Assembly: GCA_019670725.1 (NCBI GenBank)
Contig: AP024629.1
Coordinates: 2,294,001-2,358,000, forward strand
Length of the DNA: 64,000 nucleotides
Origin: Alphaproteobacteria bacterium SO-S41
Lineage (GTDB): Bacteria; Pseudomonadota; Alphaproteobacteria; Micropepsales; Micropepsaceae
Direction of reading: 5' to 3'
The notes beneath the pieces were generated by a model. The model made no database searches. It worked only from the letters and a program-made list of their open reading frames with translations, and had not been told where the DNA came from. Shown here piece by piece: positions 1-64,000 of this stretch. Position numbers and translations under genes: made by a program. The number at the start of each line of letters is the position of its first letter. Positions within the stretch are counted from its first letter, which is position 1.

Positions 1-142
1 CTCGTTCGAACTCCTCATGGCCCGTCGTGGCGGGCGCCTTGATGCCGTGCTTGGCGCGGGCCTGGCCGACCCGGATGCTCATATAGAGATACAGCAGCAT
101 CGACACGATCGCGACCAGCGCGACCAGATGAAAACCGAACAT
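1..142 (-). CDS. MAPEG family membrane protein (5' part only)
   Basis: The first 47 codons of a leftward gene are present and the rest lies beyond the window edge. The translation opens MFGFHLVALVAIVSMLLYLY, a transmembrane helix, and continues with a basic loop and the segment KAPATTGHEEFER. This resembles the N-terminus of MAPEG-family proteins (membrane-associated eicosanoid and glutathione metabolism family), whose bacterial members are small four-helix inner-membrane proteins of mostly unknown substrate. The start ATG at 142 is preceded by a GGGGGAAG Shine-Dalgarno-like run. A second, different MAPEG-like gene lies at 8834-9229. The family call rests on a short segment. Confidence 0.6.
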   Translation of the reverse strand, partial: MFGFHLVALVAIVSMLLYLYMSIRVGQARAKHGIKAPATTGHEEFER

Positions 143-246
143 GGACTTCCCCCGGGAAGGTGATGGACTCAGCGGGACGTTAGGCCGGGTTGCGGCCCTT
201 CACAACGCGTCCCCCGTCCGCTATCTGGCCCGGGCTTCTGGCTTAA

Positions 247-1530
<1,284 letters not shown>

Positions 1531-1533
1531 GCC

Positions 1534-1896
1534 ATGAAGCTCCTCGCCGTCTGTTCCGCCGCTCTCCTGCTGGCCGGTGCGGCCGCGGCGAAGGAGCATC
1601 GCTGCGCCGCCGATGCCCGTGCCCAGGCGCTGAAGTTCCTGCCGGCCTTCTATGCGCAGACCGGCGGCGAACTCGCCCCCGAAGAGGGCGAGCCCAAGGA
1701 AGGCCAAGCGCCGGGCGTCATGAACTGGGCGCTCGATGAGACCGTGACGGCGCTGCCGGAAGCGGCCGACGGCACCGCCGAGGTGCTGGAGGTCAACGGC
1801 TTCGTCTACAAGGCGACGTTCCGGATGCGCTTTCTCTACCTCAAGGATGTCACCGACAGCTGCGTCCTGGTCGGCGAAGAAATCCTCGCGCAATAG
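1534..1896 (+). CDS. Small exported two-cysteine protein, copy 1 of a tandem triplet
   Basis: A 120-residue protein of unknown function. A signal peptide (MKLLAVCSAALLLAGAAAAK) is followed by a mature part with HRCAADARAQALKFLP near its N-terminus and CVLVGEEIL at its C-terminus, so the two mature cysteines could form a disulfide. The middle segment VNGFVYKATFRMRFLYLKD alternates hydrophobic and charged residues as a beta-sheet would. The start is 3 bases after the eno stop, with AAGG 8 bases upstream, so it is probably co-transcribed with eno. The two following genes share its layout. No named family was recognised. Confidence 0.75.
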   Translation: MKLLAVCSAALLLAGAAAAKEHRCAADARAQALKFLPAFYAQTGGELAPEEGEPKEGQAPGVMNWALDETVTALPEAADGTAEVLEVNGFVYKATFRMRFLYLKDVTDSCVLVGEEILAQ

Positions 1897-1938
1897 CGTA
1901 CTGCTGTTGCCGGCCCCTCGATCCCGAAGGCCAAAGCC

Positions 1939-2319
1939 ATGAAGCTTCTCGCCGCCTCTTTCGCCGCACTGCTGCTCGCCGGCAGCGCCGCTGCCGCCTC
2001 GCCGCACCCCTGCGAGGCCGACGCCCGCGCCCGCGCGCCGAAGCTGTTGAAGGCACAGTGGGACATGGAAGGCGCGGGCCTCGCGTCCAAGCCCGGCGCG
2101 CCCGTCGAAGGCTCGCCCGACATGGCGTGGGACCTCTCGCCCGACGTCACGATCCTCGCGCCGATCGCCAACCCGTCCGGCACCGGCAAGTACGACGTCA
2201 TCGAACTCACCGCTTACGTCTACAAGGCGGAGTACCGCCTGCGCTTCCTCTACGCGCAGATTCCCGACGCCTGCGCCCTCATGGGCGAGGAAAGCTTGGA
2301 TCTCAGCGACCCCTACTAG
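1939..2319 (+). CDS. Small exported two-cysteine protein, copy 2 of a tandem triplet
   Basis: A 126-residue paralog of the preceding gene. It has a signal peptide (MKLLAASFAALLLAGSAAA), a mature N-terminus HPCEADARARAPKLLK, a beta-like core ELTAYVYKAEYRLRFLYAQ and a C-terminal CALMGEESLDL. The bases around the start (AAAGCCATGAAGCT) almost repeat those of copy 1, including the upstream GAAGG, which points to duplication including the translation start. It lies 42 bases after copy 1. Function unknown; the exported location is inferred from the signal peptide. Confidence 0.72.
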   Translation: MKLLAASFAALLLAGSAAAASPHPCEADARARAPKLLKAQWDMEGAGLASKPGAPVEGSPDMAWDLSPDVTILAPIANPSGTGKYDVIELTAYVYKAEYRLRFLYAQIPDACALMGEESLDLSDPY

Positions 2320-2411
2320 TCGCCCGCCTGCGGCAATTGCTCGCCTTGCCGCGGGCCGGAGCGCCCAATGATCATGCGTCCGGCGCACCTCTGCGCCCTA
2401 CGAGGTCGCTC

Positions 2412-2777
2412 ATGAAAATGCAGATGTTGATGGCTGCGGCGCTGCTCGCAGCCGGGTCCACGGTCGCGGCGGAAAAGCCTGCGCACCATTGCGCCGCCGA
2501 TGCGGTGGACAAGGCGACGAAGCTCCTGCGCTTCCATCTCGAGGAAGACCCGACCACGCCGAAACTGACGCCCAAGCCCAATGAACCGGCGGCCGATGGG
2601 GCCGCCGACGGGGAGTGGTATGTCGAGAGCGAGGCGACGCTGAACGCCTCGACCGAAAACGTCGACGACCTGGTCGTCAATGGCGGCCTCGGCAAGGTGC
2701 CTTTCGTGATGCACTTTTTCTACGTCAACAGCCCCGACCTCTGCGATCTCGTCGGGCAGTCGATCATGAACGAGTAG
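2412..2777 (+). CDS. Small exported two-cysteine protein, copy 3 of a tandem triplet
   Basis: A 121-residue third member of the family. The signal peptide MKMQMLMAAALLAAGSTVAA precedes HHCAADAVDKATKLLRFHLE, a central LVVNGGLGKVPFVMHFFYV and a C-terminal CDLVGQSIMNE. It is the most divergent copy but keeps both cysteines, the H-x-C-x-A-D-A opening and the C-x-L-x-G close. The ATG at 2412 was chosen because it begins the signal peptide; GAGG lies 8 to 9 bases upstream. The frame is open further upstream, but that region overlaps copy 2 and lacks a plausible N-terminus. Function unknown. Confidence 0.68.
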   Translation: MKMQMLMAAALLAAGSTVAAEKPAHHCAADAVDKATKLLRFHLEEDPTTPKLTPKPNEPAADGAADGEWYVESEATLNASTENVDDLVVNGGLGKVPFVMHFFYVNSPDLCDLVGQSIMNE

Positions 2778-2853
2778 CGTCCCCCGCGCGTTATGGTCGC
2801 GTTGACGGTGCTCCGCACCTAGCCAAGTTTGGCGGCTCATTCTGGGGGCCGCC

Positions 2854-4746
2854 ATGTCAGACACGATTTCCCGCCGCGATTTCCTGAACGGCGTTTCGCT
2901 CGCCGTCGTCGCGGGCCTGACGCCGCTGGGGCAGGGCTTCCTGCCCGAGGCCTGGGCCGCGACCCCAGCGCCGTACCCGCCTGCGCTGACCGGCCTCCGC
3001 GGCAGCCATGACGGCGCCTTCGAGACCATCCACAAGGTCGCGCGCGAAGGCGAAACCTTCGACATCGATGGCCTACCCGAGTCCGAGACCTATGACCTGA
3101 TCGTGGTCGGCGGCGGCATCGCCGGCCTCACCGCCGCCTGGTTCTACGCGCGCGAAAAGCCCGAGGCGAAGATCCTCGTCGTCGATAACCACGACGATTT
3201 CGGCGGCCACGCCAAGCGCAACGAGTTCACCGTCGATGGCAGACTGCTGATCGGCTATGGCGGCAGCGAGGCGTTCCAATCGCCCAAGGGCATCTGGTCC
3301 GACGTGGCGAAGGACCTGGTCAAGGCGATCGGCATCGACATCGAGCGCTGGTACGACCCCAAGGTCTTCAACCGCACGCTCTATCCCTCGCTGGGGATGA
3401 GCCGCGCCGTCTGGTTCGACAAGGAGACGTTCGGCCAGGACAAGCTCGTCACCGGCGACCCGACGCCCGTCGTCGCCGACGACATCCCGCCCGAGAACAG
3501 CAACGCGCGCGAGCCTGCTGCCTTCATCGCCGACATGCCGGTCTCCGACGCCGCGAAGGCCGCGCTGCTGAAGCTCTACGCGGGCAAGACCGACTATCTC
3601 GCCGGCCTCGAAGGCGAGGCGCGCACCGAGTATTTGGACAAGAACAGCTACCGCACCTATCTGCGCGACAAGGCCGGCCTGCCTGACGACGCGCTTGCCG
3701 CGTTCCAGAAGCGCAGCCACGACTTCTTCGCCATCGGCATCGACGGCGTCCCCGCCTCATGGGCGGCGGAGACCGGCTATCCTGGTTTCGAGGCGCTGGG
3801 CCTTGAAACCGACGCGATGGCCGAAGCCGAACTCACCGAGCCCTATATCTACCACTTCCCCGACGGGAACGCGGGCATCGCGCGCTCGATCGTCAAGGCG
3901 CTGATCCCGGACGTGGGGGAGGGCGCCGCCGACATGAACGGCATCGTCCTGTCACGCTTCGACTACGCCAAGCTCGACCGCCCCGAGAACCGCGTCCGCA
4001 TCCGCGTCTCGACCACCGCTGTCGTGGTGCGCAATCGCGGCGAAGGCGTCGATGTCGGCGTGGTCACGGGCGGCAAGCTCACCCGGCTGCGCAGCAAGCA
4101 CGCCGTGCTCTCCTGCAATGCGGGCGTCATCCCCGCGATCTGCACTGAACTGCCGGAGGCGCAGAAGGCGGGCTTGATGGCGAATGTCCGCGCCCCGCTC
4201 ATCTACGCCAACGTGGTTGTGAAGAACTGGCAGGCCTGGGCAAAGCTCGGCACCCATTCCATCATGTCGCCGATGGGCTTCTGGGCGCTGAGCAAGCTCG
4301 ACTATCCCGTCAGCCTCGGCGGCTACGATTTTCCGTCCGACCCGTCGCAGCCCATGGTGCTGCACCTCGTCCACGTCCCCGTCGAGCCTGCCGAAGGCCT
4401 CAGCGCCAGCGACCAGTCGCGCATGGGCCGGATGAAGCTCTACGAAGCGGCGTTCTCGTATTACGAGGACTCTCTCCGCGATCAGTTGAACCGGATGCTG
4501 GGGGCGGGCGGCTTCAACGACAAGACCGACATCCTTGCCATCACCATCAACCGCTGGTCGCACGGCTACAGCTACTATCCGAACCCGATCTGGGACGACG
4601 AAGCGGCCTTCGAAACCTATATGGAAGACGCCAAGAAACCCGCCGGCCGCATCGCCATCGGCCTCTCCGACACCGGCTGGGACGCCTACGCCCATGTCGC
4701 CATCGACGAGGCCGTCCGCGCGACCATCGAGGTGCTGGCGACCTGA
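2854..4746 (+). CDS. Tat-exported FAD-dependent oxidoreductase, spermidine-dehydrogenase-like
   Basis: A 630-residue flavoprotein. A twin-arginine signal (ISRRDFLNGVSLAVVAGL) predicts folding with cofactor in the cytoplasm and export to the periplasm. The FAD-binding Rossmann motif VVGGGIAGLTAAWFYA is at about residues 84-99, followed by the acidic strand end and NHDDFGGHAKRNEF typical of amine-oxidase-like flavoproteins. Overall layout and N-terminus recall bacterial spermidine dehydrogenase (SpdH)-like proteins. The substrate is not shown by the sequence. The alkylsulfatase-like gene follows after 41 bases on the same strand, so the two may be co-transcribed. Confidence 0.75.
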   Translation: MSDTISRRDFLNGVSLAVVAGLTPLGQGFLPEAWAATPAPYPPALTGLRGSHDGAFETIHKVAREGETFDIDGLPESETYDLIVVGGGIAGLTAAWFYAREKPEAKILVVDNHDDFGGHAKRNEFTVDGRLLIGYGGSEAFQSPKGIWSDVAKDLVKAIGIDIERWYDPKVFNRTLYPSLGMSRAVWFDKETFGQDKLVTGDPTPVVADDIPPENSNAREPAAFIADMPVSDAAKAALLKLYAGKTDYLAGLEGEARTEYLDKNSYRTYLRDKAGLPDDALAAFQKRSHDFFAIGIDGVPASWAAETGYPGFEALGLETDAMAEAELTEPYIYHFPDGNAGIARSIVKALIPDVGEGAADMNGIVLSRFDYAKLDRPENRVRIRVSTTAVVVRNRGEGVDVGVVTGGKLTRLRSKHAVLSCNAGVIPAICTELPEAQKAGLMANVRAPLIYANVVVKNWQAWAKLGTHSIMSPMGFWALSKLDYPVSLGGYDFPSDPSQPMVLHLVHVPVEPAEGLSASDQSRMGRMKLYEAAFSYYEDSLRDQLNRMLGAGGFNDKTDILAITINRWSHGYSYYPNPIWDDEAAFETYMEDAKKPAGRIAIGLSDTGWDAYAHVAIDEAVRATIEVLAT

Positions 4747-4787
4747 CGGCGGGCTTGCTGTAGTCTCCTCCAAAACCGGGGGAGACG

Positions 4788-6665
4788 ATGGACGCCACTT
4801 CATTCACCGCCAAGCGCAACGCCGCCTTCCTGGACGGCTGGGCGAGGACGGGCGATCACGAGGCCGCCTTCGCCAAGCGCGGCTTCACCTGCGACTGGGG
4901 CGACGACCGGATCGTCCGTGCGGCGGACAATCGCGAAATCTGGAACTTCCGCGCCTATGACTACATCGAGGGAGAAGCGCCGGACTCCGTGAACCCCAGC
5001 CTGTGGCGTCACGCCAAGCTGCTGAAGCTTTCCGGCCTCTTCGAAGTCCATCCCCGCATCTGGCAGATCCGCGGCTTCGATCTCTCCAACCTCACCGTCA
5101 TCCTCGGCGACACCGGCTACATCGTCATCGACCCGCTGATCTCCACCGAGGTCGCGAGCGCCGCGATGGAGCTGGTGCGCCGCCAGCTCGGCGACCGGCC
5201 GGTCACCGCGGTCATCTACACGCACAGCCATGTCGATCATTTTGGCGGCGTGAAGGGCGTGATCTCTCAGGACGACGCCGACAGCGGCCGCGTGCCCGTC
5301 ATCGCGCCGGTCGGCTTCTTGCACTACGCGGTTGCCGAAAACGTCATCGCTGGCCCTGCGATGCTGCGGCGCTCGACCTACATGTACGGCTCGCTGCTGC
5401 CGCGCCACGCCTGTGGCCAGTGCACCACCGGCCTTGGCCCGGCCGTCTCGCTCGGTACGGTCAGCCTGATCGCCCCAACCGTCGACATCACCCATACCGG
5501 CCAGACCCTCACCGTCGACGGCGTCGAGATCGAATTCCAGATGACGCCGGAAACCGAAGCGCCGGCGGAGATGAACTTCTTCTTCCCGCAATTCGGCGCG
5601 CTCTGCCTCGCCGAGAACGCCAACGGCTCGCTGCACAACGTGCTGACCCCGCGCGGCGCCTTGGTGCGCGACGCGAAGGCGTGGGGCGACTACCTGACCG
5701 AGGCCTGGCGCCTGTTCGGCGCGCGCACCGACGTCATGTTCACCTCCCACTTCTGGCCGCGCTGGGGCCGCGAGGAGATCGAGAGCTTCGTCCTCAAGCA
5801 CCGCGATCTCTACCGCTACCTGCACGATCAATCCGTGCGCCTGATGAACCAGGGTCTGGTCGGAGAGGAGATTGCCGAGGCGCTGGAACTCCCGCCCGCC
5901 ATCGCCGCCGAATGGTTCAACCGCGGCTATTACGGGCACCTCAAGTTCAACGCCCGCGCCGTCTATCAGCGCTATCTCGGCTTCTTCGACGGCAACCCCG
6001 CCAACCTCGACAAGCTGCCGCCGGTCGATGCCGGCAAGCGCTATGTCGAATTCATGGGCGGCGCCGAGGCGGTGCTGGAGAAGGCGCAGGTCTGTTTCGA
6101 CGACGGCGATTATCGCTGGACCGCGCAGGTCGTCAGCCATGTCGTCTTCGCCGACCCCACCAACAAGCCGGCGCGCGAACTTCTCGCGCAGAGCTTCGAA
6201 CAGCTCGGCTACCAGGCCGAGAACGCGGTCTGGCGGAACTTCTACCTCACCGGCGCGCAGGAACTCCGCAACGGCGTCTTCGCATTGCCGCTCGCTGCGG
6301 GCGGCGCGCCGGAACTGATGGCGGCGATGAGCCCCGAGATGATCCTCGACCTCATGAGCGTCCGCTTGAATCCCGAAAAGGCCGGCGACCGCCGCCTCAC
6401 CATCGGCCTCACCTTCACCGATGTCGGCCGCGACTTCACGCTGACGCTCGCCAATGCGGTGCTGATCGCCGAGCCAGGCCGCCCCGCAATTGCAGATGTT
6501 CAGGTCAGCCTCGCTCGCATGACCCTGCTGCCGCTCGCGACCCGCGCCACGGCGTTCGACAAGGCGAGCACCGCCGTCAAGACGGACGGCGACGCCAACG
6601 CGTTTGCCGGGCTGATCGAGATGCTCGACCCGCCCGGCAAATGGTTCGGTCTGTCGGAGCCCTAG
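4788..6665 (+). CDS. Alkyl sulfatase-like metallo-beta-lactamase-fold hydrolase (SdsA/BDS1 family)
   Basis: A 625-residue protein with the zinc motif THSHVDHFGG (H146, H148, D150, H151), a further ligand region ETEAPAEMNFFFPQFGALC, a helical dimerisation segment in the middle, and a C-terminal SCP2-like domain from about residue 500 that in this family binds the hydrophobic tail. SdsA1-type enzymes split primary alkyl sulfates to alcohol and sulfate. Unlike secreted SdsA1, no signal peptide is visible (it begins MDATSFTAKRNAAFLDGW), so a cytoplasmic location is inferred. Its stop overlaps the stop of the convergent gene by 4 bases. Confidence 0.82.
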   Translation: MDATSFTAKRNAAFLDGWARTGDHEAAFAKRGFTCDWGDDRIVRAADNREIWNFRAYDYIEGEAPDSVNPSLWRHAKLLKLSGLFEVHPRIWQIRGFDLSNLTVILGDTGYIVIDPLISTEVASAAMELVRRQLGDRPVTAVIYTHSHVDHFGGVKGVISQDDADSGRVPVIAPVGFLHYAVAENVIAGPAMLRRSTYMYGSLLPRHACGQCTTGLGPAVSLGTVSLIAPTVDITHTGQTLTVDGVEIEFQMTPETEAPAEMNFFFPQFGALCLAENANGSLHNVLTPRGALVRDAKAWGDYLTEAWRLFGARTDVMFTSHFWPRWGREEIESFVLKHRDLYRYLHDQSVRLMNQGLVGEEIAEALELPPAIAAEWFNRGYYGHLKFNARAVYQRYLGFFDGNPANLDKLPPVDAGKRYVEFMGGAEAVLEKAQVCFDDGDYRWTAQVVSHVVFADPTNKPARELLAQSFEQLGYQAENAVWRNFYLTGAQELRNGVFALPLAAGGAPELMAAMSPEMILDLMSVRLNPEKAGDRRLTIGLTFTDVGRDFTLTLANAVLIAEPGRPAIADVQVSLARMTLLPLATRATAFDKASTAVKTDGDANAFAGLIEMLDPPGKWFGLSEP

Positions 6666-7183
6666 CGCGCGACGGCGCGCTTGCCGAACGAGCGCTTCAC
6701 CGGCGCGCCGGGGCGGGCGACGGCCGCGCGGGTGCGCGAGATCGGGCGGGCCTGCTGGCCGGTCTCGCCACGATGCTGGCCGATCAGGTCGCGCAGGAAG
6801 GGCACGCCCTGATCCTTGGGCAGGCAGGCCGCCGGCAGGTGCACCGTGCCGCTGCGATGGATGATGGTGAGATAGGCGCCGCCCGTCTTGCGATCGGTAT
6901 GGACCGACTGGATGTGGCGATAGAGGACTTCGATCGGCTGCGTCGCCAGCGGCCCGCCGGGCACGGTGATCGACACCGGCGTCACCACGACCTGGCGCTT
7001 GCGGCCGAGCATCATCAGCGCGAACACGACGCCCGTCACGGCCGCGGCAGCGGCGAACACCGCCGGACCCATCCGGCCGCTCTGGGCCAGCGGCACGGCA
7101 AGCGCGCCCAGCGCCAGGAACGCCACGACGGCCGCGAGGTAGAGACCCATCCGGACGCGGTAGGGAATGATGATCGAACGCAT
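6662..7183 (-). CDS. Two-helix membrane protein with PH-like domain, unknown function
   Basis: A 173-residue protein. Two closely spaced transmembrane helices (about residues 12-32 and 38-58) are followed by a soluble beta-rich domain (QVVVTPVSITVPGG, IEVLYRHIQSVHTDR, AYLTIIHRSGTVHLP) that resembles bacterial PH-like domains found behind paired helices, and then a basic, proline-containing tail ending KRSFGKRAVAR. The ATG at 7183 was chosen over an upstream start because it directly precedes the hydrophobic region and has GGGGAC upstream. The PH-like assignment is inferred from pattern only. The gene is convergent with the alkylsulfatase-like gene and divergent from the FtsB-like gene. Confidence 0.55.
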   Translation of the reverse strand: MRSIIIPYRVRMGLYLAAVVAFLALGALAVPLAQSGRMGPAVFAAAAAVTGVVFALMMLGRKRQVVVTPVSITVPGGPLATQPIEVLYRHIQSVHTDRKTGGAYLTIIHRSGTVHLPAACLPKDQGVPFLRDLIGQHRGETGQQARPISRTRAAVARPGAPVKRSFGKRAVAR

Positions 7184-7316
7184 GTTGAAGTCCCCGATTT
7201 TCACATCAGGGAGCAAGCGGCGTGCCCGTTTCAGGGTGCGTTTTCGTACCAATTCGGCTCGGAAAGGCGGCTTTCCGCCGCGCATCGTCCCGCACCGCAC
7301 AGTCATGCCTAATCAA

Positions 7317-7345
7317 AGGTTTACGGCCTTAAATGCCGTTAACCT
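7317..7345. promoter_or_regulatory. Imperfect inverted repeat with TTAA half-sites before the ftsB-like gene
   Basis: Two 11-base arms (AGGTTTACGGC and GCCGTTAACCT) match as an inverted repeat with one mismatch around a 7-base centre. Two TTAA tetramers lie at 7329-7332 and 7339-7342, 6 bases apart. The element sits between divergent genes, 44 bases before the ftsB-like start. The cell-cycle regulator CtrA recognises TTAA-N7-TTAA; the 6-base gap here is one short, so a CtrA site is only suggested. Confidence 0.3.
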
Positions 7346-7388
7346 CCTGTGAGTTGTATTGCGCCGCAACCTCTGTAGTGATCGTCAC

Positions 7389-7712
7389 ATGCGGCGACGG
7401 ATGACAGTGAAGCGGTTTGCGCAGGGGATGATCGTCCCGTGCCTGTGCGTTGCGCTGATTTCCTATTTTGCCTGGCACGCCGTTTACGGCGAATATGGTG
7501 CCTTCAAGCTGACCCGCCTCGACGAGCGCGTCGCCATCCGCACCGCGGAGTTGCAGACCGTCACCGCCGAACGCGCGAAGATGGAGCGCCGGGTCCAGCT
7601 CATGCAGCCCGGCAAGGTCGATCCCGACATGCTTGACGAGCAGTCGCGCGCCTCGCTCGGCTATTCCGCGCCCGACGAACTCACCATCTACTGGGACAGC
7701 GTCACCCGCTGA
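7389..7712 (+). CDS. FtsB/DivIC-like septum formation initiator
   Basis: A small bitopic divisome protein. A short basic N-terminus (MRRRMTVKRFAQG) precedes one transmembrane helix (IVPCLCVALISYFAWHAVY), then a coiled-coil segment (RLDERVAIRTAELQTVTAER to RVQLMQ) and a conserved-type end (DPDMLDEQSRASLGYSAPDE). In the family, such proteins bridge FtsL and FtsQ at the septum. The product is about 107 residues, the family's usual size. ATG codons at 7389 and 7401 both fit and neither has a strong Shine-Dalgarno sequence. Its place just before pdhA is conserved in alphaproteobacteria. Confidence 0.8.
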   Translation: MRRRMTVKRFAQGMIVPCLCVALISYFAWHAVYGEYGAFKLTRLDERVAIRTAELQTVTAERAKMERRVQLMQPGKVDPDMLDEQSRASLGYSAPDELTIYWDSVTR

Positions 7713-7757
7713 CACGATGTCAGTGTCACCCTTCTTGGGTGGCCCTTCTTTGGTGGC
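7710..7757. promoter_or_regulatory. Candidate operator region upstream of the pdh operon
   Basis: An inverted repeat TGACA-CGA-TGTCA (7710-7722) overlaps the stop codon of the ftsB-like gene, and GTGTCA follows at once, making a second nested repeat. Directly downstream are two tandem 14-base direct repeats, CCTTCTTGGGTGGC (7730-7743) and CCTTCTTTGGTGGC (7744-7757), identical at 13 of 14 positions. All lie in the 101-base gap before pdhA. A regulator-binding role is inferred; the regulator is unknown. Confidence 0.35.
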
Positions 7758-7813
7758 ATGCGGGGCAGTGGCGCGCTACATAGTTTCCGACGTGCATTTG
7801 CGCTTAGGAACCC

Positions 7814-8797
7814 ATGTCCAAGACCGCCACGGCCGCCTCTCAGAACGCTGCGCTTCTGAACCAGTTTTACCGCGACATGCTGCTGATCCGCCGCTTCGAG
7901 GAGCGGGCCGGTCAGCTCTACGGCATGGGGCTGATCGGCGGCTTCTGCCATCTCTATATCGGCCAGGAAGCCGTCGTCGTCGGGATGCAGGCGGCGACCG
8001 AGCCGGGCGACCAGGTGATCACCGCCTATCGCGATCACGGCCATATGCTGGCCTGCGGTATGGAACCGGCCGGCGTGATGGCCGAACTCACGGGGCGCTC
8101 GGGCGGCTATTCGAAGGGCAAGGGCGGCTCGATGCATATGTTCAGCCGCGAGAAGAACTTCTACGGCGGCCACGGCATTGTCGGCGCGCAGGTGCCGCTG
8201 GGCACCGGCCTTGCCTTCGCCAACCGCTATCGCGGCAACGACCGGGTCAGCCTCACCTATTTCGGCGACGGCGCGGCGAATCAGGGCCAGGTCTATGAGA
8301 GCTTCAACATGGCCGCGGTCTGGAAGCTGCCCGTCGTCTATGTGATCGAGAACAACCAGTACGCGATGGGCACCGCGATCTCGCGCTCGACGTCGGAGAC
8401 CCATCTCTACAAGCGCGGCGTCAGCTTCAACATCCCCGGCGAGGAAGTCGACGGCATGGATGTCGAGGCCGTCTATGCCGCCGGCCGCAAGGCGGTCGAG
8501 CACTGCCGCGCGGGCAACGGCCCCTACATTCTGGAAATGCGCACCTATCGCTATCGCGGCCACTCGATGTCGGACCCCGCGAAGTACCGCACCAAGGAAG
8601 AGGTGCAGGAGATGCGCGAGAAGCACGATCCGATCGAGGGCCTGCGCACCAAGATCCTCGCCGCCGGCGCCGCCGACGAAGCGGCCCTGAAGGCGCTCGA
8701 CAAGGAGATCAAGGACACGGTCTCGGCCGCCGCCGAGTTCGCACAAATGAGTCCGGAGCCCGATCCGAAGGAGCTCTGGACCGAAATCTACGCCTAG
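7814..8797 (+). CDS. pdhA: Pyruvate dehydrogenase E1 component, alpha subunit
   Basis: Catalytic subunit of the thiamine-diphosphate-dependent E1 heterotetramer, which decarboxylates pyruvate and passes the acetyl group to lipoyl-E2. The 327-residue product has the TPP/Mg motif GDGAANQGQVYESFNMA through IENN (about residues 151-181), the active-site region GSMHMF and the phosphorylation-loop-like segment YRYRGHSMSDPAKYRTKEE. The start ATG follows TTAGGAA. It heads the order pdhA-MAPEG-pdhB-DUF5076-pdhC; the separate alpha/beta E1 type is the one usual in alphaproteobacteria. Confidence 0.97.
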   Translation: MSKTATAASQNAALLNQFYRDMLLIRRFEERAGQLYGMGLIGGFCHLYIGQEAVVVGMQAATEPGDQVITAYRDHGHMLACGMEPAGVMAELTGRSGGYSKGKGGSMHMFSREKNFYGGHGIVGAQVPLGTGLAFANRYRGNDRVSLTYFGDGAANQGQVYESFNMAAVWKLPVVYVIENNQYAMGTAISRSTSETHLYKRGVSFNIPGEEVDGMDVEAVYAAGRKAVEHCRAGNGPYILEMRTYRYRGHSMSDPAKYRTKEEVQEMREKHDPIEGLRTKILAAGAADEAALKALDKEIKDTVSAAAEFAQMSPEPDPKELWTEIYA

Positions 8798-8833
8798 GCC
8801 GATGACGGTCAGGCACATCCGGGGGGAACTGAC

Positions 8834-9229
8834 ATGACGATCGAACTGACGATGCTGGCCTATAGCGTGGCGCTGCTGATTGTCCTGGTGCTCATCCAGG
8901 CCAATGTCGGCGTGATGGCACAGGGCCTGACGCCGCTCGCCAACAGCCGCGATGGTCTGCCGCCGCCGTCGGGTTTCCACGCCCGCATGAAGCGCGTCGT
9001 CGACAACCATCGCGAGGGCCTGACCATGTTCGCGCCGCTCGCACTGATCGCCGCGCAGCAGGGCATCTCGACCTCGACCACCGTGCTCGGCGCACAGCTG
9101 TTCTTCTACTCGCGCGTCGTCCACGCGCTGCTCTACACCTTCGGCGTGCCGATGGTGCGTCCGCTCGCCTGGGTCGTCGGCTTGGCCGGCACCGTCATGA
9201 TCTTACTGGCGATCTTCAAGATCGCCTGA
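8834..9229 (+). CDS. MAPEG family membrane protein inside the pdh operon
   Basis: A 131-residue integral membrane protein with four hydrophobic helices (residues about 4-26, 60-75, 80-100 and 108-130). The loop [23 protein letters not shown] matches the polar E-N/H-R-E-x-x pattern of MAPEG proteins, which in characterised members helps bind glutathione. Its role here is unknown. It lies 36 bases after pdhA and 20 bases before pdhB with no room for a separate terminator, so it is presumably co-transcribed with the pyruvate dehydrogenase genes. GGGGGGAAC precedes the ATG. Confidence 0.78.
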
Positions 9230-9249
9230 ACCCAAGGGTCCGCTTTCGT

Positions 9250-10677
9250 ATGTCCATCCAGATCCTGATGCCCGCTTTGTCTCCCACCATGGAGGAGGGC
9301 ACGCTCGCCAAATGGCTGGTCAAGGAAGGCCAGTCCGTGAAGGCTGGCGACGTGATCGCCGAGATCGAAACCGACAAGGCGACCATGGAGGTTGAGGCGG
9401 TGGACGAGGGCGTCGTCAGCAAGCTGCTGATCGGCGAGGGCACCGAAGGCGTCAAGGTCAACACGCCCATCGCCGAACTCCAGGGCGAAGGCGAGGAAGC
9501 CGCGCCCGCACCGAAGGCCGAAGCGAAGCCTGAACCCAAGGCGGAAGCGAAAGCCGAGCCCGAAGCTCCGAAGGCGGACGAACCTGCGCCCGCCGCCGAG
9601 CCGGCGCCTGCCGCCGCGCCTGAGCCCAAGGCCGCCGTCGCGCCGCAGTCGAAGGACGATGCGGCGACGACCACCGAAGTGCCCAACGGCACGGCGATGG
9701 AAAACGTCACCGTCCGCGAAGCGCTCCGCGACGCCATGGCCGAAGAGATGCGCCGCGACGGCAACGTCTTCCTGATGGGCGAGGAAGTCGGCCAGTACCA
9801 GGGCGCCTACAAGATTAGCCAGGGCCTGCTCGACGAGTTCGGGCCTCAGCGCGTCATCGATACGCCGATCACCGAACAGGGCTTCGCCGGCCTCGGCGTC
9901 GGCGCAGCCTTTGCGGGCCTGAAGCCCATCGTCGAGTTCATGACGATGAACTTCGCCATGCAGGCGATCGACCAAATCATCAACTCCGCCGCCAAGACGC
10001 TTTACATGGCCGGCGGCCAGATGGGTTGCCCGATCGTGTTTCGCGGCCCCAACGGCGCCGCCTCGCGCGTCGCGGCGCAGCACAGCCAGAACTACGCGGC
10101 GTGGTACGCGCACATTCCCGGCCTCAAGGTCGTCGCGCCCTATTTTGCCGCCGACGCCAAGGGCCTGCTCAAGGCGGCGATCCGCGACCCCAACCCCGTC
10201 ATCTTCCTCGAAAACGAGATCTGCTACGGCAAGACCTTCCCCGTACCGGTCATGGACGATTTCGTCCTGCCGCTCGGCAAGGCGCGCGTCGTGAAGCCGG
10301 GCAAGGACATCACGCTCGTCTCGTTCTCGATCACCATGGGCCTCATCCTCGAAGCCGCCGAGTTGCTCGCCAAGGACGGCGTCGATGTCGAGATCATCGA
10401 CCTCCGCTCCATCCGTCCGCTCGACGCGGCGACGGTCGTCGCTTCGGTGAAGAAGACGAACCGCCTCGTCGTGGTGGAAGAGGGCTGGCCGATCTGCTCG
10501 ATCTCGTCGGAACTCGCCGCCCAGGTCCAGGGCGAGGCCTTCGACTATCTCGACGCGCCCATCATGCGCGTCACCGGCAAGGACGTGCCGATGCCCTATG
10601 CCGCCAATCTCGAAAAGCTCGCTCTGCCCTCGCTCGACGACGTCATGACGGCCGCCAAGGCCGCGCTCTATCGCTGA
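9250..10677 (+). CDS. pdhB: Pyruvate dehydrogenase E1 component, beta subunit, with N-terminal lipoyl domain
   Basis: The 475-residue protein has an N-terminal lipoyl domain (residues 1-80, lipoyl lysine K43 in [11 protein letters not shown]), an Ala/Pro/Lys/Glu-rich flexible linker to about residue 145, and a transketolase-like E1 beta part ([60 protein letters not shown]). The extra lipoyl domain on E1 beta is a known alphaproteobacterial arrangement. Its first 80 codons closely resemble those of pdhC, consistent with a domain duplication. It works with PdhA, PdhC and Lpd. Confidence 0.97.
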
Positions 10678-10684
10678 GGCGGCC

Positions 10685-11005
10685 ATGGTCTTCGGTCAGA
10701 AGAAATCCCGCGAACTGAAGGCCCCGCCCGCCGCGGCGAGCGATCCTGACAGCGCCGAGGTCCTGCGCGCCTGGATCGTCAATCGCGGCCTCCAGGTCTC
10801 GCTTCAGCCGATGGCCTTCGGGCCGGAAGGTCATGTCTGGGGCATGCTGCTGGTCGATATCGCCCGTCATGTCGCGCGCGCCATCCATGCCGAAACCGGC
10901 ACGGCGGAAATGACGACGCTGCACAAGATCAAAGAAATGCTCGATGCCGAGTGGGACAACGCGACCGACCCCGGCACCACCGAAAAAGCCCCGAAGGGTC
11001 ATTGA
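10685..11005 (+). CDS. DUF5076 domain protein of the pdh cluster
   Basis: A 106-residue soluble protein whose whole length resembles the DUF5076 family, often seen between pdhB and pdhC in alphaproteobacteria ([39 protein letters not shown]). Function unknown. The conserved position suggests a role with the dehydrogenase complex, but that is inference. It starts 7 bases after pdhB and ends 4 bases before the pdhC start. The last residues are polar and low in complexity. Confidence 0.8.
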
Positions 11006-11009
11006 AGAT

Positions 11010-12377
11010 ATGCCCACCAACATCCTCATGCCCGCGCTGTCGCCCACGATGGAAGAGGGCACGCTCGCCAAGTGGCTGAAGAAGGAAGGCGACGCGGTGA
11101 AGGCCGGCGACGTCATCGCCGAGATCGAGACCGACAAGGCGACCATGGAGGTCGAGGCGGTCGATGAAGGCACGCTCGCCAAGATCCTCGTCCCCGAGGG
11201 CTCCGAAAACGTGAAGATCAACACCCCCATCGCCGTGCTGGCGGAGGAGGGCGAGGACGCCAGCGCCGCCGCGCCTGCCGCGAAGCCGGAACCGAAGGCC
11301 GACGCGGCGCCGGAGGCGAAGCCCGAACCGAAGGCTGAGGCCAAAGCCGAGCCCGCGCCCAAGGCCGAATCTGCGAAAGCGGATGCCGCGCCGCCAGCCG
11401 CAGCGCCTGCCAATCCTGGCGAACGCATCTTCGCTTCGCCGCTGGCCAAACGCCTCGCCGGCGACGGCAAGCTCGATCTGAAACTCATCTCCGGTACGGG
11501 CCCCGGCGGCCGCATCGTCAAGGCGGACGTCGAAAAGGCGCTCGCCGGCGGTCCGCTGAAAGCCGCCGACAAACCCGCCGCCGACAAGGCCGCCCCGGCT
11601 CCGAAAGCCGCGCCGTCCGCACCAGCCACACCGGCCCCCGCCGGCTCGCTCCCGGACGCGCGCCTGTTCTACAAGGAAGGCAGCTACAAAACCGTCCCGC
11701 ACGACTCGATGCGCAAGACGGTCGCCAAGCGCCTGACCGTCGCGAAGCGCGACATCCCGCATTACTACCTCACCGCCGACATCGAGATCGACGCGCTGCT
11801 CGCTGCGCGCGAGGCGATCAACGCCAAGTCGCCCAAGGACGGCGACGGCGCCTACAAGGTCTCGGTCAACGACTTCGTCATCAAGGCGGTCGCCGCCGCG
11901 CTGATCAAGGTGCCCGACGTCAACGCCTCGTGGACCGAGACCGAGATGCTCGTCCACCAGCATGCCGATGTCGGTATCGCCGTCGCGCTGCCCGGCGGTC
12001 TCATCACGCCGATCATCTTCGCCGCCGAGACCAAGGGCCTCGTCCAGATCTCGCGCGAGGCGAAAGACCTCGCCGGCAAGGCCAAGGCGAAGAAGCTGAA
12101 GCCCGCCGACTATGAGGGCGGTTCGTTCTCCGTCTCCAATCTCGGCATGTTCGGGATGCGCGACTTCACCGCCGTCATCAACCCGCCCCAGGCCGCGATC
12201 CTGGCGGTCGGCGCGGGCGAGAAGCGCCCCGTCGTGCGCGGCGACAAGCTCGAGATCGCCACCGTCATGACGGTCCGCATGTCCTGCGACCACCGCGTCA
12301 TCGACGGCGCCCTCGGCGCCACCTGGCTCGCCGCCTTCAAGGGCTTCCTCGAAGACCCCGTGACGATGCTCGCCTAG
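11010..12377 (+). CDS. pdhC: Pyruvate dehydrogenase E2 component (dihydrolipoyl acetyltransferase)
   Basis: The core of the complex, moving the acetyl group from lipoyl to CoA. The 455-residue protein has an N-terminal lipoyl domain (K43 in [11 protein letters not shown]), a long Ala/Pro/Lys linker, a peripheral-subunit-binding domain ([19 protein letters not shown] through [12 protein letters not shown], about 138-178) and a C-terminal acyltransferase domain with the catalytic DHRVIDG near the end. ATG 11010 was chosen because [20 protein letters not shown] is the canonical beginning; GAAG lies just upstream. Last gene of the pdh cluster. Confidence 0.96.
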
Positions 12378-12386
12378 CTTCTGCGT

Positions 12387-12413
12387 CGCGCATCTCCGTT
12401 TGAGGGATGCGCG
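12387..12413 (+). terminator. GC-rich hairpin after pdhC, possible terminator without T-tract
   Basis: A perfect 8-base inverted repeat (CGCGCATC / GATGCGCG) with an 11-base loop starts 9 bases after the pdhC stop. No run of T follows, so it is not a classical intrinsic terminator; it may protect the 3' end of the pdh transcript or act with Rho. Confidence 0.3.
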
Positions 12414-12507
12414 GATCAGCCCAAGCCTCCTAGGGTTGCTCCGTCAGGAACGGTCGCTGCAATGCGCTGCGCCCGTGAGAGCCTGACGGCTGGAGAGGTT
12501 TTTGATC

Positions 12508-13035
12508 ATGCGCATTTGTTCGGCAATGCTTGTCGCCGCCACCGTTTTCTTCGCCTCGCCGGTTGTCGCCAGAGAGCAGAAACAGAGCGATGTTCCCGAC
12601 ATCAAGGCGTGCCAGGTCCTTACGGCCAATACGCTGGCCGTGCCGGGCGCGAGGATTCTCGGCTATACCTTCGACCCGGATAAGGAGGGTGCGAGCGACA
12701 AATTTACGTTCGCGTCGGAGTGCAGGTATCTCGTCAAAACCGCCACCGAAGCCCTTCTGGAAATCACGGTGAGGCTTAGCCAATACGAGTCCGTCGAAGC
12801 GGCCAAGGCGGGTTTTCAGTCCGCGATGAAAAAGACGATTGATGATGGCGATAAAGTGACGCCACTCGAAGGTATCGCGGATGAGGGCTATTCCGTCGAT
12901 CACCCTCCGCATCTCGCCATCGCGGCGCGATCCGGCGACCGGCGCGTCATGATGTGGTCGCGGGACGATGAGTTCAAACCCGTCATGGAGGTGCTTGTGA
13001 TGCTTGCCTTTGTCGCCTGGCCGGCTGAGCACTGA
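12508..13035 (+). CDS. Exported protein of unknown function
   Basis: A 175-residue protein with a signal peptide (MRICSAMLVAATVFFASPVVA) followed by a mature domain with two cysteines (KACQVL and SECRYLV), a mixed alpha/beta pattern (ALLEITVRLSQYESVEAAKA, FQSAMKKTIDD) and DRRVMMWSRDDEFKPV near the end. The layout recalls small periplasmic proteins of unassigned function, but no family was recognised. The ATG at 12508 is supported by GGAGAGG about 10 bases upstream. It is a stand-alone gene between pdhC and a convergent YaiI-type gene. Codon choice looks somewhat less GC-biased than in its neighbours. Confidence 0.65.
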   Translation: MRICSAMLVAATVFFASPVVAREQKQSDVPDIKACQVLTANTLAVPGARILGYTFDPDKEGASDKFTFASECRYLVKTATEALLEITVRLSQYESVEAAKAGFQSAMKKTIDDGDKVTPLEGIADEGYSVDHPPHLAIAARSGDRRVMMWSRDDEFKPVMEVLVMLAFVAWPAEH

Positions 13036-13052
13036 ATGTTGAGCGCGGCCGC

Positions 13053-13505
13053 CTAACCCCGCTTTGCCTTCTGCACCGCCGTATCCAGTGCCTGCAGAAA
13101 CCGTGAGCGGTCCTGCTGGCTGAACGGCCGCGGCCCGCCGCCGCCTTCGCCGAACGAGCGCAGGTGCTCCATCACGGCGCGCTGCGCCAGCGCGGTGCCG
13201 ATCGAATCCACTGTGAACGGATTGCCTTTCGCGCCCAGCGCCGCGCCGCCGGCTTTCAGCGCGCGGTCGGCGAGGGGGATGTCGTTGGTGATGACGATAT
13301 CGCCCGGCTTTACCCGTTCGGCGATCCAGTCGTCGGCGAGGTCCGGCCCTTCCTCGACCATGACGAAGGTGACGTCCGGCGGCGTGCGGATGAAGGCATT
13401 GGCGACCACGAAGACCGGGCATCCCGTCCGCCGAGCGACCTTGTAGACCTCCTCCTTCACCGGGCAGGCATCGGCGTCGACGAAGATGGTGGGCGAGGGC
13501 GGCAC
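13053..13505 (-). CDS. YaiI/YqxD (DUF188) family protein
   Basis: A 150-residue member of the DUF188 family. It shows FVDADACPVKEEVYKVARR at the N-terminus, VANAFIRTPPDVTFVMVEEG, the acidic cluster DLADDWIAERVKPGDIVITN, and DIPLADRALKAGGAALGAKG, a PIN-like arrangement of conserved aspartates. The biochemical role is not established; nuclease activity is only a guess from the fold. The start is a GTG at 13505. It faces the upstream exported-protein gene tail to tail (17-base gap) and diverges from the S10 peptidase gene. Confidence 0.9.
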   Translation of the reverse strand: MPPSPTIFVDADACPVKEEVYKVARRTGCPVFVVANAFIRTPPDVTFVMVEEGPDLADDWIAERVKPGDIVITNDIPLADRALKAGGAALGAKGNPFTVDSIGTALAQRAVMEHLRSFGEGGGGPRPFSQQDRSRFLQALDTAVQKAKRG

Positions 13506-13626
13506 TTGGGCCTCAACGATGCGAATCCGGTAACGATGTTGGCATAACGCCCGCGCGCTTGCCGCTCCCCGGGTCTAGCGTTCCGGCCTAGAGTTCGCCA
13601 TCGCCCATTTCGCCGGGAAATCAGCC

Positions 13627-15246
13627 ATGAAGCGTCTGCTGCTCGCCTGCGCCGTCCTGCCGCTTTGCCTCGCGCCCGCCTTCGCCGACGACAAGAGCGA
13701 CGAGCCCAGGCTCATCACCGACAAGTATTTCAAGCCGGAGGAGGTCCGTACCACCGGCTCCGTCACCATCGGCGGCAACCGGATCGACTACCAGGCCGTC
13801 GCCGGCACGCTGGTCGTCCACCCCCGTGATTGGGACGACGTGCCCAAGCCCGCCGCGGACAAGGGCGACAAGGACGACAAGTCCGACGGCGAGGGCGGCT
13901 CCGATGCCGAGGCCGCGATGTCCTACGTCGCCTATTTCAAGGCGGGCACTGCGCCCGGCTCGCGGCCCGTGACCTTCATCTTCAACGGCGGGCCCGGCTC
14001 GGCGACGGTGTGGCTCCACATGGGCGCCTTCGGACCCAAGCGGGTGGTGACGTCGGAAGACAGCCACACCCCGGCCGCCCCCTACGGCATCGTCAACAAC
14101 GATGAATCCATCCTCGATGTCACCGATATGGTGTTCATCGACGCGCCCGGCACCGGCTTCGGCCGCATCGCGGGCAAGGAGAAGGAGGACGCGTTCTACA
14201 GCGTCGATGCCGACGCCTACGCCTTCTCCGAGTTCATCTCGCAGTTCCTCACCAAGTTCAGCCTGTGGAATGCGCCCAAATATCTCTTCGGCGAAAGCTA
14301 CGGCACCACCCGCGCGGCGGTGCTCGTCAACATGCTCCAGGACGAACGCGACATCGATTTCAACGGCGTGATGATGCTGTCGCAAATCCTGAACTTCGAT
14401 CTCAGCCCCGACGGTCCCAGCAGCAATCCGGGCGTCGACCTGCCGTATCAGCTCGCGCTGCCGACCTATGCCGCGACCGCCTGGTACCACAAGCTGCTGC
14501 CCGACTATCAGGGCGACGTCCGCACGCTGCTCGACGAGGTCGAGCAGTTCGCGCTGACCGACTACGCGCTTGCGCTCCAGGCGGGCGCCGACCTGCCGGA
14601 GGACCGCCGCAACGCCGTCGCCGAGCAGCTCCACCGCTATACCGGCCTGCCGGTTGCCTACATCCTGAAGGCCAATCTGCGCATCGAGGGCGGCGTCTTT
14701 GAAAAGAACCTGCAGGACGCGACCGGCATCACCACCGGCCGTCTCGACACCCGCTTTTCAGGCCCCACGATCGATCCGCTCAGCAAGGATGCCGACTACG
14801 ATCCGCAGTCGGCGGCGATCAGCTCGGCCTATGTCTCGGCCTTCAACCACTATGCCCGCACCGAGCTGAAATTCGGCGGCGACCGCCGCTACAAGCCCTC
14901 GGCGGGCCTCTGGCGTTTCTGGAACTTCCAGCACACCCCGCCCGGCGACGACCGTCCGGCCCAGCAGGCGGCGAATGTCATGCCCGACCTCGCCGTCGCC
15001 ATGAAGACCAACCCGACCCTGCATGTGCAGCTTCACGCCGGCTATTACGATCTCGCCACGCCCTATTTCGAGGGCGTCTACGAGATGAAGCACCTCGCTA
15101 TCCCCAAGGAGCTGCAGGGCAATATCGAGTACAAGTTCTACGACTCCGGGCACATGGTCTACGCCCACGAGGACTCGATGAAGATCCTCCATGACACCGT
15201 CGCCGAGTTCGTCACGCGCACCGACAATCTGACGGTTCAGCCCTGA
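13627..15246 (+). CDS. Secreted S10 family serine carboxypeptidase-like protein
   Basis: A 539-residue protein with a signal peptide (MKRLLLACAVLPLCLAPAFA), a charged Asp/Lys-rich stretch (residues about 76-95) and an alpha/beta-hydrolase peptidase domain. The oxyanion segment FNGGPGSA is at about 119-126 and the nucleophile motif GESYGT places Ser at about 224. Late segments HAGYYDLATPYF and YDSGHMVYAH probably carry the catalytic Asp and His. The family removes C-terminal residues from peptides. Periplasmic or extracellular location is inferred from the signal peptide. The ATG follows GGGAAATCAGCC. Confidence 0.88.
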   Translation: MKRLLLACAVLPLCLAPAFADDKSDEPRLITDKYFKPEEVRTTGSVTIGGNRIDYQAVAGTLVVHPRDWDDVPKPAADKGDKDDKSDGEGGSDAEAAMSYVAYFKAGTAPGSRPVTFIFNGGPGSATVWLHMGAFGPKRVVTSEDSHTPAAPYGIVNNDESILDVTDMVFIDAPGTGFGRIAGKEKEDAFYSVDADAYAFSEFISQFLTKFSLWNAPKYLFGESYGTTRAAVLVNMLQDERDIDFNGVMMLSQILNFDLSPDGPSSNPGVDLPYQLALPTYAATAWYHKLLPDYQGDVRTLLDEVEQFALTDYALALQAGADLPEDRRNAVAEQLHRYTGLPVAYILKANLRIEGGVFEKNLQDATGITTGRLDTRFSGPTIDPLSKDADYDPQSAAISSAYVSAFNHYARTELKFGGDRRYKPSAGLWRFWNFQHTPPGDDRPAQQAANVMPDLAVAMKTNPTLHVQLHAGYYDLATPYFEGVYEMKHLAIPKELQGNIEYKFYDSGHMVYAHEDSMKILHDTVAEFVTRTDNLTVQP

Positions 15247-15280
15247 CGCCGGGCGAGGGGTGGGGTAGTCTCGCCGCATC

Positions 15281-15643
15281 ATGTGGCGCTACCTCCTCCT
15301 CGCTCTGATCGGCCTGCCCGCCGTCGCGCTGACCTACGGCATCGTCACCAGTGCCGCGACCGCTCGCGCGGTGCGGCGCCTGCCGCCCGTACCCGACGAC
15401 GAGCTGGGCGTCGCCTTCCTCGCGCCGTGGGCAGCTCTCGGGGCCTTCCTCCTCGGCTTCCTGATCCTGTGCCTGGTCGGCCGTGGCGATGCGGGGGCGA
15501 TCATCGCGGCCTCCGCCGGCCCGTTCCTCATCCTCGCGCTCGCCGCCATCGGCTGGTCGCGCCCCTCGGCCTCTGTCTGGATGGCCCAGACCTTCGCCAG
15601 CGGACTCGCCTTCATGGCCGTCGCTCTTTTGCTATTGGCTTGA
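15281..15643 (+). CDS. Small four-helix membrane protein, unknown
   Basis: A 120-residue hydrophobic protein with four predicted transmembrane segments (about 3-25, 47-67, 71-90 and 98-119) and one polar loop (RAVRRLPPVPDDELG). No family was recognised. It starts 35 bases after the S10 peptidase gene and may be co-transcribed with it. Its TGA stop (15641-15643) overlaps the -35 box of the promoter-like element before lpdA. Coding is supported by the consistent hydrophobic pattern, but the length is modest. Confidence 0.5.
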   Translation: MWRYLLLALIGLPAVALTYGIVTSAATARAVRRLPPVPDDELGVAFLAPWAALGAFLLGFLILCLVGRGDAGAIIAASAGPFLILALAAIGWSRPSASVWMAQTFASGLAFMAVALLLLA

Positions 15644-15667
15644 CATCAAGGACTTAAGTCCTATATT
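15640..15667 (+). promoter_or_regulatory. Sigma-70-type promoter with palindromic operator in its spacer
   Basis: TTGACA (15640-15645) and TATATT (15662-15667) are separated by 16 bases, a near-consensus housekeeping promoter. The spacer holds the perfect 14-base palindrome AGGACTTAAGTCCT (15649-15662), which also reaches the first base of the -10 box, a good place for a repressor. It points toward lpdA and predicts a leader of roughly 165 bases. The GACT...AGTC core recalls Rrf2-family operators, but the half-site spacing differs from IscR sites, so the regulator is not assigned. Confidence 0.6.
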
Positions 15668-15741
15668 CAGGCGCTGGGAGTGACAGGTGCGAGAGGTATG
15701 CGCGCGCGTGAAAAATATGCAAAACCGAGGTTCGAATAAGC

Positions 15742-15835
15742 GGGAAGGGAGGGGGAGGGGGTAAAAAAAATCCCCAGATCAATTCCACCCCCGATCTGCC
15801 GCTGCCCTGTCCTGACGCAAGGGGGGAATCCCCCC
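15742..15835 (+). promoter_or_regulatory. Structured lpdA leader: G-quadruplex motif and hairpin at the ribosome site
   Basis: Four G-tracts with loops of 2, 1 and 1 bases (15742-15761) fit a strong G-quadruplex motif on the coding strand. Further down, GGGGGG-AAT-CCCCCC (15821-15835) forms a tight hairpin that contains the only purine-rich stretch before the first ATG (15841), so folding could hide the ribosome-binding site. Regulation through this leader is inferred from position alone. Confidence 0.4.
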
Positions 15836-15840
15836 ATTTC

Positions 15841-17253
15841 ATGCCGGAATCCCTCATGACCCAATCCTACGACGTCATCGTGATCGGCTCCGGCCCCGGC
15901 GGCTATGTCTGCGCTATCCGCGCCGCCCAGCTCGGCAAGTCCGTCGCCATCGTGGAGCGCGAAGCGCTGGGCGGCATCTGCCTCAACTGGGGCTGTATCC
16001 CGACCAAGGCGCTGCTGCGCTCGGCCGAGGTCTGGCACCTCCTGCACCGGCTGGAAGAGTTCGGCATGTCCGCCGACAACGCCCGCTTCGACGTGAACGC
16101 CATCGTGAAGCGCTCGCGCAAGGTCGCGACGCAGCTCTCGGGCGGCGTCAAGTTCCTCATGAAGAAGAACAAGATCACCGTCATCGATGGCGAGGCCAAG
16201 CTGCTGGGGCAGGGCAAGATCGCCGTCGCCAAGGACGGCAAGACGACCGAATACGCCGCGAAGGATATCGTCCTCGCCACCGGCGCTCGCGCCCGCGCGC
16301 TCCCGGGGCTTGAGCCGGACGGCAAGCTCGTCTGGTCCTATCGCGAGGCCATGGTGCCGCCGTCGATGCCCAAGTCGCTGCTGGTCATCGGCTCCGGCGC
16401 CATCGGCATCGAGTTCGCCAGCTTCTTCAACACGCTGGGCGCCAAGACGACCGTTGTCGAGGTGATGGACCGCGTGCTGCCCGTCGAGGACGAGGAGATC
16501 GCCGCCTTCGCCGCCAAGCAGTTCAAGAAGCAGGGCATGACCCTCATCACCGGCGCGTCGGTGACCAAGCTCGACAAGGCCGCCGACAGCGTCACCGCCA
16601 CGATTAAGACCAAGGACGGCAAGGAACAGCAGATCACCGTCGATCGCGTGATCTCGGCCGTCGGCATCGTCGGCAATGTCGAAAATCTCGGTCTCGAAAC
16701 CGTCGGCGTAAAGGTCGAGAAGACCCATGTCGTCATCGACAAGTGGGGCGCGACGGGCGTCACCGGCGTCTGGGCGATCGGCGACATCGCCGGCCCGCCC
16801 TGGCTGGCGCACAAGGCCAGCCACGAGGGCATCATCGTCGCGGAACGCATCGCCGGCGTGAAGGGCGTCCACCCGCTCGACGTCTCAAAGATCCCCGGCT
16901 GCACATACTGCACGCCCCAGGTCGCCAGCGTCGGCCTCACCGAAGCCGCTGCCAAGGCCAAAGGCTACGACGTCAAGGTCGGCCGCTTCCCCTTCATCGG
17001 CAACGGCAAGGCGATCGCGCTCGGCGAAACCGACGGCATGGCCAAGACGGTGTTCGACGCCAAGACCGGCGAGCTCCTCGGCGCCCACATGGTCGGCGCC
17101 GAAGTCACCGAACTCATCCAGGGCTACACGATCGCCCGCACGCTCGAAGCCACCGAATCCGACCTCATGACCTCGGTCTTCCCGCACCCCACGCTGTCGG
17201 AGGTGATGGGCGAAGCGGTGCTGGACGCCTACGGGCGGGTGATCCACACCTAG
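15841..17253 (+). CDS. lpdA: Dihydrolipoamide dehydrogenase (E3)
   Basis: A flavoenzyme that reoxidises the lipoyl groups of 2-oxoacid dehydrogenase complexes with NAD. The 470-residue protein has the FAD motif VIVIGSGPGGYVCA near the N-terminus, the redox disulfide in GGICLNWGCIPTK, a second dinucleotide motif VIGSGAIGIEFASFF with an acidic residue at the end of the following strand (NAD preference), and the C-terminal interface HPTLSEVMGEAVLDAYGR bearing the catalytic His. Starts at 15841 and 15856 (MTQSYDVIVIG) are both possible; the first lies just after the hairpin. Likely partner of the PdhABC complex encoded 3.5 kb upstream. Confidence 0.96.
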   Translation: MPESLMTQSYDVIVIGSGPGGYVCAIRAAQLGKSVAIVEREALGGICLNWGCIPTKALLRSAEVWHLLHRLEEFGMSADNARFDVNAIVKRSRKVATQLSGGVKFLMKKNKITVIDGEAKLLGQGKIAVAKDGKTTEYAAKDIVLATGARARALPGLEPDGKLVWSYREAMVPPSMPKSLLVIGSGAIGIEFASFFNTLGAKTTVVEVMDRVLPVEDEEIAAFAAKQFKKQGMTLITGASVTKLDKAADSVTATIKTKDGKEQQITVDRVISAVGIVGNVENLGLETVGVKVEKTHVVIDKWGATGVTGVWAIGDIAGPPWLAHKASHEGIIVAERIAGVKGVHPLDVSKIPGCTYCTPQVASVGLTEAAAKAKGYDVKVGRFPFIGNGKAIALGETDGMAKTVFDAKTGELLGAHMVGAEVTELIQGYTIARTLEATESDLMTSVFPHPTLSEVMGEAVLDAYGRVIHT

Positions 17254-17263
17254 CACCGGCCTT

Positions 17264-17370
17264 CGTCATGGTGAGGTGCGGAGCGCGGCACGCGCGGAGC
17301 CTCGAACCACGCACGCTGTATCAACGTGCGTCCTTCGAGACGCGGTCTTCGACCGCTCCTCAGGATGACG
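17264..17370. repeat. Dispersed repeat, family C copy 1
   Basis: About 107 bases running from CGTCATGGTGAGGTGCGG to GCTCCTCAGGATGACG. A related sequence lies in inverted orientation at 36476-36587. Shared segments include GGAGCCTCGAACCACGC, GTCCTTCGAGACGCG and GACCGCTCCTCAGGATGA (as read here). It fills almost the whole gap between lpdA and the convergent ligase gene. It has internal inverted symmetry and no coding potential. Confidence 0.8.
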
Positions 17371-17390
17371 GAAAAGGGTGTGGTGTTGAG

Positions 17391-18959
17391 CTAAGCCGCC
17401 TTCGGCGCGATCTGCGCATCCACCATCTTCTGCACGGCGACGTAGTTGGTCTTGCCGGTGCCCAGCAGCGGAACCTCGTCGACCAGGATGATCTTGCGCG
17501 GCACCGCCAGTTCGGGAACGCCGTGATTATGCGCCCAGCTATGCAGGTCGGAGCGGTTGGCTTCCTTGCTGTCGGTGACCAGGACGATCTGCTCGCCCTT
17601 GCGGTCGTCGGGAATGCTCACCGCCGCATGCATGTTGTCGGGCCACAGCGCCGTCGCGCAGTTTTCCACCACGGTCAGCGACACCATCTCGCCGCCGATC
17701 TTCGCAAAGCGCCGCACGCGGCCCTTGATCGCGATATGACCCTTGTTGTCGATCGAGACGACGTCGCCCGTATCGTGCCAGCCGCCCGGAAGCGTCTGCA
17801 GCACGCCCGGCTTGCCCGGCGTCAGGTAGCCCGCCATCACGTTCGGGCCTTTGACGAACAGCCGTCCGGCATTCGGAATGCCTTCGACCGGCTCCAGTCG
17901 CGACTCCATCATCGGCAGCATGCGTCCGACCGTGCCTGGCTTGTTCGCCTCGATCTGATTGGCGGCGATCACTGGCGCGGCCTCGGTCACGCCATAGCCT
18001 TCCAGAATTTCGATATTGTATTTCTTGCGCACCAGCTGCCGCGTCTCGTCGCGCACGCGCTCGGCGCCGCATACCGCGAGGCGTACCGTGTTGAGGTCGC
18101 CCTGATCGCCTTGCCGCGCGTAGTGGCCGATGAAAGTGTCGGTCGCCAGCAGGATGGTCGCGCCGCTCTCGCGGATCTTCTTGGGAATGATCTGCACGTG
18201 AAGCGGGGAGGGGTAGAGGATCTCCTTCACGCCCACCATCATCGGCAGCAGCGCCCCGACCGTCAGCCCGAAACAGTGGAAGGTCGGCAGCGGGTTGAAG
18301 ACGATGTCGTCCTGGTAGAGCTCGATGTGGCAGCGCACCTGTTCGATGTTGGCCAGGATGTTCTGGTGGCTCAGAACCACGCCCTTGGGATCGCCCTCGG
18401 TGCCGGACGTGAAGAGGATGACGCCGGTATCCGTCGCCTTCTGCCGCGCTTTGAAGAGGCCCGGCATCATCGAGCCGAACAGCGCGGTGAGCTTGTCGCT
18501 CAGCGTCAGCTCCTCGCGCACGTCGTCGAGGTAGACGATCTTGGTCTCGGTCTTCAGCGCCTCGACCAGGTCCTCGAACTTGCCGAGTTCGATGAAGCGC
18601 TTGGCGCTGAGGATCGTCTTGATCCCGCCCAGTTTGACGGCAGCGCTGAGCGCCCGCTCGCCGGCGGTGAAGTTCAGCATGGCCGGGATACGGCCGAAGG
18701 CATGGAGCGCGAAGAAGGCGATCACCGCGCCGGCACTGCTCGGCAGCATGACACCCACCGTCTCACCCTTGGCCGTGAAGCGCTTCAGCGCATGCCCCAG
18801 CGCGAAGGCGGCGCGGACGATCTCGTCGTAGGTCAGCTTGCGGTCGTCATTGCCGTCCCACAGGATCTCCTTGGATTTCCCATAATCCGCCCGCGCCTTC
18901 AGCAAGGCGTCGAACATAGACATGTTTGTCCGCTTGGCGTCGTAGGTCGGCAAAGCCAT
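17391..18959 (-). CDS. AMP-dependent acyl-activating ligase (acyl-CoA/acyl-ACP synthetase, Aas-like)
   Basis: A 522-residue ANL-superfamily enzyme that activates a carboxylic acid through an acyl-adenylate. It carries the AMP-binding P-loop FTSGTEGDPKGVVLSHQN, the GYGVTEAAPVIAAN substrate/AMP region, the GWHDTGDVVSID hinge-side Asp motif, GRVRRFAKIGGEMVS, and a C-terminal lysine in LLGTGKTNY. The sequence resembles the ligase half of 2-acylglycerophosphoethanolamine acyltransferase/acyl-ACP synthetase (Aas) without the acyltransferase half. Substrate chain length cannot be read from sequence. It is divergent from lipA across a 140-base gap. Confidence 0.85.
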   Translation of the reverse strand: MALPTYDAKRTNMSMFDALLKARADYGKSKEILWDGNDDRKLTYDEIVRAAFALGHALKRFTAKGETVGVMLPSSAGAVIAFFALHAFGRIPAMLNFTAGERALSAAVKLGGIKTILSAKRFIELGKFEDLVEALKTETKIVYLDDVREELTLSDKLTALFGSMMPGLFKARQKATDTGVILFTSGTEGDPKGVVLSHQNILANIEQVRCHIELYQDDIVFNPLPTFHCFGLTVGALLPMMVGVKEILYPSPLHVQIIPKKIRESGATILLATDTFIGHYARQGDQGDLNTVRLAVCGAERVRDETRQLVRKKYNIEILEGYGVTEAAPVIAANQIEANKPGTVGRMLPMMESRLEPVEGIPNAGRLFVKGPNVMAGYLTPGKPGVLQTLPGGWHDTGDVVSIDNKGHIAIKGRVRRFAKIGGEMVSLTVVENCATALWPDNMHAAVSIPDDRKGEQIVLVTDSKEANRSDLHSWAHNHGVPELAVPRKIILVDEVPLLGTGKTNYVAVQKMVDAQIAPKAA

Positions 18960-19099
18960 GGAGCGTTTCCTGGTCAGGCGCGTGAATTGTTACGTTTTGT
19001 CGCCTTCCGTGAAGGTAACGATCTGCCCTTGGGGTTCAAGAGGGCGAAACCCATGAAATCGGGGATGATGAAGGGACGGGAAGGGCCTATATCTCCGTC

Positions 19100-20047
19100 A
19101 TGACCGTTCTCTACGACCAGTCTCGTCAGGCGATGCGCCACCCGGAAAAGCGCAACCGGGCCGAGACGCCGCTGCAGCGCAAACCCGACTGGATTCGGGT
19201 AAAGGCGCCCAACTCGCCGGTCTTCCTCGAAACCCAGAAGCTGATGCGCACCAATGGTCTCACGACCGTCTGCGAGGAAGCGGGCTGCCCCAATATCGGC
19301 GAGTGCTGGTCGCAGAAGCACGCGACCATGATGATCATGGGCGACACCTGCACGCGCGCCTGTTCTTTCTGCAATGTGAAGACCGGCATGCCGGCGGCGC
19401 TGGACGCCGACGAACCTGCCCGTGTCGCCGATGCCGTGGCCAAGCTCGGCCTTGCCCATGTGGTCATCACCTCGGTCGACCGTGACGACCTCAAGGACGG
19501 CGGCGCCGCCCATTTCGCTCAGGTCATCCGTTCGATCCGCGCGGCCGCCCCGGCGACGACGATCGAGGTTCTGACGCCTGACTTCCTGCGCAAGGATGGC
19601 GCGCTGGAGCAGGTGCTCGAAGCCCGGCCCGACGTCTTCAACCACAATCTGGAAACCGTGCCGCGGCTCTATCTGCCGATCCGGCCCGGCGCCCGGTACT
19701 TCCACTCGCTGCGCATCCTGCAGAAGGCGAAGGAACTGGATCCGACCGTCTTCACCAAGTCGGGCCTCATGGCCGGGCTCGGTGAAAGCCGTGAGGAGAT
19801 CATGCAGGTCATGGATGACCTCAGGGCGGCGTCGGTCGATTTCCTGACCATCGGCCAGTATCTCCAGCCGACCCGCCGTCATGCCGCCGTGGACCGTTTC
19901 TGGACGCCCGACGAGTTCAAGGGGCTTGAGACCATTGCCTATGCCAAGGGCTTCCTGATGGTCGCGTCCAGCCCGCTGACGCGCAGCTCCTATCACGCCG
20001 ACGCCGATTTCGCCCGGATGAAGGCGGCGCGCTTGAAGGCCGTCTGA
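19100..20047 (+). CDS. lipA: Lipoyl synthase
   Basis: A radical-SAM enzyme inserting two sulfurs into protein-bound octanoyl groups to make lipoate, needed by the PDH complex encoded nearby. The 315-residue protein carries both iron-sulfur cluster motifs: the auxiliary [12 protein letters not shown] (C58, C63, C69) and the radical-SAM CTRACSFC (C84, C88, C91). The end [15 protein letters not shown] is the conserved C-terminal type. The TGA stop overlaps the ATG of the next gene, so the two are translationally coupled. Confidence 0.98.
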
Positions 20048-20511
20048 TGCCGCACGCCGAGGACACGCGGGTGGTGCCGTACGCGCCGGAGCAGATGTTC
20101 GACCTGGTGGGCGACATCCGCCGCTATCCGGAATTTATCCCATGGTGCAAAGCGCTTAGGGTGCGGAGTGAAGAGATCGACGAAGCCGGGAATGGCCTGG
20201 TGGTTGCCGACATGGTGGCCCGTTTCAAGGGCTTCGAGGAGCGGTTCACCAGCCGCGTGACGCTCGACCGCCCCGGCCTTGCCATCGACGTCGCCTATGT
20301 CGATGGCCCCTTCAAGCGCCTCACCAATGCGTGGCGCTTCACTGCGGCCGCCGAGGGGCGGTCGCGGGTCGGGTTCATGATCGACTTCGAATTCCGCAGC
20401 CGGGTGCTGCAGCTCGTCGCCAACTCGATGTTCGAAAAGGCCCTGATGAAGCTGTCAGACGCCTTCGTGAAGAGGGCCGATCAGCTCTACGGGGCCGAGG
20501 CCGCGACCTAG
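20047..20511 (+). CDS. COQ10/RatA-type START domain protein (coenzyme Q-binding)
   Basis: A 154-residue polyketide-cyclase/START-like protein. It opens HAEDTRVVPYAPEQMFDLVG, followed by DIRRYPEFIPWCKALRV and FKGFEERFTSRVTLD, with the terminal helix SMFEKALMKLSDAFVKRADQLYG. The family includes mitochondrial Coq10, which binds ubiquinone for respiration, and bacterial RatA. Its coupling to lipA (shared TGATG) is a common alphaproteobacterial arrangement. The 3' end overlaps the convergent small gene by 4 bases. Confidence 0.9.
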   Translation: MPHAEDTRVVPYAPEQMFDLVGDIRRYPEFIPWCKALRVRSEEIDEAGNGLVVADMVARFKGFEERFTSRVTLDRPGLAIDVAYVDGPFKRLTNAWRFTAAAEGRSRVGFMIDFEFRSRVLQLVANSMFEKALMKLSDAFVKRADQLYGAEAAT

Positions 20512-20786
20512 CGGCAGCGCTGCTTCTCGTCCACGGACACCCACTTCACGCCCTTGGTCGGATCGGCGGCGTCCACGAGCGTGCAGGTCTGCTTGACCGT
20601 GCCGGAGACGCAGATTTCCGCGTCTACGCTGTAAAGCTTGCTGTCGCGCACGCAGAAGGTCTTCTGGACCAGCGCGGGATCCTGCATGTCGATCAGGATC
20701 TGGAGTCCCGCGGTATCGTCAGCCAGCGCGGCCGGCGCGAACGCCGAAAACGCGGTCAGAAGAGCGGCGAGCCGGGCAAAGCGCAT
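20508..20786 (-). CDS. Small exported cysteine-containing protein, unknown
   Basis: A 92-residue protein with a signal peptide (MRFARLAALLTAFSAFAPAALA) and a 69-residue mature part carrying four cysteines (FCVRD, EICVSG, QTCTLVD and the terminal QRCR), consistent with two disulfides in the periplasm. No family recognised. It overlaps the end of the coq10-like gene convergently by 4 bases and ends in the C-R terminus. The clear signal peptide supports it as real. Confidence 0.6.
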   Translation of the reverse strand: MRFARLAALLTAFSAFAPAALADDTAGLQILIDMQDPALVQKTFCVRDSKLYSVDAEICVSGTVKQTCTLVDAADPTKGVKWVSVDEKQRCR

Positions 20787-20843
20787 AGAGAAACCTCAAA
20801 TATGACAGTGTTCGCGTCTAGCATTTAGCTGCAAGCCAGTCCA

Positions 20844-21341
20844 TCAGGCCCGTTCGGCCTGCATCTGCATCAGCGCCAGCGCGACCCCGACCGAAAGCAG
20901 CCGGATCGTCCCGCGCCCCTGATCGCCGAAGTCCCGGACTTCGTGAAGGGTAGGATGGCCTTTACGGGCGGCGGCGAAGTGAACGTGACCCACCGGCTTC
21001 ATCGGGCTTCCACCGCCAGGGCCCGCAACCCCGGTCACCGACGCTGTCATATCGGTCTGGGCGTAGGTGAGCGCGCCTTCGGCCATGGCGCGCGCGACCT
21101 GTTCGCTGACCGCGCCGTAATCGGCGATCAGATCGCCTGGGACGCCCAGGAGGTCGCGCTTGGCGGCGTTCGAATAGGTGATGAACCCGCGCTCGAAGAC
21201 ATCGGACGACCCCGCGATTTCCGTGAGGACGCCTGACAGCAGGCCGCCGGTGCAGCTCTCGGCGACGCTGATCGTCCGCCCAGCCTTGCGGCAGGTTTCC
21301 AGCAGGTGCGCGGATTGGGCGAGAAGTTCGTCGGGAAACAT
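20844..21341 (-). CDS. pncC: CinA C-terminal domain family, nicotinamide-nucleotide amidase
   Basis: A 165-residue enzyme of pyridine-nucleotide recycling that deamidates nicotinamide mononucleotide. It is the stand-alone amidase form without the CinA N-terminal domain. Conserved segments are ISVAESCTGGLLSGVLTEI with the catalytic serine/threonine region, FITYSNAAKRDLLGV, GAVSEQVARAMAEGAL and SVTGVAGPGGGSPMKPVGHV. The start at 21341 was chosen because its ATG shares one base with the pgpA stop (TGATG), giving coupling; an ATG at 21359 is also in frame. Confidence 0.92.
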   Translation of the reverse strand: MFPDELLAQSAHLLETCRKAGRTISVAESCTGGLLSGVLTEIAGSSDVFERGFITYSNAAKRDLLGVPGDLIADYGAVSEQVARAMAEGALTYAQTDMTASVTGVAGPGGGSPMKPVGHVHFAAARKGHPTLHEVRDFGDQGRGTIRLLSVGVALALMQMQAERA

Positions 21342-21850
21342 CAGATCACATTCAGCCAAAGAGCCCCGAGACAGAGCATGACGACGGCGCCGTAGAGCCC
21401 CGCGACCATATCGTCCACCATGACCCCGAGGCCACCGCCAAGTTCGCGATCCGCCAGCGAGGCCGGCCAGGGCTTAAGGATGTCGAACAGGCGGAACAGC
21501 AGAAAACCGACAAGATAGGCTTGCCATGTCAGCGCCGACGCGGCGAGGACCAGCAATTGGCCGGCGATCTCGTCGATGACGATGACGGAGGCGTCTTCGA
21601 CCTTGGTATGATTGATGATGTGCCCGGCGACGATGACGCCGATCGCGAAGACGACCAGCGAGGCGACGAGAACGCCGATCGGGCCGAAATAGGCAGCGAT
21701 GAGCCATCCCAGAGGCAGGGTCGCCGCCGATGCCCAGGTTCCCGGCGCGAGGGGGATCAGGCCGATCGCGAAGCCCGAGCCGAGAAGGCCCCACCAGGAG
21801 CGGACCATGGTACGGTGCTCACGCTCGATCTTCTTGCTGGGCCGCGTCAC
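21341..21850 (-). CDS. pgpA: Phosphatidylglycerophosphatase A
   Basis: A 169-residue inner-membrane phosphatase that dephosphorylates phosphatidylglycerophosphate to phosphatidylglycerol. Conserved parts are [20 protein letters not shown], the acidic [12 protein letters not shown], the [17 protein letters not shown] motif and the late acidic [14 protein letters not shown]. Three to four membrane helices are visible. The ATG at 21850 overlaps the ispDF stop by 4 bases (ATGA), and its stop overlaps the pncC start, so ispDF-pgpA-pncC form a tightly coupled operon. Confidence 0.94.
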
Positions 21851-23019
21851 GGCAGGCGCACGGTAGCGGTCGCCATGGCGGCAATTCCTTCGTTCCGGCC
21901 AGTGAAACCCAGTCGTTCGGTTGTGGTTGCCTTCACACTGACCCGATCGCGCGCCAATCTCAGAATGTCTGCTACCCGCCCGATCATGGCGTCACGATGC
22001 GGGCCGATCTTGGGCGCCTCGCAGATCAGCGTGACATCGACATGCGCAATCATGCCGCCGCGTGCGGCGACCAGATCGCGGGCGTGTTCAAGGAAAAGCT
22101 GCGAAGCGGCTCCCTTCCAGCGGGGATCCGAAGGCGGAAAATACGTTCCGATATCCCCCGCCGCGACGCAGCCGAGCACGGCGTCGGTGATGGCGTGGAG
22201 GCCGACATCGGCGTCGGAATGGCCCAGCAGGGCGTGGGTATGGGCGATGCGGACACCGCAGAGCATGACATGGTCCCCGGGACTGAAGGCGTGGACGTCA
22301 AAGCCCTGGGCCGTGCGAATGTCGGTCAGCGGGTTTACCAGCGCCGCGATTGCGCGATCGAAGTCCGCGGCCGTGGTGATCTTGAAATTGGCTTCCTCGC
22401 CCTGAACCATTTTGAGGCGGAGCCCGGCGCGTTCGGCTACGGCGAAATCGTCCGAGAGATTGAGCGCCGGGTCGGCCGCACGGTGTGCATCAAGGATCGC
22501 TGGGAAACGAAAGACCTGCGGGGTCTGCACCCGCCACAGATCGGCCCGCGACACGCTGGCTTCGACGGCGCCGTCAGCCGCGCATTTCTTGATGCTGTCG
22601 GCTATGGGAATACCGGGCGCGACGCCATCAAAATCGCCACTCCCGCCTTCCTTGGCGAGAAAGTGGATCAAGATGGGGGAGATGAACGGCCGGGCGGCAT
22701 CGTGGATCAGCACCATGTCCGGCGCGGTGTTCGTCAGAGCTTCAAGCCCGCGGCGGACACTGTCCTGACGGGTTACGCCACCCGTCGTGACGCCTGCGAC
22801 TTCGCGACCCCCGAGGGCTTGTGACAGCAGGGCTTCGTCGCCTGCCGCGATGACGATGTGGATCTGAGCCTCGGGCAGCGCCGCGCGGAAGACATCGACC
22901 GTCCGGGCGACAACGGGGACCCCGCATAACGGGCGATATTGCTTCGACAGACCTTCGCCTGCCCGTAAGCCCTTGCCGGCCGCAGCGATCAGGACCGCAA
23001 TTCGGGGTGCTTTGCTCAT
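21847..23019 (-). CDS. ispDF: Bifunctional IspD/IspF isoprenoid (MEP) pathway enzyme
   Basis: A fusion of 4-diphosphocytidyl-2-C-methylerythritol synthase (IspD, about residues 1-225) and 2-C-methylerythritol-2,4-cyclodiphosphate synthase (IspF, about 235-390). IspD features are [31 protein letters not shown] and VQTPQVFR. IspF features are the metal-binding GFDVHAF (D241, H243), [20 protein letters not shown] and [10 protein letters not shown]. The fusion is usual in alphaproteobacteria. ATG 23019 ([17 protein letters not shown]) was preferred to an upstream GTG at 23052. It is divergent from dusB. Confidence 0.95.
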
Positions 23020-23093
23020 CAAGTTGCTGTTTGCACCGCCATTTTCAGGCACGCAAGGACTCCGGTTCTGCTATGGGAGGGCCTCTGAACCGA

Positions 23094-24110
23094 ATGAGCA
23101 GCAGTGTGTCCATCTCTCCAGGCGCCAAGGCCGTGAATATCCCGGCGCCGAACCCCATCCCCGTTTATCTGGCGCCCATGTCGGGCCTGACCGACCTGCC
23201 GTTTCGCCGGCTGGCCAGGCGCTTCGGCGCGACCATGGTCGTCAGCGAGATGGTCGCCAGCGAGCGCTTCGTGGCGGGCAACGAGGAAGAGGCGCTGAAG
23301 GGCAGTGAAGATACGGGCGGCGCTCCCTATGTCGTGCAGTTGGCAGGTTGCCAGGCGGACTGGATGGCGGAAGCGGCGGTGCGGGCTGAAGCCCATGGCG
23401 CCGCCGGGATCGACATCAATATGGGGTGCCCCGCCAAGCGCGTCGTCGGCGGCTATGGCGGGTCCGCGCTCATGAAAGACCTGGACCAGGCAGTCACGCT
23501 GATCGAGGCCGTGGTCTCGAGCGTCAACATCCCCGTGAGCGTCAAGATGCGCCTCGGCTGGGACATTCAATCGCGCAACGCACCGGAACTGGCGCGCCGC
23601 GCCCAGGACCTTGGCGTTCACCTGGTCGCGGTTCACGGCCGCACGCGCAACCAGTTTTACGAAGGAAAGGCCGATTGGCACTTCGTCCATCGGCTGGTCG
23701 AGAACGTCGAGATCCCCGTTCTGGTGAATGGTGACATCGTCGATCTCGCGAGCGCACGGCAGGCTTTGGCATGTTCCGGAGCGACCGGCGTCATGATCGG
23801 CCGGGCGGCGATCGGGAACCCGTGGTTGCTGGGTGAAGTTGCTGCGGGCCTTAACGGCCGGACTTTTGTCGCGCCGACGCTTTCCGAGATCGAGGACGTG
23901 ATCGTCGAGCATCTCGGCCTCAGCATCGAGATCTACGGCGAGCGAAAAGGCGTTTTGAAGTTCCGTAAGCATATGGCGGCTTATCTGAGCAAGCTGCCCA
24001 TCGCGCAGAACCGGATTTCCGATCTTTGCCGTCTCGACGACGTACCCACGATCACAGCGGGGATCGCCGCGAATGTGAACGACTGCAAATCCGCCATGGC
24101 GCTGCAATAA
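23094..24110 (+). CDS. dusB: tRNA-dihydrouridine synthase B (NifR3 family)
   Basis: An FMN-dependent enzyme reducing uridine to dihydrouridine in the tRNA D-loop. The 338-residue product shows [26 protein letters not shown], the catalytic cysteine in [10 protein letters not shown] (C112), [22 protein letters not shown], and the FMN phosphate region VNGDIVD / [13 protein letters not shown]. The ATG at 23094 has GGGAGG about 12 bases upstream; ATG 23073 is an alternative. It heads the classical dusB-ntrB-ntrC block, and its TAA shares a base with the ntrB ATG. Confidence 0.94.
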
Positions 24111-25231
24111 TGCGGTCTTCCGAATTTCAGGACGAGAGCGAAACGGCGTCTCTGCAGGAGATGGTGCTCAACGCCATTTCCAACGCGGTCGTCGTCGTCG
24201 ACGGCTCCAACCAGATCCTGTTCGCCAATCAGGCCGCCGAAAACTTCTTCGGCATGAGCGCTTCGAACATGGCGAAGCAGCGCCTGGAAGACATGTTGCC
24301 GAAGGCGAGCCCCTTGTTGTCGCTGATCGCTCAATCGCGCCGATCGGGCGCGGCGGTCAGCGAGTACGAGGTCGATATCGGGTCGCCGAAGACCGGGCCG
24401 CATCTGACCGACGTTCAGGTATCCCCATTAGGTGAGGGCGACTCCAGATGCTTCGTGCATCTTCAGGAGCGCTCGATGGCACAGAAGATGGACCGGCAAT
24501 TGATCCATCGCGGCGCGGCGCGCTCCGTCTCGGCGATGTCTGCCATTCTGGCGCATGAGATCAAGAACCCGCTCGCAGGCATTCGCGGCGCGGCGCAGTT
24601 GATCGAACAGAATGCCGGCGCGGCTGACCGCGCGCTGACGCAACTGATCTGCGAGGAAACGGACCGCATTCGAAAGCTGGTCGACCGGATGGAGATTTTC
24701 GGGGATTCGCGCCGCATCGAGCGTCACCCCGTCAACATCCATCAGGTGCTCGACCATGTGCGCCGCATCGCCGAGGCAAGCTTCGCCAAGGGCATCCGCT
24801 TCGTCGAATCCTACGATCCCTCGCTGCCGCCGATCCCGGGGGACCGCGACCAGCTCATCCAGGTTTTCCTGAACCTGACGAAGAACGCGGCCGATGCGAT
24901 CGCGGAGGGACCTGCGCCTGACGACGGCGAGATCGTCTTTTCAACCTCCTACCGCCCGGGAGTCAGGCTGTCCGTTCCCGGCAGCGGCGAGCGGATCGGC
25001 TTGCCATTGGAGGTACGCGTTCGCGACAATGGGGTAGGGGTGTCGCGCGATATGGAGCCGTATCTGTTCGATCCGTTCGTCACGACCAAACGCACGGGCA
25101 CCGGGCTCGGGCTCGCGCTTGTCGCCAAGATTGTCGGCGACCATGGCGGCGTAATCGAATGTATTGGCGAGCCGCGGCGCACGGTGTTTCGCGTGCTGCT
25201 GCCCTGGCAAGCAGATCAGAAAGCGGTTTGA
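24110..25231 (+). CDS. ntrB: Nitrogen regulation histidine kinase NtrB (GlnL)
   Basis: A cytosolic kinase/phosphatase acting on NtrC under control of PII. The 373-residue protein has an N-terminal PAS domain ([20 protein letters not shown]), a HisKA dimerisation helix with H149 in [19 protein letters not shown], and an ATPase domain with N-box [11 protein letters not shown]1 VRDNGVGV, F-box LFDPFVTTK and G2 GTGLGLALV. No membrane segments are present, as expected. It begins within the dusB stop (TAATG) and ends within the ntrC start (TGATG), so expression is coupled on both sides. Confidence 0.95.
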
Positions 25232-26673
25232 TGGCTGGCGGAACGATCCTGATCGCAGACGACGATGCGGCCATCCGCACGGTCTTGAGCCAGGCGCTCG
25301 GGCGGGCAGGGTTCGACGTGCGCACCTGCGGGAACGCAGCGACGCTGTGGCGCTGGGTCTCCCAGGGAGACGGCGACCTCGTCGTGACCGACGTGATGAT
25401 GCCCGACGAGAACGGGTTCGAGCTGCTGCCGCGTATCCAGCGCATACGGCCGGATCTGCCGGTCGTGGTGATGAGCGCGCAGAACACGCTTCTGACCGCG
25501 ATCACGGCGACGGAGCGGGGCGCCTATGAATATCTGCCCAAGCCCTTCGATCTGAACGAGCTGGTGGCGATCGCCCGGCGGGCATTGTCGTCGCCGCGCG
25601 CTGCGGCGCCGCCGGCAAAGGACGAAGAGGACGCGACGCGGCTGCCGCTAATCGGCCGTTCGCCGGCGATGCAGGACGTCTACCGCGTAATGGCCCGCCT
25701 GATGGGCACGGACCTTACCGTGCTGATCACCGGCGAAAGCGGTACAGGCAAGGAGCTCGTCGCGCGGGCTTTGCATGATTACGGCAAGCGCAAGCGCGGT
25801 CCGTTCGTGGCGGTCAACATGGCGGCCATTCCGCGCGAGCTCATTGAAAGCGACCTGTTCGGGCACGAGAAGGGCGCTTTCACCGGCGCTAGCGCTCGCA
25901 CGATCGGCCGGTTCGAGCAGGCGGAGGGCGGTACGCTGTTTCTCGACGAAATCGGCGACATGCCGATCGAAGCGCAGACCCGGCTGCTGCGTGTTCTGCA
26001 GCAGGGCGAATATACCGCGGTCGGCGGCCGGCACGTGATCCGGACGAATGTGCGCATCATCGCCGCGACGAATCGGGACCTCCGGCAGCTCGCCCAGCAG
26101 GGGCTCTTCCGCGAGGACCTCTATTACCGCCTCAATGTCGTCCCCTTGCGGCTGCCGCCGCTGCGCGAGCGGAGCGAGGACATTCCCGATCTCATGCGAC
26201 ACTTCCTGGCCGCCGTGGCGGCCCAGGGACTGCCGCGTAAGGCGATCGATGCCGAAGCGCTGGAGCGGCTCAAGCGGCACGGCTGGCCGGGCAATGTCCG
26301 CGAGCTGGAGAACCTCGCCCAGCGGCTGGCCGCCTTGCACGCCGAGGAGGTCATCAACGCCCGAATCATCGACCAAGAGCTCGATCTGCCGAAGGCGCGG
26401 ATCGAGGGCGGTTCCGACGAGCGGGATTCGGTCACGGTCGCGGTCGAGCGGCATTTGCAGCAATTGTTCAACGAGATGCCGCCCGGCGAACTGCCCGAGG
26501 ACGGTCTCTATGATCGTATTCTCGAGCAGGTGGAGCGCCCGCTTTTGACGGCCGTGCTGGCGATCAGCCGGGGAAATCAGATCAGGGCGGCCAAGTTATT
26601 GGGGCTGAACCGTAATACGCTGCGCAAGAAGCTGCGGGCGCTCGATATCGCCCTTGTACGCAGTCTGAAGTGA
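25231..26673 (+). CDS. ntrC: Nitrogen regulation sigma-54 activator NtrC (GlnG)
   Basis: A response regulator that activates sigma-54 promoters of nitrogen-assimilation genes. The 480-residue protein has an N-terminal receiver (D54 in [13 protein letters not shown] in YLPKPFD), a AAA+ domain with Walker A GESGTGKE and the sigma-54 contact motif GAFTGA (in [12 protein letters not shown]), Walker [12 protein letters not shown], and a C-terminal Fis-type helix-turn-helix ([20 protein letters not shown]). All elements needed for sigma-54 activation are present. The ATG at 25231 shares a base with the ntrB stop. Confidence 0.96.
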
Positions 26674-26700
26674 TGCAATAGAGCAACTTCGCGTTGCGTA

Positions 26701-29028
26701 TTGGCAACGCTGTTGGGCCCACGCTTTTTGAGCAATGGTAACCGCGTGCACCTTGGTTCCACGGCTGACATAGCAACCCCGGTCGTCTCCAGCGCACCGG
26801 AGCGTCACGGCCCCCGGCGGTGGATTCTCGAACTGGCGGTTGGCATCGTCGCGTTGCTGACTGCGCTTGCGACCTATCTTGTGCTAAGCGGTGTGGCGCC
26901 GGTCGCGCCGTCGCCCGAGGCGGTCACCTTTCTGCTGATCGCGAATATCGTCCTCGCCGTCATCCTGGTCGGGGCGATCGTCTGGCGGCTCTACAATCTG
27001 TCGCAGACCCGCGGTAGTGGCGTCGCCGGCGCGCAACTGCATGTCCGCATGGTGATGGTCTTTGCGGGCATATCGATCGTCCCGACCGTCATGGTCGCGC
27101 TGTTCTCCGCCGTGATGCTCAATCTCGGCATCGACTCGTGGTTCAGCGAGCGGGTCAGGACGGCGATCGACAACGCCGCCAGCCTCGCGCAGGCCTATGT
27201 CGCCGAGCAGAAGTACACGATGAAGCAGGATGTCCTCGCTCTGGCGAAAGCGATCGACGACCAGTTCTTCATCATGAGCGATTCCGCGAAATTCCGGGAC
27301 TATCTGGACGGCCAGATGCGGGCGCGGAAACTCTCGGTCGTCGCGATCTACGACCGCGATGGCAATCAGATCGACGGCGTGCGGAACACCTATCTGGTCG
27401 ATCTTGGTAGTCCGCCTTCGGAGGAGGATTTTCAACAGGCGGCGGCGGGTATCACGGTGATCCCGCGGGATGCCGGTGAGGATCGCGTCCAGGCGCTGAC
27501 TCAGTTGAGAGGCGGGTACTACCAGCAGGATCGGTTCCTGCTGGCCATCCGGTATGTCGACTCGACAGTGCTGCAAAACCAGAAGCAGACGATCGAAGCG
27601 GCGCAGGAATACGAGCGGCTGGAGTCCAACCGGACCAGCGTCCAGCTCACATTCGCGGCGGTGTATTCGGTGATCGGGTTGCTGATGTTGCTGGCGGCGG
27701 TTTCGCTTGGCTTGAACGCGGCCAATCGGATCGTGATGCCGATCGGGCGCCTGATCGGTGCGTCCGAGCGGGTCAGTGCCGGTGACCTGAGTGCGCGGGT
27801 GGAAACGCAGGGCGTTGACGGTGAACTCGCGACGCTAAGCAGTGCGTTCAATCGCATGACGGGTGAGCTGCAGAGCCAGCAGGAGGCGTTGGTCGAGACA
27901 GGGCGGATCGCGGAGGATCGGCGGTTGTTTGCCGAGGCGGTGCTATCCGGTGTTTCGGCCGGCGTGGTCGGTCTGGATGCGTGGGGGCGGATCGATGCAG
28001 CCAACCCGTCGGCGGAGGCCTTTCTTGGCTCCGCCCCGGGCGGACTGGCGCAGCAGTCGATGGAGGTCGTTGCGCCGGAGCTGAACGGTCTGCTGGCGGA
28101 GGCGCGGGCGAGCGAGGACGGCCGGGCGAGCGGGCAGCTCGATCTCGCGCGTAGCGGGCGAACGCGCAATCTCTCAGTGCGCGTGACCTCCGAGCGCAGC
28201 GACGGGCGACGGACCGGCTTCGTCATGACGTTTGACGACATGACGGATCTCGTTGCCGCCGAACGCAGTGCGGCGTGGGGCGACATTGCCCGCAGGATCG
28301 CGCATGAAATCAAAAACCCACTGACGCCAATCCAGCTATCGGCCGAGCGTCTGCGACGGAAATACAGCCGCGAGATCATCACGGATCCTGAGGTTTTCGA
28401 GCAGTGTACGCAGACCATTATCCGTCAGGTCGGCGATATCGGGCGGATGGTAGACGAGTTCTCGTCCTTTGCGCGGATGCCGACGCCGACGATGCGGTTG
28501 GAGGATGCGGGCGAGTTGGTGCGGCAGGCGGTGTTCCTGCAGAGCGTCGGCAACCCGGCGATCGACTACAAGGTCGAGGCCCCCGACGGGGCAGTGCCGC
28601 TGGTCTGCGACGGGCGTCTGGTCGCGCAGGCGCTGACCAATGTACTGAAGAATGCTGCCGAGGCGGTTTCGACGAAGTTCGGGCTGGACGATTCCGGCGA
28701 GGGCACCCAGAAAGCGAGCGGCGGCGCGATCAAGCTGCGCCTCACGCTGGAGCCGCAGACCGCGACAGTCACGGTGATGGACAACGGTATCGGCCTGCCG
28801 CAGCGCGATCGCGACCGGCTGACCGAGCCCTATATGACGACGCGCGGCAAAGGCACCGGCCTTGGCCTCGCGATCGTGAAGAAAATTATGGAAGACCATT
28901 CCGGCTCGCTGGTCCTGTCGGACGCCAGTGAAACCGGCGGCGCGCAGGTCGCGTTGGTCTTTCCGTTGACGAACGACATGGCTGCACCCCCAGACGGTTC
29001 AAATGAGCAAAACAGCAAACTGGCATAG
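26701..29028 (+). CDS. ntrY: Nitrogen/redox sensor histidine kinase NtrY
   Basis: A membrane kinase partner of NtrX. The 775-residue reading has two N-terminal helices (RWILELAVGIVALLTALATY and VTFLLIANIVLAVILVGAIV), further helices around VFAGISIVPTVMVALFSAVM, an extracytoplasmic sensor region, a helix near VYSVIGLLMLLAAVSLGL, a HAMP domain, a PAS domain, a HisKA motif [20 protein letters not shown] and ATPase boxes (NVLKNAAEAV, DNGIGLP, GKGTGLGLAIV). No ATG exists near the beginning: TTG at 26701 or GTG at 26746 must be used. It overlaps ntrX by 26 bases. Confidence 0.93.
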   Translation: MATLLGPRFLSNGNRVHLGSTADIATPVVSSAPERHGPRRWILELAVGIVALLTALATYLVLSGVAPVAPSPEAVTFLLIANIVLAVILVGAIVWRLYNLSQTRGSGVAGAQLHVRMVMVFAGISIVPTVMVALFSAVMLNLGIDSWFSERVRTAIDNAASLAQAYVAEQKYTMKQDVLALAKAIDDQFFIMSDSAKFRDYLDGQMRARKLSVVAIYDRDGNQIDGVRNTYLVDLGSPPSEEDFQQAAAGITVIPRDAGEDRVQALTQLRGGYYQQDRFLLAIRYVDSTVLQNQKQTIEAAQEYERLESNRTSVQLTFAAVYSVIGLLMLLAAVSLGLNAANRIVMPIGRLIGASERVSAGDLSARVETQGVDGELATLSSAFNRMTGELQSQQEALVETGRIAEDRRLFAEAVLSGVSAGVVGLDAWGRIDAANPSAEAFLGSAPGGLAQQSMEVVAPELNGLLAEARASEDGRASGQLDLARSGRTRNLSVRVTSERSDGRRTGFVMTFDDMTDLVAAERSAAWGDIARRIAHEIKNPLTPIQLSAERLRRKYSREIITDPEVFEQCTQTIIRQVGDIGRMVDEFSSFARMPTPTMRLEDAGELVRQAVFLQSVGNPAIDYKVEAPDGAVPLVCDGRLVAQALTNVLKNAAEAVSTKFGLDDSGEGTQKASGGAIKLRLTLEPQTATVTVMDNGIGLPQRDRDRLTEPYMTTRGKGTGLGLAIVKKIMEDHSGSLVLSDASETGGAQVALVFPLTNDMAAPPDGSNEQNSKLA

Positions 29029-30415
29029 AGCGCCCGAAGTCCTGGTCGTGGACGACGAGGCGGATATCCGCGAGCTGATTGCGGGCATCCTCAACGACGA
29101 AGGCTATGAGACGCGTCTGGCGAAGGATGCCGACACCGCCCTGGCGGCCGTCCGTGCGCGCCAACCGGCGCTGGTCGTGCTGGACATCTGGTTGCAGGGC
29201 AGCCGGATCGACGGTCTGGCGATCCTGGAGGAGATCAAGCGCGACGCTCCCGAACTGCCGGTCATCGTGATCTCCGGCCACGGCACGATCGAAACCGCGG
29301 TCGCGGCGATCAAGCGGGGCGCCTACGATTTCATCGAGAAGCCGTTCAAGTCCGACCGTCTTCTGATCCTGGTAGAGCGGGCGTTGGAGTCCGCCAAGCT
29401 GCGCCGCGAGAACGACGAACTGCGCCAGCGTTCCAGCGAGGATTTCGACCTGGTGGGGCGCTCGAACGTCATCACGCAATTGCGCCAGACAATCGAGAAG
29501 GTGGCGCCGACGGGCAGCCGGGTCCTGATCACCGGCGCGGCCGGGTCGGGCAAGGAGGTCGTGGCGCGGTTAATCCACGCGCGCTCGCGCCGGGCGCGCA
29601 ATCCCTTCGTCGCGCTCAACTGTGCGATTATGTCGCCGGACCGGATGGAGCAGGAGCTGTTCGGCGTCGAGGGCAATGAGAGCAACGGCCGCAAGGTTGG
29701 CCTGCTGGAGCAGGCACATGGCGGGACCATGTATCTGGACGAGGTGGCGGATATGCCGCTGGAGACCCAGGGCAAGATCCTGCGCGTGCTGCTGGACCAA
29801 ACCTTCACTCGGCTCGACGGCGCCCAGCGGGTGCAAGTCGATGTCCGCATCATTTCATCGTCGAGCCGCGACCTGCGGCAGGAAATCGCCGACGGCAATC
29901 TGCGCGAGGATCTGTTTCACCGGCTTGGCGTCGTGCCGATCCGGGTGCCGGCGCTGTCCGAGCGCCGCGACGACATACCGTTTCTCGTCGAGCATTTCCT
30001 CAGCCGGTTCTCGCGCATGTTCGGCGGCCATGCCTGCAAGATGGGCGAAGACGCGATGGCGGCACTGCAGGCCCATGACTGGCCGGGCAATGTCCGTCAG
30101 CTCCGCAACAATATCGAGCGGCTGGTGATCCTGACATCCGACCAGCCGGATGCGCTGATCAAGGCGGACATGCTGCCCATGGAGGTCAGCTCGTCGGCCC
30201 CGGCTGTGACGCAGGGGCCGTCGGGTGAGCACATCATCTCGCTGCCGCTGCGCGAGGCGCGCGAGATGTTCGAGCGCGAATATCTGGTGGCGCAGATCAA
30301 CCGGTTCGGCGGGAATATCTCGCGCACCGCGGCATTCATCGGGATGGAGCGCTCGGCGCTGCATCGCAAGCTCAAAACCCTCGGCGTCGGATCGCGCGAC
30401 GAAACCAGCCACTAG
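29003..30415 (+). CDS. ntrX: NtrX response regulator
   Basis: A response regulator paired with NtrY. The 470-residue protein has a receiver (D61 in VVLDIWLQG; K in FIEKPFKSD), a AAA+ domain with an altered Walker A GAAGSGKE, Walker B GTMYLDEVADM, and a C-terminal Fis-like helix-turn-helix (GNISRTAAFIGMERSALHRK). The sigma-54 contact motif GAFTGA is replaced by GVEGNESNGRKVG, as is known for alphaproteobacterial NtrX, so it probably does not work as a classical sigma-54 activator. The ATG lies inside the end of ntrY. Confidence 0.95.
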   Translation: MSKTANWHRAPEVLVVDDEADIRELIAGILNDEGYETRLAKDADTALAAVRARQPALVVLDIWLQGSRIDGLAILEEIKRDAPELPVIVISGHGTIETAVAAIKRGAYDFIEKPFKSDRLLILVERALESAKLRRENDELRQRSSEDFDLVGRSNVITQLRQTIEKVAPTGSRVLITGAAGSGKEVVARLIHARSRRARNPFVALNCAIMSPDRMEQELFGVEGNESNGRKVGLLEQAHGGTMYLDEVADMPLETQGKILRVLLDQTFTRLDGAQRVQVDVRIISSSSRDLRQEIADGNLREDLFHRLGVVPIRVPALSERRDDIPFLVEHFLSRFSRMFGGHACKMGEDAMAALQAHDWPGNVRQLRNNIERLVILTSDQPDALIKADMLPMEVSSSAPAVTQGPSGEHIISLPLREAREMFEREYLVAQINRFGGNISRTAAFIGMERSALHRKLKTLGVGSRDETSH

Positions 30416-30423
30416 GATTCACC

Positions 30424-31284
30424 ATGTCGCGCCTTGCATTCGTCGATGGCCAATACGTTCCGTTCGCGCAGGCGGGCGTTCATGTCGAGGATCGCGGGCT
30501 TCAGTTCGCGGACTCGATCTATGAAGTGTTTGCGATCACGGACGGGAAGCCGCTGGACGAGGCGGGACATTGGGCGCGGCTGGAGCGCTCGCTCGGCGAG
30601 CTGAGCCAGGGCATCCCGATGTCGCGGGCGGCGTTCGCGGGGCATCTGCGCCGAATGATTCACGTCAACCGCATCCGCTACGGCCTCGTCTATGTGCAGG
30701 TGACGCGCGGCGTAGTGCGGCGGGATCATCCGTTTCCCGCCGAGCCGATCGCCCAGACCGTCATTATGACGGCGCGCCAGACGAGCGCGGTTAAGGCGCG
30801 CGATCTGGCGGCCAAGGGCGTCGGCGTGAAGACGATGCCGGACCTGCGTTGGGGGCGCTGCGACATCAAGACGACCGGCCTGACGGCCAACGTCCTGGCG
30901 AAGCAGGAGGCCCGCGCGTCTGGCGCTTATGAAGCGTGGCTGGTGGGCGCGGACGGCAAGGTGACGGAAGGCGCGAGTTCCAACGCTTGGATCATCGATG
31001 CCGCCGGCAATCTCATCACGCGCGATCTTTCCAACGCGATCCTGCCCGGTATCACGCGGACCTCCATCATGCGTTTGGCGCGGGAGCGACAGATTGCTGT
31101 GGTCGAGCGGGCGTTCACGGTGGACGAGGCGAAGGCAGCGAAAGAGGCCTTCATCACCTCGGCCGGCGCGTTCGTCATGCCGGTTGTCGCCATCGACGGG
31201 ACGCCGGTCGGCGGCGGAAAACCGGGACCGGTTGCGAGCGCGCTCAGAGCCGATTATCTCGCCGCCGGCACAGCGACGGCGTGA
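30424..31284 (+). CDS. Class IV PLP aminotransferase, D-amino-acid transaminase type
   Basis: A 286-residue fold-type IV transaminase. The PLP lysine is K149 in WGRCDIKTTGLTANVLAK. Other family segments are GLQFADSIYEVFAI, VYVQVTRGVVRRDHPFP, VTEGASSNAWIID and AILPGITRTSIM. The conserved position between ntrX and hfq and the sequence type match genes annotated as D-amino-acid (D-alanine) transaminase in alphaproteobacteria; branched-chain specificity cannot be excluded. It begins 8 bases after the ntrX stop, so it is probably transcribed with the ntr block. Confidence 0.85.
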   Translation: MSRLAFVDGQYVPFAQAGVHVEDRGLQFADSIYEVFAITDGKPLDEAGHWARLERSLGELSQGIPMSRAAFAGHLRRMIHVNRIRYGLVYVQVTRGVVRRDHPFPAEPIAQTVIMTARQTSAVKARDLAAKGVGVKTMPDLRWGRCDIKTTGLTANVLAKQEARASGAYEAWLVGADGKVTEGASSNAWIIDAAGNLITRDLSNAILPGITRTSIMRLARERQIAVVERAFTVDEAKAAKEAFITSAGAFVMPVVAIDGTPVGGGKPGPVASALRADYLAAGTATA

Positions 31285-31341
31285 CTTAACGGCAAGCGGC
31301 GTTTTCGCACTTGCAGCAAAACAATATTGCGCCAAATTAGA

Positions 31342-31363
31342 GGGGACCAGATTCACGGTCCCC
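31342..31363 (+). promoter_or_regulatory. Hairpin in the hfq leader
   Basis: A perfect 7-base inverted repeat (GGGGACC / GGTCCCC) with an 8-base loop lies 47 bases before the hfq start. A weak promoter-like pair (TTGCAG at 31311, AAATTA about 18 bases later) is just upstream. No T-tract follows, so a terminator for the aminotransferase gene is unlikely. Since Hfq often controls its own leader in other bacteria, a regulatory role is possible but inferred. Confidence 0.3.
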
Positions 31364-31410
31364 CGAAAACCCTGCCCCCAGATGAGGGGCCAAGAAGCAG
31401 AAAGTGCGCC

Positions 31411-31662
31411 ATGAGCGACAAGCAGAATCTTCAGGACGTGTTCCTGAACGCGGTCCGAAAGACCAAGACGCCGCTGACGGTCTTCCTCGTCAACGGCGTG
31501 AAGCTCCAAGGCGTGATCACCTGGTTCGATAATTTCTGCGTCCTCCTGCGCCGCGACGGGCATTCGCAGCTGGTGTACAAGCACGCGATCTCGACCGTGA
31601 TGCCATTGAACCCGGTGCAGTTGTTTGAGCAGGAAACCGAAGGACTCGAAGCCGCCCGCTAA
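31411..31662 (+). CDS. hfq: RNA chaperone Hfq
   Basis: An 83-residue Sm-like protein forming a hexameric ring that pairs small RNAs with mRNAs. It contains the Sm1 motif [20 protein letters not shown] and the Sm2 motif [10 protein letters not shown]; the N-terminus [16 protein letters not shown] is canonical. Length is typical for alphaproteobacterial Hfq, which have a short C-terminal tail. The ATG at 31411 starts the conserved protein; the open frame further upstream is not Hfq-like. hflX overlaps its last 38 bases in another frame. Confidence 0.97.
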
Positions 31663-33013
31663 GGCGCCCGAACGGACTGCGATCGTCGTCCACCCCTACG
31701 GCAAGTCCGGCAGGGGAACGGGCGGTCGCAGCCCGGAGGCGGCGCTGGCGGAGGCGGCCGGCCTGACGCGGGCCATCGGCATGACGCCGGCGGCCGAGCT
31801 GCTGGTGCCGGTCTCGACGCCACGGCCCGGAACTTACTTGGGCGAGGGAAAGGTCGACGAGATTGCGGCGCTGTGCGGCGAGTTGGCGCCTGAGATCGTG
31901 GTGTTCGACGGCGCCCTGTCGCCGGTGCAGCAGCGCAACCTCGAGAAGGCGCTGAAGGCGAAGGTCATCGACCGTACGGGCCTCATCCTCGAAATCTTCG
32001 GCGAGCGCGCCCGAACCAAGGAAGGGCGGCTGCAGGTTGAGCTGGCGCATCTGGATTACCAGAAGAGCCGGCTGGTGCGGTCGTGGACCCACCTTGAGCG
32101 GCAGCGGGGCGGCTTCGGCTTCCTGGGCGGTCCCGGTGAATCGCAGATCGAAACCGACCGGCGGCTGATCGGCGAGCGGATCGCCAAGATCCGCCGCGAG
32201 CTGACCGATGCGGTGCGGACGCGTGAGCTGCACCGGACGGCGCGGCGGCGGACGCCGTACCCGGTGGTGGCCCTGGTCGGCTACACGAACGCCGGCAAGT
32301 CGACCCTGTTCAACGCGATGACCAAGGCCGAGGTGCTGGCCGAGGACATGCTGTTCGCGACGCTCGATCCGACCATGAGGTCGATCAAGCTGCCGGGTGG
32401 GCGAAGCGCGGTGCTGTCGGACACGGTGGGGTTCATCTCCGAGCTGCCGACGCAGCTCGTGGCGGCGTTCCGGGCGACGCTGGAGGAGGTTCTGGAGGCC
32501 GACCTCATCCTGCATGTCCGGGACATCTCGCACCCCGACAGCGAGGCGCAGCGGCAGGATGTCGAGGCGGTGCTGGGCGAGCTCGGGATCGAGGGCAACC
32601 GTCTGGATGAGGTGGTGGAGGTCTGGAACAAGATCGACGCGCTCAGCGAGGACGATGCCGCAGCGGCAAGGCGGCGCGGGAGCCGGCCGGGGCCGCGGGG
32701 GCCGCCGGCGGTCTCGGCACTGACCGGGGAGGGGCTGGACAAGATCCGGGACCTGATCGAGCAGCGGCTGAGCGCCAGCGAGACGCAGATGAAGATCACC
32801 GTGGCGGCCGGGGACGGGCAGGGGCTCGCCTGGGCCTATAGCCATGCTTCGGTCAGGGGGCGGACGGACAAGGCGGACGGACGGGTGGAGCTGAAACTGT
32901 CGGTGCCGCTGGATAAGGAAACGGTCTTTCGGGAGCGTTTTCCGACCGGAGGTAAACAGCGTTCACTGAAGCCCAAGGTAGCGCGTCCGAAGCACCGGAA
33001 GCTGGCGGATTAG
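31625..33013 (+). CDS. hflX: GTPase HflX
   Basis: A ribosome-binding GTPase that splits stalled or hibernating ribosomes. The 462-residue protein has the HflX N-terminal domain with [15 protein letters not shown] and [15 protein letters not shown], the helical linker [20 protein letters not shown], and the G domain motifs G1 [10 protein letters not shown]3 DTVG, G4 NKID and G5 SALTG. The frame begins with TTG at 31625 inside the end of hfq; no ATG is available before the conserved core, so TTG or a slightly later alternative start is used. The hfq-hflX pairing is widely conserved. Confidence 0.93.
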
Positions 33014-33822
33014 AGTCCCTCGCGCTTCGCCTCGTCCCAGAGGGCATCCATTTCCTCAAGGGTCGAAGTTTCTGGATTTTTTCCTTTTTTTAGAAGCAGT
33101 TGCTCGATCTTGTTAAACCGTCGGACGAATTTTAAATTCGTGCTGGCGAGGGCGGTTTCGGGGTCGTGGCCGAGCTTGCGGGCGAGGTTCGCGACGACGA
33201 AGAGAATGTCGCCCAATTCGCTCTCCACGTCGGCGCGCGGGGCGCCGTCGGCGAGAGCCTGTTTCAGCTCACCGATCTCTTCCTCCAGCTTCGCGAAGAC
33301 CTCGTCGGTGCTCGGCCAGTCGAAGCCGACGCGGGCGGCGCGCTTGGTGAGCTTGAGGGCACGGGGGAGGGCAGGGAGTGCGCGTGGCACGTCGTCGAGC
33401 ACGCCCGGCGTCCTGGACGGGTTGGCGGCCCGCTCGGCGGCCTTGATGGTTTCCCAGTTGACGGTCTGTTCGGTCGAGGAGCGCGGGCCGGCCTCGCCGG
33501 AGCCGTCCCCAAAGATGTGGGGGTGGCGGCGGACCATCTTGGTCTGGATGGCGTCAACGACGTCGGCGAAGGCGAAGTGCCCGGCCTCCTCGGCCATGCG
33601 GGCATGGAAGACGACCTGGAAGAGGAGGTCGCCCAACTCGTCCCTGAGGCCGGGCATGTCGCCCTTCTCGATGGCGTCGGCGACCTCATAGGCCTCCTCG
33701 ACCGTGTAGGGGGCGATGGTGGCGAAGGTCTGCTCGAGGTCCCAGGGACAGCCGCCCTGTGGCGCGCGGAGGCGAGCCATCAGGGCAAGCAGGTCGGTAA
33801 TGCGGCCGGGGTTTTGGGTCAT
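33010..33822 (-). CDS. mazG: Nucleoside triphosphate pyrophosphohydrolase MazG
   Basis: A house-cleaning enzyme hydrolysing (d)NTPs to monophosphate and pyrophosphate. The 270-residue protein has two MazG-type helical domains. The first carries CPWDLEQTF, EEAYEVADAIE and ELGDLLFQVVFHARMAEE; the second carries KLEEEIGELKQAL and ESELGDILFVVANLARKLG, each with the E-E-x-x-E and E-x-x-D metal-binding pattern. It faces hflX with a 4-base overlap of the two stop codons. The ATG at 33822 directly precedes the conserved N-terminus MTQNPGRITDLLALMARLR. Confidence 0.95.
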   Translation of the reverse strand: MTQNPGRITDLLALMARLRAPQGGCPWDLEQTFATIAPYTVEEAYEVADAIEKGDMPGLRDELGDLLFQVVFHARMAEEAGHFAFADVVDAIQTKMVRRHPHIFGDGSGEAGPRSSTEQTVNWETIKAAERAANPSRTPGVLDDVPRALPALPRALKLTKRAARVGFDWPSTDEVFAKLEEEIGELKQALADGAPRADVESELGDILFVVANLARKLGHDPETALASTNLKFVRRFNKIEQLLLKKGKNPETSTLEEMDALWDEAKREGL

Positions 33823-33831
33823 GTCATTCTG

Positions 33832-33937
33832 CCGTCATCCCGGCCTTGAGCCGGGACCCAGGTGACTGGGCTGGTGCGCTTGCCGCCCCTGGGTCCCGGG
33901 TCTCGGACGCCTACGGCGGCCTCGCCCGGGATGACGA
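33832..33937. repeat. Dispersed palindromic repeat, family B copy 1
   Basis: About 106 bases bounded by GTCATCCCGGCC on the left and GCCCGGGATGAC on the right, with an internal inverted pair GGGACCCAGG / CCTGGGTCCC. A second copy is at 52823-52939 with the same order of parts. It lies in the gap between mazG and the MFS gene, upstream of mazG. Non-coding. Confidence 0.85.
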
Positions 33938-33958
33938 TAGGGGTGGTCCGTCGCTCCA

Positions 33959-35329
33959 TCAGTCGATCTTCATCGCCGCGATTTCGGCGGCGGCAGCTTC
34001 GCGTTTGCGGGCGATGGCCTCGCGGACTTCGCGCTGCTTGAACTCGTCGATGGGGAAGTTCCACATCGACCAGACGGTCAGCAGCATGAAGAGCAGCGGC
34101 AGGAAGACGAAGGTGAGGCCGAGCCCGTTGATCGCCTCGGGCGAATTGACGGCGCCGGGGCGGCCGTCGAAACCGACGATCGAGAGGACCGGGTAGGCGA
34201 GGCCGGCGGCGGCATAGCCGAGCTTATTGGTCATCACGAGCAGCGAGTAGAAGAGGCCGGAGCGCTCGCTGCCGGTCGCCAGCGTGTCGATGTCGATGAC
34301 GTCGGCCATGATGGAGCGGAGCAGGAACCCGCCCGCGCCGTAGCCGACGCCGAACAGGATGAAGGCCGGCATGATGATCCAGAACTCGCCCTTGGGCAGG
34401 AAGAGCAGGATCGGCATCAGCGCCGAGGTGTAGAGCAAGGCGGCGCAGAGCGTGCGGTGCTTGGAGATCTTGTAGCTAAGCTTGATCCACATCGGCACGA
34501 ACAGAAGGCCGGCGACGAAGTAGATGAAGAGGACGATCGAGAACGCCTTCGGGAGCTGGAAGTAGTAGGCGATCATGAAGATGAAGAGCGAGCCGGTGAT
34601 GCCGGGTGCGAGGCCCTGAAGCAGGTCGGCCAGCAGCAGCTTGCGGAGCGCCTTGTTGCCGGCGATCAGCTTCACGGCGGCGCCGACGTCGAGCTTGTGG
34701 GCCGTGGACGGCATAGGCGGTTCGGGCACGTAGAGCAGGGTGACGAGCACGGTGATCGGCATCGAGATGCAGACGAACCAGCCCATCAGCGAGACCTTGT
34801 CGACGATCGTCGCATGGGGGTCGAAGATTTCGAGCAGGACGGGGAGGGCGAGGACCAGCAGGAAGCCGGCAATGCCAGCGAACTCGCGCCAACCCTGGAC
34901 GCGGCTGCGTTCATGGTAGTGGCCGCTGAGCTCGGCGCCCCAGGCGATATGGCTGATCGTGGCGACCGAATAGGCGAGATAGGAGAGGATGATCCAGGCG
35001 GCAAACCAGCCGATCGTCGCGCCGGCCGGCGGCATGAAGAGCAGGAAGACGCCGATAACGAAGAACGGCACAGCGGCGGTGAGCCAGGGCCGCCGACGGC
35101 CCCAGCGGGTGCGGGTCGTGTCGCTGGCCCAGCCGATGATCGGGTCGATCAGGAGATCGAGCAGGCGTGCGACGATCAGGACGAGGCCGACCTGCGCCTG
35201 ATCGAGGCCGAGGCCGCTGACATAGAACGGGGCAACGTAAACGACGAGCGGCAGTCCCAACGCAGCGAGCGGCGCGGTCGGCAGTACATACGCAGCGATC
35301 GTGCGCCCGGACAGCGTAAAGCCTGTCAT
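33959..35329 (-). CDS. MFS transporter of the sugar:cation symporter (GPH/MelB-like) family
   Basis: A 456-residue membrane protein with about 12 hydrophobic helices. It carries the GPH-type motif ARLLDLLIDPIIGWASDTTRTRWGRRRPW in loop 2-3 (key residues D, P, G, D, R-x-G-R-R) and the second-half loop SIMADVIDIDTLATGSERSGLFYS. Such symporters import glycosides, pentoses or hexuronides with protons or sodium; the substrate is not known here. The ATG at 35329 has AGGGAAG about 8 bases upstream and is preferred to upstream in-frame starts. An inverted repeat 84 bases upstream is a possible operator. The C-terminus is charged and helical. Confidence 0.85.
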   Translation of the reverse strand: MTGFTLSGRTIAAYVLPTAPLAALGLPLVVYVAPFYVSGLGLDQAQVGLVLIVARLLDLLIDPIIGWASDTTRTRWGRRRPWLTAAVPFFVIGVFLLFMPPAGATIGWFAAWIILSYLAYSVATISHIAWGAELSGHYHERSRVQGWREFAGIAGFLLVLALPVLLEIFDPHATIVDKVSLMGWFVCISMPITVLVTLLYVPEPPMPSTAHKLDVGAAVKLIAGNKALRKLLLADLLQGLAPGITGSLFIFMIAYYFQLPKAFSIVLFIYFVAGLLFVPMWIKLSYKISKHRTLCAALLYTSALMPILLFLPKGEFWIIMPAFILFGVGYGAGGFLLRSIMADVIDIDTLATGSERSGLFYSLLVMTNKLGYAAAGLAYPVLSIVGFDGRPGAVNSPEAINGLGLTFVFLPLLFMLLTVWSMWNFPIDEFKQREVREAIARKREAAAAEIAAMKID

Positions 35330-35412
35330 CGATAATCTTCCCTGCATCCAATTGCTTTGCGCGCACTGTGGCCCGGCCTGCGACGAACTGTCCACCATGC
35401 CGGGCCCTCAAA

Positions 35413-35426
35413 TGACGCCAACGTCA
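35413..35426. promoter_or_regulatory. Inverted repeat TGACG-CCAA-CGTCA in the MFS/PhyH divergent gap
   Basis: A perfect 5-base inverted repeat with a 4-base spacer lies between the divergent MFS and PhyH genes; another TGACGT occurs about 35 bases further on. Size and symmetry suit a LacI- or GntR-type operator for the transporter, but no regulator gene is adjacent. Confidence 0.28.
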
Positions 35427-35535
35427 CGATGTTGTGCGGAAGCCCGCATTCGCGCGAGACTGACGTTACGCAAGAGCCCCGGTTTGCCCGTGTTTCCGGG
35501 CGACGGAGAAGGGGCCGGCGGAGGAGGGCGCTGAC

Positions 35536-36341
35536 ATGGACGAGACGGTTCCAGAGGGGCATCTGGCGCGGATGAAGCGCGTCGGGTTCACGATTGCTGA
35601 GAAAGCTATCGAATCGGACCTGATCGAGGCGCTGAACGACGCGCTGGCGCGGCTGGAGCGCGATCTTGGCGCCAAGCCCGCGATGAACGGGTTCGAGGGT
35701 CACCACACGGTGCGGATCTACAATCTGCTGGCCCATGGCGCGCCGTTCGACGCGGTGCCGGTGCATGCGGCCATCCTGCCAATCGTGGAGGGGGTGCTGG
35801 ATGCGGGGTGCCTGGTTTCGTCGCTGTCGTCGATCGCGATCGATCCGGGCGAGCGCGCGCAGCCGATCCATTCCGACGACCAGATCATCCCGCTGGCGAA
35901 GCCCCATGCGCCGGTCATCTGCAACACGATGTGGGCGCTGACGGACTTCACCGAGGAGAACGGCGCGACGCGGCTCGTGCCGGGAACGCATCTGAAACCA
36001 AGTCCGGAGTATGGTGGGCAATACGAGACCATCCCGGCTGAGATGCCGAAAGGCAGCGTGCTGATCTGGATGGAGCGCTGTGGCATGGCGGGGGCGCGAA
36101 CCGCAGCGGCCGGCGGCGCACGGGCATCGCGATGAACTATTGCGCCGGGTATATAAGGAGCCAGGAGAACCAGCTGCTGGGCGTGCCCGCCGCGGTCGCG
36201 CGGGGGTATCCGCCGCGTTTGCAGGCGCTGATGGGCTATGGCGTCTATCAGGGGCTGATCGGGCATATCGACAAGCAGAGCCCCGCGCAGATCCTGAACG
36301 GGGGCGGGGACTTCCGCTCGATCTGGGATGCCGGTGGGTAG
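35536..36341 (+). pseudogene. Phytanoyl-CoA dioxygenase (PhyH) family protein, broken by a single-base frameshift
   Basis: Fe(II)/2-oxoglutarate-dependent oxygenase sequence in two frames. The first part (35536 to about 36072) carries the iron ligands H112 and D114 in QPIHSDDQ and ends GSVLIWM. One base seems missing around 36071-36074. In the next frame the sequence reads GALWHGGGANRSGRRRTGIA, which supplies the distal iron-ligand His and the 2-oxoglutarate Arg region, then MNYCAGYIRSQENQLLG to the stop at 36341. Restoring one G in the GG at 36072-36073 joins the two. As written, the first frame stops at 36135 without the distal His, so the product should be inactive unless this is a sequencing error. 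Confidence 0.85.
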
Positions 36342-36352
36342 GACCTCCCGCA

Positions 36353-36450
36353 TGTCATCGCCGGACGTGTTCCGGCGACCCATCGTTCCATCGAGCTGAG
36401 CCTGGCCATGGGTCCCCGGAACGGCGCTGCGCGCCGCCCGAGGATGACAG
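36353..36450. repeat. Palindromic repeat-like element, family D (single copy here)
   Basis: About 98 non-coding bases bounded by GTCATCGCCGG and CCCGAGGATGAC, with an internal GGCCATGGGTCCCCGG. The ends and the central GGGTCCC resemble family B, so it may be a diverged relative. Only one copy was found in the window. It lies just after the PhyH pseudogene. Confidence 0.55.
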
Positions 36451-36475
36451 TTATTATTGGACTGGACGAAGCTGT

Positions 36476-36587
36476 CGTCATCCTGAGGAGCGACCGTGAG
36501 GTCGCGTCTCGAAGGACGCAGGGTGGCTGAAACAGATTGCGTGGTTCGAGGCTCCGCACAGGCCGCGCTGCGCACCTCAACATGACG
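36476..36587. repeat. Dispersed repeat, family C copy 2 (inverted)
   Basis: About 112 bases from CGTCATCCTGAGGAGCGACC to GCACCTCAACATGACG. It is the reverse-complement relative of 17264-17370, sharing the GAGGAGCG...CGTCTCGAAGGACGC block and the GTGGTTCGAGGCTCCGC block. Between the blocks the two copies differ in sequence and length. Non-coding; it borders the decayed GGQPGN gene. Confidence 0.8.
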
Positions 36588-36779
36588 GGGAGGGATCGCC
36601 GCGGACGCGAGCGTGCGCGCCTTGGCGCGCTGCATGGCGTCGCGGGCGATAGCGCAGAGCAGTTTGATACGGCGCGCGAAGCAGCGCTTTTCGGCGCGCG
36701 CGGCGTGGGCCGCGGCGCTCCAGTAGCCGTGCTTGAGGCGATTGGTGTTGCCGGGCTGGCCGCCGCGACGGCGCCTCAG
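36588..36779 (-). pseudogene. Remnant of a GGQPGNxNxLKHG-type small protein gene
   Basis: Read leftward from 36779 the sequence encodes LRRRRGGQPGNTNRLKHGYW followed by SAAAHAARAEKRCFARRIKL and a helical basic stretch. The GGQPGN-x-N-x-LKHG opening is known from small basic proteins of unknown function in alphaproteobacteria, sometimes linked with phage-like genes. No ATG, GTG or TTG precedes it; the first codon would be CTG, overlapping the upstream gene's stop as CTGA where ATGA would be expected. The frame then runs into repeat C2 without its own stop, so the 3' end appears lost. Function unknown. Confidence 0.5.
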
Positions 36780-37501
36780 TGCCGGCGGCGGGACGCCAAA
36801 GGGCGAGGGGCGCCGTCCTTACCCAGGCCTTCGACCTCCGCCTCGGCCATTCGAACCTCGATTTCATCCATCTTTCTTTCGAGTGCCGTCACCTCCGCCT
36901 CGAAGCTGGCGGTCTCCGCTTCCAGACGCGCGACCTCCGCCGTCTGCTGCTGGATGACCCAGCGGGCATGCGCCAGCTCGGCGGCATTCCGCGCGGCGGG
37001 CTGCACGGGCGGCAGGCCGACTTCGGCGCGCGCTTCGTCGGACCACCGATCTGGTGCATGCGGGAAGATCCGGCGCTCGAATTCAAGGTGGGGATCGCGA
37101 TTGTGCGTGCGCGGGCTGTGCTCCACGGCAACCCGGCGCTCCGCGGTCACGGCGCGCGTGAAGGCAACGTCGAGATGAGAGAGCGTCGCCGCGGCGAGGG
37201 TGTCGGCCGGCGCTTCGCAGACGTCCTTTGCCGAGGCGCGCTTCAAAGCGAGCCCGAGGCTGGCGAGCGAGCGCGCCAGATTGAGGGCTTGAACGTCGAA
37301 CGGCCGGGGGAGGAGGCGGGCGTCCGCGGGCGCTTGCTCGGGCATCTGCCAGGCCGCGTGGGCGCGCAGTCCGAGCACGGCCATGTCGCGCCACATGATG
37401 CCGCGCACGGCGGCGGCAATCTCAGCCGCCGCGGTGTGGCCGAACGCCAGATCCGGCGCGTCGCCGGCTTTGCGCTCAACTTTCCTGTCGTGGTTCGTCA
37501 T
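36776..37501 (-). CDS. Hypothetical protein with C-terminal coiled coil
   Basis: A 241-residue soluble protein, not recognised. The N-terminal half is Ala-rich and helical with Trp/Met (AAEIAAAVRGIMWRDMAVLG, ALNLARSLASLGLALKRAS). Residues about 185-225 form a clear heptad coiled coil (VIQQQTAEVARLEAETASFE, EVTALERKMDEIEVRMAE). The tail is basic. The leftward frame is preferred over the long opposite one because of this coiled coil, the ATG at 37501 and GGAGCG just upstream. It overlaps the GGQPGN remnant by 4 bases, so the two probably once formed an operon. An AT-rich patch lies upstream. Confidence 0.55.
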   Translation of the reverse strand: MTNHDRKVERKAGDAPDLAFGHTAAAEIAAAVRGIMWRDMAVLGLRAHAAWQMPEQAPADARLLPRPFDVQALNLARSLASLGLALKRASAKDVCEAPADTLAAATLSHLDVAFTRAVTAERRVAVEHSPRTHNRDPHLEFERRIFPHAPDRWSDEARAEVGLPPVQPAARNAAELAHARWVIQQQTAEVARLEAETASFEAEVTALERKMDEIEVRMAEAEVEGLGKDGAPRPLASRRRH

Positions 37502-37551
37502 CTTTCATCGCTCCATCATCTGGGGGGAAGATAACGTGCGAGAGCTGTTAT

Positions 37552-37626
37552 GGGAATATAGTCACGGGAATATATTCTTGATGCGGCATTTCGGCGACAA
37601 TGAGTTTTGCGTATAATATATATTAT
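37552..37626. promoter_or_regulatory. AT-rich patch with direct repeats and palindromic TATAAT region
   Basis: Within a 225-base gap between divergent genes, GGGAATATA occurs twice with a 14-base period (37552-37560 and 37566-37574). Further on TATAAT (37612-37617) is part of the perfect palindrome ATAATATATATTAT (37613-37626). The local AT content is far above the surroundings. It could serve the FMN-reductase gene on the right as a -10 region, but no good -35 box is visible. Confidence 0.4.
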
Positions 37627-37726
37627 GGAAAATAATGATGCGTGGGAAAGCCGGAAAAATGCGGCTTGCAGGTTCTGAGCCCTTGTCAGGCTGCGGCCAT
37701 GTCCTCACATCCGTCCGGGGGCCGCT

Positions 37727-38260
37727 GTGACGACACGCTTGGTTGCGATTTCTGGAAGCTTGCGCGCGGCGTCGTCGAATGGCGCGTTGATCGAGGCGGC
37801 GCGGCGGTTGGCGCCGCCGGGGCTGGAGGTCGTCATCTACGACGGCGTCGGCGGGCTGCCGCATTTCAATCCGGACGACGATGTCGAGTCGTTGCCGCCG
37901 CCGGTCGTCGCGTGGCGCGAGGCGGTGACGGCGGCGGACGGGATGCTGGTCTCGTGTCCGGAATATGCGCGCGGCATTCCGGGGTCTTTCAAGAACGCGC
38001 TCGACTGGCTGGTGAGCGATACCGGCCGCAAGAAGCCGGTGGCGATCTGGAACGCCGCGCCACGGGCCGTCGCGACGCAGGAGGCGCTGCGGCTGGTGCT
38101 GGCGACGCTGTCGTCGGGGCTGGTGGAGGCAGCGTGCGTTACCCTGCCCGCCTCCGGCGTCAGTTGGACCGCCGACGCGCTACTCGCCGACGATGCGGTG
38201 CGCGCGACGCTGGAGGGCGCGCTGGCGGCGTTCGTCGCGGCGCTGGAGCGTGAAGATTAA
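37727..38260 (+). CDS. NADPH-dependent FMN reductase family flavoprotein
   Basis: A 177-residue flavodoxin-like reductase. The phosphate-binding loop SGSLRAASSNGALIEAA follows the first strand, the flavin-contact SCPEYARGIPGSFKNALDWL is at about 77-96, and KKPVAIWNAAPRAVATQ follows. Such enzymes reduce FMN or quinones and azo compounds with NAD(P)H; the actual acceptor is unknown. The start is GTG at 37727 (VTTRLVAISGSLR), the only good beginning before the loop. It stands alone between the AT-rich gap and the convergent tetra-TonB gene. Confidence 0.88.
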   Translation: MTTRLVAISGSLRAASSNGALIEAARRLAPPGLEVVIYDGVGGLPHFNPDDDVESLPPPVVAWREAVTAADGMLVSCPEYARGIPGSFKNALDWLVSDTGRKKPVAIWNAAPRAVATQEALRLVLATLSSGLVEAACVTLPASGVSWTADALLADDAVRATLEGALAAFVAALERED

Positions 38261-38294
38261 GGTTTGCGATCGTGGCGAGCTGCGCTGAGACGAT

Positions 38295-39500
38295 CTAACG
38301 CCCTTTGTGGAATTCGACGCGGACGCGGTAGGCGCCGTCGGGCGTATCGGCCCAGCGCCAGCGGATGACGGCGTTGTAGGCGGACTCGCCGAAGCCGTGG
38401 CCTTCGGGATTAGCGCCCAGCAGCAAGGCGTTGGTGACATCCCCGTTCTCGAGGAACACCGCGACTTCGGCCGCGCCCTCGATGCCTTTCGCCTTGGCGT
38501 CCGGTGGGTAGATCGGCGTGCGGCGGTGCCAGGGCTCGGGCGCCGGTTTGAGCTGGCCGACATCCACCGCAACATCGTCGGGCGAGCCCTCGATGCGGAA
38601 GCGGCCGCTGAAGAGATAGCGCCCGGCAACACCCGCGGGAAATGTCGCCTTCTTCAGGCCCTCGGCCAGCGCCTCGCCAAAGCCGTAGCCGGGCGGATGT
38701 TCGTAGGCGATCTCGACATGGGTGACGGCGCCGGCGGCGTCGAGCGTGATGATCGTTTCGACCTGGCCCTCGATGCCGCCTGCGTTCAGGGCGGCGAGCG
38801 GATAGCGCACGCGGACAGGTTCGACGGCCTCGGGTGCCATGCCGACGGGGCTGCCATCGGAAGCCGTCGGCGTATCGAACTGGAACTTGACGCGGACCTG
38901 GTAGCGGCCGGGGTGGTCCTCGGGGAAAATCCAGAGCTTCACGGCCTCCACCGCCGCCGGGCCGAAGCCGTGGCCGGTGGGAGTTTCGGAGAGCAGCGCC
39001 ACATCGTCCACTTCGCCGTCATCGCCGATCTCGGCCGCAACGACGGCCTCGCCGGGGAGGCGCGCCTTCCAGGCATCATGCGGGTAGTTCGGGAGGATGC
39101 GCTTCACCGGCCTGGGCGCTTCGGGCAGCGCGGCCGGGGGATCGGGGAGATCGAAGGTGATCTTGATGCGGTAGCGCCCGGCGATGTCTGCGGGAAACCG
39201 CCAGGCCGCGAGGGCGGTCGCGGCGGCGGTCGCGAACCCCTGCCCCGGCGGCGTTTCGGCGGCGATGTCGACCTTGGTGACGGCGCCAGCTGCATCGAGG
39301 GTCAGGATGGCGCGGACGGCGCCTTCGGTGCCGGCCCGTTCGGCGGCGGGGGGATAGACGGGCTGCGTGGTCGTCAGCGGTGCCGGGGCGACGGGAAAGT
39401 CCTCGATGGGACGGCCGGTGGCTGGGTCGAGAACGGGCGACGGCCCGGCCGCGGTCGCGGAACCGATCAGTGCCAGTGCGAAGACGATGGCGCGCAGCAT
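38295..39500 (-). CDS. Secreted protein with four tandem TonB C-terminal-like domains
   Basis: A 401-residue protein. A signal peptide (MLRAIVFALALIGSATAA) and a short linker are followed by four repeats, each like a TonB C-terminal domain: about residues 45-117, 133-208, 228-303 and 326-398. Each repeat has YP-x-x-A near its start, a G-x-V/A strand, D/N-G-x-V-x-x-V, a P-x-G-x-G-F segment, A-x-x-A/G-x-x-x-W/F and a final GRY/AYR-x-R/K-x-x-F strand (for example HPPGYGFGEALAEGLKKATF and NPEGHGFGESAYNAVIRWRW). No membrane anchor or long Pro-rich arm is seen, so it cannot work as a normal energy transducer. It lies 72 bases downstream of tonB on the same strand. Function unknown. Confidence 0.8.
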   Translation of the reverse strand: MLRAIVFALALIGSATAAGPSPVLDPATGRPIEDFPVAPAPLTTTQPVYPPAAERAGTEGAVRAILTLDAAGAVTKVDIAAETPPGQGFATAAATALAAWRFPADIAGRYRIKITFDLPDPPAALPEAPRPVKRILPNYPHDAWKARLPGEAVVAAEIGDDGEVDDVALLSETPTGHGFGPAAVEAVKLWIFPEDHPGRYQVRVKFQFDTPTASDGSPVGMAPEAVEPVRVRYPLAALNAGGIEGQVETIITLDAAGAVTHVEIAYEHPPGYGFGEALAEGLKKATFPAGVAGRYLFSGRFRIEGSPDDVAVDVGQLKPAPEPWHRRTPIYPPDAKAKGIEGAAEVAVFLENGDVTNALLLGANPEGHGFGESAYNAVIRWRWADTPDGAYRVRVEFHKGR

Positions 39501-39572
39501 GATCCCCCCGGCATGATGCCGGAGGGACCCTTGCGATCGTTGCCGGGTGCGTCAAGCACGCGGCGGTTGCGT

Positions 39573-40202
39573 CTAGTTCAGCTTGAAGCGGACCGTGACG
39601 CGGTAGGTGCCGGGCTGGGCGTCGGCGAACTTCCACTGCCAGACGGCGTCGGCGGCTGCTTCGCCAAAGTGGTAGTTCTCAGGCGTTTCGCTGACGATCT
39701 GCACATCGCTGACGGCCCCGCCGGGTGCGACGGTGATCTGCACGGTCGCGCTGCCCTCGATCTCGCGATCCTGGGCGCGGACGGGGTATCTGACGGGCAC
39801 GCGCTCAGTCGGCTGCGGCGCCGCCGTGGGGACCGTCTCCGGCAGGCTGGTGACCGTCGGCTCGCCCGGTATGGGCGGCTGCGGCGGGATCGGGATCGGG
39901 TCCACCTTGGGTGCGTCGGGGACGATCGGCGTCGGCCGCGGCTGGACGCGTGGAATCTCCTTCAGCTTCGGCGGATCGGCCTGGATTTCGGGGATCGGGG
40001 GCGGCGGCGGTTTAACGTAAGGCTCGATCGTAATGACCTGCGGCTCAGGATCGGCCTCAAGAGCGGGCACGCCGATCAGCTGGTTCACGATCACCCAGCC
40101 CACGGCGATGTGGAACAGGATCGACAGACCGACGGTCCATCTGAGGTCGTTCTGTTTGGATCGTTCCGGCGCTGGTGCGCCAAGGGGTAACGCATATGCC
40201 AT
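39573..40202 (-). CDS. TonB family energy transducer
   Basis: A 209-residue protein: short cytoplasmic N-terminus (MAYALPLGAPAPERSKQND), one transmembrane helix (VGLSILFHIAVGWVIVNQLI) with the H that is functionally important in TonB, a Pro-rich periplasmic arm (about 55-120, with KPPPPPIPEI), and one TonB_C domain (RYPVRAQDREIEGSATVQIT to YRVTVRFKLN). It would couple ExbB/ExbD to outer-membrane receptors. The ATG at 40202 has GGGAG upstream and was preferred to an upstream in-frame start. No exbBD is adjacent; the nearest set is 5 kb away. Confidence 0.88.
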   Translation of the reverse strand: MAYALPLGAPAPERSKQNDLRWTVGLSILFHIAVGWVIVNQLIGVPALEADPEPQVITIEPYVKPPPPPIPEIQADPPKLKEIPRVQPRPTPIVPDAPKVDPIPIPPQPPIPGEPTVTSLPETVPTAAPQPTERVPVRYPVRAQDREIEGSATVQITVAPGGAVSDVQIVSETPENYHFGEAAADAVWQWKFADAQPGTYRVTVRFKLN

Positions 40203-40281
40203 GTTGAACTCCCGTGCCCGCCCGGGTCGCGCGGGGTGCGCGCCCGGCTGCATCACGGCGCGCCGGGATTGGGGCGGCATT

Positions 40282-40324
40282 GTGACGTAGGGTCACTTTT
40301 GTTGCGGGTGCGACGTAGTGTCAG
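40282..40324. promoter_or_regulatory. Paired direct repeats in the tonB / kaiC-like divergent gap
   Basis: GTGACGTAGGGTCAC (40282-40296) and GCGACGTAGTGTCAG (40310-40324) match at 12 of 15 positions and are offset by 28 bases. The first is also an inverted repeat GTGAC-N5-GTCAC. They lie upstream of both the leftward tonB and the rightward KaiC-like gene and may bind a regulator of either. Confidence 0.4.
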
Positions 40325-40359
40325 TGCGCGGCCGCCGTCCGCCCGCAGAAAATTCGCTT

Positions 40360-40384
40360 GGAACTGGGAGCGTTTGGGATCGTT
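40360..40384 (+). promoter_or_regulatory. EcfG-type general stress response promoter
   Basis: GGAAC (40360-40364) and CGTT (40381-40384) are separated by exactly 16 bases, matching the alphaproteobacterial EcfG sigma-factor consensus GGAAC-N16/17-CGTT. Transcription would start near 40391, leaving a leader of about 25 bases with GGAG as ribosome site before the GTG at 40416. Exact sequence, spacing and position all agree; sigma-factor use is inferred. Confidence 0.7.
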
Positions 40385-40415
40385 GTGCGTTGTTGACAAA
40401 AGTTCCGGAGCTAGT

Positions 40416-41927
40416 GTGACTGAGCATTCTTCCGCCGAAAAACCGGCCCTGTCGGGGACCAAGGCGCGTACTGGGGTAACGGGGTTAGACGACGTGTTGG
40501 CCGGCGGTCTGTCGCGCGGCCATGTCTTCCTGCTGGAGGGCGAACCAGGCGCCGGCAAGACCACGATTGCGTTGCAGTTCCTGCAGGAGGGCGAGGCCCG
40601 CGGCGAGCGTGGACTCTACATCACCCTATCCGAGACGGAGGTCGAGCTGCGCGAGGGCGCGGCGTCACATGGCTGGACGCTAGGCCCGGGTATCGAGGTG
40701 TTCGAACTGGCGCCGCCCGAGAGCCTGCTCAACGACGAGCACAAGCAGTCCCTGCTCTACTCGTCGGACCTCGAACTGGGCGAGACGACGCAGTCGATCT
40801 TCGACGCCGTGGAGCGCGTCAAGCCCGACCGGGTCGTGATCGACAGCCTGTCGGAGATCCGCCTGCTGGCGCAGAGCTCGCTGCGCTATCGCCGGCAGAT
40901 CCTGGCGATCAAGCATTTCTTCTCAAAGCTCGGTGCGACCGTCGTGCTGCTCGACGATCTGACGGCGGACTCGCTGGACAAGACGGTGCATAGCGTCGTG
41001 CACGGCGTGGTGCGGCTGGAAGAGCTGGCGCCGGCCTATGGCGCCGAACGGCGGCGCATGCGGATCATCAAGTATCGCGGGCAGCGCTATCGCGGCGGCT
41101 TCCATGATTTCACGATCACCACGGGCGGCGTGAACGTGTTTCCGCGGCTGGTATCGGCGGAGTATCGCGGTGCGGAGCAGCGAACACGGGTTTCAAGCCG
41201 TATCCAGGCGCTGGATACGCTGCTGGGCGGCGGGCTGGACAGCGGATCGAGCACGCTGATCCTGGGACCGGCCGGCACCGGCAAGTCGCTGATCGCGATC
41301 CTGTTCGTCGCCGCGGCCGTCGCGCGCGGCGAGAAGGCGGCGATGTTCATCTTCGATGAAGAACTGGGCTTGCTCTACGATCGGATGAAGCCGCTGGGGA
41401 TCGACCTGCAGAAGCTGGTCGCAGACGGGAACCTCTATCTGGAACAGGTCGATGCGGCGGAACTGTCGCCCGGCGAGTTCTCGCACCGGGTGCGCAGCCG
41501 CGTCGACGAAGACGGGATCAAGACCGTGCTGATCGACTCGGTCAACGGCTATCAGGCCGCGATGCCGGAAGAGAATTCGCTGATCCTGCACATGCACGAG
41601 TTGCTGCAATACCTGAACCGGCGCGGCGCGACGACGTTCCTGACGGTCGCGCAACACGGTCTCGTCGGCGACATGAAGGCACCGGTGGACGTGACATATC
41701 TCGCCGATACCGTGATCCTGCTGCGCTATTTCGAGGCCCTGGGCAAAGTGCGGCGCGCGATGTCGGTGATCAAGAAGCGCACCGGCCCGCACGAAGATAC
41801 GATCCGCGAATATCTGATCGACGGTCGCGGCCTGACGGTCGGCGCGCCGCTGGATCAGTTCCAGGGGGTGCTGCGCGGTGTGCCGACCTTCGTTGGCGGC
41901 GATGGCGCGTTGATGGGGATCGAATAG
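40416..41927 (+). CDS. KaiC-like double-domain RecA ATPase
   Basis: A 503-residue protein with two KaiC-type domains. Domain I (about 10-245) has Walker A GEPGAGKT (42-49), SETEVEL near the catalytic-glutamate site and DRVVIDSLSE. Domain II (about 255-500) has Walker A GPAGTGKS (284-291), FIFDEELG and VLIDSVNGYQ. At the place of the cyanobacterial KaiC phosphosites S431/T432, the aligned residues are T427 and Y428 (DVTYLADT), so autophosphorylation chemistry may differ. The GTG start at 40416 has GGAG 6 bases upstream. No KaiA or KaiB gene is nearby. The following TTG of the hybrid kinase directly adjoins its stop. Confidence 0.88.
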   Translation: MTEHSSAEKPALSGTKARTGVTGLDDVLAGGLSRGHVFLLEGEPGAGKTTIALQFLQEGEARGERGLYITLSETEVELREGAASHGWTLGPGIEVFELAPPESLLNDEHKQSLLYSSDLELGETTQSIFDAVERVKPDRVVIDSLSEIRLLAQSSLRYRRQILAIKHFFSKLGATVVLLDDLTADSLDKTVHSVVHGVVRLEELAPAYGAERRRMRIIKYRGQRYRGGFHDFTITTGGVNVFPRLVSAEYRGAEQRTRVSSRIQALDTLLGGGLDSGSSTLILGPAGTGKSLIAILFVAAAVARGEKAAMFIFDEELGLLYDRMKPLGIDLQKLVADGNLYLEQVDAAELSPGEFSHRVRSRVDEDGIKTVLIDSVNGYQAAMPEENSLILHMHELLQYLNRRGATTFLTVAQHGLVGDMKAPVDVTYLADTVILLRYFEALGKVRRAMSVIKKRTGPHEDTIREYLIDGRGLTVGAPLDQFQGVLRGVPTFVGGDGALMGIE

Positions 41928-43991
41928 TTGAAACGGGTCGACGCCCGTGCCCGCCGCGTTCTGGTCCTTGCACCCAATGGGCGTGATGGCGCCCTCGCCT
42001 GCGCGCTGCTGGCGGAAGCCGGCGTCGAGGGCGAGGTCTGCAAAGATCTGCCTGCCCTCGTCGCCGAATTGAACGTCGGCGCCGGCGCGGCAATCATCGC
42101 CGAAGAAGCCTTGCGATCGGCCAATATCACCGGGCTGGCGGGCTGGCTGCAGGATCAGCCGCCCTGGTCGGATTTCCCGATCATCCTGTTGTCGAGCCAC
42201 GGTGGCGGGCTGGAGCGCAATCCCGCCGCGCAGCGCTGGTCGGAGGTGCTGGGCAACGTCACGGTGATCGAGCGGCCGTTTCATCCCACGACCTTGACGG
42301 CCGCGGTGGCGAGCGCGGCGCGCTCGCGCTATCGCCAGTACGAGGCCCGGGCGCGAGCGGACGATCTGCGCGAGGGCGAGGAGCGGCTGCGCACCGCCAT
42401 GAAGGCGGCGAACCTCGGCGCCTGGACGCTCAATCTCGTCACGTCGAAGCTGGAGGCCTCGCCGGAGTCCAAGGCGCATTACGGGCGCGGGTCCGACGAG
42501 CTGTTCGACTATCCGACGTTCAAGGCGGCGGTGCATCTCGACGACTGGGGCAAGATCGAAGCGGCCGCTCAGCACACGCTGGCGACCGGCCAGGACTACT
42601 GGGTCGTCTATCGCGCCGTGTGGCCGGACGGCTCGATGCATTGGATCGATGCGCGCGGGCAACCGATGCGGAGCGCTCACGGCAACATCTTCGGCCTGAC
42701 CGGCGTCACCGCCGATATCTCGGCGCGCAAGAGCGCGGAACTGGAGCGCGAGAAGCTGGTGGCCGATCTCGCGCGCGAGCGCATCGCGCTGTCGGATCTC
42801 AATGCGACGCTGGAAGAACGCGTCGTGCAGCGGACCAACGAGTTGATGGTTGAGGTCGCGGCGCGCGAGCGGGCGCAGGAGCAGTTGCGCCAGGCGCAGA
42901 AGATGGAGTCGATCGGCCAGCTCACCGGCGGCGTCGCACACGATTTCAACAATCTGCTGATGGCCGTGATGTCGGCGCTGAATCTGCTGCGCCGCCGCAT
43001 CCCCGAGACGCCGCAGACCAAGCAGTTGATCGACGGCGCCATCCAGGCGGCCGAGCGCGGGGCTTCGCTCACCCAGCGCCTGCTCGCCTTCGCGCGACAG
43101 CAGGATCTGAAGACGAGCGCGGTGGACCTGAGCAAGCTGATCGGCGGGATGGGCGATCTGCTGGATCGCTCGCTGGGGCCGCGCTTCGTGCTGACGACGA
43201 CTATCGCGCCCGGCCTGCCGCCGGCGCAGGTGGATGCCAATCAGTTGGAGCTCGCCATCCTCAATCTCGCGATCAATGCGCGCGACGCCATGGCCGATGG
43301 CGGCAGCATCGATATCTCGGTGCGCGAGGAGGCGGTGTCAGGCCATGCCACCCTGCCCTCCGGCGCGTTCCTGGCGATCCGGGTGGCCGACAACGGGACC
43401 GGCATGGACGAAGCGACGCTGAAGAAGGCGATCGAGCCGTTCTTCTCGACCAAGGCCGTGGGCAAGGGAACGGGGCTCGGCCTTTCGATGGTGCACGGCC
43501 TCGCCGTGCAGCTGGGCGGTGGGTTCACGCTGGAGAGCACGCCGGGCGCCGGTACGGTGGCGACCATCTATGTCCCGCGCGCGACAGGCGTGACGGTGGA
43601 TGTGGCGGTCGAAGAGAAGACCGCCCGCGACACGCCGGGCGCCCGCGTTCTGGTGGTGGACGACGACGTGCTCGTCGCCTCGCTGACCACGGCGATGCTG
43701 GAGGAGCTCGGCCACACGGTGACCGAGGTGCATTCGGGGGCGGCCGCGATGGAGCTGCTGGAGGCCGGCGAGCCGGTCGATTTGATGATGACCGACTATC
43801 TGATGCCGGGCATGACGGGGATGGACCTGGTGCAGGCGGCGCGGCGATTGCGCCCTGCCCTGACCGTGCTGATCGCCACGGGCTTCGCGGAGGTCTCCGA
43901 CGGGTTGCCGGCTGATATCCCGCGGATCTCGAAGCCCTATGACCTCGATGCGCTGGACGCGCAATTGGCGGCGTTGCGGGTCGCGAGCTAG
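41928..43991 (+). CDS. Hybrid sensor histidine kinase (REC-like, PAS, HisKA, ATPase, REC)
   Basis: A 687-residue cytosolic protein without membrane helices. An N-terminal receiver-like domain (1-125) seems to lack the phosphoacceptor Asp (IIAEEAL at that strand). A PAS domain (about 155-268, ending GLTGVTADISARKSAE) and a coiled linker follow. The HisKA motif is QLTGGVAHDFNNLLMAVMSA with H338; ATPase boxes are NLAINARDAM, VADNGTGMD and GKGTGLGLSMV. A C-terminal receiver has Asp in LMMTDYLMPGMTG and K in ISKPYDLD. The TTG start adjoins the stop of the KaiC-like gene, implying one operon and a common pathway. Confidence 0.88.
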   Translation: MKRVDARARRVLVLAPNGRDGALACALLAEAGVEGEVCKDLPALVAELNVGAGAAIIAEEALRSANITGLAGWLQDQPPWSDFPIILLSSHGGGLERNPAAQRWSEVLGNVTVIERPFHPTTLTAAVASAARSRYRQYEARARADDLREGEERLRTAMKAANLGAWTLNLVTSKLEASPESKAHYGRGSDELFDYPTFKAAVHLDDWGKIEAAAQHTLATGQDYWVVYRAVWPDGSMHWIDARGQPMRSAHGNIFGLTGVTADISARKSAELEREKLVADLARERIALSDLNATLEERVVQRTNELMVEVAARERAQEQLRQAQKMESIGQLTGGVAHDFNNLLMAVMSALNLLRRRIPETPQTKQLIDGAIQAAERGASLTQRLLAFARQQDLKTSAVDLSKLIGGMGDLLDRSLGPRFVLTTTIAPGLPPAQVDANQLELAILNLAINARDAMADGGSIDISVREEAVSGHATLPSGAFLAIRVADNGTGMDEATLKKAIEPFFSTKAVGKGTGLGLSMVHGLAVQLGGGFTLESTPGAGTVATIYVPRATGVTVDVAVEEKTARDTPGARVLVVDDDVLVASLTTAMLEELGHTVTEVHSGAAAMELLEAGEPVDLMMTDYLMPGMTGMDLVQAARRLRPALTVLIATGFAEVSDGLPADIPRISKPYDLDALDAQLAALRVAS

Positions 43992-44005
43992 CCGCTTCTG
44001 GCGGA

Positions 44006-44356
44006 CTATTCGGGCTGCCAGAGCTCGATCGGGTTGTTCTCCGGATCGTGGATGCGCGCGAAGCGCCCGACGCCCGGCATGTTCCATTCGGGCTTGGTGA
44101 TGACCTCGATCCCCGCCGCCTGAAGCGCCGCGATCAGACCGTCGAGGTCGTCGACGCGCAGGTTGAGCATCCACTGGCGGTCGGCGGCGAAATAATCGGT
44201 GTCGGCCGCGAAGGGCGAGAAGACAGTCGTCCCGGCCTCAGTGTCCCACTGGCCGTACGGCCCCGCGCCGACGCCGAGATGCTCGGCGTACCAAGCGCTC
44301 AGCGCTTTGGGGTCCTTCGCCCGAAAGAAGAAGCCGCCGATCCCCGTCACGCCCAT
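44006..44356 (-). CDS. VOC (glyoxalase/bleomycin-resistance fold) family protein
   Basis: A 116-residue protein with the paired beta-alpha-beta-beta-beta fold of the vicinal-oxygen-chelate superfamily: GIGGFFFRAKDPKALSAWYA at the N-terminus, a middle LNLRVDDLDGLIAALQAAG, and the closing RIHDPENNPIELWQPE, whose Glu is a usual metal ligand. Substrate unknown; members range from glyoxalases to antibiotic-binding proteins. The ATG at 44356 has GGTGGAG about 8 bases upstream. An inverted repeat just upstream may be its operator. The hybrid kinase gene ends 14 bases from its stop on the other strand. Confidence 0.85.
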   Translation of the reverse strand: MGVTGIGGFFFRAKDPKALSAWYAEHLGVGAGPYGQWDTEAGTTVFSPFAADTDYFAADRQWMLNLRVDDLDGLIAALQAAGIEVITKPEWNMPGVGRFARIHDPENNPIELWQPE

Positions 44357-44373
44357 GGCCGTCTCTCCACCGT

Positions 44374-44394
44374 CCTGATCACTGCATTATCAGG
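44374..44394. promoter_or_regulatory. Inverted repeat CCTGAT-N9-ATCAGG before the VOC gene
   Basis: A perfect 6-base inverted repeat with a 9-base spacer lies 18 bases upstream of the VOC gene start, within its probable promoter or leader. Size and symmetry suit a dimeric repressor. The regulator is unknown. Confidence 0.35.
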
Positions 44395-44428
44395 CTAAGG
44401 GCGGCGGCGCATGCAAGGTGCCGTACAA

Positions 44429-44455
44429 AGAAAAACGGCGCCCGTTGGGGCGCCG
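44429..44455 (-). terminator. Rho-independent terminator of the exbB-exbD-tonB operon
   Basis: Read leftward, a perfect 8-base stem (CGGCGCCC / GGGCGCCG) with a 4-base loop is followed by TTTTTCTTT. It lies 25 bases after the tonB stop at 44481. The strong GC stem plus T-tract is the classical intrinsic form. Confidence 0.9.
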
Positions 44456-44480
44456 CTTTCGTTTCCTTGGGTCGTTCCGC

Positions 44481-45074
44481 CTATTGGAGGCGGAACTTCA
44501 CCGTGACCGTGTACCGGCCGGGCTGGGCGGTGGCGAACTGCCACTGCTGCACGGCGGCGGCTGCCGCTTCGCCGAACCCGAACCCTTCCGGGTTTTCGGA
44601 CGCGACCTGGACCGCGGTGACGATGCCACCGGCACCAACCGTCACGTAGATCGTCGCGCTACCCTCGCGTTCACGCTCCTCGGCGCGGCGCGGGTATTTC
44701 GGCTGGACCCGCTTGGTCGGCTTGGGAGCCGCGGCGGGGATCGTCTGGTCGGAGGTCGTGGTCGTCGCGTCCGAAGTGTCCTCAGCCGGGGGCTGGGGCG
44801 GGATCGGCAGCGGCGGCACGTCGGCCGGCGGCGGGATCGGGGGTGGGAATCGCGGACGCACGCGCGGCTTTTCAGGCGGCGGCGGCGGCTCATCCGGAGG
44901 CGGCGGCGGCGGCGGTGGCGGAGGCGGCGGCGGTGGGGGCGGTACAAAGACCTCCACCGCGTTGTCCTCAACCAGCGCTTTCTGCTCTGCAATGAAGCCG
45001 GCCAAGAAGTAGTAGCCGACTGCCATATGCAGCGCGATCGCGATGAGGAGCGTGTACCAGAAGGAGCGTTTCAT
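44481..45074 (-). CDS. tonB: TonB family energy transducer of the exbBD operon
   Basis: A 197-residue protein with a transmembrane helix at the very N-terminus (FWYTLLIAIALHMAVGYYFL, including the conserved His), an extreme poly-proline arm (about 16 consecutive prolines near residue 45-60, then PPPPPEKPRVRPRFPPP), a Ser/Thr-rich stretch and a TonB_C domain (KPTKRVQPKYPRRAEERERE to YTVTVKFRLQ). It couples the ExbB/ExbD proton motor to TonB-dependent receptors. It follows exbD by 21 bases and ends in a strong terminator, so exbB-exbD-tonB form one operon. Confidence 0.93.
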   Translation of the reverse strand: MKRSFWYTLLIAIALHMAVGYYFLAGFIAEQKALVEDNAVEVFVPPPPPPPPPPPPPPPPDEPPPPPEKPRVRPRFPPPIPPPADVPPLPIPPQPPAEDTSDATTTTSDQTIPAAAPKPTKRVQPKYPRRAEEREREGSATIYVTVGAGGIVTAVQVASENPEGFGFGEAAAAAVQQWQFATAQPGRYTVTVKFRLQ

Positions 45075-45095
45075 GGTTCTGAACCGCGCCCTACC

Positions 45096-45524
45096 CTACA
45101 CGACTTCTTCGGCGATCAGCGCGACCTTGTAGAACCCGTAATCCTGCAGAACGTTCATCACGCGCATGACGGAACCGTAGATCACGTCACGGTCCGCGCG
45201 GACCATGATGCGATTCTCGCGGTCGCCGAGCGTGCGGGTCATCACCGCATCGCCCAGGCGATCAAGCGTCGTCGCGTTGTCGCCGAGGAAGATGTCGCCG
45301 TTCTTCTGGATCGAGACGAACACCGGATCCTTGGGATTCGGCGTCGGCTCGGCATTGGACGGCGGCAGATCGACCGCGACGTTCACGGTGGCGAGCGGAG
45401 CCGCCACCATGAAGATGATGAGGAGAACCAACATGACGTCCACGAAGGGAACGACGTTGATCTCGGAGTTATCGGAGTAGTTCTTCGACGATTTGTTCTC
45501 GTCGCCGCCTACTTTAGCGCCCAT
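45096..45524 (-). CDS. exbD: ExbD/TolR family biopolymer transport protein
   Basis: A 142-residue bitopic protein of the proton-driven ExbBD motor. A cytoplasmic N-terminus (KSSKNYSDNSEINVVPFVDV) leads into the single membrane helix, where the Asp in VVPFVDVMLVLLIIFMV is the essential proton-carrying residue. A periplasmic domain follows (ATVNVAVDLPPSNAEPTPNP, FVSIQKNGDIFLGDN, IMVRADRDVIYGSVMRVMN). It lies 29 bases after exbB and 21 before tonB. Confidence 0.95.
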   Translation of the reverse strand: MGAKVGGDENKSSKNYSDNSEINVVPFVDVMLVLLIIFMVAAPLATVNVAVDLPPSNAEPTPNPKDPVFVSIQKNGDIFLGDNATTLDRLGDAVMTRTLGDRENRIMVRADRDVIYGSVMRVMNVLQDYGFYKVALIAEEVV

Positions 45525-45553
45525 GGCTTAGGTTCCTTTCCTGACCGCAGCGC

Positions 45554-46777
45554 TTAACCCGCGCTCTGATCAAGCTGGCGCGACACGCGCACCAGCAACT
45601 CGGACGAGAAGGTATCCAAACGCTGATTGTAGGCAGCAATGCGGCGGGCGAAGACGTTGTAGAAAACAACCGCCGGGATAGCTGCGAACAGACCGATCGC
45701 GGTGGCGAGCAGCGCTTCGGCGATACCGGGGGCAACAACGGCCAGGTTCGTCGACTTCGACTGCGCGATGCCGATGAACGAGTACATGATACCCCAGACC
45801 GTACCGAACAGACCGACGAAGGTCGCGATCGAACCGACGGTCGCGAGGAACGCCATGCCCGAACCGAGTTCGGCGCTACGCGAGGCCTGGGCGATCGACA
45901 TCGCCGAACCGATACGCTGCGTCAGGTGATCACGCTTTTCGCCGGTGGACGCGGGGCCCTGGGCGAAAGTGAGATCGATTTCGTTCGCCGCGGCTTCGAC
46001 CATCTGGGCCGGAGGCGTCGAGCGGTCCTTGCCCGAGATGGACTTGGACAGATCCTGCAGCGGGGCGTTCGACGAACGGAACTCGTTGAGGAAGTTCGTC
46101 GTGCGGCGGTTCAGGCCACCCAGGTAGATCAGCTTGGAGATCAGGATCGCCCAGGAGATGACCGAGCAGATGAACAGGCCGATCATCACGACCTTCACCA
46201 CCGGGTGCGCGATCATGAACAGGCCGTAGAGCGAGTATTCGTCTTCGGCGGGGATCAGGACCGGGATACCGAAGAAGTTGGCTTCGATCGGCTTCTTCGG
46301 CGGCGGGGGCTTGGGGGCCTCAGGCGCGGCCGGCGGAGCGGCGACGGGGGCCGGCGCAGGCGCGGGCTCCATGATGGGCTGGCCGTCGGGGCCGAGAACG
46401 GGCTTGCCGTCCGGGCCGAGCTTGGGCTGCATCGGCGCGGGCGCCGGGGCCGGCGCGGGGCCAGCAACGGGGAGACCGTCGGGGCCGATCACGGCCGGGG
46501 CGGCACCGGGGGCCGCGGCAGGCGCGGGACCGGCGACCGGGAGGCCGTCAGGGCCGACCGCGGGAGCGGCGCCCGGCGCAGCGGCCGGGGGCGCACCAGC
46601 AGGAGCCGCGGCGGGCGGCGTGCCCGGAGCGGGCGTCGCGGGCGCAGCGGCCGGCGGCGTCGCCGGAGCGGGCGTCGTCTGGGCGAGCACGGCAGGCGAC
46701 GCGACGGTCAGACCTACAAAAATCGCGCCGGCCGCAAATCCGCGGACGAGACGCGACGCAAAGCGTACATCTGTCAT
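45554..46777 (-). CDS. exbB: ExbB/TolQ family proton channel protein with long Pro/Ala-rich periplasmic extension
   Basis: A 407-residue protein. A signal peptide (LVRGFAAGAIFVGLTVASPA, cleavage near VLAQ) is followed by about 150 residues rich in Pro and Ala with repeated GPDGLPVAGPAP-type units, then the MotA/TolQ/ExbB channel: a helix at VVKVVMIGLFICSVISWAIL, a cytoplasmic loop, and paired helices AFLATVGSIATFVGLFGTVW and APGIAEALLATAIGLFAAIP with the usual Thr/Gly pattern. It drives TonB with ExbD. The ATG at 46777 begins the signal peptide and has GAAGGTGG upstream. First gene of the operon. Confidence 0.92.
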   Translation of the reverse strand: MTDVRFASRLVRGFAAGAIFVGLTVASPAVLAQTTPAPATPPAAAPATPAPGTPPAAAPAGAPPAAAPGAAPAVGPDGLPVAGPAPAAAPGAAPAVIGPDGLPVAGPAPAPAPAPMQPKLGPDGKPVLGPDGQPIMEPAPAPAPVAAPPAAPEAPKPPPPKKPIEANFFGIPVLIPAEDEYSLYGLFMIAHPVVKVVMIGLFICSVISWAILISKLIYLGGLNRRTTNFLNEFRSSNAPLQDLSKSISGKDRSTPPAQMVEAAANEIDLTFAQGPASTGEKRDHLTQRIGSAMSIAQASRSAELGSGMAFLATVGSIATFVGLFGTVWGIMYSFIGIAQSKSTNLAVVAPGIAEALLATAIGLFAAIPAVVFYNVFARRIAAYNQRLDTFSSELLVRVSRQLDQSAG

Positions 46778-47102
46778 AAGCACCACCTTCGTTGACCCTC
46801 TAATTGCCGCGGCGTGCCGCGTGCACTTCCTGAATTTCTGTCTCGCGGACGCAAGGCACGCCCGCGGGTGTCGGTTCCTTAGGCTTCGCAACGAATGGAG
46901 AGATCGGCGTTTCCGTTTCCGGACGCATTAGGGAGCCTACGGCCCCGCTAAGCAATAACACCAAGCGCGCGCGACTTTTGTCGCTCCGCGCCTTTTTAAA
47001 CCCACCACCCCGAGCTAACCCGGCCGGGTACATAAACGCAGCGTCATGTGCCCCGCAAGCATATTGTAACCAAGATCACTCCCAGAGACACAAGTGCAAA
47101 AT
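46778..47102 (-). promoter_or_regulatory. exbB upstream region with weak promoter-like element
   Basis: A 325-base gap without a convincing gene. Read leftward, TACAAT (47063-47068) is preceded at 19 bases by TTGTGT (47088-47093), a weak housekeeping-type promoter just beyond the MBL gene stop. It predicts a leader of about 280 bases for exbB. The leader contains a GC-rich inverted repeat (around 46968-47000) beside a T/A run, but no riboswitch or clear Fur-type box was recognised. Confidence 0.35.
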
Positions 47103-47903
47103 TCACGTTGCACATGCGAAAGAAAGTCCATCGAAGGCCGCTTCGACGCCGGAAGGTAGGCGCGACGAGAGTTCGGCATAGTCGAGATCGATATGCAGAT
47201 TGGTGAGAATGGCGCGCTTGGGTTTTACCCGCGCGATCCACTCAAGCGTCTGCGCGACATGGCTGTGCGTGGGATGCGGCGCGTCGCGCAATGCATCGAC
47301 GATCCAGCACTCCACACCTTCGAGCGCGGCGAACGCGGCGTCATCCAAACCCGAGACATCGCTTGAATAGGCGAGCGCTCCGATGCGGAAGCCGAGTGAG
47401 CGAATCCGGCCATGGGCTTGGGCAAACGGCACGACCTCGATGCTGCCGCGCGGGCCGTCGACCGTGAACGGCGCGAGCGGATCGGCGATGAGACGCGCAT
47501 CCAATATGGGTGGATAGCCGCTGCCCGGCGGTGTCTCGAAACAGTAGCCGAAGCGTTGCCGAAGCGTCGTCATCGTGACGTCGTCGGCATAGACCGGCAT
47601 GCGCCGGCGATTGACGTAGGCGATGGCGCGCAAGTCGTCGATGCCGTGAATTTGATCGGCGTGATCGTGCGTGTAGAGGACGGCGTCCACCCTGCCCGTT
47701 CCCACAGCGAGAAGTTGTTCGCGCAGGTTGGGACTCGTATCGATCAGCAGGTTCGCCTGGGGCGTCTTCACCAGCATCGAACATCGGGTGCGCTGATTCT
47801 TAGTATTCGAAGGATCGCACGCGCCCCAGTCCGCGCCGTCGAGCCCGACTCGCGGCACGCCGCTGGACGAGCCGCAGCCCAGGATGATGCCTTCAACGGT
47901 CAT
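47103..47903 (-). CDS. Metallo-beta-lactamase-fold hydrolase (PhnP/RNase Z-like)
   Basis: A 266-residue enzyme of the MBL superfamily: GCGSSSGVPRVG near the N-terminus, the metal motif THDHADQIHGIDDLR, later ligand regions FAQAHGRIRSLGFRI, YSSDVSGLDD and ILTNLHIDLDY. This type resembles PhnP cyclic-phosphodiesterases and usually lies downstream of tatD in alphaproteobacteria, probably acting on a phosphodiester substrate. tatD begins beyond a palindromic repeat 206 bases upstream, so co-transcription would run through that repeat. Confidence 0.88.
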   Translation of the reverse strand: MTVEGIILGCGSSSGVPRVGLDGADWGACDPSNTKNQRTRCSMLVKTPQANLLIDTSPNLREQLLAVGTGRVDAVLYTHDHADQIHGIDDLRAIAYVNRRRMPVYADDVTMTTLRQRFGYCFETPPGSGYPPILDARLIADPLAPFTVDGPRGSIEVVPFAQAHGRIRSLGFRIGALAYSSDVSGLDDAAFAALEGVECWIVDALRDAPHPTHSHVAQTLEWIARVKPKRAILTNLHIDLDYAELSSRLPSGVEAAFDGLSFACAT

Positions 47904-48012
47904 GACGATTGGATGCAGGGGCTGTCATCGCCCGACTTTCGGGCGGGCGCGCCGTGGAATCCAGCAGAAAAAAATGCTGGGCGGTTGGTGCTCTCGGGGG
48001 AATTCCTCCTCT

Positions 48013-48082
48013 CTGTCATGCCCGCGAAGGCGGGCATCTACCGGCGCGGTCGCATGGATGCCCGCCTTCGCGGGCATGACAG
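48013..48082. repeat. Palindromic repeat family A, copy 1
   Basis: A perfect 26-base inverted repeat (48013-48038 against 48057-48082) with an 18-base centre. Each arm holds a smaller hairpin, TGCCCGC-GAAG-GCGGGCA, so the element can fold as one long hairpin or as two small ones. It lies between tatD and the MBL gene. Related copies are at 50135, 50580, 51730 and a half copy at 54792. Confidence 0.95.
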
Positions 48083-48109
48083 GTTTGGGGATGTTTACGA
48101 GGTGGCTTA

Positions 48110-48895
48110 TCAGCTGGCGAACGGCCGGGTCTTCGCGAACAGGCGGTGGAAGTTCGTGGTGGTGGCGGCGGTGACCTCCTCCACGGAGATGCCGCGCAGG
48201 GCCGCGAGTTTTGCGGCGGTATGGACGACATAGGACGGCTCGTTGGACTTTCCGCGATGCGGGATGGGCGCCAGATACGGGGCGTCGGTCTCGACCAGGA
48301 TGCGGTCGAGCGGCAGGTCGCGGGCGATCTGCTGCAGAGCGTCGGTCTTCTTGAAGGTGAGGATGCCCGAGAAGGAGATGTAGAAGCCGAGGTCGATGGC
48401 CACCTGCGCGAGGCGCGCGCCCGAGGTGAAGCAGTGAAGGACGCCGGTGAAGGCGCCCTGCCCCATTTCCTTGGTCAGCAAAGCCTCGGTGTCCTCATCC
48501 GCGTCGCGAGTATGGACGATGATCGGGAGGCCCGCGGTGCGTCCGGCCTCGATATGGGCGCGGAAATTGGCGAGCTGGGCCTCGCGCGGGGCGTGCTCGT
48601 AGAAATAGTCGAGACCGGTCTCGCCGAACGCGACGACCTTGGGGTCGTCGGCATGGGCGAGGAGCTGGGCGGCCTGGACATCGGGCTCGGCCTCAGCCTC
48701 GTGCGGGTGGATGCCGACCGAGCAGTAGATGCCGTCATACGCCTCGGCTGCAGCCCTGACGCCGGGAAAGGCCGACAGCTTGGTGCCGATGGTGAGCATC
48801 GTCCCCACCCCGGCGGCCCGGGCGCGCGCGACGACGGCGTCGCGATCGGCGGCGAGAACGGGAAAGTCGAGATGGCAGTGGCTGTCGACGAGCAT
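48110..48895 (-). CDS. tatD: TatD family metal-dependent deoxyribonuclease
   Basis: A 261-residue TIM-barrel metallohydrolase: the N-terminal metal motif DSHCHLDFP (H6, H8), SVGIHPHEA, the Glu in VAFGETGLDYFY, PIIVHTRDADEDTEAL, GVLHCFTSG and the final Asp in ILVETDAPYLAP. The family has 3'-5' exonuclease activity on DNA. The ATG at 48895 starts the conserved protein. In the usual alphaproteobacterial order metG precedes tatD; here an OmpA-like gene lies 46 bases upstream instead. Confidence 0.95.
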   Translation of the reverse strand: MLVDSHCHLDFPVLAADRDAVVARARAAGVGTMLTIGTKLSAFPGVRAAAEAYDGIYCSVGIHPHEAEAEPDVQAAQLLAHADDPKVVAFGETGLDYFYEHAPREAQLANFRAHIEAGRTAGLPIIVHTRDADEDTEALLTKEMGQGAFTGVLHCFTSGARLAQVAIDLGFYISFSGILTFKKTDALQQIARDLPLDRILVETDAPYLAPIPHRGKSNEPSYVVHTAAKLAALRGISVEEVTAATTTNFHRLFAKTRPFAS

Positions 48896-48941
48896 GGGCA
48901 GGAGATAGCGACTGCGGCGCTCCGGCTCAACCGATCCCGTC

Positions 48942-49991
48942 TCAGGTGAGGCGGAGCAGCGGGCCGCCGACGAAGCTGGCGGCGAAATTGGGGATCTGGA
49001 GCTGGGTCGACCAGCTGCCGGGCGCTTCGAGGAAGTTGCGGGCCCCAAACATCCGCTTGCCCGCCGCGTCGGTGTACCAGGTCTTGCCGTAGACCCAGAG
49101 CGCGCCGAACTGCTGGATGGTCGCGGTGGCGGAGGCGTTGGCGATGGTGGAGCCGTCGATCGTGTCGAGCGTCGTGGGGGTGAAGACCTTGCACTTGGAG
49201 AACGGCGAGAAGGTCAATGGGACCGAGCCGCCGGCGAGGATGGCCTTCAGGATCGCCTTCAGCGCGCCGCGGAAGTCGCGCTTGGCGAGGTGTTCGAGAA
49301 CGGTGAGGGCGTTGGTGCCCAGCACTTCCGCGAATTTGGCGAGCTTGGAGGGCATGGCCTTCAGCCCTTCCAGCGCGCCGAGAACGATGCTGAGCGCATC
49401 CAGCCCCGCGCCGCCCATCAAGGCGAGGTAGTTGCCGGCCTGGCCGTTATCGTCGTTGCGGAACCGGAAGCTCGCGACCTGGATGCTGACGGGCAGCCAG
49501 AACAGCAGCGGGTTGTGCGCGAGCGAGGGGCCGCTAGCGATGGACCAGTTCATGTTGCGCGGATGGGGCTTGGGCCGCGGCTTAGCGCCGGGCTTGCCCG
49601 GCTGGTGCCCGCCTTTCATGAAGACGTGGACCTCGACGGCGCGCCACATGTCGTCGTCGTTGCTGGCGCCGCCGCCGGACGCATCCTCGCCCTTGGCCTC
49701 GAAGCTGTCGATGCGCTCGGTGCTGTAGAGCGGGTTATGCTTTTCCAGGAAGCGCGCGACCTCGTTGGCGCGATTGTAGGAGAGGGTGCGGTTCTTTTCG
49801 GGATCGCCGAGGCGGGAGGCGAAGCCGTAGATCTGGCAGGAGAACTCGCGCGTCGTGTTGGTCTTGCGGGCGAGATCGGTCAGCCAGTCGATATGGTCGG
49901 GCCGCAGGATCGCCTTGTTGGTCTCAAAGCCGATCAGCCGGCCCTGGAAATCCGCCTTCGTTTTGACCGGGGGATCAATCACCTGTCCCAT
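48942..49991 (-). CDS. OmpA-like domain protein without signal peptide, unknown
   Basis: A 349-residue protein. Residues about 15-110 resemble an OmpA C-terminal peptidoglycan-binding domain: FETNKAILRPDHIDWLTDLA, IYGFASRLGDPEKNRTLSYN and RANEVARFLEKH, then EDASGGGASNDDDMWRAVEV. A basic Gly/Pro/Lys stretch (GGHQPGKPGAKPRPKPHPR) follows, then a region of about 200 residues unlike anything recognised, ending FAASFVGGPLLRLT. No signal peptide or membrane helix is seen at the start MGQVIDPPVKTK. The ATG at 49991 is preferred because the frame upstream runs into a repeat. Export, if any, would need another route. Confidence 0.6.
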   Translation of the reverse strand: MGQVIDPPVKTKADFQGRLIGFETNKAILRPDHIDWLTDLARKTNTTREFSCQIYGFASRLGDPEKNRTLSYNRANEVARFLEKHNPLYSTERIDSFEAKGEDASGGGASNDDDMWRAVEVHVFMKGGHQPGKPGAKPRPKPHPRNMNWSIASGPSLAHNPLLFWLPVSIQVASFRFRNDDNGQAGNYLALMGGAGLDALSIVLGALEGLKAMPSKLAKFAEVLGTNALTVLEHLAKRDFRGALKAILKAILAGGSVPLTFSPFSKCKVFTPTTLDTIDGSTIANASATATIQQFGALWVYGKTWYTDAAGKRMFGARNFLEAPGSWSTQLQIPNFAASFVGGPLLRLT

Positions 49992-50134
49992 TGCACGCTC
50001 TCCGTTCGTCCGCGCAGGCCGGCCAGAGGGCCGGTGCTGCAATGGAAAACGGGAGGGCCGGATGAAACCGGCCAGTGGCGCGGAACTATTCGATCCGAGT
50101 GAAGCGCCAGCGTGTGCCTCGACTTGGCTCGCTC

Positions 50135-50206
50135 CTGTCATGCCCGCGAAGGCGGGCATCCACAGGCTGGCGCGGCTGCTGGATGCCCGCCTTCGCGGGC
50201 ATGACA
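50135..50206. repeat. Palindromic repeat family A, copy 2
   Basis: The left arm 50135-50160 equals that of copy 1; the right arm (50182-50206) mirrors 25 of its 26 bases. The centre is about 21 bases and GC-rich. It lies 39 bases before the start of the GIY-YIG gene, and the reading frame of that gene remains open through the repeat. Confidence 0.95.
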
Positions 50207-50245
50207 AAGGGTGTTAGTGTTCGGAACCTGGCTTTCAATCACGCC

Positions 50246-50548
50246 ATGCACAGTCGCACGCGGACCTACTGGCTCTACATTCTCGCTAGTGCGCGGAATG
50301 GGACGCTTTATATCGGCGTGACGAACGACATTTCGCGCCGTGTGTTGGAGCATCGCGATGGTAAAGCGGGGAGTTTCACCACTCGATACGGCGTGACCAA
50401 GCTGGTTTGGTTCGAGACATTCGACGACATCAACGACGCCATACTGCGTGAAACCCAAATGAAGAAGTGGCGGCGGGCGTGGAAGATCAGGGTGATCGAA
50501 GAGATGAACCCGGATTGGGCGGATTTGTTTGAGACGGTGGCCCTTTAA
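50246..50548 (+). CDS. Stand-alone GIY-YIG domain nuclease family protein
   Basis: A 100-residue protein consisting of one GIY-YIG domain: YWLYILASARNGTLYIGVTN carries the two signature parts, followed by the conserved Arg region DISRRVLEHRDGKAGSFTTR, KLVWFETFDDINDAILRETQ and the closing KIRVIEEMNPDWADLF. Small members of this kind are predicted structure-specific endonucleases; actual targets are unknown. It is flanked by family A repeats at 50135-50206 and 50580-50650. Its frame extends upstream through the first repeat, so a longer form could be mistaken for the protein; ATG 50246 is the best start, with a weak ribosome site. Confidence 0.85.
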   Translation: MHSRTRTYWLYILASARNGTLYIGVTNDISRRVLEHRDGKAGSFTTRYGVTKLVWFETFDDINDAILRETQMKKWRRAWKIRVIEEMNPDWADLFETVAL

Positions 50549-50579
50549 GGGGGCTAGCCTTTGCGGCCCAACACTCTGT

Positions 50580-50650
50580 TGTCACGCCTGCGACGGCGGG
50601 CATCCGTGGGCTGGCGCGGCTGCTGGATGCCCGCCTGCGCGGGCATGACA
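50580..50650. repeat. Palindromic repeat family A, copy 3 (diverged)
   Basis: About 71 bases with the same plan as copies 1 and 2, but the left arm (TGTCACGCCTGCGACGGCGG...) has several changes from the right arm (GGATGCCCGCCTGCGCGGGC...). The centre (GTGGGCTGGCGCGGCTGCT) closely resembles the centre of copy 2. It lies between the GIY-YIG and LLM genes. Confidence 0.9.
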
Positions 50651-50724
50651 GTTAAGAGCATCTCGAACACGACAACGAAGGGTGGATGCTTGCGCCCTCC
50701 CTCTCCCATGCCCAGATTGGGGGG

Positions 50725-51708
50725 ATGAAATTATCGATCCTGGATCTGGCGCCCATCGTCGAGGGCGCGACCGCGGCGGATGCGCTGCATAACGCAGCCG
50801 ACCTCGCCCAGCATGCGGAAGGCTGGGGCTATGAGCGCTTCTGGCTGGCCGAGCATCACAACATGATCGGGATCGCCAGCGCGGCGACCGCGGTCTGCAT
50901 CGCCCATGTGGCGGGGGCGACCAAGACGATAAGGGTCGGCGCGGGTGGCATCATGCTGCCCAACCACGCGCCGATGGTGATCGCCGAGCAGTTCGGGACG
51001 CTCGAGTCTCTGTTCCCCGGCCGGATCGATCTGGGGCTCGGCCGCGCGCCCGGCACCGACCAGCGGACGGTGCGGGCGCTGCGGCGCAGCCTGGATAACG
51101 CCGACAACTTTCCGCAGGACGTGCAGGAGATCCTCGCCTTCTTCGCCGAGGCCCAGCCGGGCCAGGTGGTGCAGGCCGTGCCGGGCGCGGGGCTGAACGT
51201 GCCGGTGTGGATTTTGGGCTCGAGCACGTTCGGGGCGCAGGTCGCGGGTCTGCTGGGCCTGCCCTACGCCTTCGCGTCGCATTTCGCGCCGGATTATCTG
51301 TTCCACGCGATGAAGGCCTATCGCGAGCGCTTCCAGCCGTCGGAATACAACGACAAGCCCTATGCGATGGCGGGCGTGCAGGCGGTGGTCGCGGACACGG
51401 ATCGCGAGGCGCAACGGCTGTTCACCTCGATGCAGCAGGCCTTCACCAACATGCAGCGCAACACGCGCGGCAAAATGCAGCCGCCGATCGACGACATCGA
51501 GACCTACTGGACGCCGGCCGAGAAGGCGCAGGCCTCGCGGATGCTGACCTATGCCTTCGTGGGCTCGCCGGACACGGTGCGCGCGGGGTTGAAGGACTTT
51601 GCGGCGAAGACCGGGGTCGACGAGATTATGGTCGCCGGGTCGGTGTTCGACCACGAGGCGCGGCTGCGGAGCTATGAACTGCTCGCGGGGATAGCGGGCG
51701 AGATCTAG
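50725..51708 (+). CDS. LLM class flavin-dependent oxidoreductase (luciferase-like)
   Basis: A 327-residue (beta/alpha)8 flavoprotein of the bacterial luciferase superfamily: [80 protein letters not shown] and [15 protein letters not shown]. It matches the subgroup often labelled alkanal-monooxygenase-like or MsnO8-type. The substrate is unknown. The ATG at 50725 directly follows a G-run; an upstream in-frame ATG at 50686 is possible. It is transcribed opposite to the surrounding tatD-holB block and sits between two palindromic repeats. Confidence 0.88.
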
Positions 51709-51729
51709 GCCTTAGGCCCTGCCCCACTT

Positions 51730-51797
51730 TGTCATGCCCGCGAAGGCGGGCATCCACCTTTGCTCCGGCATGGATGCCCGCCTTCGCGGGCATGACA
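51730..51797. repeat. Palindromic repeat family A, copy 4
   Basis: Perfect 27-base arms (51730-51756 and 51771-51797) around a 14-base centre. It lies between the convergent LLM and holB genes, where it might also serve as a bidirectional transcript end. Confidence 0.95.
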
Positions 51798-51807
51798 GTT
51801 TGGAAAA

Positions 51808-52803
51808 TCAGTTCAGCGCGGCGTAGCGGTCGAGCAGCCTGAGCACAATCGCGCGTTTGTCGATGTTGAGGTTGTCTTCGGCGCGGGCGAGGTCGGCGGT
51901 CATTTGCCAGGCGTCGAGCGCGGCGCGGTCGCCATTGGCGGCGGCAGCGGCGAAGGCGGTCTGAATCCGGTCGATGAAGAGACGGAAGCGCGGGGCCTGG
52001 GCGGCGGCCGCGAGGTCGTTGGCGAGGGTGTGCGCGGCGTTGGCGTCGCGGCCGCGCTTGCGGGCGATGGCGCTGAGTGCGTTGTCGAGGCCGGGCCCGT
52101 CATTGGCGGCCATTTCGAGCGCGGCGCCGACGCTGCCGCCCGCGAGCCTGGCCAAGGCTGGGGCGTTGTCGAGATCAGGCGCGACGGCGTGGAGCGCGCG
52201 CTGGAGGTCGCCCTCCCCCAGCGGGGTCATGGTCAGCAGCCGGCAGCGCGAGCGGATGGTCGGGAGCAGCGCGCGCGGCTTGTGGGCGATCAGGATGAGG
52301 AGGCCGCCTTCGGGCGGTTCCTCAAGCGTCTTCAGCAAGGCATTGGCGGCGTTCCGGTTGAGGTCGTCGGCGGCGTCGACGATGGCGATGCGCTTGCCGC
52401 CTTCGCTGGCGTGGCGCGAGAAGAAGTCGCCGAGGCGGCGGACTTCATCGACGGGGAGTTCGCCCTTCAGCTTGCCGGTCTTCGGATCGGCGGGGCGGCG
52501 GAGGATCAGCAGATCGGCATGGCCGCCGGCGAGGATGCGGCGCACAGCGGGGTGGTTCGGGTCGGTGTCGAGCGTCGCCAGCGGCGCGGTGGAGCGGCCG
52601 CGGGCCAGCAGCGCGCGGGCGACGCGGTAGGCAAGCGTCGCCTTGCCGATGCCCTTGAGCCCGCCGAAAATCCAGGCATGCGGCAGGCGCGTGTTGATGG
52701 CGCGCAGCAAGGTTTCCTCCGCCGCCGCATGGCCGAACACGGCCGTAGCTTCGCGGGGATGGGGGTAGCCTTCGAGGCGATCGGGTTCGGGGAGGTCAGC
52801 CAT
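51808..52803 (-). CDS. holB: DNA polymerase III delta-prime subunit
   Basis: A clamp-loader subunit of the replicative polymerase. The 331-residue protein has a AAA+ fold with a degenerate P-loop GGLKGIGKATLAYRVARAL, the segment KGELPVDEVRRLGDFFSRHA, Walker-B-like KRIAIVDAADDLNRNAANAL, the sensor 1 region LKTLEEPPEGGLLILIAHKP and LLPTIRSRCRLLTMTPL. The zinc-finger cysteines of DnaX are absent, consistent with delta-prime. A family B repeat (52823-52939) separates it from tmk upstream, an arrangement that usually is directly adjacent. Confidence 0.92.
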   Translation of the reverse strand: MADLPEPDRLEGYPHPREATAVFGHAAAEETLLRAINTRLPHAWIFGGLKGIGKATLAYRVARALLARGRSTAPLATLDTDPNHPAVRRILAGGHADLLILRRPADPKTGKLKGELPVDEVRRLGDFFSRHASEGGKRIAIVDAADDLNRNAANALLKTLEEPPEGGLLILIAHKPRALLPTIRSRCRLLTMTPLGEGDLQRALHAVAPDLDNAPALARLAGGSVGAALEMAANDGPGLDNALSAIARKRGRDANAAHTLANDLAAAAQAPRFRLFIDRIQTAFAAAAANGDRAALDAWQMTADLARAEDNLNIDKRAIVLRLLDRYAALN

Positions 52804-52822
52804 GGGACGAGCTTACCAGCAT

Positions 52823-52939
52823 CGTCATCCCGGCCGGAGCGCAGCGGAGAGCCGGGACCCAGGTGACTGCGCATTGTGCCTGACGCCCCTGGGTCCTGGG
52901 TCTCGGGCGCCTGACGGCGGCCTCGCCCGGGATGACGGT
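52823..52939. repeat. Dispersed palindromic repeat, family B copy 2
   Basis: About 117 bases with the order of parts seen at 33832-33937: GTCATCCCGGCC at the left, GCCGGGACCCAGGTGACTG, a GC-rich loop, CCCCTGGGTCCTGGGTCTCG, and GCCTCGCCCGGGATGAC at the right. It lies between tmk and holB in an operon that is otherwise closely packed. Confidence 0.88.
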
Positions 52940-52947
52940 TAGGGACA

Positions 52948-53601
52948 TCACGGCAGCAGGCCCTTCTTGCCCAAGGCGTCGAGGGTGCGGTTGAGGATGG
53001 CCTGGGCGACGTCGTCTTCGGTCTGGTTGGCGTCGATGAGGGTGCAGCGTTTCGGCTCGCGCTGGGCGATGGCGAGGAAAGCGTCGCGGAGGCGCTGGTG
53101 GTAGTCGCGGCCTTTGGATTCGAAGCGGGCGTCGCCGCCGCGTTCGTGGGCGCGGGCGAGGCCGACCTCGCAGGGCAGGTCGAAGATCAGCGTCAGGTCC
53201 GGTTCGGTGTCGCCGACGACGAGGCGGCGGAGGCTGGCGATGGTGTCGGCGGGGACGCCGCCGCCGGCGCCCTGATAGGCCTCGCTCGAGTCGGCGAAGC
53301 GGTCGGAGATGACGATGGCGCCGCTCTCCAGTGCCGGGCGGATGGTGCGGGCAAGATGATCGTCGCGGGCGGCGAACATCAGCAGCGCCTCGGTCAGCGG
53401 CGTCCAGCGGGCGGCGTCGCCGGTGACGAGGAGCTTGCGGATATCCTCGGCGCCCGGTGCGCCGCCGGGCTCGCGGGTCAGCACGACGCTGAAGCCGCGC
53501 TCCCGCAGCGTCGCGGCGAGGCGGCGTCCTTGCGTCGACTTGCCGGCGCCCTCGCCGCCCTCGAGCGTGAGGAAGAAACCCGGGAGGCGCGGCGTGCTCA
53601 C
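52948..53601 (-). CDS. tmk: Thymidylate kinase
   Basis: Phosphorylates dTMP to dTDP for DNA synthesis. The 217-residue enzyme has the P-loop FLTLEGGEGAGKSTQGRRLA (about 11-30), the dTMP-binding VVLTREPGGAPGAEDIRKLL, the DRFADSSEAYQGAGGG segment with the DR(Y/F) motif, and the LID region VGLARAHERGGDARFESKG. Its ATG overlaps the dacC stop by 4 bases (ATGA), showing coupling in the rlpA-dacC-tmk-holB order. Confidence 0.95.
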   Translation of the reverse strand: MSTPRLPGFFLTLEGGEGAGKSTQGRRLAATLRERGFSVVLTREPGGAPGAEDIRKLLVTGDAARWTPLTEALLMFAARDDHLARTIRPALESGAIVISDRFADSSEAYQGAGGGVPADTIASLRRLVVGDTEPDLTLIFDLPCEVGLARAHERGGDARFESKGRDYHQRLRDAFLAIAQREPKRCTLIDANQTEDDVAQAILNRTLDALGKKGLLP

Positions 53602-54770
53602 GTCGCGGGTTCGTAGCCGAAGAGGTTCAGCGAGATTGCGTTGCCGATGCGGCCGAAAATGCCGGTCTCTTCAACCGCGGTGGCGGCGACGAGCGGCACG
53701 GTGCGCGGGGGCTGGCCGGGCATCTCGATCGTCATCTCGCCGACGGCCTGGCCCTGGGCGATCGGGGCCTTGATGGGCGCGCTGTAGCGGTAGGAGATCT
53801 TGAGACCCTGGCGCGCTTCGGGCGTGACGAAGAGGCGGAGCGGTTCGGCGACGGTGAGCCCGACCTTCTCCGCTTCGCCGTTCCAGACTTCAGCCTCCGT
53901 CACGACCGCGCCGGCGGCGAAGACGTCGATGCGGCGGAATTCCTTGAAGGCGGCGTCCATGAAGCGGACGGCCTCGGTGCCGCGCTCGCTCATCGAGGTG
54001 AGGCCGGTGACGACCATGATCATGCGCTGGTCGCCGCGCTGCTCGGTGCCGGTGAGGCAGTAGCCGGCCTCTTCGGTGTGGCCGGTCTTCATGCCGTCGC
54101 CGGGCGGGGTCGCGTAGAGCAGCGGGTTGCGGTTGCCCTGGCTGATCGTCGTCTGGTCGCCCTCGCCCGGCTTCACGCCGTTGCCGGCCTTCCAGGTGAA
54201 TTCCTTCTCCGAGTAGAAGTGGAAGTAATCGGGGAAGCTGGAGATGATGTAGCGCGTGACCGTGACGAGGTCGCGGGCCGACATGTAGTGGTTCTCGGCG
54301 GGCATGCCGGACGTGTTCTGGAACAGCGAATTCGTCATGCCGAGTTCGCGGGCCTTGGCGTTCATCAGCGCGACGAAGGCTTCTTCCGAACCCGAAATGC
54401 CTTCAGCCAGCACGATGCAGGCGTCGTTGCCGGACTGAATGATCATGCCGCGCAGGAGGTCCTCGACGCGGATCTCGGTGCCGAGCTCCACGAACATCTT
54501 GGAGCCCTGCATCTTCCAGGCCTTCTCGGACACCTTGAATTTGGTGTCCATGGTGATGTCGCCCTTCTTCAGCATGTCGAAGATCACGGCGGCAGTCATG
54601 AGCTTGGTCATCGAGGCCGGCGGGATGCGCTTGTCGGCGTCCTTGTCGTAAAGGACCGCGCCGCTCTCATAGTCGACGAGGATGGCGGTCTTGGCCGACG
54701 TCTCGAAGGCGGCGGCAGGCGCGACGAGACCGAGTGCGAGGGCAAGGCAGGCGAAGAGAATTCTCAGCAT
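53598..54770 (-). CDS. dacC: D-alanyl-D-alanine carboxypeptidase (penicillin-binding protein 5/6 type)
   Basis: A periplasmic enzyme that removes the terminal D-Ala of peptidoglycan stem peptides. The 390-residue protein has a signal peptide (MLRILFACLALALGLVAPAAA), the active-site motif SMTK (S53, K56), SGN at 113-115, KTG at 228-230, the C-terminal PBP5_C beta domain, and an end segment GIFGRIGNAISLNLFGYEPA that fits an amphipathic membrane anchor. dacA is an equally valid name. It lies between rlpA and tmk, with a half copy of repeat family A just upstream of its start. Confidence 0.94.
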   Translation of the reverse strand: MLRILFACLALALGLVAPAAAFETSAKTAILVDYESGAVLYDKDADKRIPPASMTKLMTAAVIFDMLKKGDITMDTKFKVSEKAWKMQGSKMFVELGTEIRVEDLLRGMIIQSGNDACIVLAEGISGSEEAFVALMNAKARELGMTNSLFQNTSGMPAENHYMSARDLVTVTRYIISSFPDYFHFYSEKEFTWKAGNGVKPGEGDQTTISQGNRNPLLYATPPGDGMKTGHTEEAGYCLTGTEQRGDQRMIMVVTGLTSMSERGTEAVRFMDAAFKEFRRIDVFAAGAVVTEAEVWNGEAEKVGLTVAEPLRLFVTPEARQGLKISYRYSAPIKAPIAQGQAVGEMTIEMPGQPPRTVPLVAATAVEETGIFGRIGNAISLNLFGYEPAT

Positions 54771-54791
54771 CTGACGACTCCGAACGCTGAC

Positions 54792-54817
54792 TGGATGCCC
54801 GCCTGCGCGGGCATGAC
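54792..54817. repeat. Palindromic repeat family A, half copy
   Basis: One arm only (TGGATGCCCGCCTGCGCGGG and following GCATGAC) lies 22 bases upstream of the dacC start and 8 bases from the end of rlpA. The inner hairpin TGCCCGC...GCGGGCA is kept. Its place between two genes of one operon suggests later insertion or loss of the other arm. Confidence 0.85.
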
Positions 54818-54824
54818 CTTGGGG

Positions 54825-55808
54825 TTACTCAACAACAATCTGTGCGCCGCTTTGGCCGTCGCGCAGGACTTCATCGAGGATGCCGTCTGCTTCATCGACC
54901 GAGTCGATGGGACCGGCGCGCACCCGATAATACATTTTTCCCTCGATGTTCTTGGGAGAAATCGAGAACTGGGCGATCGATCTGAGGCGGCGCAGCAGGC
55001 GATCGGCATTTTCACGCGCCAGGAAAGCGCCGGCCTGGACGTAAATGAGCCCGCGGCCGGAGACGGCGACCTGCGTGACCGTGCCGTCCGCTTCGTCGAC
55101 TGGCGCGGCGGAGGAAATGGGAACCGGCGCGGCCGCGATGGGCGGCGGCGGGGCTGCGGCGACGGTACCCGGCGGCGGTGCAAGCTCGCCGGATTCGACG
55201 GCACCGGACGGCGCGGTGCGTGCACCGCTTTCGCGGCCGATCGCGGCTTCCTCGCCCCTGCCCTTCACACGCTGGCCGGGCTTCCCGTCGGGGAGGTCGG
55301 CGATCCCGACGAACTGGACGCGGACGCGGGTCATGCCCTGCGCCTTGAAGCCGAGCAGGATCGCGCCCTGTTCCGACATGTCGATGATGCGGCCGGGCTT
55401 GTAGGGGCCGCGATCGTTGACGCGGGCGACGATCGACTTGCCGTTTTCGAGATTGGTGACGCGGACATTGACCGGCATGGGCAGGGTCTTGTGCGCGGCG
55501 CTGACGAGCTTGGGATCGAAAATCTCGCCGTTCGCCGTCTTGCGGCCGGCGAAACCGGGGCCGTACCAGGAGGCGATGCCGGTCTCGTCGTAGAGCGGAT
55601 CTTCCTGGGGGTAGTACCAGACGCCTTTGACCTCGTAGGGGCTACCGACCTTATAGCGCCCGCCGGCGCCAGTCGGATGCGGGCCGGTGGCGTCGGTGGA
55701 GCCGCCGGTGGTGCCGCAGGCGGTGACGATGAAGGCCAGCCCCAGCAGCGCGACGGCGCGGGCGAGCAGGCGAAGCACGGCACGCGGCGCGGGAATCGAT
55801 GGGGTCAT
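54825..55808 (-). CDS. rlpA: RlpA-like septal ring lytic transglycosylase lipoprotein
   Basis: A 327-residue outer-membrane lipoprotein. A signal with lipobox ALLGLAFIVTACGTTGG is followed by the double-psi beta-barrel domain: EDPLYDETGIASWYGPGFAG, RKTANGEIFDPKLVSAAHKT, LPMPVNVRVTNLENGKSIVA, RVNDRGPYKPGRIIDMS. A Pro/Ala-rich linker and a C-terminal SPOR domain (GLIYVQAGAFLARENADRLL to YYRVRAGPIDSVDEADGILD) bind denuded septal peptidoglycan. RlpA of Pseudomonas cleaves such glycan strands. First gene of the rlpA-dacC-tmk-holB set. Confidence 0.93.
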   Translation of the reverse strand: MTPSIPAPRAVLRLLARAVALLGLAFIVTACGTTGGSTDATGPHPTGAGGRYKVGSPYEVKGVWYYPQEDPLYDETGIASWYGPGFAGRKTANGEIFDPKLVSAAHKTLPMPVNVRVTNLENGKSIVARVNDRGPYKPGRIIDMSEQGAILLGFKAQGMTRVRVQFVGIADLPDGKPGQRVKGRGEEAAIGRESGARTAPSGAVESGELAPPPGTVAAAPPPPIAAAPVPISSAAPVDEADGTVTQVAVSGRGLIYVQAGAFLARENADRLLRRLRSIAQFSISPKNIEGKMYYRVRAGPIDSVDEADGILDEVLRDGQSGAQIVVE

Positions 55809-55906
55809 GGGACGCCAAACTAGGGAAAACGCCCCGGCGGCGGCAAGCTTAGAAGACCGGCGCGCGCCTTATCGAGATATTAGGCGCCAGCGCGCAGGCT
55901 GCTGCG

Positions 55907-56398
55907 ATGACAGCTCCCGGGGACTTCATGGACGCGCGACTGCGCAAAGCGGCGGACTACCTGCTGCCGCGGCGGCATATGCGCGAGATTCATCCGGCGC
56001 AGCTCGGGACGGACATCCTGCCGATCCTCTTCATCGTCGACATCGAGCGCGGTTTAGACGGGACGAGCCTGAAGCTGCGCTATATGGGAACGGCGCTCGA
56101 CGCGACGTTCAAGCGCAGCCTGACCGGCCGGCGGCTGGAGGAATTCATCCATGGGCCGCGCGGCGCCGATGTGATGCAAGGCTTTCGCGCCGCCGCCGAC
56201 GAGCGCAGCGCGTTCTGGATGCGTCAGATCGTGCAGATCAAGGACGACGTGCCGCGCTTCGTCGAAGGCGTAGCGATCTATCTGGAACCCGAGCGGCTCT
56301 ATGGCGCGCTCGCCGTGGGCACGCTAGCGGACCGGTCGCTGCACACCAGTTTCGAGATCGTTCAACTTGAGCGTGCAATCGCTGTGGCGGCCATCTAG
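55907..56398 (+). CDS. PAS domain-containing protein (PAS_5 type)
   Basis: A 163-residue single-domain cytosolic protein. The pattern HMREIHPAQLGTDILPILFI, SLKLRYMGTALDATFKRSLT, GRRLEEFIHGPRG and SLHTSFEIVQLERAIAV matches the PAS_5 group common in alphaproteobacteria, which stands alone without an output domain. Ligand and function are unknown. Starts at 55907 and 55928 are both possible. It is divergent from rlpA and is followed after 42 bases by the MmgE/PrpD gene on the same strand. Confidence 0.78.
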   Translation: MTAPGDFMDARLRKAADYLLPRRHMREIHPAQLGTDILPILFIVDIERGLDGTSLKLRYMGTALDATFKRSLTGRRLEEFIHGPRGADVMQGFRAAADERSAFWMRQIVQIKDDVPRFVEGVAIYLEPERLYGALAVGTLADRSLHTSFEIVQLERAIAVAAI

Positions 56399-56440
56399 GT
56401 ATGCTCGCGGCGGCGCAGCTTCGGCGCTAGATAGCGAGTC

Positions 56441-57730
56441 ATGACCGCCCTTGCCCGCCAACTCGCCCGCCTGATCCAGACCAAGCCGGTGACGGATGCC
56501 GATCTAGAGGCCGCCGCGCTGCTGACGCTCGATGCGGTGGCGAATGCGGTGGCGGGGGTCAACTCCGATGCCGGGCGCAAGCTGCTGGCCGCGCAGGATG
56601 CGGGCGCGCCGTTCGGGCGCGCCTTCCTGATCGGCGCGCTGACGCATATTCACGAGACTGACGATCTGCATCGCGCGTCTGTCGTGCATCCCGGCTGCGT
56701 CGTCGTGCCGGCGGCCTGGGCGCTGGCCGAGCGGCGCGGGGTGTCGGGGCGTGATGCCTTAAAGGCGATCATCTGGGGGTTCGAGGCGACGTGCCGGGTC
56801 GGCGCCAGCGTCGGGCCGGCGCACTACAAGATCTGGCACAACACGGCGACCTGCGGTCCGTTCGGCGGCGCCGGCGCGGGCGCCGCGCTGCTGGGGCTCG
56901 ACGAGACGCAGTTCGCCTGGGCGCTGGGCAATGCGGGGACGCAGGCGAGCGGCCTCTGGGAGTTCATGGCGTCGAGCGCGATGTCGAAGCATCTCCATGC
57001 CGGGCGCGCGGCGGAAGCCGGTCAATTGGCGGCCGAGCTGGCCGCGCAGGGCTTCACGGGGCCGGAGACGATCCTGGAGGGATCGAAGGGCTTCTATGCC
57101 GGGCTGTGCCGCGATCCGCGGCCGGAAGCCGTGACGGCCGATCCCGAAGGCGCCTGGGCGGTGCATGAGACCTCGATCAAGCCGTGGCCGTGCTGCCGCC
57201 ATACCCACCCCGCGATCGACGCGGCGCTGGAACTGGCGGGCAAGATCACCGGGCGCGGGATCGAAGGCGTGCGGGTCGAGACCTATCAGGCGGCGCTCGA
57301 TGTCTGCGACCGCCCGCAACCGCAGACCGAGTACCAGGCGAAATTCTCGCTGCAGCATTGCGTGGCGGCGGCCTTGAGCGAGGGCCGGGTCGATTTCGCC
57401 TCGTTCGATGAAGCGGCGCGGGCGCGGCAGGCGAACCTCGCGCCGATGGTTCGGCTGAACGTGGTGGAGCCCTATGCCTCGGCCTATCCCGTTCACTGGG
57501 GCTCGGCCGTCGAGGTGAGCCTGCGCGACGGGACCCGGTTCAAGGCGAGCCGCACGGACGCCAAGGGCGATCCCGAAGCGCCGCTGACGCGGGGCGACAT
57601 GATCGCCAAGGCGCAGATGCTGATGCGGCTGGGCGGCCTTGCCGATCCGCATGTGCTGATCGAGGCGATCCTGGCGATGCCGCAGGCGGATGCCCCCCTG
57701 CCCTCGCTAATGCTGGGACGAGTGCGCTGA
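56441..57730 (+). CDS. MmgE/PrpD family protein
   Basis: A 429-residue member of the 2-methylcitrate dehydratase fold family: LTLDAVANAVAGVNSDAGRK, HETDDLHRASVVHPGCVVVP, NTATCGPFGGAGAGAALLGL, ASSAMSKHLHAGRAAEAGQL, and ETSIKPWPCCRHTHPAIDAA. True PrpD dehydrates 2-methylcitrate, but this shorter branch includes enzymes with other substrates (for example IscA-like dehydratases and cis-aconitate decarboxylase relatives), and no prp genes are nearby, so the reaction is left open. GCTAG precedes the ATG; no strong Shine-Dalgarno site. Confidence 0.88.
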   Translation: MTALARQLARLIQTKPVTDADLEAAALLTLDAVANAVAGVNSDAGRKLLAAQDAGAPFGRAFLIGALTHIHETDDLHRASVVHPGCVVVPAAWALAERRGVSGRDALKAIIWGFEATCRVGASVGPAHYKIWHNTATCGPFGGAGAGAALLGLDETQFAWALGNAGTQASGLWEFMASSAMSKHLHAGRAAEAGQLAAELAAQGFTGPETILEGSKGFYAGLCRDPRPEAVTADPEGAWAVHETSIKPWPCCRHTHPAIDAALELAGKITGRGIEGVRVETYQAALDVCDRPQPQTEYQAKFSLQHCVAAALSEGRVDFASFDEAARARQANLAPMVRLNVVEPYASAYPVHWGSAVEVSLRDGTRFKASRTDAKGDPEAPLTRGDMIAKAQMLMRLGGLADPHVLIEAILAMPQADAPLPSLMLGRVR

Positions 57731-57844
57731 CGCGGTCTCGACTGCGTAAAATCTGTAGCGCTCTCAAGGACTTCTTAAATATCGAGACTAAAACTGGGCC
57801 CGCCATTTAGCGCGGTTTCAAGGCTCGTCAGCTAGACTTCGATC

Positions 57845-59410
57845 ATGTTCGAAGTCTTGTCCTGCATTGCCGTCAATCACGATCTCCGCCTGGTCATCCT
57901 CGCGGCGCTCGTCTGTTTGTTCGCCTGCTATACCGGTGTGGAGCTTCTGAACCGCGCCCGCGAGAGCGACGGGCCGACCCGGGCGATGTGGACGGTGGCG
58001 GCCGGTACGGTCGTCGGCTGCGGCGTCTGGGCGACGCATTTCGTCGCGATGCTCGCGTTCCAGAGCGTGCTGCCGATCTTCTACGATGTCGGGCTGACCG
58101 CGCTGTCGGTGCTCGCCGCGATCACCTTCGCGACGCTGGGCTTTGCGATCGGCCTGCGCACCGGTCTCCACATGTTCGGCGGGACGGTGCTGGGCGGTGC
58201 GATCGCGACGATGCACTATCTGGGCATGGAGGCGCTGCGCGGGCCGGTCACGGTGAGTTGGGACCCGGCCTATGTCGCGGCCTCGCTGATCATCGGCATG
58301 GGGCTGAGTTCGGTGGCGCTGCGGGCGGGGCTCAACGCACGCACCCCGCGGGAGTCGGCCGGTGCGGCCGGCATGCTGACGCTCGGCATCTGCGCGATGC
58401 ATTTCACTGCTATGACCGCCGTCACGCTGACGCCCGTCGCCGAGGGCGGCGAGCGTGCGGGCGCGTTCGATCCGACCTCCCTCGCCGTCGCCGTGGCCGC
58501 CGTCGCCATGCTTGTGATCGGGCTCGGCGCGGTCGCGACCATGATGAAGCATCACCGCGCCGAACGCGCCCAGGGCGAAGTGCTGCGCACCCACGTCGCC
58601 GAACTGGAGGCGACGAAGCGTGATCTGCAAACGACATCGCGCAATCTGGAAGGCGCGCTGGTCGCCGCCGCGAAAAGCAGTGAGGCGAAATCGCAATTCC
58701 TCGCGGCGATGAGCCATGAGCTGCGCACGCCGCTGAATGCGATCATCGGCTATTCGGATTTCCTGCGCATGGAGCCCTACGGCAAGCTCGGCGATCTGCG
58801 TTACCTGGAATATATCGGCGACATCCAGCGGAGCGGCGGGCATCTGTTGGCGCTGATCAACGATGTGCTCGACCTCGCGCGGCTGGATGCGAGCCGGGTG
58901 GAACTGGACGAGGAAACCGTCGAGTTGGGCGTGCTCGTGCAGGAGTCACTGAGCCTCGTTGCGCCGCAGGCGGCGACGGGCGGGGTCTCCGTGAACGAAC
59001 CCCTCTTTGCGACGATGCCTTGCGTCCAGGCGGATGCGCGGCGGTTGAAGCAGGTGCTGGTCAACCTGTTGTCGAACGCCGTGAAGTTCACGCCGGCCGG
59101 CGGCCGTGTGACGCTGAACGTGACGCGCACCGCCGGCGGCGCCGTCATCACCGTTGCCGATACCGGGATTGGCATGCGGCCGGAGGATATTCCGGTGGCG
59201 CTCGACCGGTTCGGCCAGGTGGAGAGCGCGCTAGCGCGGAAATATCAGGGCACCGGCCTTGGCCTGCCGCTCGCCCGCGAGCTGATCGAGCTGCATGACG
59301 GCACGCTGACGATCGAAAGCGCGCTGCATGCCGGGACAACAGTCACGGTGACCTTGCCGCCCGGGCGCATCCTGTCATGGCCGCCGGACACCCTCTCCGC
59401 CGCGGCCTGA
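57845..59410 (+). CDS. MHYT-domain sensor histidine kinase
   Basis: A 521-residue membrane kinase. Seven hydrophobic helices at residues 15-235 make an MHYT sensor with the three motif variants ATHFVAM (about 63-69), TMHYLGM (122-128) and AMHFTAM (184-190), proposed in this family to bind copper and sense oxygen, CO or NO. A coiled linker leads to HisKA with H291 in MSHELRTPLNAIIGYSDFLR, and to ATPase boxes NLLSNAVKFT, VADTGIGM, FGQVES and GTGLGLPLARELI. No receiver or response-regulator gene is adjacent. Confidence 0.92.
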   Translation: MFEVLSCIAVNHDLRLVILAALVCLFACYTGVELLNRARESDGPTRAMWTVAAGTVVGCGVWATHFVAMLAFQSVLPIFYDVGLTALSVLAAITFATLGFAIGLRTGLHMFGGTVLGGAIATMHYLGMEALRGPVTVSWDPAYVAASLIIGMGLSSVALRAGLNARTPRESAGAAGMLTLGICAMHFTAMTAVTLTPVAEGGERAGAFDPTSLAVAVAAVAMLVIGLGAVATMMKHHRAERAQGEVLRTHVAELEATKRDLQTTSRNLEGALVAAAKSSEAKSQFLAAMSHELRTPLNAIIGYSDFLRMEPYGKLGDLRYLEYIGDIQRSGGHLLALINDVLDLARLDASRVELDEETVELGVLVQESLSLVAPQAATGGVSVNEPLFATMPCVQADARRLKQVLVNLLSNAVKFTPAGGRVTLNVTRTAGGAVITVADTGIGMRPEDIPVALDRFGQVESALARKYQGTGLGLPLARELIELHDGTLTIESALHAGTTVTVTLPPGRILSWPPDTLSAAA

Positions 59411-59572
59411 CGCCGGGGCGGTTTGGCCCTTACTTCCGCCCCAAAGCTGGTATCCTGTGCTTCGCGACCGGCCGCCTGCTCTAGCGCCCGGCGATGCGTT
59501 GATGCGCCGACGGGTTTTCGACCCCATATCCGTTGGACGACTGGCGGATTTCAGCAAGCAAGGGCCTGACAG

Positions 59573-59980
59573 ATGACAAACCACCTTCCTGCCCGGATTG
59601 CCCTGGCTTTTGCGCTCGCGCTGGGCGGTGTGACGGTCGCGCAGGCTGCGGATACAGACGAGGTTACGGCGACCCCCTCGGTGCGCGCCGCCGCGGCGGC
59701 CAAGGCGGCCGCGAACGGCGAGACGCCCGCCGAAGAGGATTCGCTGGGCAAGAAGGTCGGCGACTATCTCTCGCAGGTGCATGGCGAGGTCGGCGTCGCC
59801 GTGGGGACCAATGACATGCATGCGGTCTACGGCACCGCCGTGCTGCCGCTTGGCGACGAGGGCTCGCTGACGCTGTCGTTCGAGAAAAGCCGCAATGCCT
59901 ACTATTCGCCTTTCTATGGCTCGGTCTTTGGGCCGGGGCCGTATTACGGCTATGACGCCTTCCCGCGCCGGGTGCGCTAG
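59573..59980 (+). CDS. Exported protein of unknown function with aromatic tail
   Basis: A 135-residue protein with a signal peptide (RIALAFALALGGVTVAQAA) and a mature part beginning with an Ala-rich helical stretch (SVRAAAAAKAAANGETPAEE). A core of beta-like strands follows (GEVGVAVGTNDMHAVYGTAV, GSLTLSFEKSRNAYYSPFYG) and the end is Tyr/Gly-rich (FGPGPYYGYDAFPRRVR). No family recognised; the strands and aromatic end would suit a small envelope-associated protein. Stand-alone gene, 162 bases after the MHYT kinase and 64 bases before tRNA-Ser. Confidence 0.65.
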   Translation: MTNHLPARIALAFALALGGVTVAQAADTDEVTATPSVRAAAAAKAAANGETPAEEDSLGKKVGDYLSQVHGEVGVAVGTNDMHAVYGTAVLPLGDEGSLTLSFEKSRNAYYSPFYGSVFGPGPYYGYDAFPRRVR

Positions 59981-60044
59981 ACCGCTCACATCCGACCGCC
60001 TTCGTTGATCCGCAGCGCTGCCTGTCGTAAGCGATGCGCCGCGT

Positions 60045-60134
60045 GGATGGGTGGCCGAGCGGTTTAAGGCACCGGTCTTGAAAACCGGCGAGGGTTCATC
60101 CCCTCCGTGAGTTCGAATCTCACCCCATCCGCCA
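60045..60134 (+). tRNA. tRNA-Ser (anticodon TGA)
   Basis: A complete class II tRNA cloverleaf: acceptor GGATGGG pairing with CCCATCC, D-arm region GCCGAGCGGTTTAAGGC, anticodon stem CCGGT/ACCGG with loop CTTGAAA (anticodon TGA at 60079-60081), long variable arm GAGGGTTCATCCCCTC typical of serine tRNAs, T-arm GTGAGTTCGAATCTCAC, discriminator G and an encoded CCA. It reads UCA (and other UCN by wobble). The next gene ends 5 bases after the CCA on the other strand. Confidence 0.98.
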
Positions 60135-60139
60135 AGCCG

Positions 60140-61282
60140 TCAGCGCGCTTCGGACGACCAGGGGAAATTGACGTACTGGTCGCGCGTGTCGAAGCAGATA
60201 TTGCCGTACATCTTCAGGTAGGCCTCCCGGCGGGCCGGGTCGTCGTAGACCGCAGCGGGGTTCGCGAGATCGGCTTCGTATTGCGCAAGGTTCTCGCGCG
60301 AAATCGCGGTGGGGAGAATGTCCATCGCCTGGGGGACGCTCTTGCCGGACAGCCAGTCGGCGGCATGCTGGCCGAGGGCATAGCCGAAGACCGGCGAGTT
60401 GAGGCCGATGGTCAGCTTGTACGGGCCGCCGCCGGCCTGAATCTCGTTGATCGCTTCGGGTTCACCGTCGATGCCGCCCAGGAACTGGTCCGGGCGATCC
60501 TTGCCGGCCTGCCGGAGCGCATCCAGCGCGCCCAGCACGACGGTGTCGGCGCCGAGGACGACATCGATCGTGGAATTCGCCAAGAGGATCGTGTTCATCG
60601 TCGCAAACCCGCCCTGGCGGTCGATCGTGGCCGGCGAGATGTCGGCAACAATGACGACGCCGGGCATGTCCTGCAGCGCGTCACGCATCGCGGCGAAGCG
60701 CGGGGCGAGGAATTCGAGATTGTCGTGGGTCAGCAGCACGACGTTGGCAACGCCGCCGAGTTTTTCGTTGATATAGCGAGCCGCGGCGTCGCCGAGTTCC
60801 TTGCCCGTCAGATATTGCGGCGCGTTCAGCAGGGTGATGGCCGGCGGCGGCACGACGGTACCGACATAGCCGCCATCCCAGATCTGCGCCTGAAGGCTGT
60901 GGCGCAGCGACGGCGGGTCGACGGGCGCAGCGATGATGGCGCCGACATGCGCGGCGCGCAGGGCGTCGACCTGCTGGATCATCAGCGCCGGATCGTTGTT
61001 CGCGACCACAGCCTCAAAACGCATGCCGCGATTGGCCGCCGCGGCCTCAAGCCCTCGCCGCACGCCCTGCATGAATTCGCGGCTGTTGTCCTGCGCGAAG
61101 GCCAGCACCTTCTCCAATCCGGGCGGCGGCGTGCAGGCGGCAGCGTTGGCGTCGAAGGGCGGGAAGATTGTGGGTTCGGTGAGGCCTTGAGGTCCGTCCT
61201 GGGCGAGCGATGTGCCCAGTCCAAGGATCAGGATCCCGGCCAAGGCTACGCCTTCAAGCAGTCTTGAATGACGGCCGGTCAT
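60140..61282 (-). CDS. Periplasmic sugar-binding-type protein (type 1 PBP, RbsB-like)
   Basis: A 380-residue exported protein. The signal peptide (LLEGVALAGILILGLGTSLA) precedes a type 1 periplasmic-binding fold: LAFAQDNSREFMQGVRRGLE, IQQVDALRAAHVGAIIAAPV, VVLLTHDNLEFLAPRFAAMR, VVLGADTVVLGALDALRQAG and GGIDGEPEAINEIQAGG, the layout of ribose/xylose ABC-transporter binding proteins. No permease or ATPase gene adjoins. It overlaps the upstream histidine kinase gene by 4 bases (ATGA), so it probably presents a ligand to that kinase instead of a transporter. The ligand is unknown. Confidence 0.85.
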   Translation of the reverse strand: MTGRHSRLLEGVALAGILILGLGTSLAQDGPQGLTEPTIFPPFDANAAACTPPPGLEKVLAFAQDNSREFMQGVRRGLEAAAANRGMRFEAVVANNDPALMIQQVDALRAAHVGAIIAAPVDPPSLRHSLQAQIWDGGYVGTVVPPPAITLLNAPQYLTGKELGDAAARYINEKLGGVANVVLLTHDNLEFLAPRFAAMRDALQDMPGVVIVADISPATIDRQGGFATMNTILLANSTIDVVLGADTVVLGALDALRQAGKDRPDQFLGGIDGEPEAINEIQAGGGPYKLTIGLNSPVFGYALGQHAADWLSGKSVPQAMDILPTAISRENLAQYEADLANPAAVYDDPARREAYLKMYGNICFDTRDQYVNFPWSSEAR

Positions 61283-62637
61283 GCGGACTGGCCTGCCAGA
61301 TTTCCCTGCGCCGGGAACAGCAGCGAGGCGGCCGTGCCGGGATGACGGGCGATGTAGGCGATCTGCGCCTTCATGCTCGTGGCCATCGCATTGACGATAC
61401 GCGTGCCGAGCCCGCTGCCCGCGGGCGACTGCACTTCGCTGCGCCCTACCCCGTCGTCTTCGACCCTGAGCTCGATTTTCTGATCGGCGTCGCGCTTCAG
61501 CAGGACGCGGATTTCACCGGGCTTGTCGGGATAGGCGTACTTCACGGCATTCGTCACCCACTCGGTCAGCACGACGCCGAGATTGATGCTGGCGTCGGTG
61601 GGGAGATGCAGCGGCTCCAGATCATGCGTGAGGGTAATGCCGCGATCGGCGCTTTTCAGGGACTGGTTGAGGTGATCGAGCAATCCGGCGAGGTACTCAT
61701 CCAGTGCGACGGAGCGAACGTCGTTGGAGCTGTAGAGCTTCTTGTGGACCTGCGAGACGGCATAGATGCGCGCGCGCGTTTCGGCGAGCGCCTCTTTCGC
61801 GATCTTGTCCTCGATCGCATTCGCCTGAAGCGTGACCAGGGACGAGACGAGCGCGAGGCTGTTCGCAACCCGGTGGTTCACCTCGCCCAGCAGAAGTTCG
61901 GCCTTGTCGCGCTCGCGCTGGAGGGCGGCCGTGCGGTCCTCGACGCGGGCCTCCAGGCTTTCGTTGAGCAGGGTCACTTCGTCACGCGCCAGGCCGAGAT
62001 TTCGGGCGTAGCGAAGCGTCGCCAAGGCCGCGGACCCGACGAAAGCGACGATGACGATCGCGCCGCCGATCGAGAACCAGCGGAGCCATTGGGCGTTCGC
62101 CCGCTGGCCCGCGACGCCCGCGTTCAGGCGGCTCTCGGCGGCGCGGATAAGGCCGGCGAAGAAGACATTGGCCTCATCCATTAACGCCTTGCCGCGGTTT
62201 GTCCGGACGACGTCCAGCACCTTCTGGTCTTCGCGCTGCCGCTTGAGCTGAAGCGTCAGGTCCATCTCGGCGAATTTCTCGGCGATCAGGGCCTTGAGGC
62301 GCTCCAGGCCTTTCTCCATCTCGGCATACGGTTCGAAGAGGCTTTCGACGACCGCGAGCTGGCGCCCTGCCCGCGCCTTGGCGCGGTCATAGGGCGATAG
62401 ATAGATCTCGTTTCCGGTCACCAGAAAGCCGCGGGAGCTGGACTCGGCGGCCAGGAGTTCATTGCGCAGCTCCACGGCCGAACTGCGGGCGTCACGGGCC
62501 GCGACGACGGTCTCGAACAGCGTCTGGGCGCGCTCGCCCAGCCAATAGGTGACGCCGACGATCCCCAAAAGCGCCAAAAAGCCCACCACGAGGCGGGCAA
62601 AGGCAGCGCTAAAGACGGGCTTGGCGGCGCGGGTCAC
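61279..62637 (-). CDS. CHASE3-domain sensor histidine kinase (HisKA_2 type)
   Basis: A 452-residue membrane kinase. Helix 1 (ARLVVGFLALLGIVGVTYWL) and helix 2 (FSIGGAIVIVAFVGSAALAT) enclose a periplasmic four-helix CHASE3 domain (about 45-180: ELRNELLAAESSSRGFLVTG, EIYLSPYDRAKARAGRQLAV). A coiled linker leads to a HisKA_2 domain with H255 in GEVNHRVANSLALVSSLVTL and an ATPase domain (VVLTEWVTNAVKYAYP, RVEDDGVGRS, SGLGTRIVNAM). The start is GTG at 62637. The sugar-binding-type gene follows with a 4-base overlap. No response-regulator gene is adjacent. Confidence 0.9.
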   Translation of the reverse strand: MTRAAKPVFSAAFARLVVGFLALLGIVGVTYWLGERAQTLFETVVAARDARSSAVELRNELLAAESSSRGFLVTGNEIYLSPYDRAKARAGRQLAVVESLFEPYAEMEKGLERLKALIAEKFAEMDLTLQLKRQREDQKVLDVVRTNRGKALMDEANVFFAGLIRAAESRLNAGVAGQRANAQWLRWFSIGGAIVIVAFVGSAALATLRYARNLGLARDEVTLLNESLEARVEDRTAALQRERDKAELLLGEVNHRVANSLALVSSLVTLQANAIEDKIAKEALAETRARIYAVSQVHKKLYSSNDVRSVALDEYLAGLLDHLNQSLKSADRGITLTHDLEPLHLPTDASINLGVVLTEWVTNAVKYAYPDKPGEIRVLLKRDADQKIELRVEDDGVGRSEVQSPAGSGLGTRIVNAMATSMKAQIAYIARHPGTAASLLFPAQGNLAGQSA

Positions 62638-62722
62638 TGGCCGGGACTATTAAAGGGTTGACGGGGGATGTCACCTCCACATCGGCGGGGCGACAACCGC
62701 CCGTCGGCCGCCGGGGATGCCG

Positions 62723-64000
62723 TCAAGACGGCTCGGGCGCCTGCCGGTCGCGCGGCAGTGCGTCCGCCGCCGGCATGCCCTGGGTGATCAGCCGGGCGCT
62801 GCGCTGGTTGAAGGTGTGGATCCAGAGCCAGCTGAGGGCGACGCTGAGGCGGGCGCGGGCACCTATCAGGAAGTAGATGTGGACGAGGCCCCACAGCCAC
62901 CAGGCGAGCGCGCCGCGCAGCTTGGTCCAGCCGAAATCGATGACGGCGCGGCGCTTGCCGATCTGCGCGAGGCTGCCCTGGTGGCGATAGCGGAACGGCG
63001 CGGGCGCGGCCTTGCCGCGCAGGCGGGCCTTGAGGACGGTGGCGACGTAGTGCCCCTCCTGCTTCGCGGCGGGGGCGATGCCGGGGGCGGGTTTGCCGTC
63101 GGGGGCAGCGATGGTCACGGTATCGCCGATGGCGAAGATGTCGGGGTGGTTGGGGACCGAGAGGTCGGGGCTGACCTTCAGGCGGCCGGCGCCGTCTGCC
63201 GGGGCGCCCAGCCATTCGGCGGCCGGCGAGGCACGGACGCCGGCGGCCCAGATGATGGTGCGGGTGGGCAGGCGGCGGTCGCCATAGGTGACGCTGTCGG
63301 CGCGGCAGTCGGAGACCGGCTTGCCGAGTTCGATCTCAACACCGAGCTTTTCGAGGGCCGTGCGGGCGTATTCCGAGAGCGTTTCGGGAAAGCCGCCGAG
63401 GACGCGCGGGCCGGCCTCGATGAGGACGACGCGCGCCGTGCTGGGGTCGATGTTGCGGAACTCGCGCGGCAGCGTGTGCTGGGCCAGCTCCGCAATAGTG
63501 CCCGCGAGTTCGACGCCGGTGGGACCGGCGCCGACGATGACGAAGGTCAGCAGCGCGGTCTGGACGGCGTGATCGGTTTCGCGCTCGGCCTGTTCGAAGG
63601 CGACGAGAATGCGGCGGCGAATGGTGGTGGCGTCCTCGATGGTCTTGAGGCCGAGGGCGAAGGGCTCCCACTCGTCGTGGCCGAAATAGGCGTGGCGGGC
63701 GCCGGTGGCGAGGACGAGCGTGTCGTAGGGAACGGCGGTGCCGTCTTCGAGCATGACCCGGCGCTGGCCGGCATCGACGCCGGTGACGGTGGCGAGCAGG
63801 GTCGTGACGTCCTTGCGGTCGCGGACGAGGGAGCGGATCGGCCAGGCGATCTCCGAGGTTGCCAGTGAGGCCGTGGCGACCTGATAGAGCAGCGGCTGGA
63901 AGAGGTGATGGTTGCGGCGGTCGATGAGGGTGATGGCGACCGGCGCGCCGCGCAGGCCCTTGACGACTTCGAGCCCGCCGAAGCCGCCGCCGACGATTAC
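62723..64000 (-). CDS. Type II NADH dehydrogenase (NDH-2), 5' end outside the window
   Basis: At least 425 residues of a single-subunit, non-proton-pumping NADH:quinone oxidoreductase. The window edge cuts just inside the first FAD motif (VIVGGGFGGLEVVKGLRG), followed by NHHLFQPLLYQVATASLATS, a NADH-binding motif FVIVGAGPTGVELAGTIAEL, IWAAGVRASPAAEWL and the FAD-contact NHPDIFAIGDT. The C-terminal part (LRGALAWWLWGLVHIYFLIG, LSVALSWLWIHTFNQRSARL) carries hydrophobic, membrane-attaching helices. It feeds electrons to the quinone pool at the inner membrane face. The histidine kinase gene follows 85 bases downstream. Confidence 0.94.
   Translation of the reverse strand, partial: VIVGGGFGGLEVVKGLRGAPVAITLIDRRNHHLFQPLLYQVATASLATSEIAWPIRSLVRDRKDVTTLLATVTGVDAGQRRVMLEDGTAVPYDTLVLATGARHAYFGHDEWEPFALGLKTIEDATTIRRRILVAFEQAERETDHAVQTALLTFVIVGAGPTGVELAGTIAELAQHTLPREFRNIDPSTARVVLIEAGPRVLGGFPETLSEYARTALEKLGVEIELGKPVSDCRADSVTYGDRRLPTRTIIWAAGVRASPAAEWLGAPADGAGRLKVSPDLSVPNHPDIFAIGDTVTIAAPDGKPAPGIAPAAKQEGHYVATVLKARLRGKAAPAPFRYRHQGSLAQIGKRRAVIDFGWTKLRGALAWWLWGLVHIYFLIGARARLSVALSWLWIHTFNQRSARLITQGMPAADALPRDRQAPEPS

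Follow-up and report, generated by a model that had tools for sequence, protein, structure and literature searches.

The stretch analysed here, a window of 64,000 nucleotides, carries on its forward strand two adjoining genes that encode a KaiC-like ATPase (503 aa; 40416-41927) and a soluble hybrid histidine kinase (687 aa; 41928-43991), with an EcfG-type promoter motif located upstream (40360-40384). The ATPase contains two RecA/KaiC domains (PF06745), both with a Walker A motif, and GTG 40416, preceded by CCGGAG, is its most plausible start. A longer reading frame (563 aa) from 40236 was rejected, as its start would precede the promoter and alignments with homologs begin at about residue 9-16. 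The stop codon of the ATPase gene (TAG, 41925-41927) is followed directly by the TTG start of the kinase (41928), just as the earlier sequence-only reading had described, and no transmembrane-length hydrophobic stretch is evident in either protein.

The KaiC-like protein can be aligned over 480 residues with the cyanobacterial circadian KaiC (TIGR02655), with which it shares the two KaiC domains and the Walker motifs. However, its matches in genome searches and the PDB are at about 30% identity, and its scores fall below the family cut-offs for both TIGR02655 (168.9 vs 546.25 bits) and PRK09302 (259.7 vs 408 bits). The sequence-only reading had noted that neither KaiA nor KaiB lies nearby, and this absence in fact extends to the whole genome, where searches found neither. 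Moreover, KaiB is present in just one of the 28 other genomes with the gene pair, which supports the proposed KaiC module without clock partners. Here, T427 and Y428 align with Ser431 and Thr432 of cyanobacterial KaiC, as had been suggested for the phosphosite pair. While the Ser431 position is Ser/Thr in the KaiC-like subfamily, the Thr432 position is Tyr in this protein, and an (S/T)(Y/F) pair instead of adjacent Ser/Thr residues is found throughout the whole subfamily. Since tyrosine is, to our knowledge, no canonical KaiC phosphosite, this pattern makes T427 the likely single candidate.

The domains of the kinase are arranged as a degenerate receiver, PAS_3, HisKA (H338), HATPase_c, and a C-terminal receiver (D623). 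Its N-terminal domain (residues 1-146; 41928-42365) matched no Pfam family and has a receiver fold, as judged by an AlphaFold2 model (pLDDT 92.8) whose best structural match is PleD (Z 16.2, 130 residues, 2.2 Å) and by a profile match to receivers (E 3e-6). The phosphorylation residues are lost in this domain, where Ala15 and Pro16 replace the acidic pair, Glu59 occupies the Asp position, and Arg116 replaces the Lys. These changes recur among 129 partner kinases, with the acidic pair turned into A-P (122 and 126 of 129 at the two positions), the Lys into Arg (127/129), and the Asp position held by E, S, or A in most and by D in 21. The HisKA domain (PF00512) is of the HDFNN type and not of the HWE/HisKA_2 type (PF07536 or PF07568) of stress kinases. 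Although the description of a soluble PAS hybrid kinase fits this particular protein, a PAS domain occurs in 31 of 128 partner kinases only, and we therefore rejected PAS as the defining sensor of the family; the constant part is the N-terminal degenerate receiver.

A hybrid kinase gene lies beside kaiC at each of the 80 orthologous loci checked, the orthologs compared for this pairing being 74-78% identical. The two genes usually overlap by 4 nt, and plasmids as well as chromosomes of different lineages carry them together. This constant pairing, together with the adjoining stop and start codons, supports the earlier view of a two-gene unit. By eye, no conserved third gene (e.g. a response regulator) was seen in the five flanks listed among the Bradyrhizobium, Tardiphaga, and Pseudomonas loci. 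The divergence of the receiver domain follows that of KaiC (Spearman 0.83, 0/300 permutations), though inheritance of the two genes together would by itself lead to such agreement of tree distances. Contact of the KaiC-like protein with its kinase is presumed.

The full promoter motif, GGAAC-TGGGAGCGTTTGGGAT-CGTT, ends 31 nt before the GTG start of the KaiC-like gene, which bears out the claim of a GGAAC-N16-CGTT box at the right distance and places the predicted transcription start at about 40391. It is the same as the motif reported for Rhizobium etli EcfG1 (GGAAC-N16-CGTT; PMC3892343), while that of Sphingomonas melonis is GGAAC-N17-20-GTT, with GGTT variants among the targets (PMC6599016). 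The main text of the EcfG regulon papers checked, including these two, makes no mention of KaiC. A sigma-70-like promoter for the pair was also looked for, and none was found. The genome itself encodes the general stress response machinery in a locus at 4.031-4.035 Mb, where PhyR and NepR exceed the NCBIfam and Pfam cut-offs, respectively, alongside an ECF sigma factor of the EcfG type and a PhyK-like kinase with domains of the HWE/HisKA_2 type (PF07536/PF07568). The EcfG motif is found twice between the divergent phyR and nepR-ecfG, one facing each side, and the regulon of this genome, sampled from 80 stretches, includes other likely targets of the stress-regulon type, e.g. entericidin and a PNPOx-like protein, with a box 24-36 nt before the gene. 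The motif is not rare by itself, as GGAAC/CGTT with a spacer of 15-18 nt gives 2 matches in the window against 1.56 expected. Rather, it is the position before kaiC, the footprint in relatives, and the genome's own likely regulon that argue for more than chance, and we take the pair to be a probable EcfG target.

A survey of KaiC-kinase pairs for EcfG motifs, as the sequence-only reading had recommended, gave a lineage-bound result. Among 57 alphaproteobacterial orthologous loci, half of them from one family, 28 have an exact GGAAC/CGTT motif within 200 bp upstream, where about 0.1 would be expected. The spacers in these 28 are only 16 or 17 nt long, and every other length from 12 to 21 gives zero or one match. 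In the same loci, the motif occurs 28 times in 11.4 kb of upstream sequence (sense) as against once in 473 kb elsewhere, a more than 1000-fold difference in density, and the mean identity of the spacer sequences is only 35%. The motif-bearing loci belong to five whole-genome families, with 21 of the 28 in a single one. A relaxed form of the box is present in 11 of 14 Bradyrhizobium/Tardiphaga loci. However, none of 20 alphaproteobacterial plasmid copies has the box, and it is missing in 18 of 19 more distant loci (<63% identity). From the plasmid copies we conclude that the EcfG wiring is lineage-specific, and since many alphaproteobacterial copies lack the box, the module does not depend on EcfG control for its function. 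EcfG wiring as a constant of the family was thus rejected, given the plasmid set and the different box in Pseudomonas.

Taken together, we consider it probable that the two genes form a KaiC-kinase operon that is independent of KaiA and KaiB, transcribed by EcfG, and placed under the general stress response as one of its transcriptional outputs, with the kinase reading KaiC. In such a scheme, PhyR would free EcfG from NepR, and RNA polymerase with sigma-EcfG would transcribe both genes as one operon, which would therefore make the module an output of this response. The KaiC-like double-RecA ATPase, presumably a hexamer, would work without KaiA or KaiB, its conformation set by the nucleotide state and/or autophosphorylation of T427. 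The hybrid kinase would read this state, most likely via its conserved N-terminal degenerate receiver, and phosphate may then pass from H338 to D623 of the C-terminal receiver and on to a phosphotransfer protein or regulator. Gene layout, box, and genome-wide searches for KaiA and KaiB thus confirm what the sequence-only reading had observed. Its interpretation stands as to the EcfG promoter, the two-gene unit, the KaiA/KaiB-independent module, and the hybrid kinase, with four amendments, which concern the direction of signalling, the PAS domain, Y428, and the reach of the EcfG wiring. As for signalling within the general stress response, the HisKA type of the kinase suggests an output rather than an input.

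The box might instead have arisen by chance or be a leftover, with transcription of the pair constitutive or driven by a different factor. This would agree with the genome-wide count of GGAAC-N16/17-CGTT (91 matches vs 57 for the reversed control) and with the sampled sites, about half of which fall within coding-like frames. Nonetheless, spacer-specific conservation before kaiC in several families, the density difference noted above, and a box-to-start distance equal to that of other likely regulon members make this very improbable. Equally improbable is a KaiA-less timer of the proto-circadian or hourglass kind, comparable to the KaiB-KaiC timers of Rhodobacter and Rhodopseudomonas. Such a timer would be consistent with the retained KaiC core and first phosphosite, but it is contradicted by the lack of KaiB here and in 27 of the 28 other genomes with the pair, as well as by scores far under the clock-KaiC cut-offs.

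The two proteins might also be co-expressed and yet act separately, for instance as a RecA-like ATPase with another target and a kinase driven by PAS input alone. The PAS domain in this kinase would allow for that, though we find it rather unlikely, since the pair stays together at all 80 loci and is carried as a unit across lineages, with PAS lacking from most partner kinases and the N-terminal receiver constant. Slightly less likely still is an input role, in which a KaiC-gated kinase would pass phosphate on to PhyR, with positive feedback arising from the EcfG promoter. While such a loop would be closed if EcfG controlled a signalling gene upstream of it, and phyR itself has the same motif, the same pair also occurs in Pseudomonas, whereas PhyR is confined to Alphaproteobacteria according to a review (PMC8069551). 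Moreover, a HisKA/HDFNN kinase with a C-terminal receiver is unlike the HWE/HisKA_2 PhyK-like kinase beside ecfG.

Outside the cyanobacteria, relatives of KaiC occur widely, with a role that is unclear. The output reading would connect a large KaiC subfamily without KaiA and KaiB with a specific stress regulon, with a kinase that always accompanies it, and with a partner domain lacking annotation. It points to a recruitment of KaiC proteins as stress switches apart from timekeeping, and it turns the vague notion that KaiC affects stress into one directly testable through EcfG dependence, T427, and KaiC-receiver binding. No literature that connects KaiC to EcfG, to the general stress response, or to ECF sigma factors turned up in our searches, and those for KaiC and AlgU returned only unrelated matches. 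KaiC-like stress proteins have already been described for Pseudomonas and Methylorubrum; within the literature searched, the EcfG link of the pair and the degenerate receiver appear to be unreported.

As described in a review (PMC8069551, summarising Iguchi et al., 2018), Methylorubrum extorquens AM1 has a kaiC2-kaiR2 gene pair without kaiB that controls temperature-dependent UV resistance, and its KaiC2 has a single phosphosite serine, S426. Going by that description, it resembles our locus as an alphaproteobacterial pair of kaiC and a partner without kaiB; the parts of the review consulted do not connect KaiC with PhyR/EcfG. A relative in Methylobacterium bullatum shares only 52% identity and lacks an EcfG box. 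The KaiC-like proteins studied in environmental Pseudomonas (Terrettaz et al., 2023, as cited in PMC11832031 and PMC11372060) are presumably orthologs of the ATPase described here. Pseudomonas orthologs share 74-77% identity with it and have the hybrid kinase next to them in every locus, although nearly all these kinases are without a PAS domain. Instead of the EcfG box, which is absent, 64 of 66 have GAAC-N18/19-TCAAG upstream, a motif resembling an AlgU/RpoE-type promoter. A tentative, more far-reaching view would be that the pair is a mobile module for stress, which various Proteobacteria have each brought independently under an ECF stress sigma factor of theirs, several alphaproteobacterial families using EcfG and Pseudomonas one of the AlgU/RpoE type, with the nucleotide or T427 phosphorylation state of KaiC read directly by the dedicated degenerate receiver as an energy- or time-dependent checkpoint after the onset of stress.

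Computation on the window places a KaiC-like ATPase of 503 residues (GTG 40416 to 41927, plus strand) directly ahead of a hybrid histidine kinase of 687 residues (TTG 41928 to 43991, plus strand), with the kinase TTG coming immediately after the kaiC stop. Upstream, 31 nt from the GTG, lies a match to the EcfG box (GGAAC-N16-CGTT, 40360-40384, plus strand), while a CCGGAG stretch precedes the kaiC start and no sigma-70-like promoter was found within 39500-44600. Since the likely next gene (an ORF called at 44006-44356) is on the minus strand, the transcription unit consists of two genes. By eye, the translations around the pair show TonB-like energy transducer genes on both sides and, on the right-hand side, ExbD- and ExbB-like genes as well, all on the minus strand (39573-40280, 44481-45074, 45096-45524, and 45554-46891). 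An inverted repeat (GTGAC-N5-GTCAC, window 40282-40296) in the gap that separates kaiC from the divergent tonB-like gene, some 65 bp ahead of the EcfG box, is a possible regulator site.

Taken by itself, this box is no more than chance; the window holds two GGAAC/CGTT matches against 1.56 expected (spacers 15-18), and genome-wide there are 91 for the EcfG motif versus 57 for a reversed control. Three further tests, namely the stress-response genes of the genome, its sampled motif sites, and an ortholog footprint, settle the box as real. Here, a single locus (L037 4234-7666; contig C1, ~4.031-4.035 Mb) encodes PhyR (above the NCBIfam cut-off), NepR, an EcfG-type ECF sigma factor, and a PhyK-like HWE/HisKA_2 kinase, and the gap between phyR and nepR-ecfG carries the N16 motif in both directions, as before kaiC. 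Motif matches in this genome are mostly N16, with fewer N17. Moreover, 36 of 80 sampled sites fall outside long coding-like frames, many of these followed after 24-36 nt by a start codon that has a ribosome-binding site, and the 31 nt spacing at kaiC is typical. Genes behind some sampled sites encode entericidin, a PNPOx-like protein, hemerythrin, BON, and DUF4142, all kinds usual in stress regulons.

For the footprint, we scanned 200 bp upstream at 57 alphaproteobacterial loci that encode a protein related to this KaiC. The exact motif occurs in 28 (spacer 16 in 13, spacer 17 in 15) versus about 0.1 expected from shuffled sequences, and spacers 12-15 and 18-21 together gave two matches. In fact, the sense-strand density is 28 in 11.4 kb upstream of kaiC versus 1 in 473 kb elsewhere in the same loci, with a mean identity between motif spacers of only 35%. 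Five families have the motif (f1, f39, f60, f66, and f87), f66 alone contributing 21 of the 28, and at KaiC identities of at least 63% it is present in 27/38 loci. The sequence-only reading of a correctly placed EcfG promoter is thereby borne out.

The relaxed form GGAAC-N16/17-nGTT is found in 11/14 Bradyrhizobium and Tardiphaga loci, and EcfG-dependent genes of Sphingomonas melonis include GGTT variants (PMC6599016). None of 20 copies carried on alphaproteobacterial plasmids, including those of Agrobacterium, Sinorhizobium, Ensifer, Sphingobium, Azospirillum, and Methylobacterium, has the exact box, and one has a relaxed match. The EcfG box is likewise absent upstream of kaiC in all 66 Pseudomonas loci, 64 of which (0.12 expected) carry GAAC-N18/19-TCAAG with a variable spacer, a count that overstates independence as these loci are closely related, though the spacers vary. 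This box, 54-128 bp upstream of kaiC (L042-L120) and in none of 71 alphaproteobacterial loci, appears to resemble an AlgU/RpoE-type promoter (consensus GAACTT-N16/17-TCnnA), and could place kaiC under envelope-stress control.

The KaiC-like protein has the PF06745 domain in two copies and keeps both Walker A motifs. Its alignment with cyanobacterial KaiC spans the full protein, but it scores far under the clock-KaiC cut-offs. T427/Y428, proposed earlier as a phosphosite pair, do align with cyanobacterial S431/T432, but across 135 relatives the first position is S/T and the second Y/F wherever aligned. Methylorubrum extorquens KaiC2 has S426 as its sole phosphosite, according to PMC8069551, which would fit a single candidate phosphosite at T427.

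The kinase comprises PAS_3, HisKA, HATPase_c, and a C-terminal receiver, with H338 conserved in 126/129 sequences and D623 in all 90 extending that far, and a transmembrane-suggesting hydrophobic stretch was seen neither here nor in the KaiC-like protein. The soluble PAS hybrid kinase described previously therefore stands for this locus, but PAS is present in only 31/128 partner kinases. The N-terminal 146 residues, matching no Pfam family above its cut-off, are highly conserved (signature LAPxGRD, QPPWSD, LGNVTFLERPFHPTTL). A profile of this region hits PDB receiver domains (E 3e-6), and the AlphaFold2 model (pLDDT 92.8) likewise matches receivers (Z 16). Because the acidic pair is replaced by A-P and the conserved Lys by Arg almost everywhere, and the Asp position is mostly E, S, or A (D in 21/129), this domain is a degenerate receiver. 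The kinase adjoins kaiC at 80/80 named loci, with a 4-nt overlap at most loci. Divergence of the receiver domain tracks that of KaiC more closely (Spearman 0.83) than does the kinase core (0.64), which would be consistent with a docking role, though joint inheritance would give the same.

As noted from the sequence, neither KaiA nor KaiB is near the pair, and in fact neither was found anywhere in this genome; among 28 other genomes with the pair, one has KaiB (G496 C41:20814-21056), on a contig other than the pair's. Horizontal spread of kaiC is likely, because close relatives are patchy in the organism's own family (only three genomes), the nearest named matches are from Bradyrhizobium and Pseudomonas, and many copies are located on conjugative plasmids. 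Large, often conjugative plasmids of Alpha- and Betaproteobacteria carry the pair, for example in Agrobacterium fabrum (pAt, L172), Caballeronia (p2, L181), and Sphingobium cloacae (L183), which suggests that it spreads as one unit.

Most likely, PhyR would free EcfG from NepR, and EcfG would induce both proteins; the KaiC-like ATPase would adopt a state set by nucleotide or T427 phosphorylation, which the kinase may sense by contact through its degenerate receiver, with a phosphorelay to a putative target following. The pair is more likely an output than an input of the stress response, because the kinase is of the HisKA type, not HWE/HisKA_2, and the pair also occurs in Pseudomonas, a gammaproteobacterium without PhyR (confined to Alphaproteobacteria, according to PMC8069551).

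No paper linking KaiC to EcfG was found in the literature searched, in which regulon papers were covered by their main text, so an earlier mention is possible. KaiC-like stress modules are already known; what this analysis adds is the EcfG promoter with its footprint, the alternative Pseudomonas box, and the degenerate receiver.
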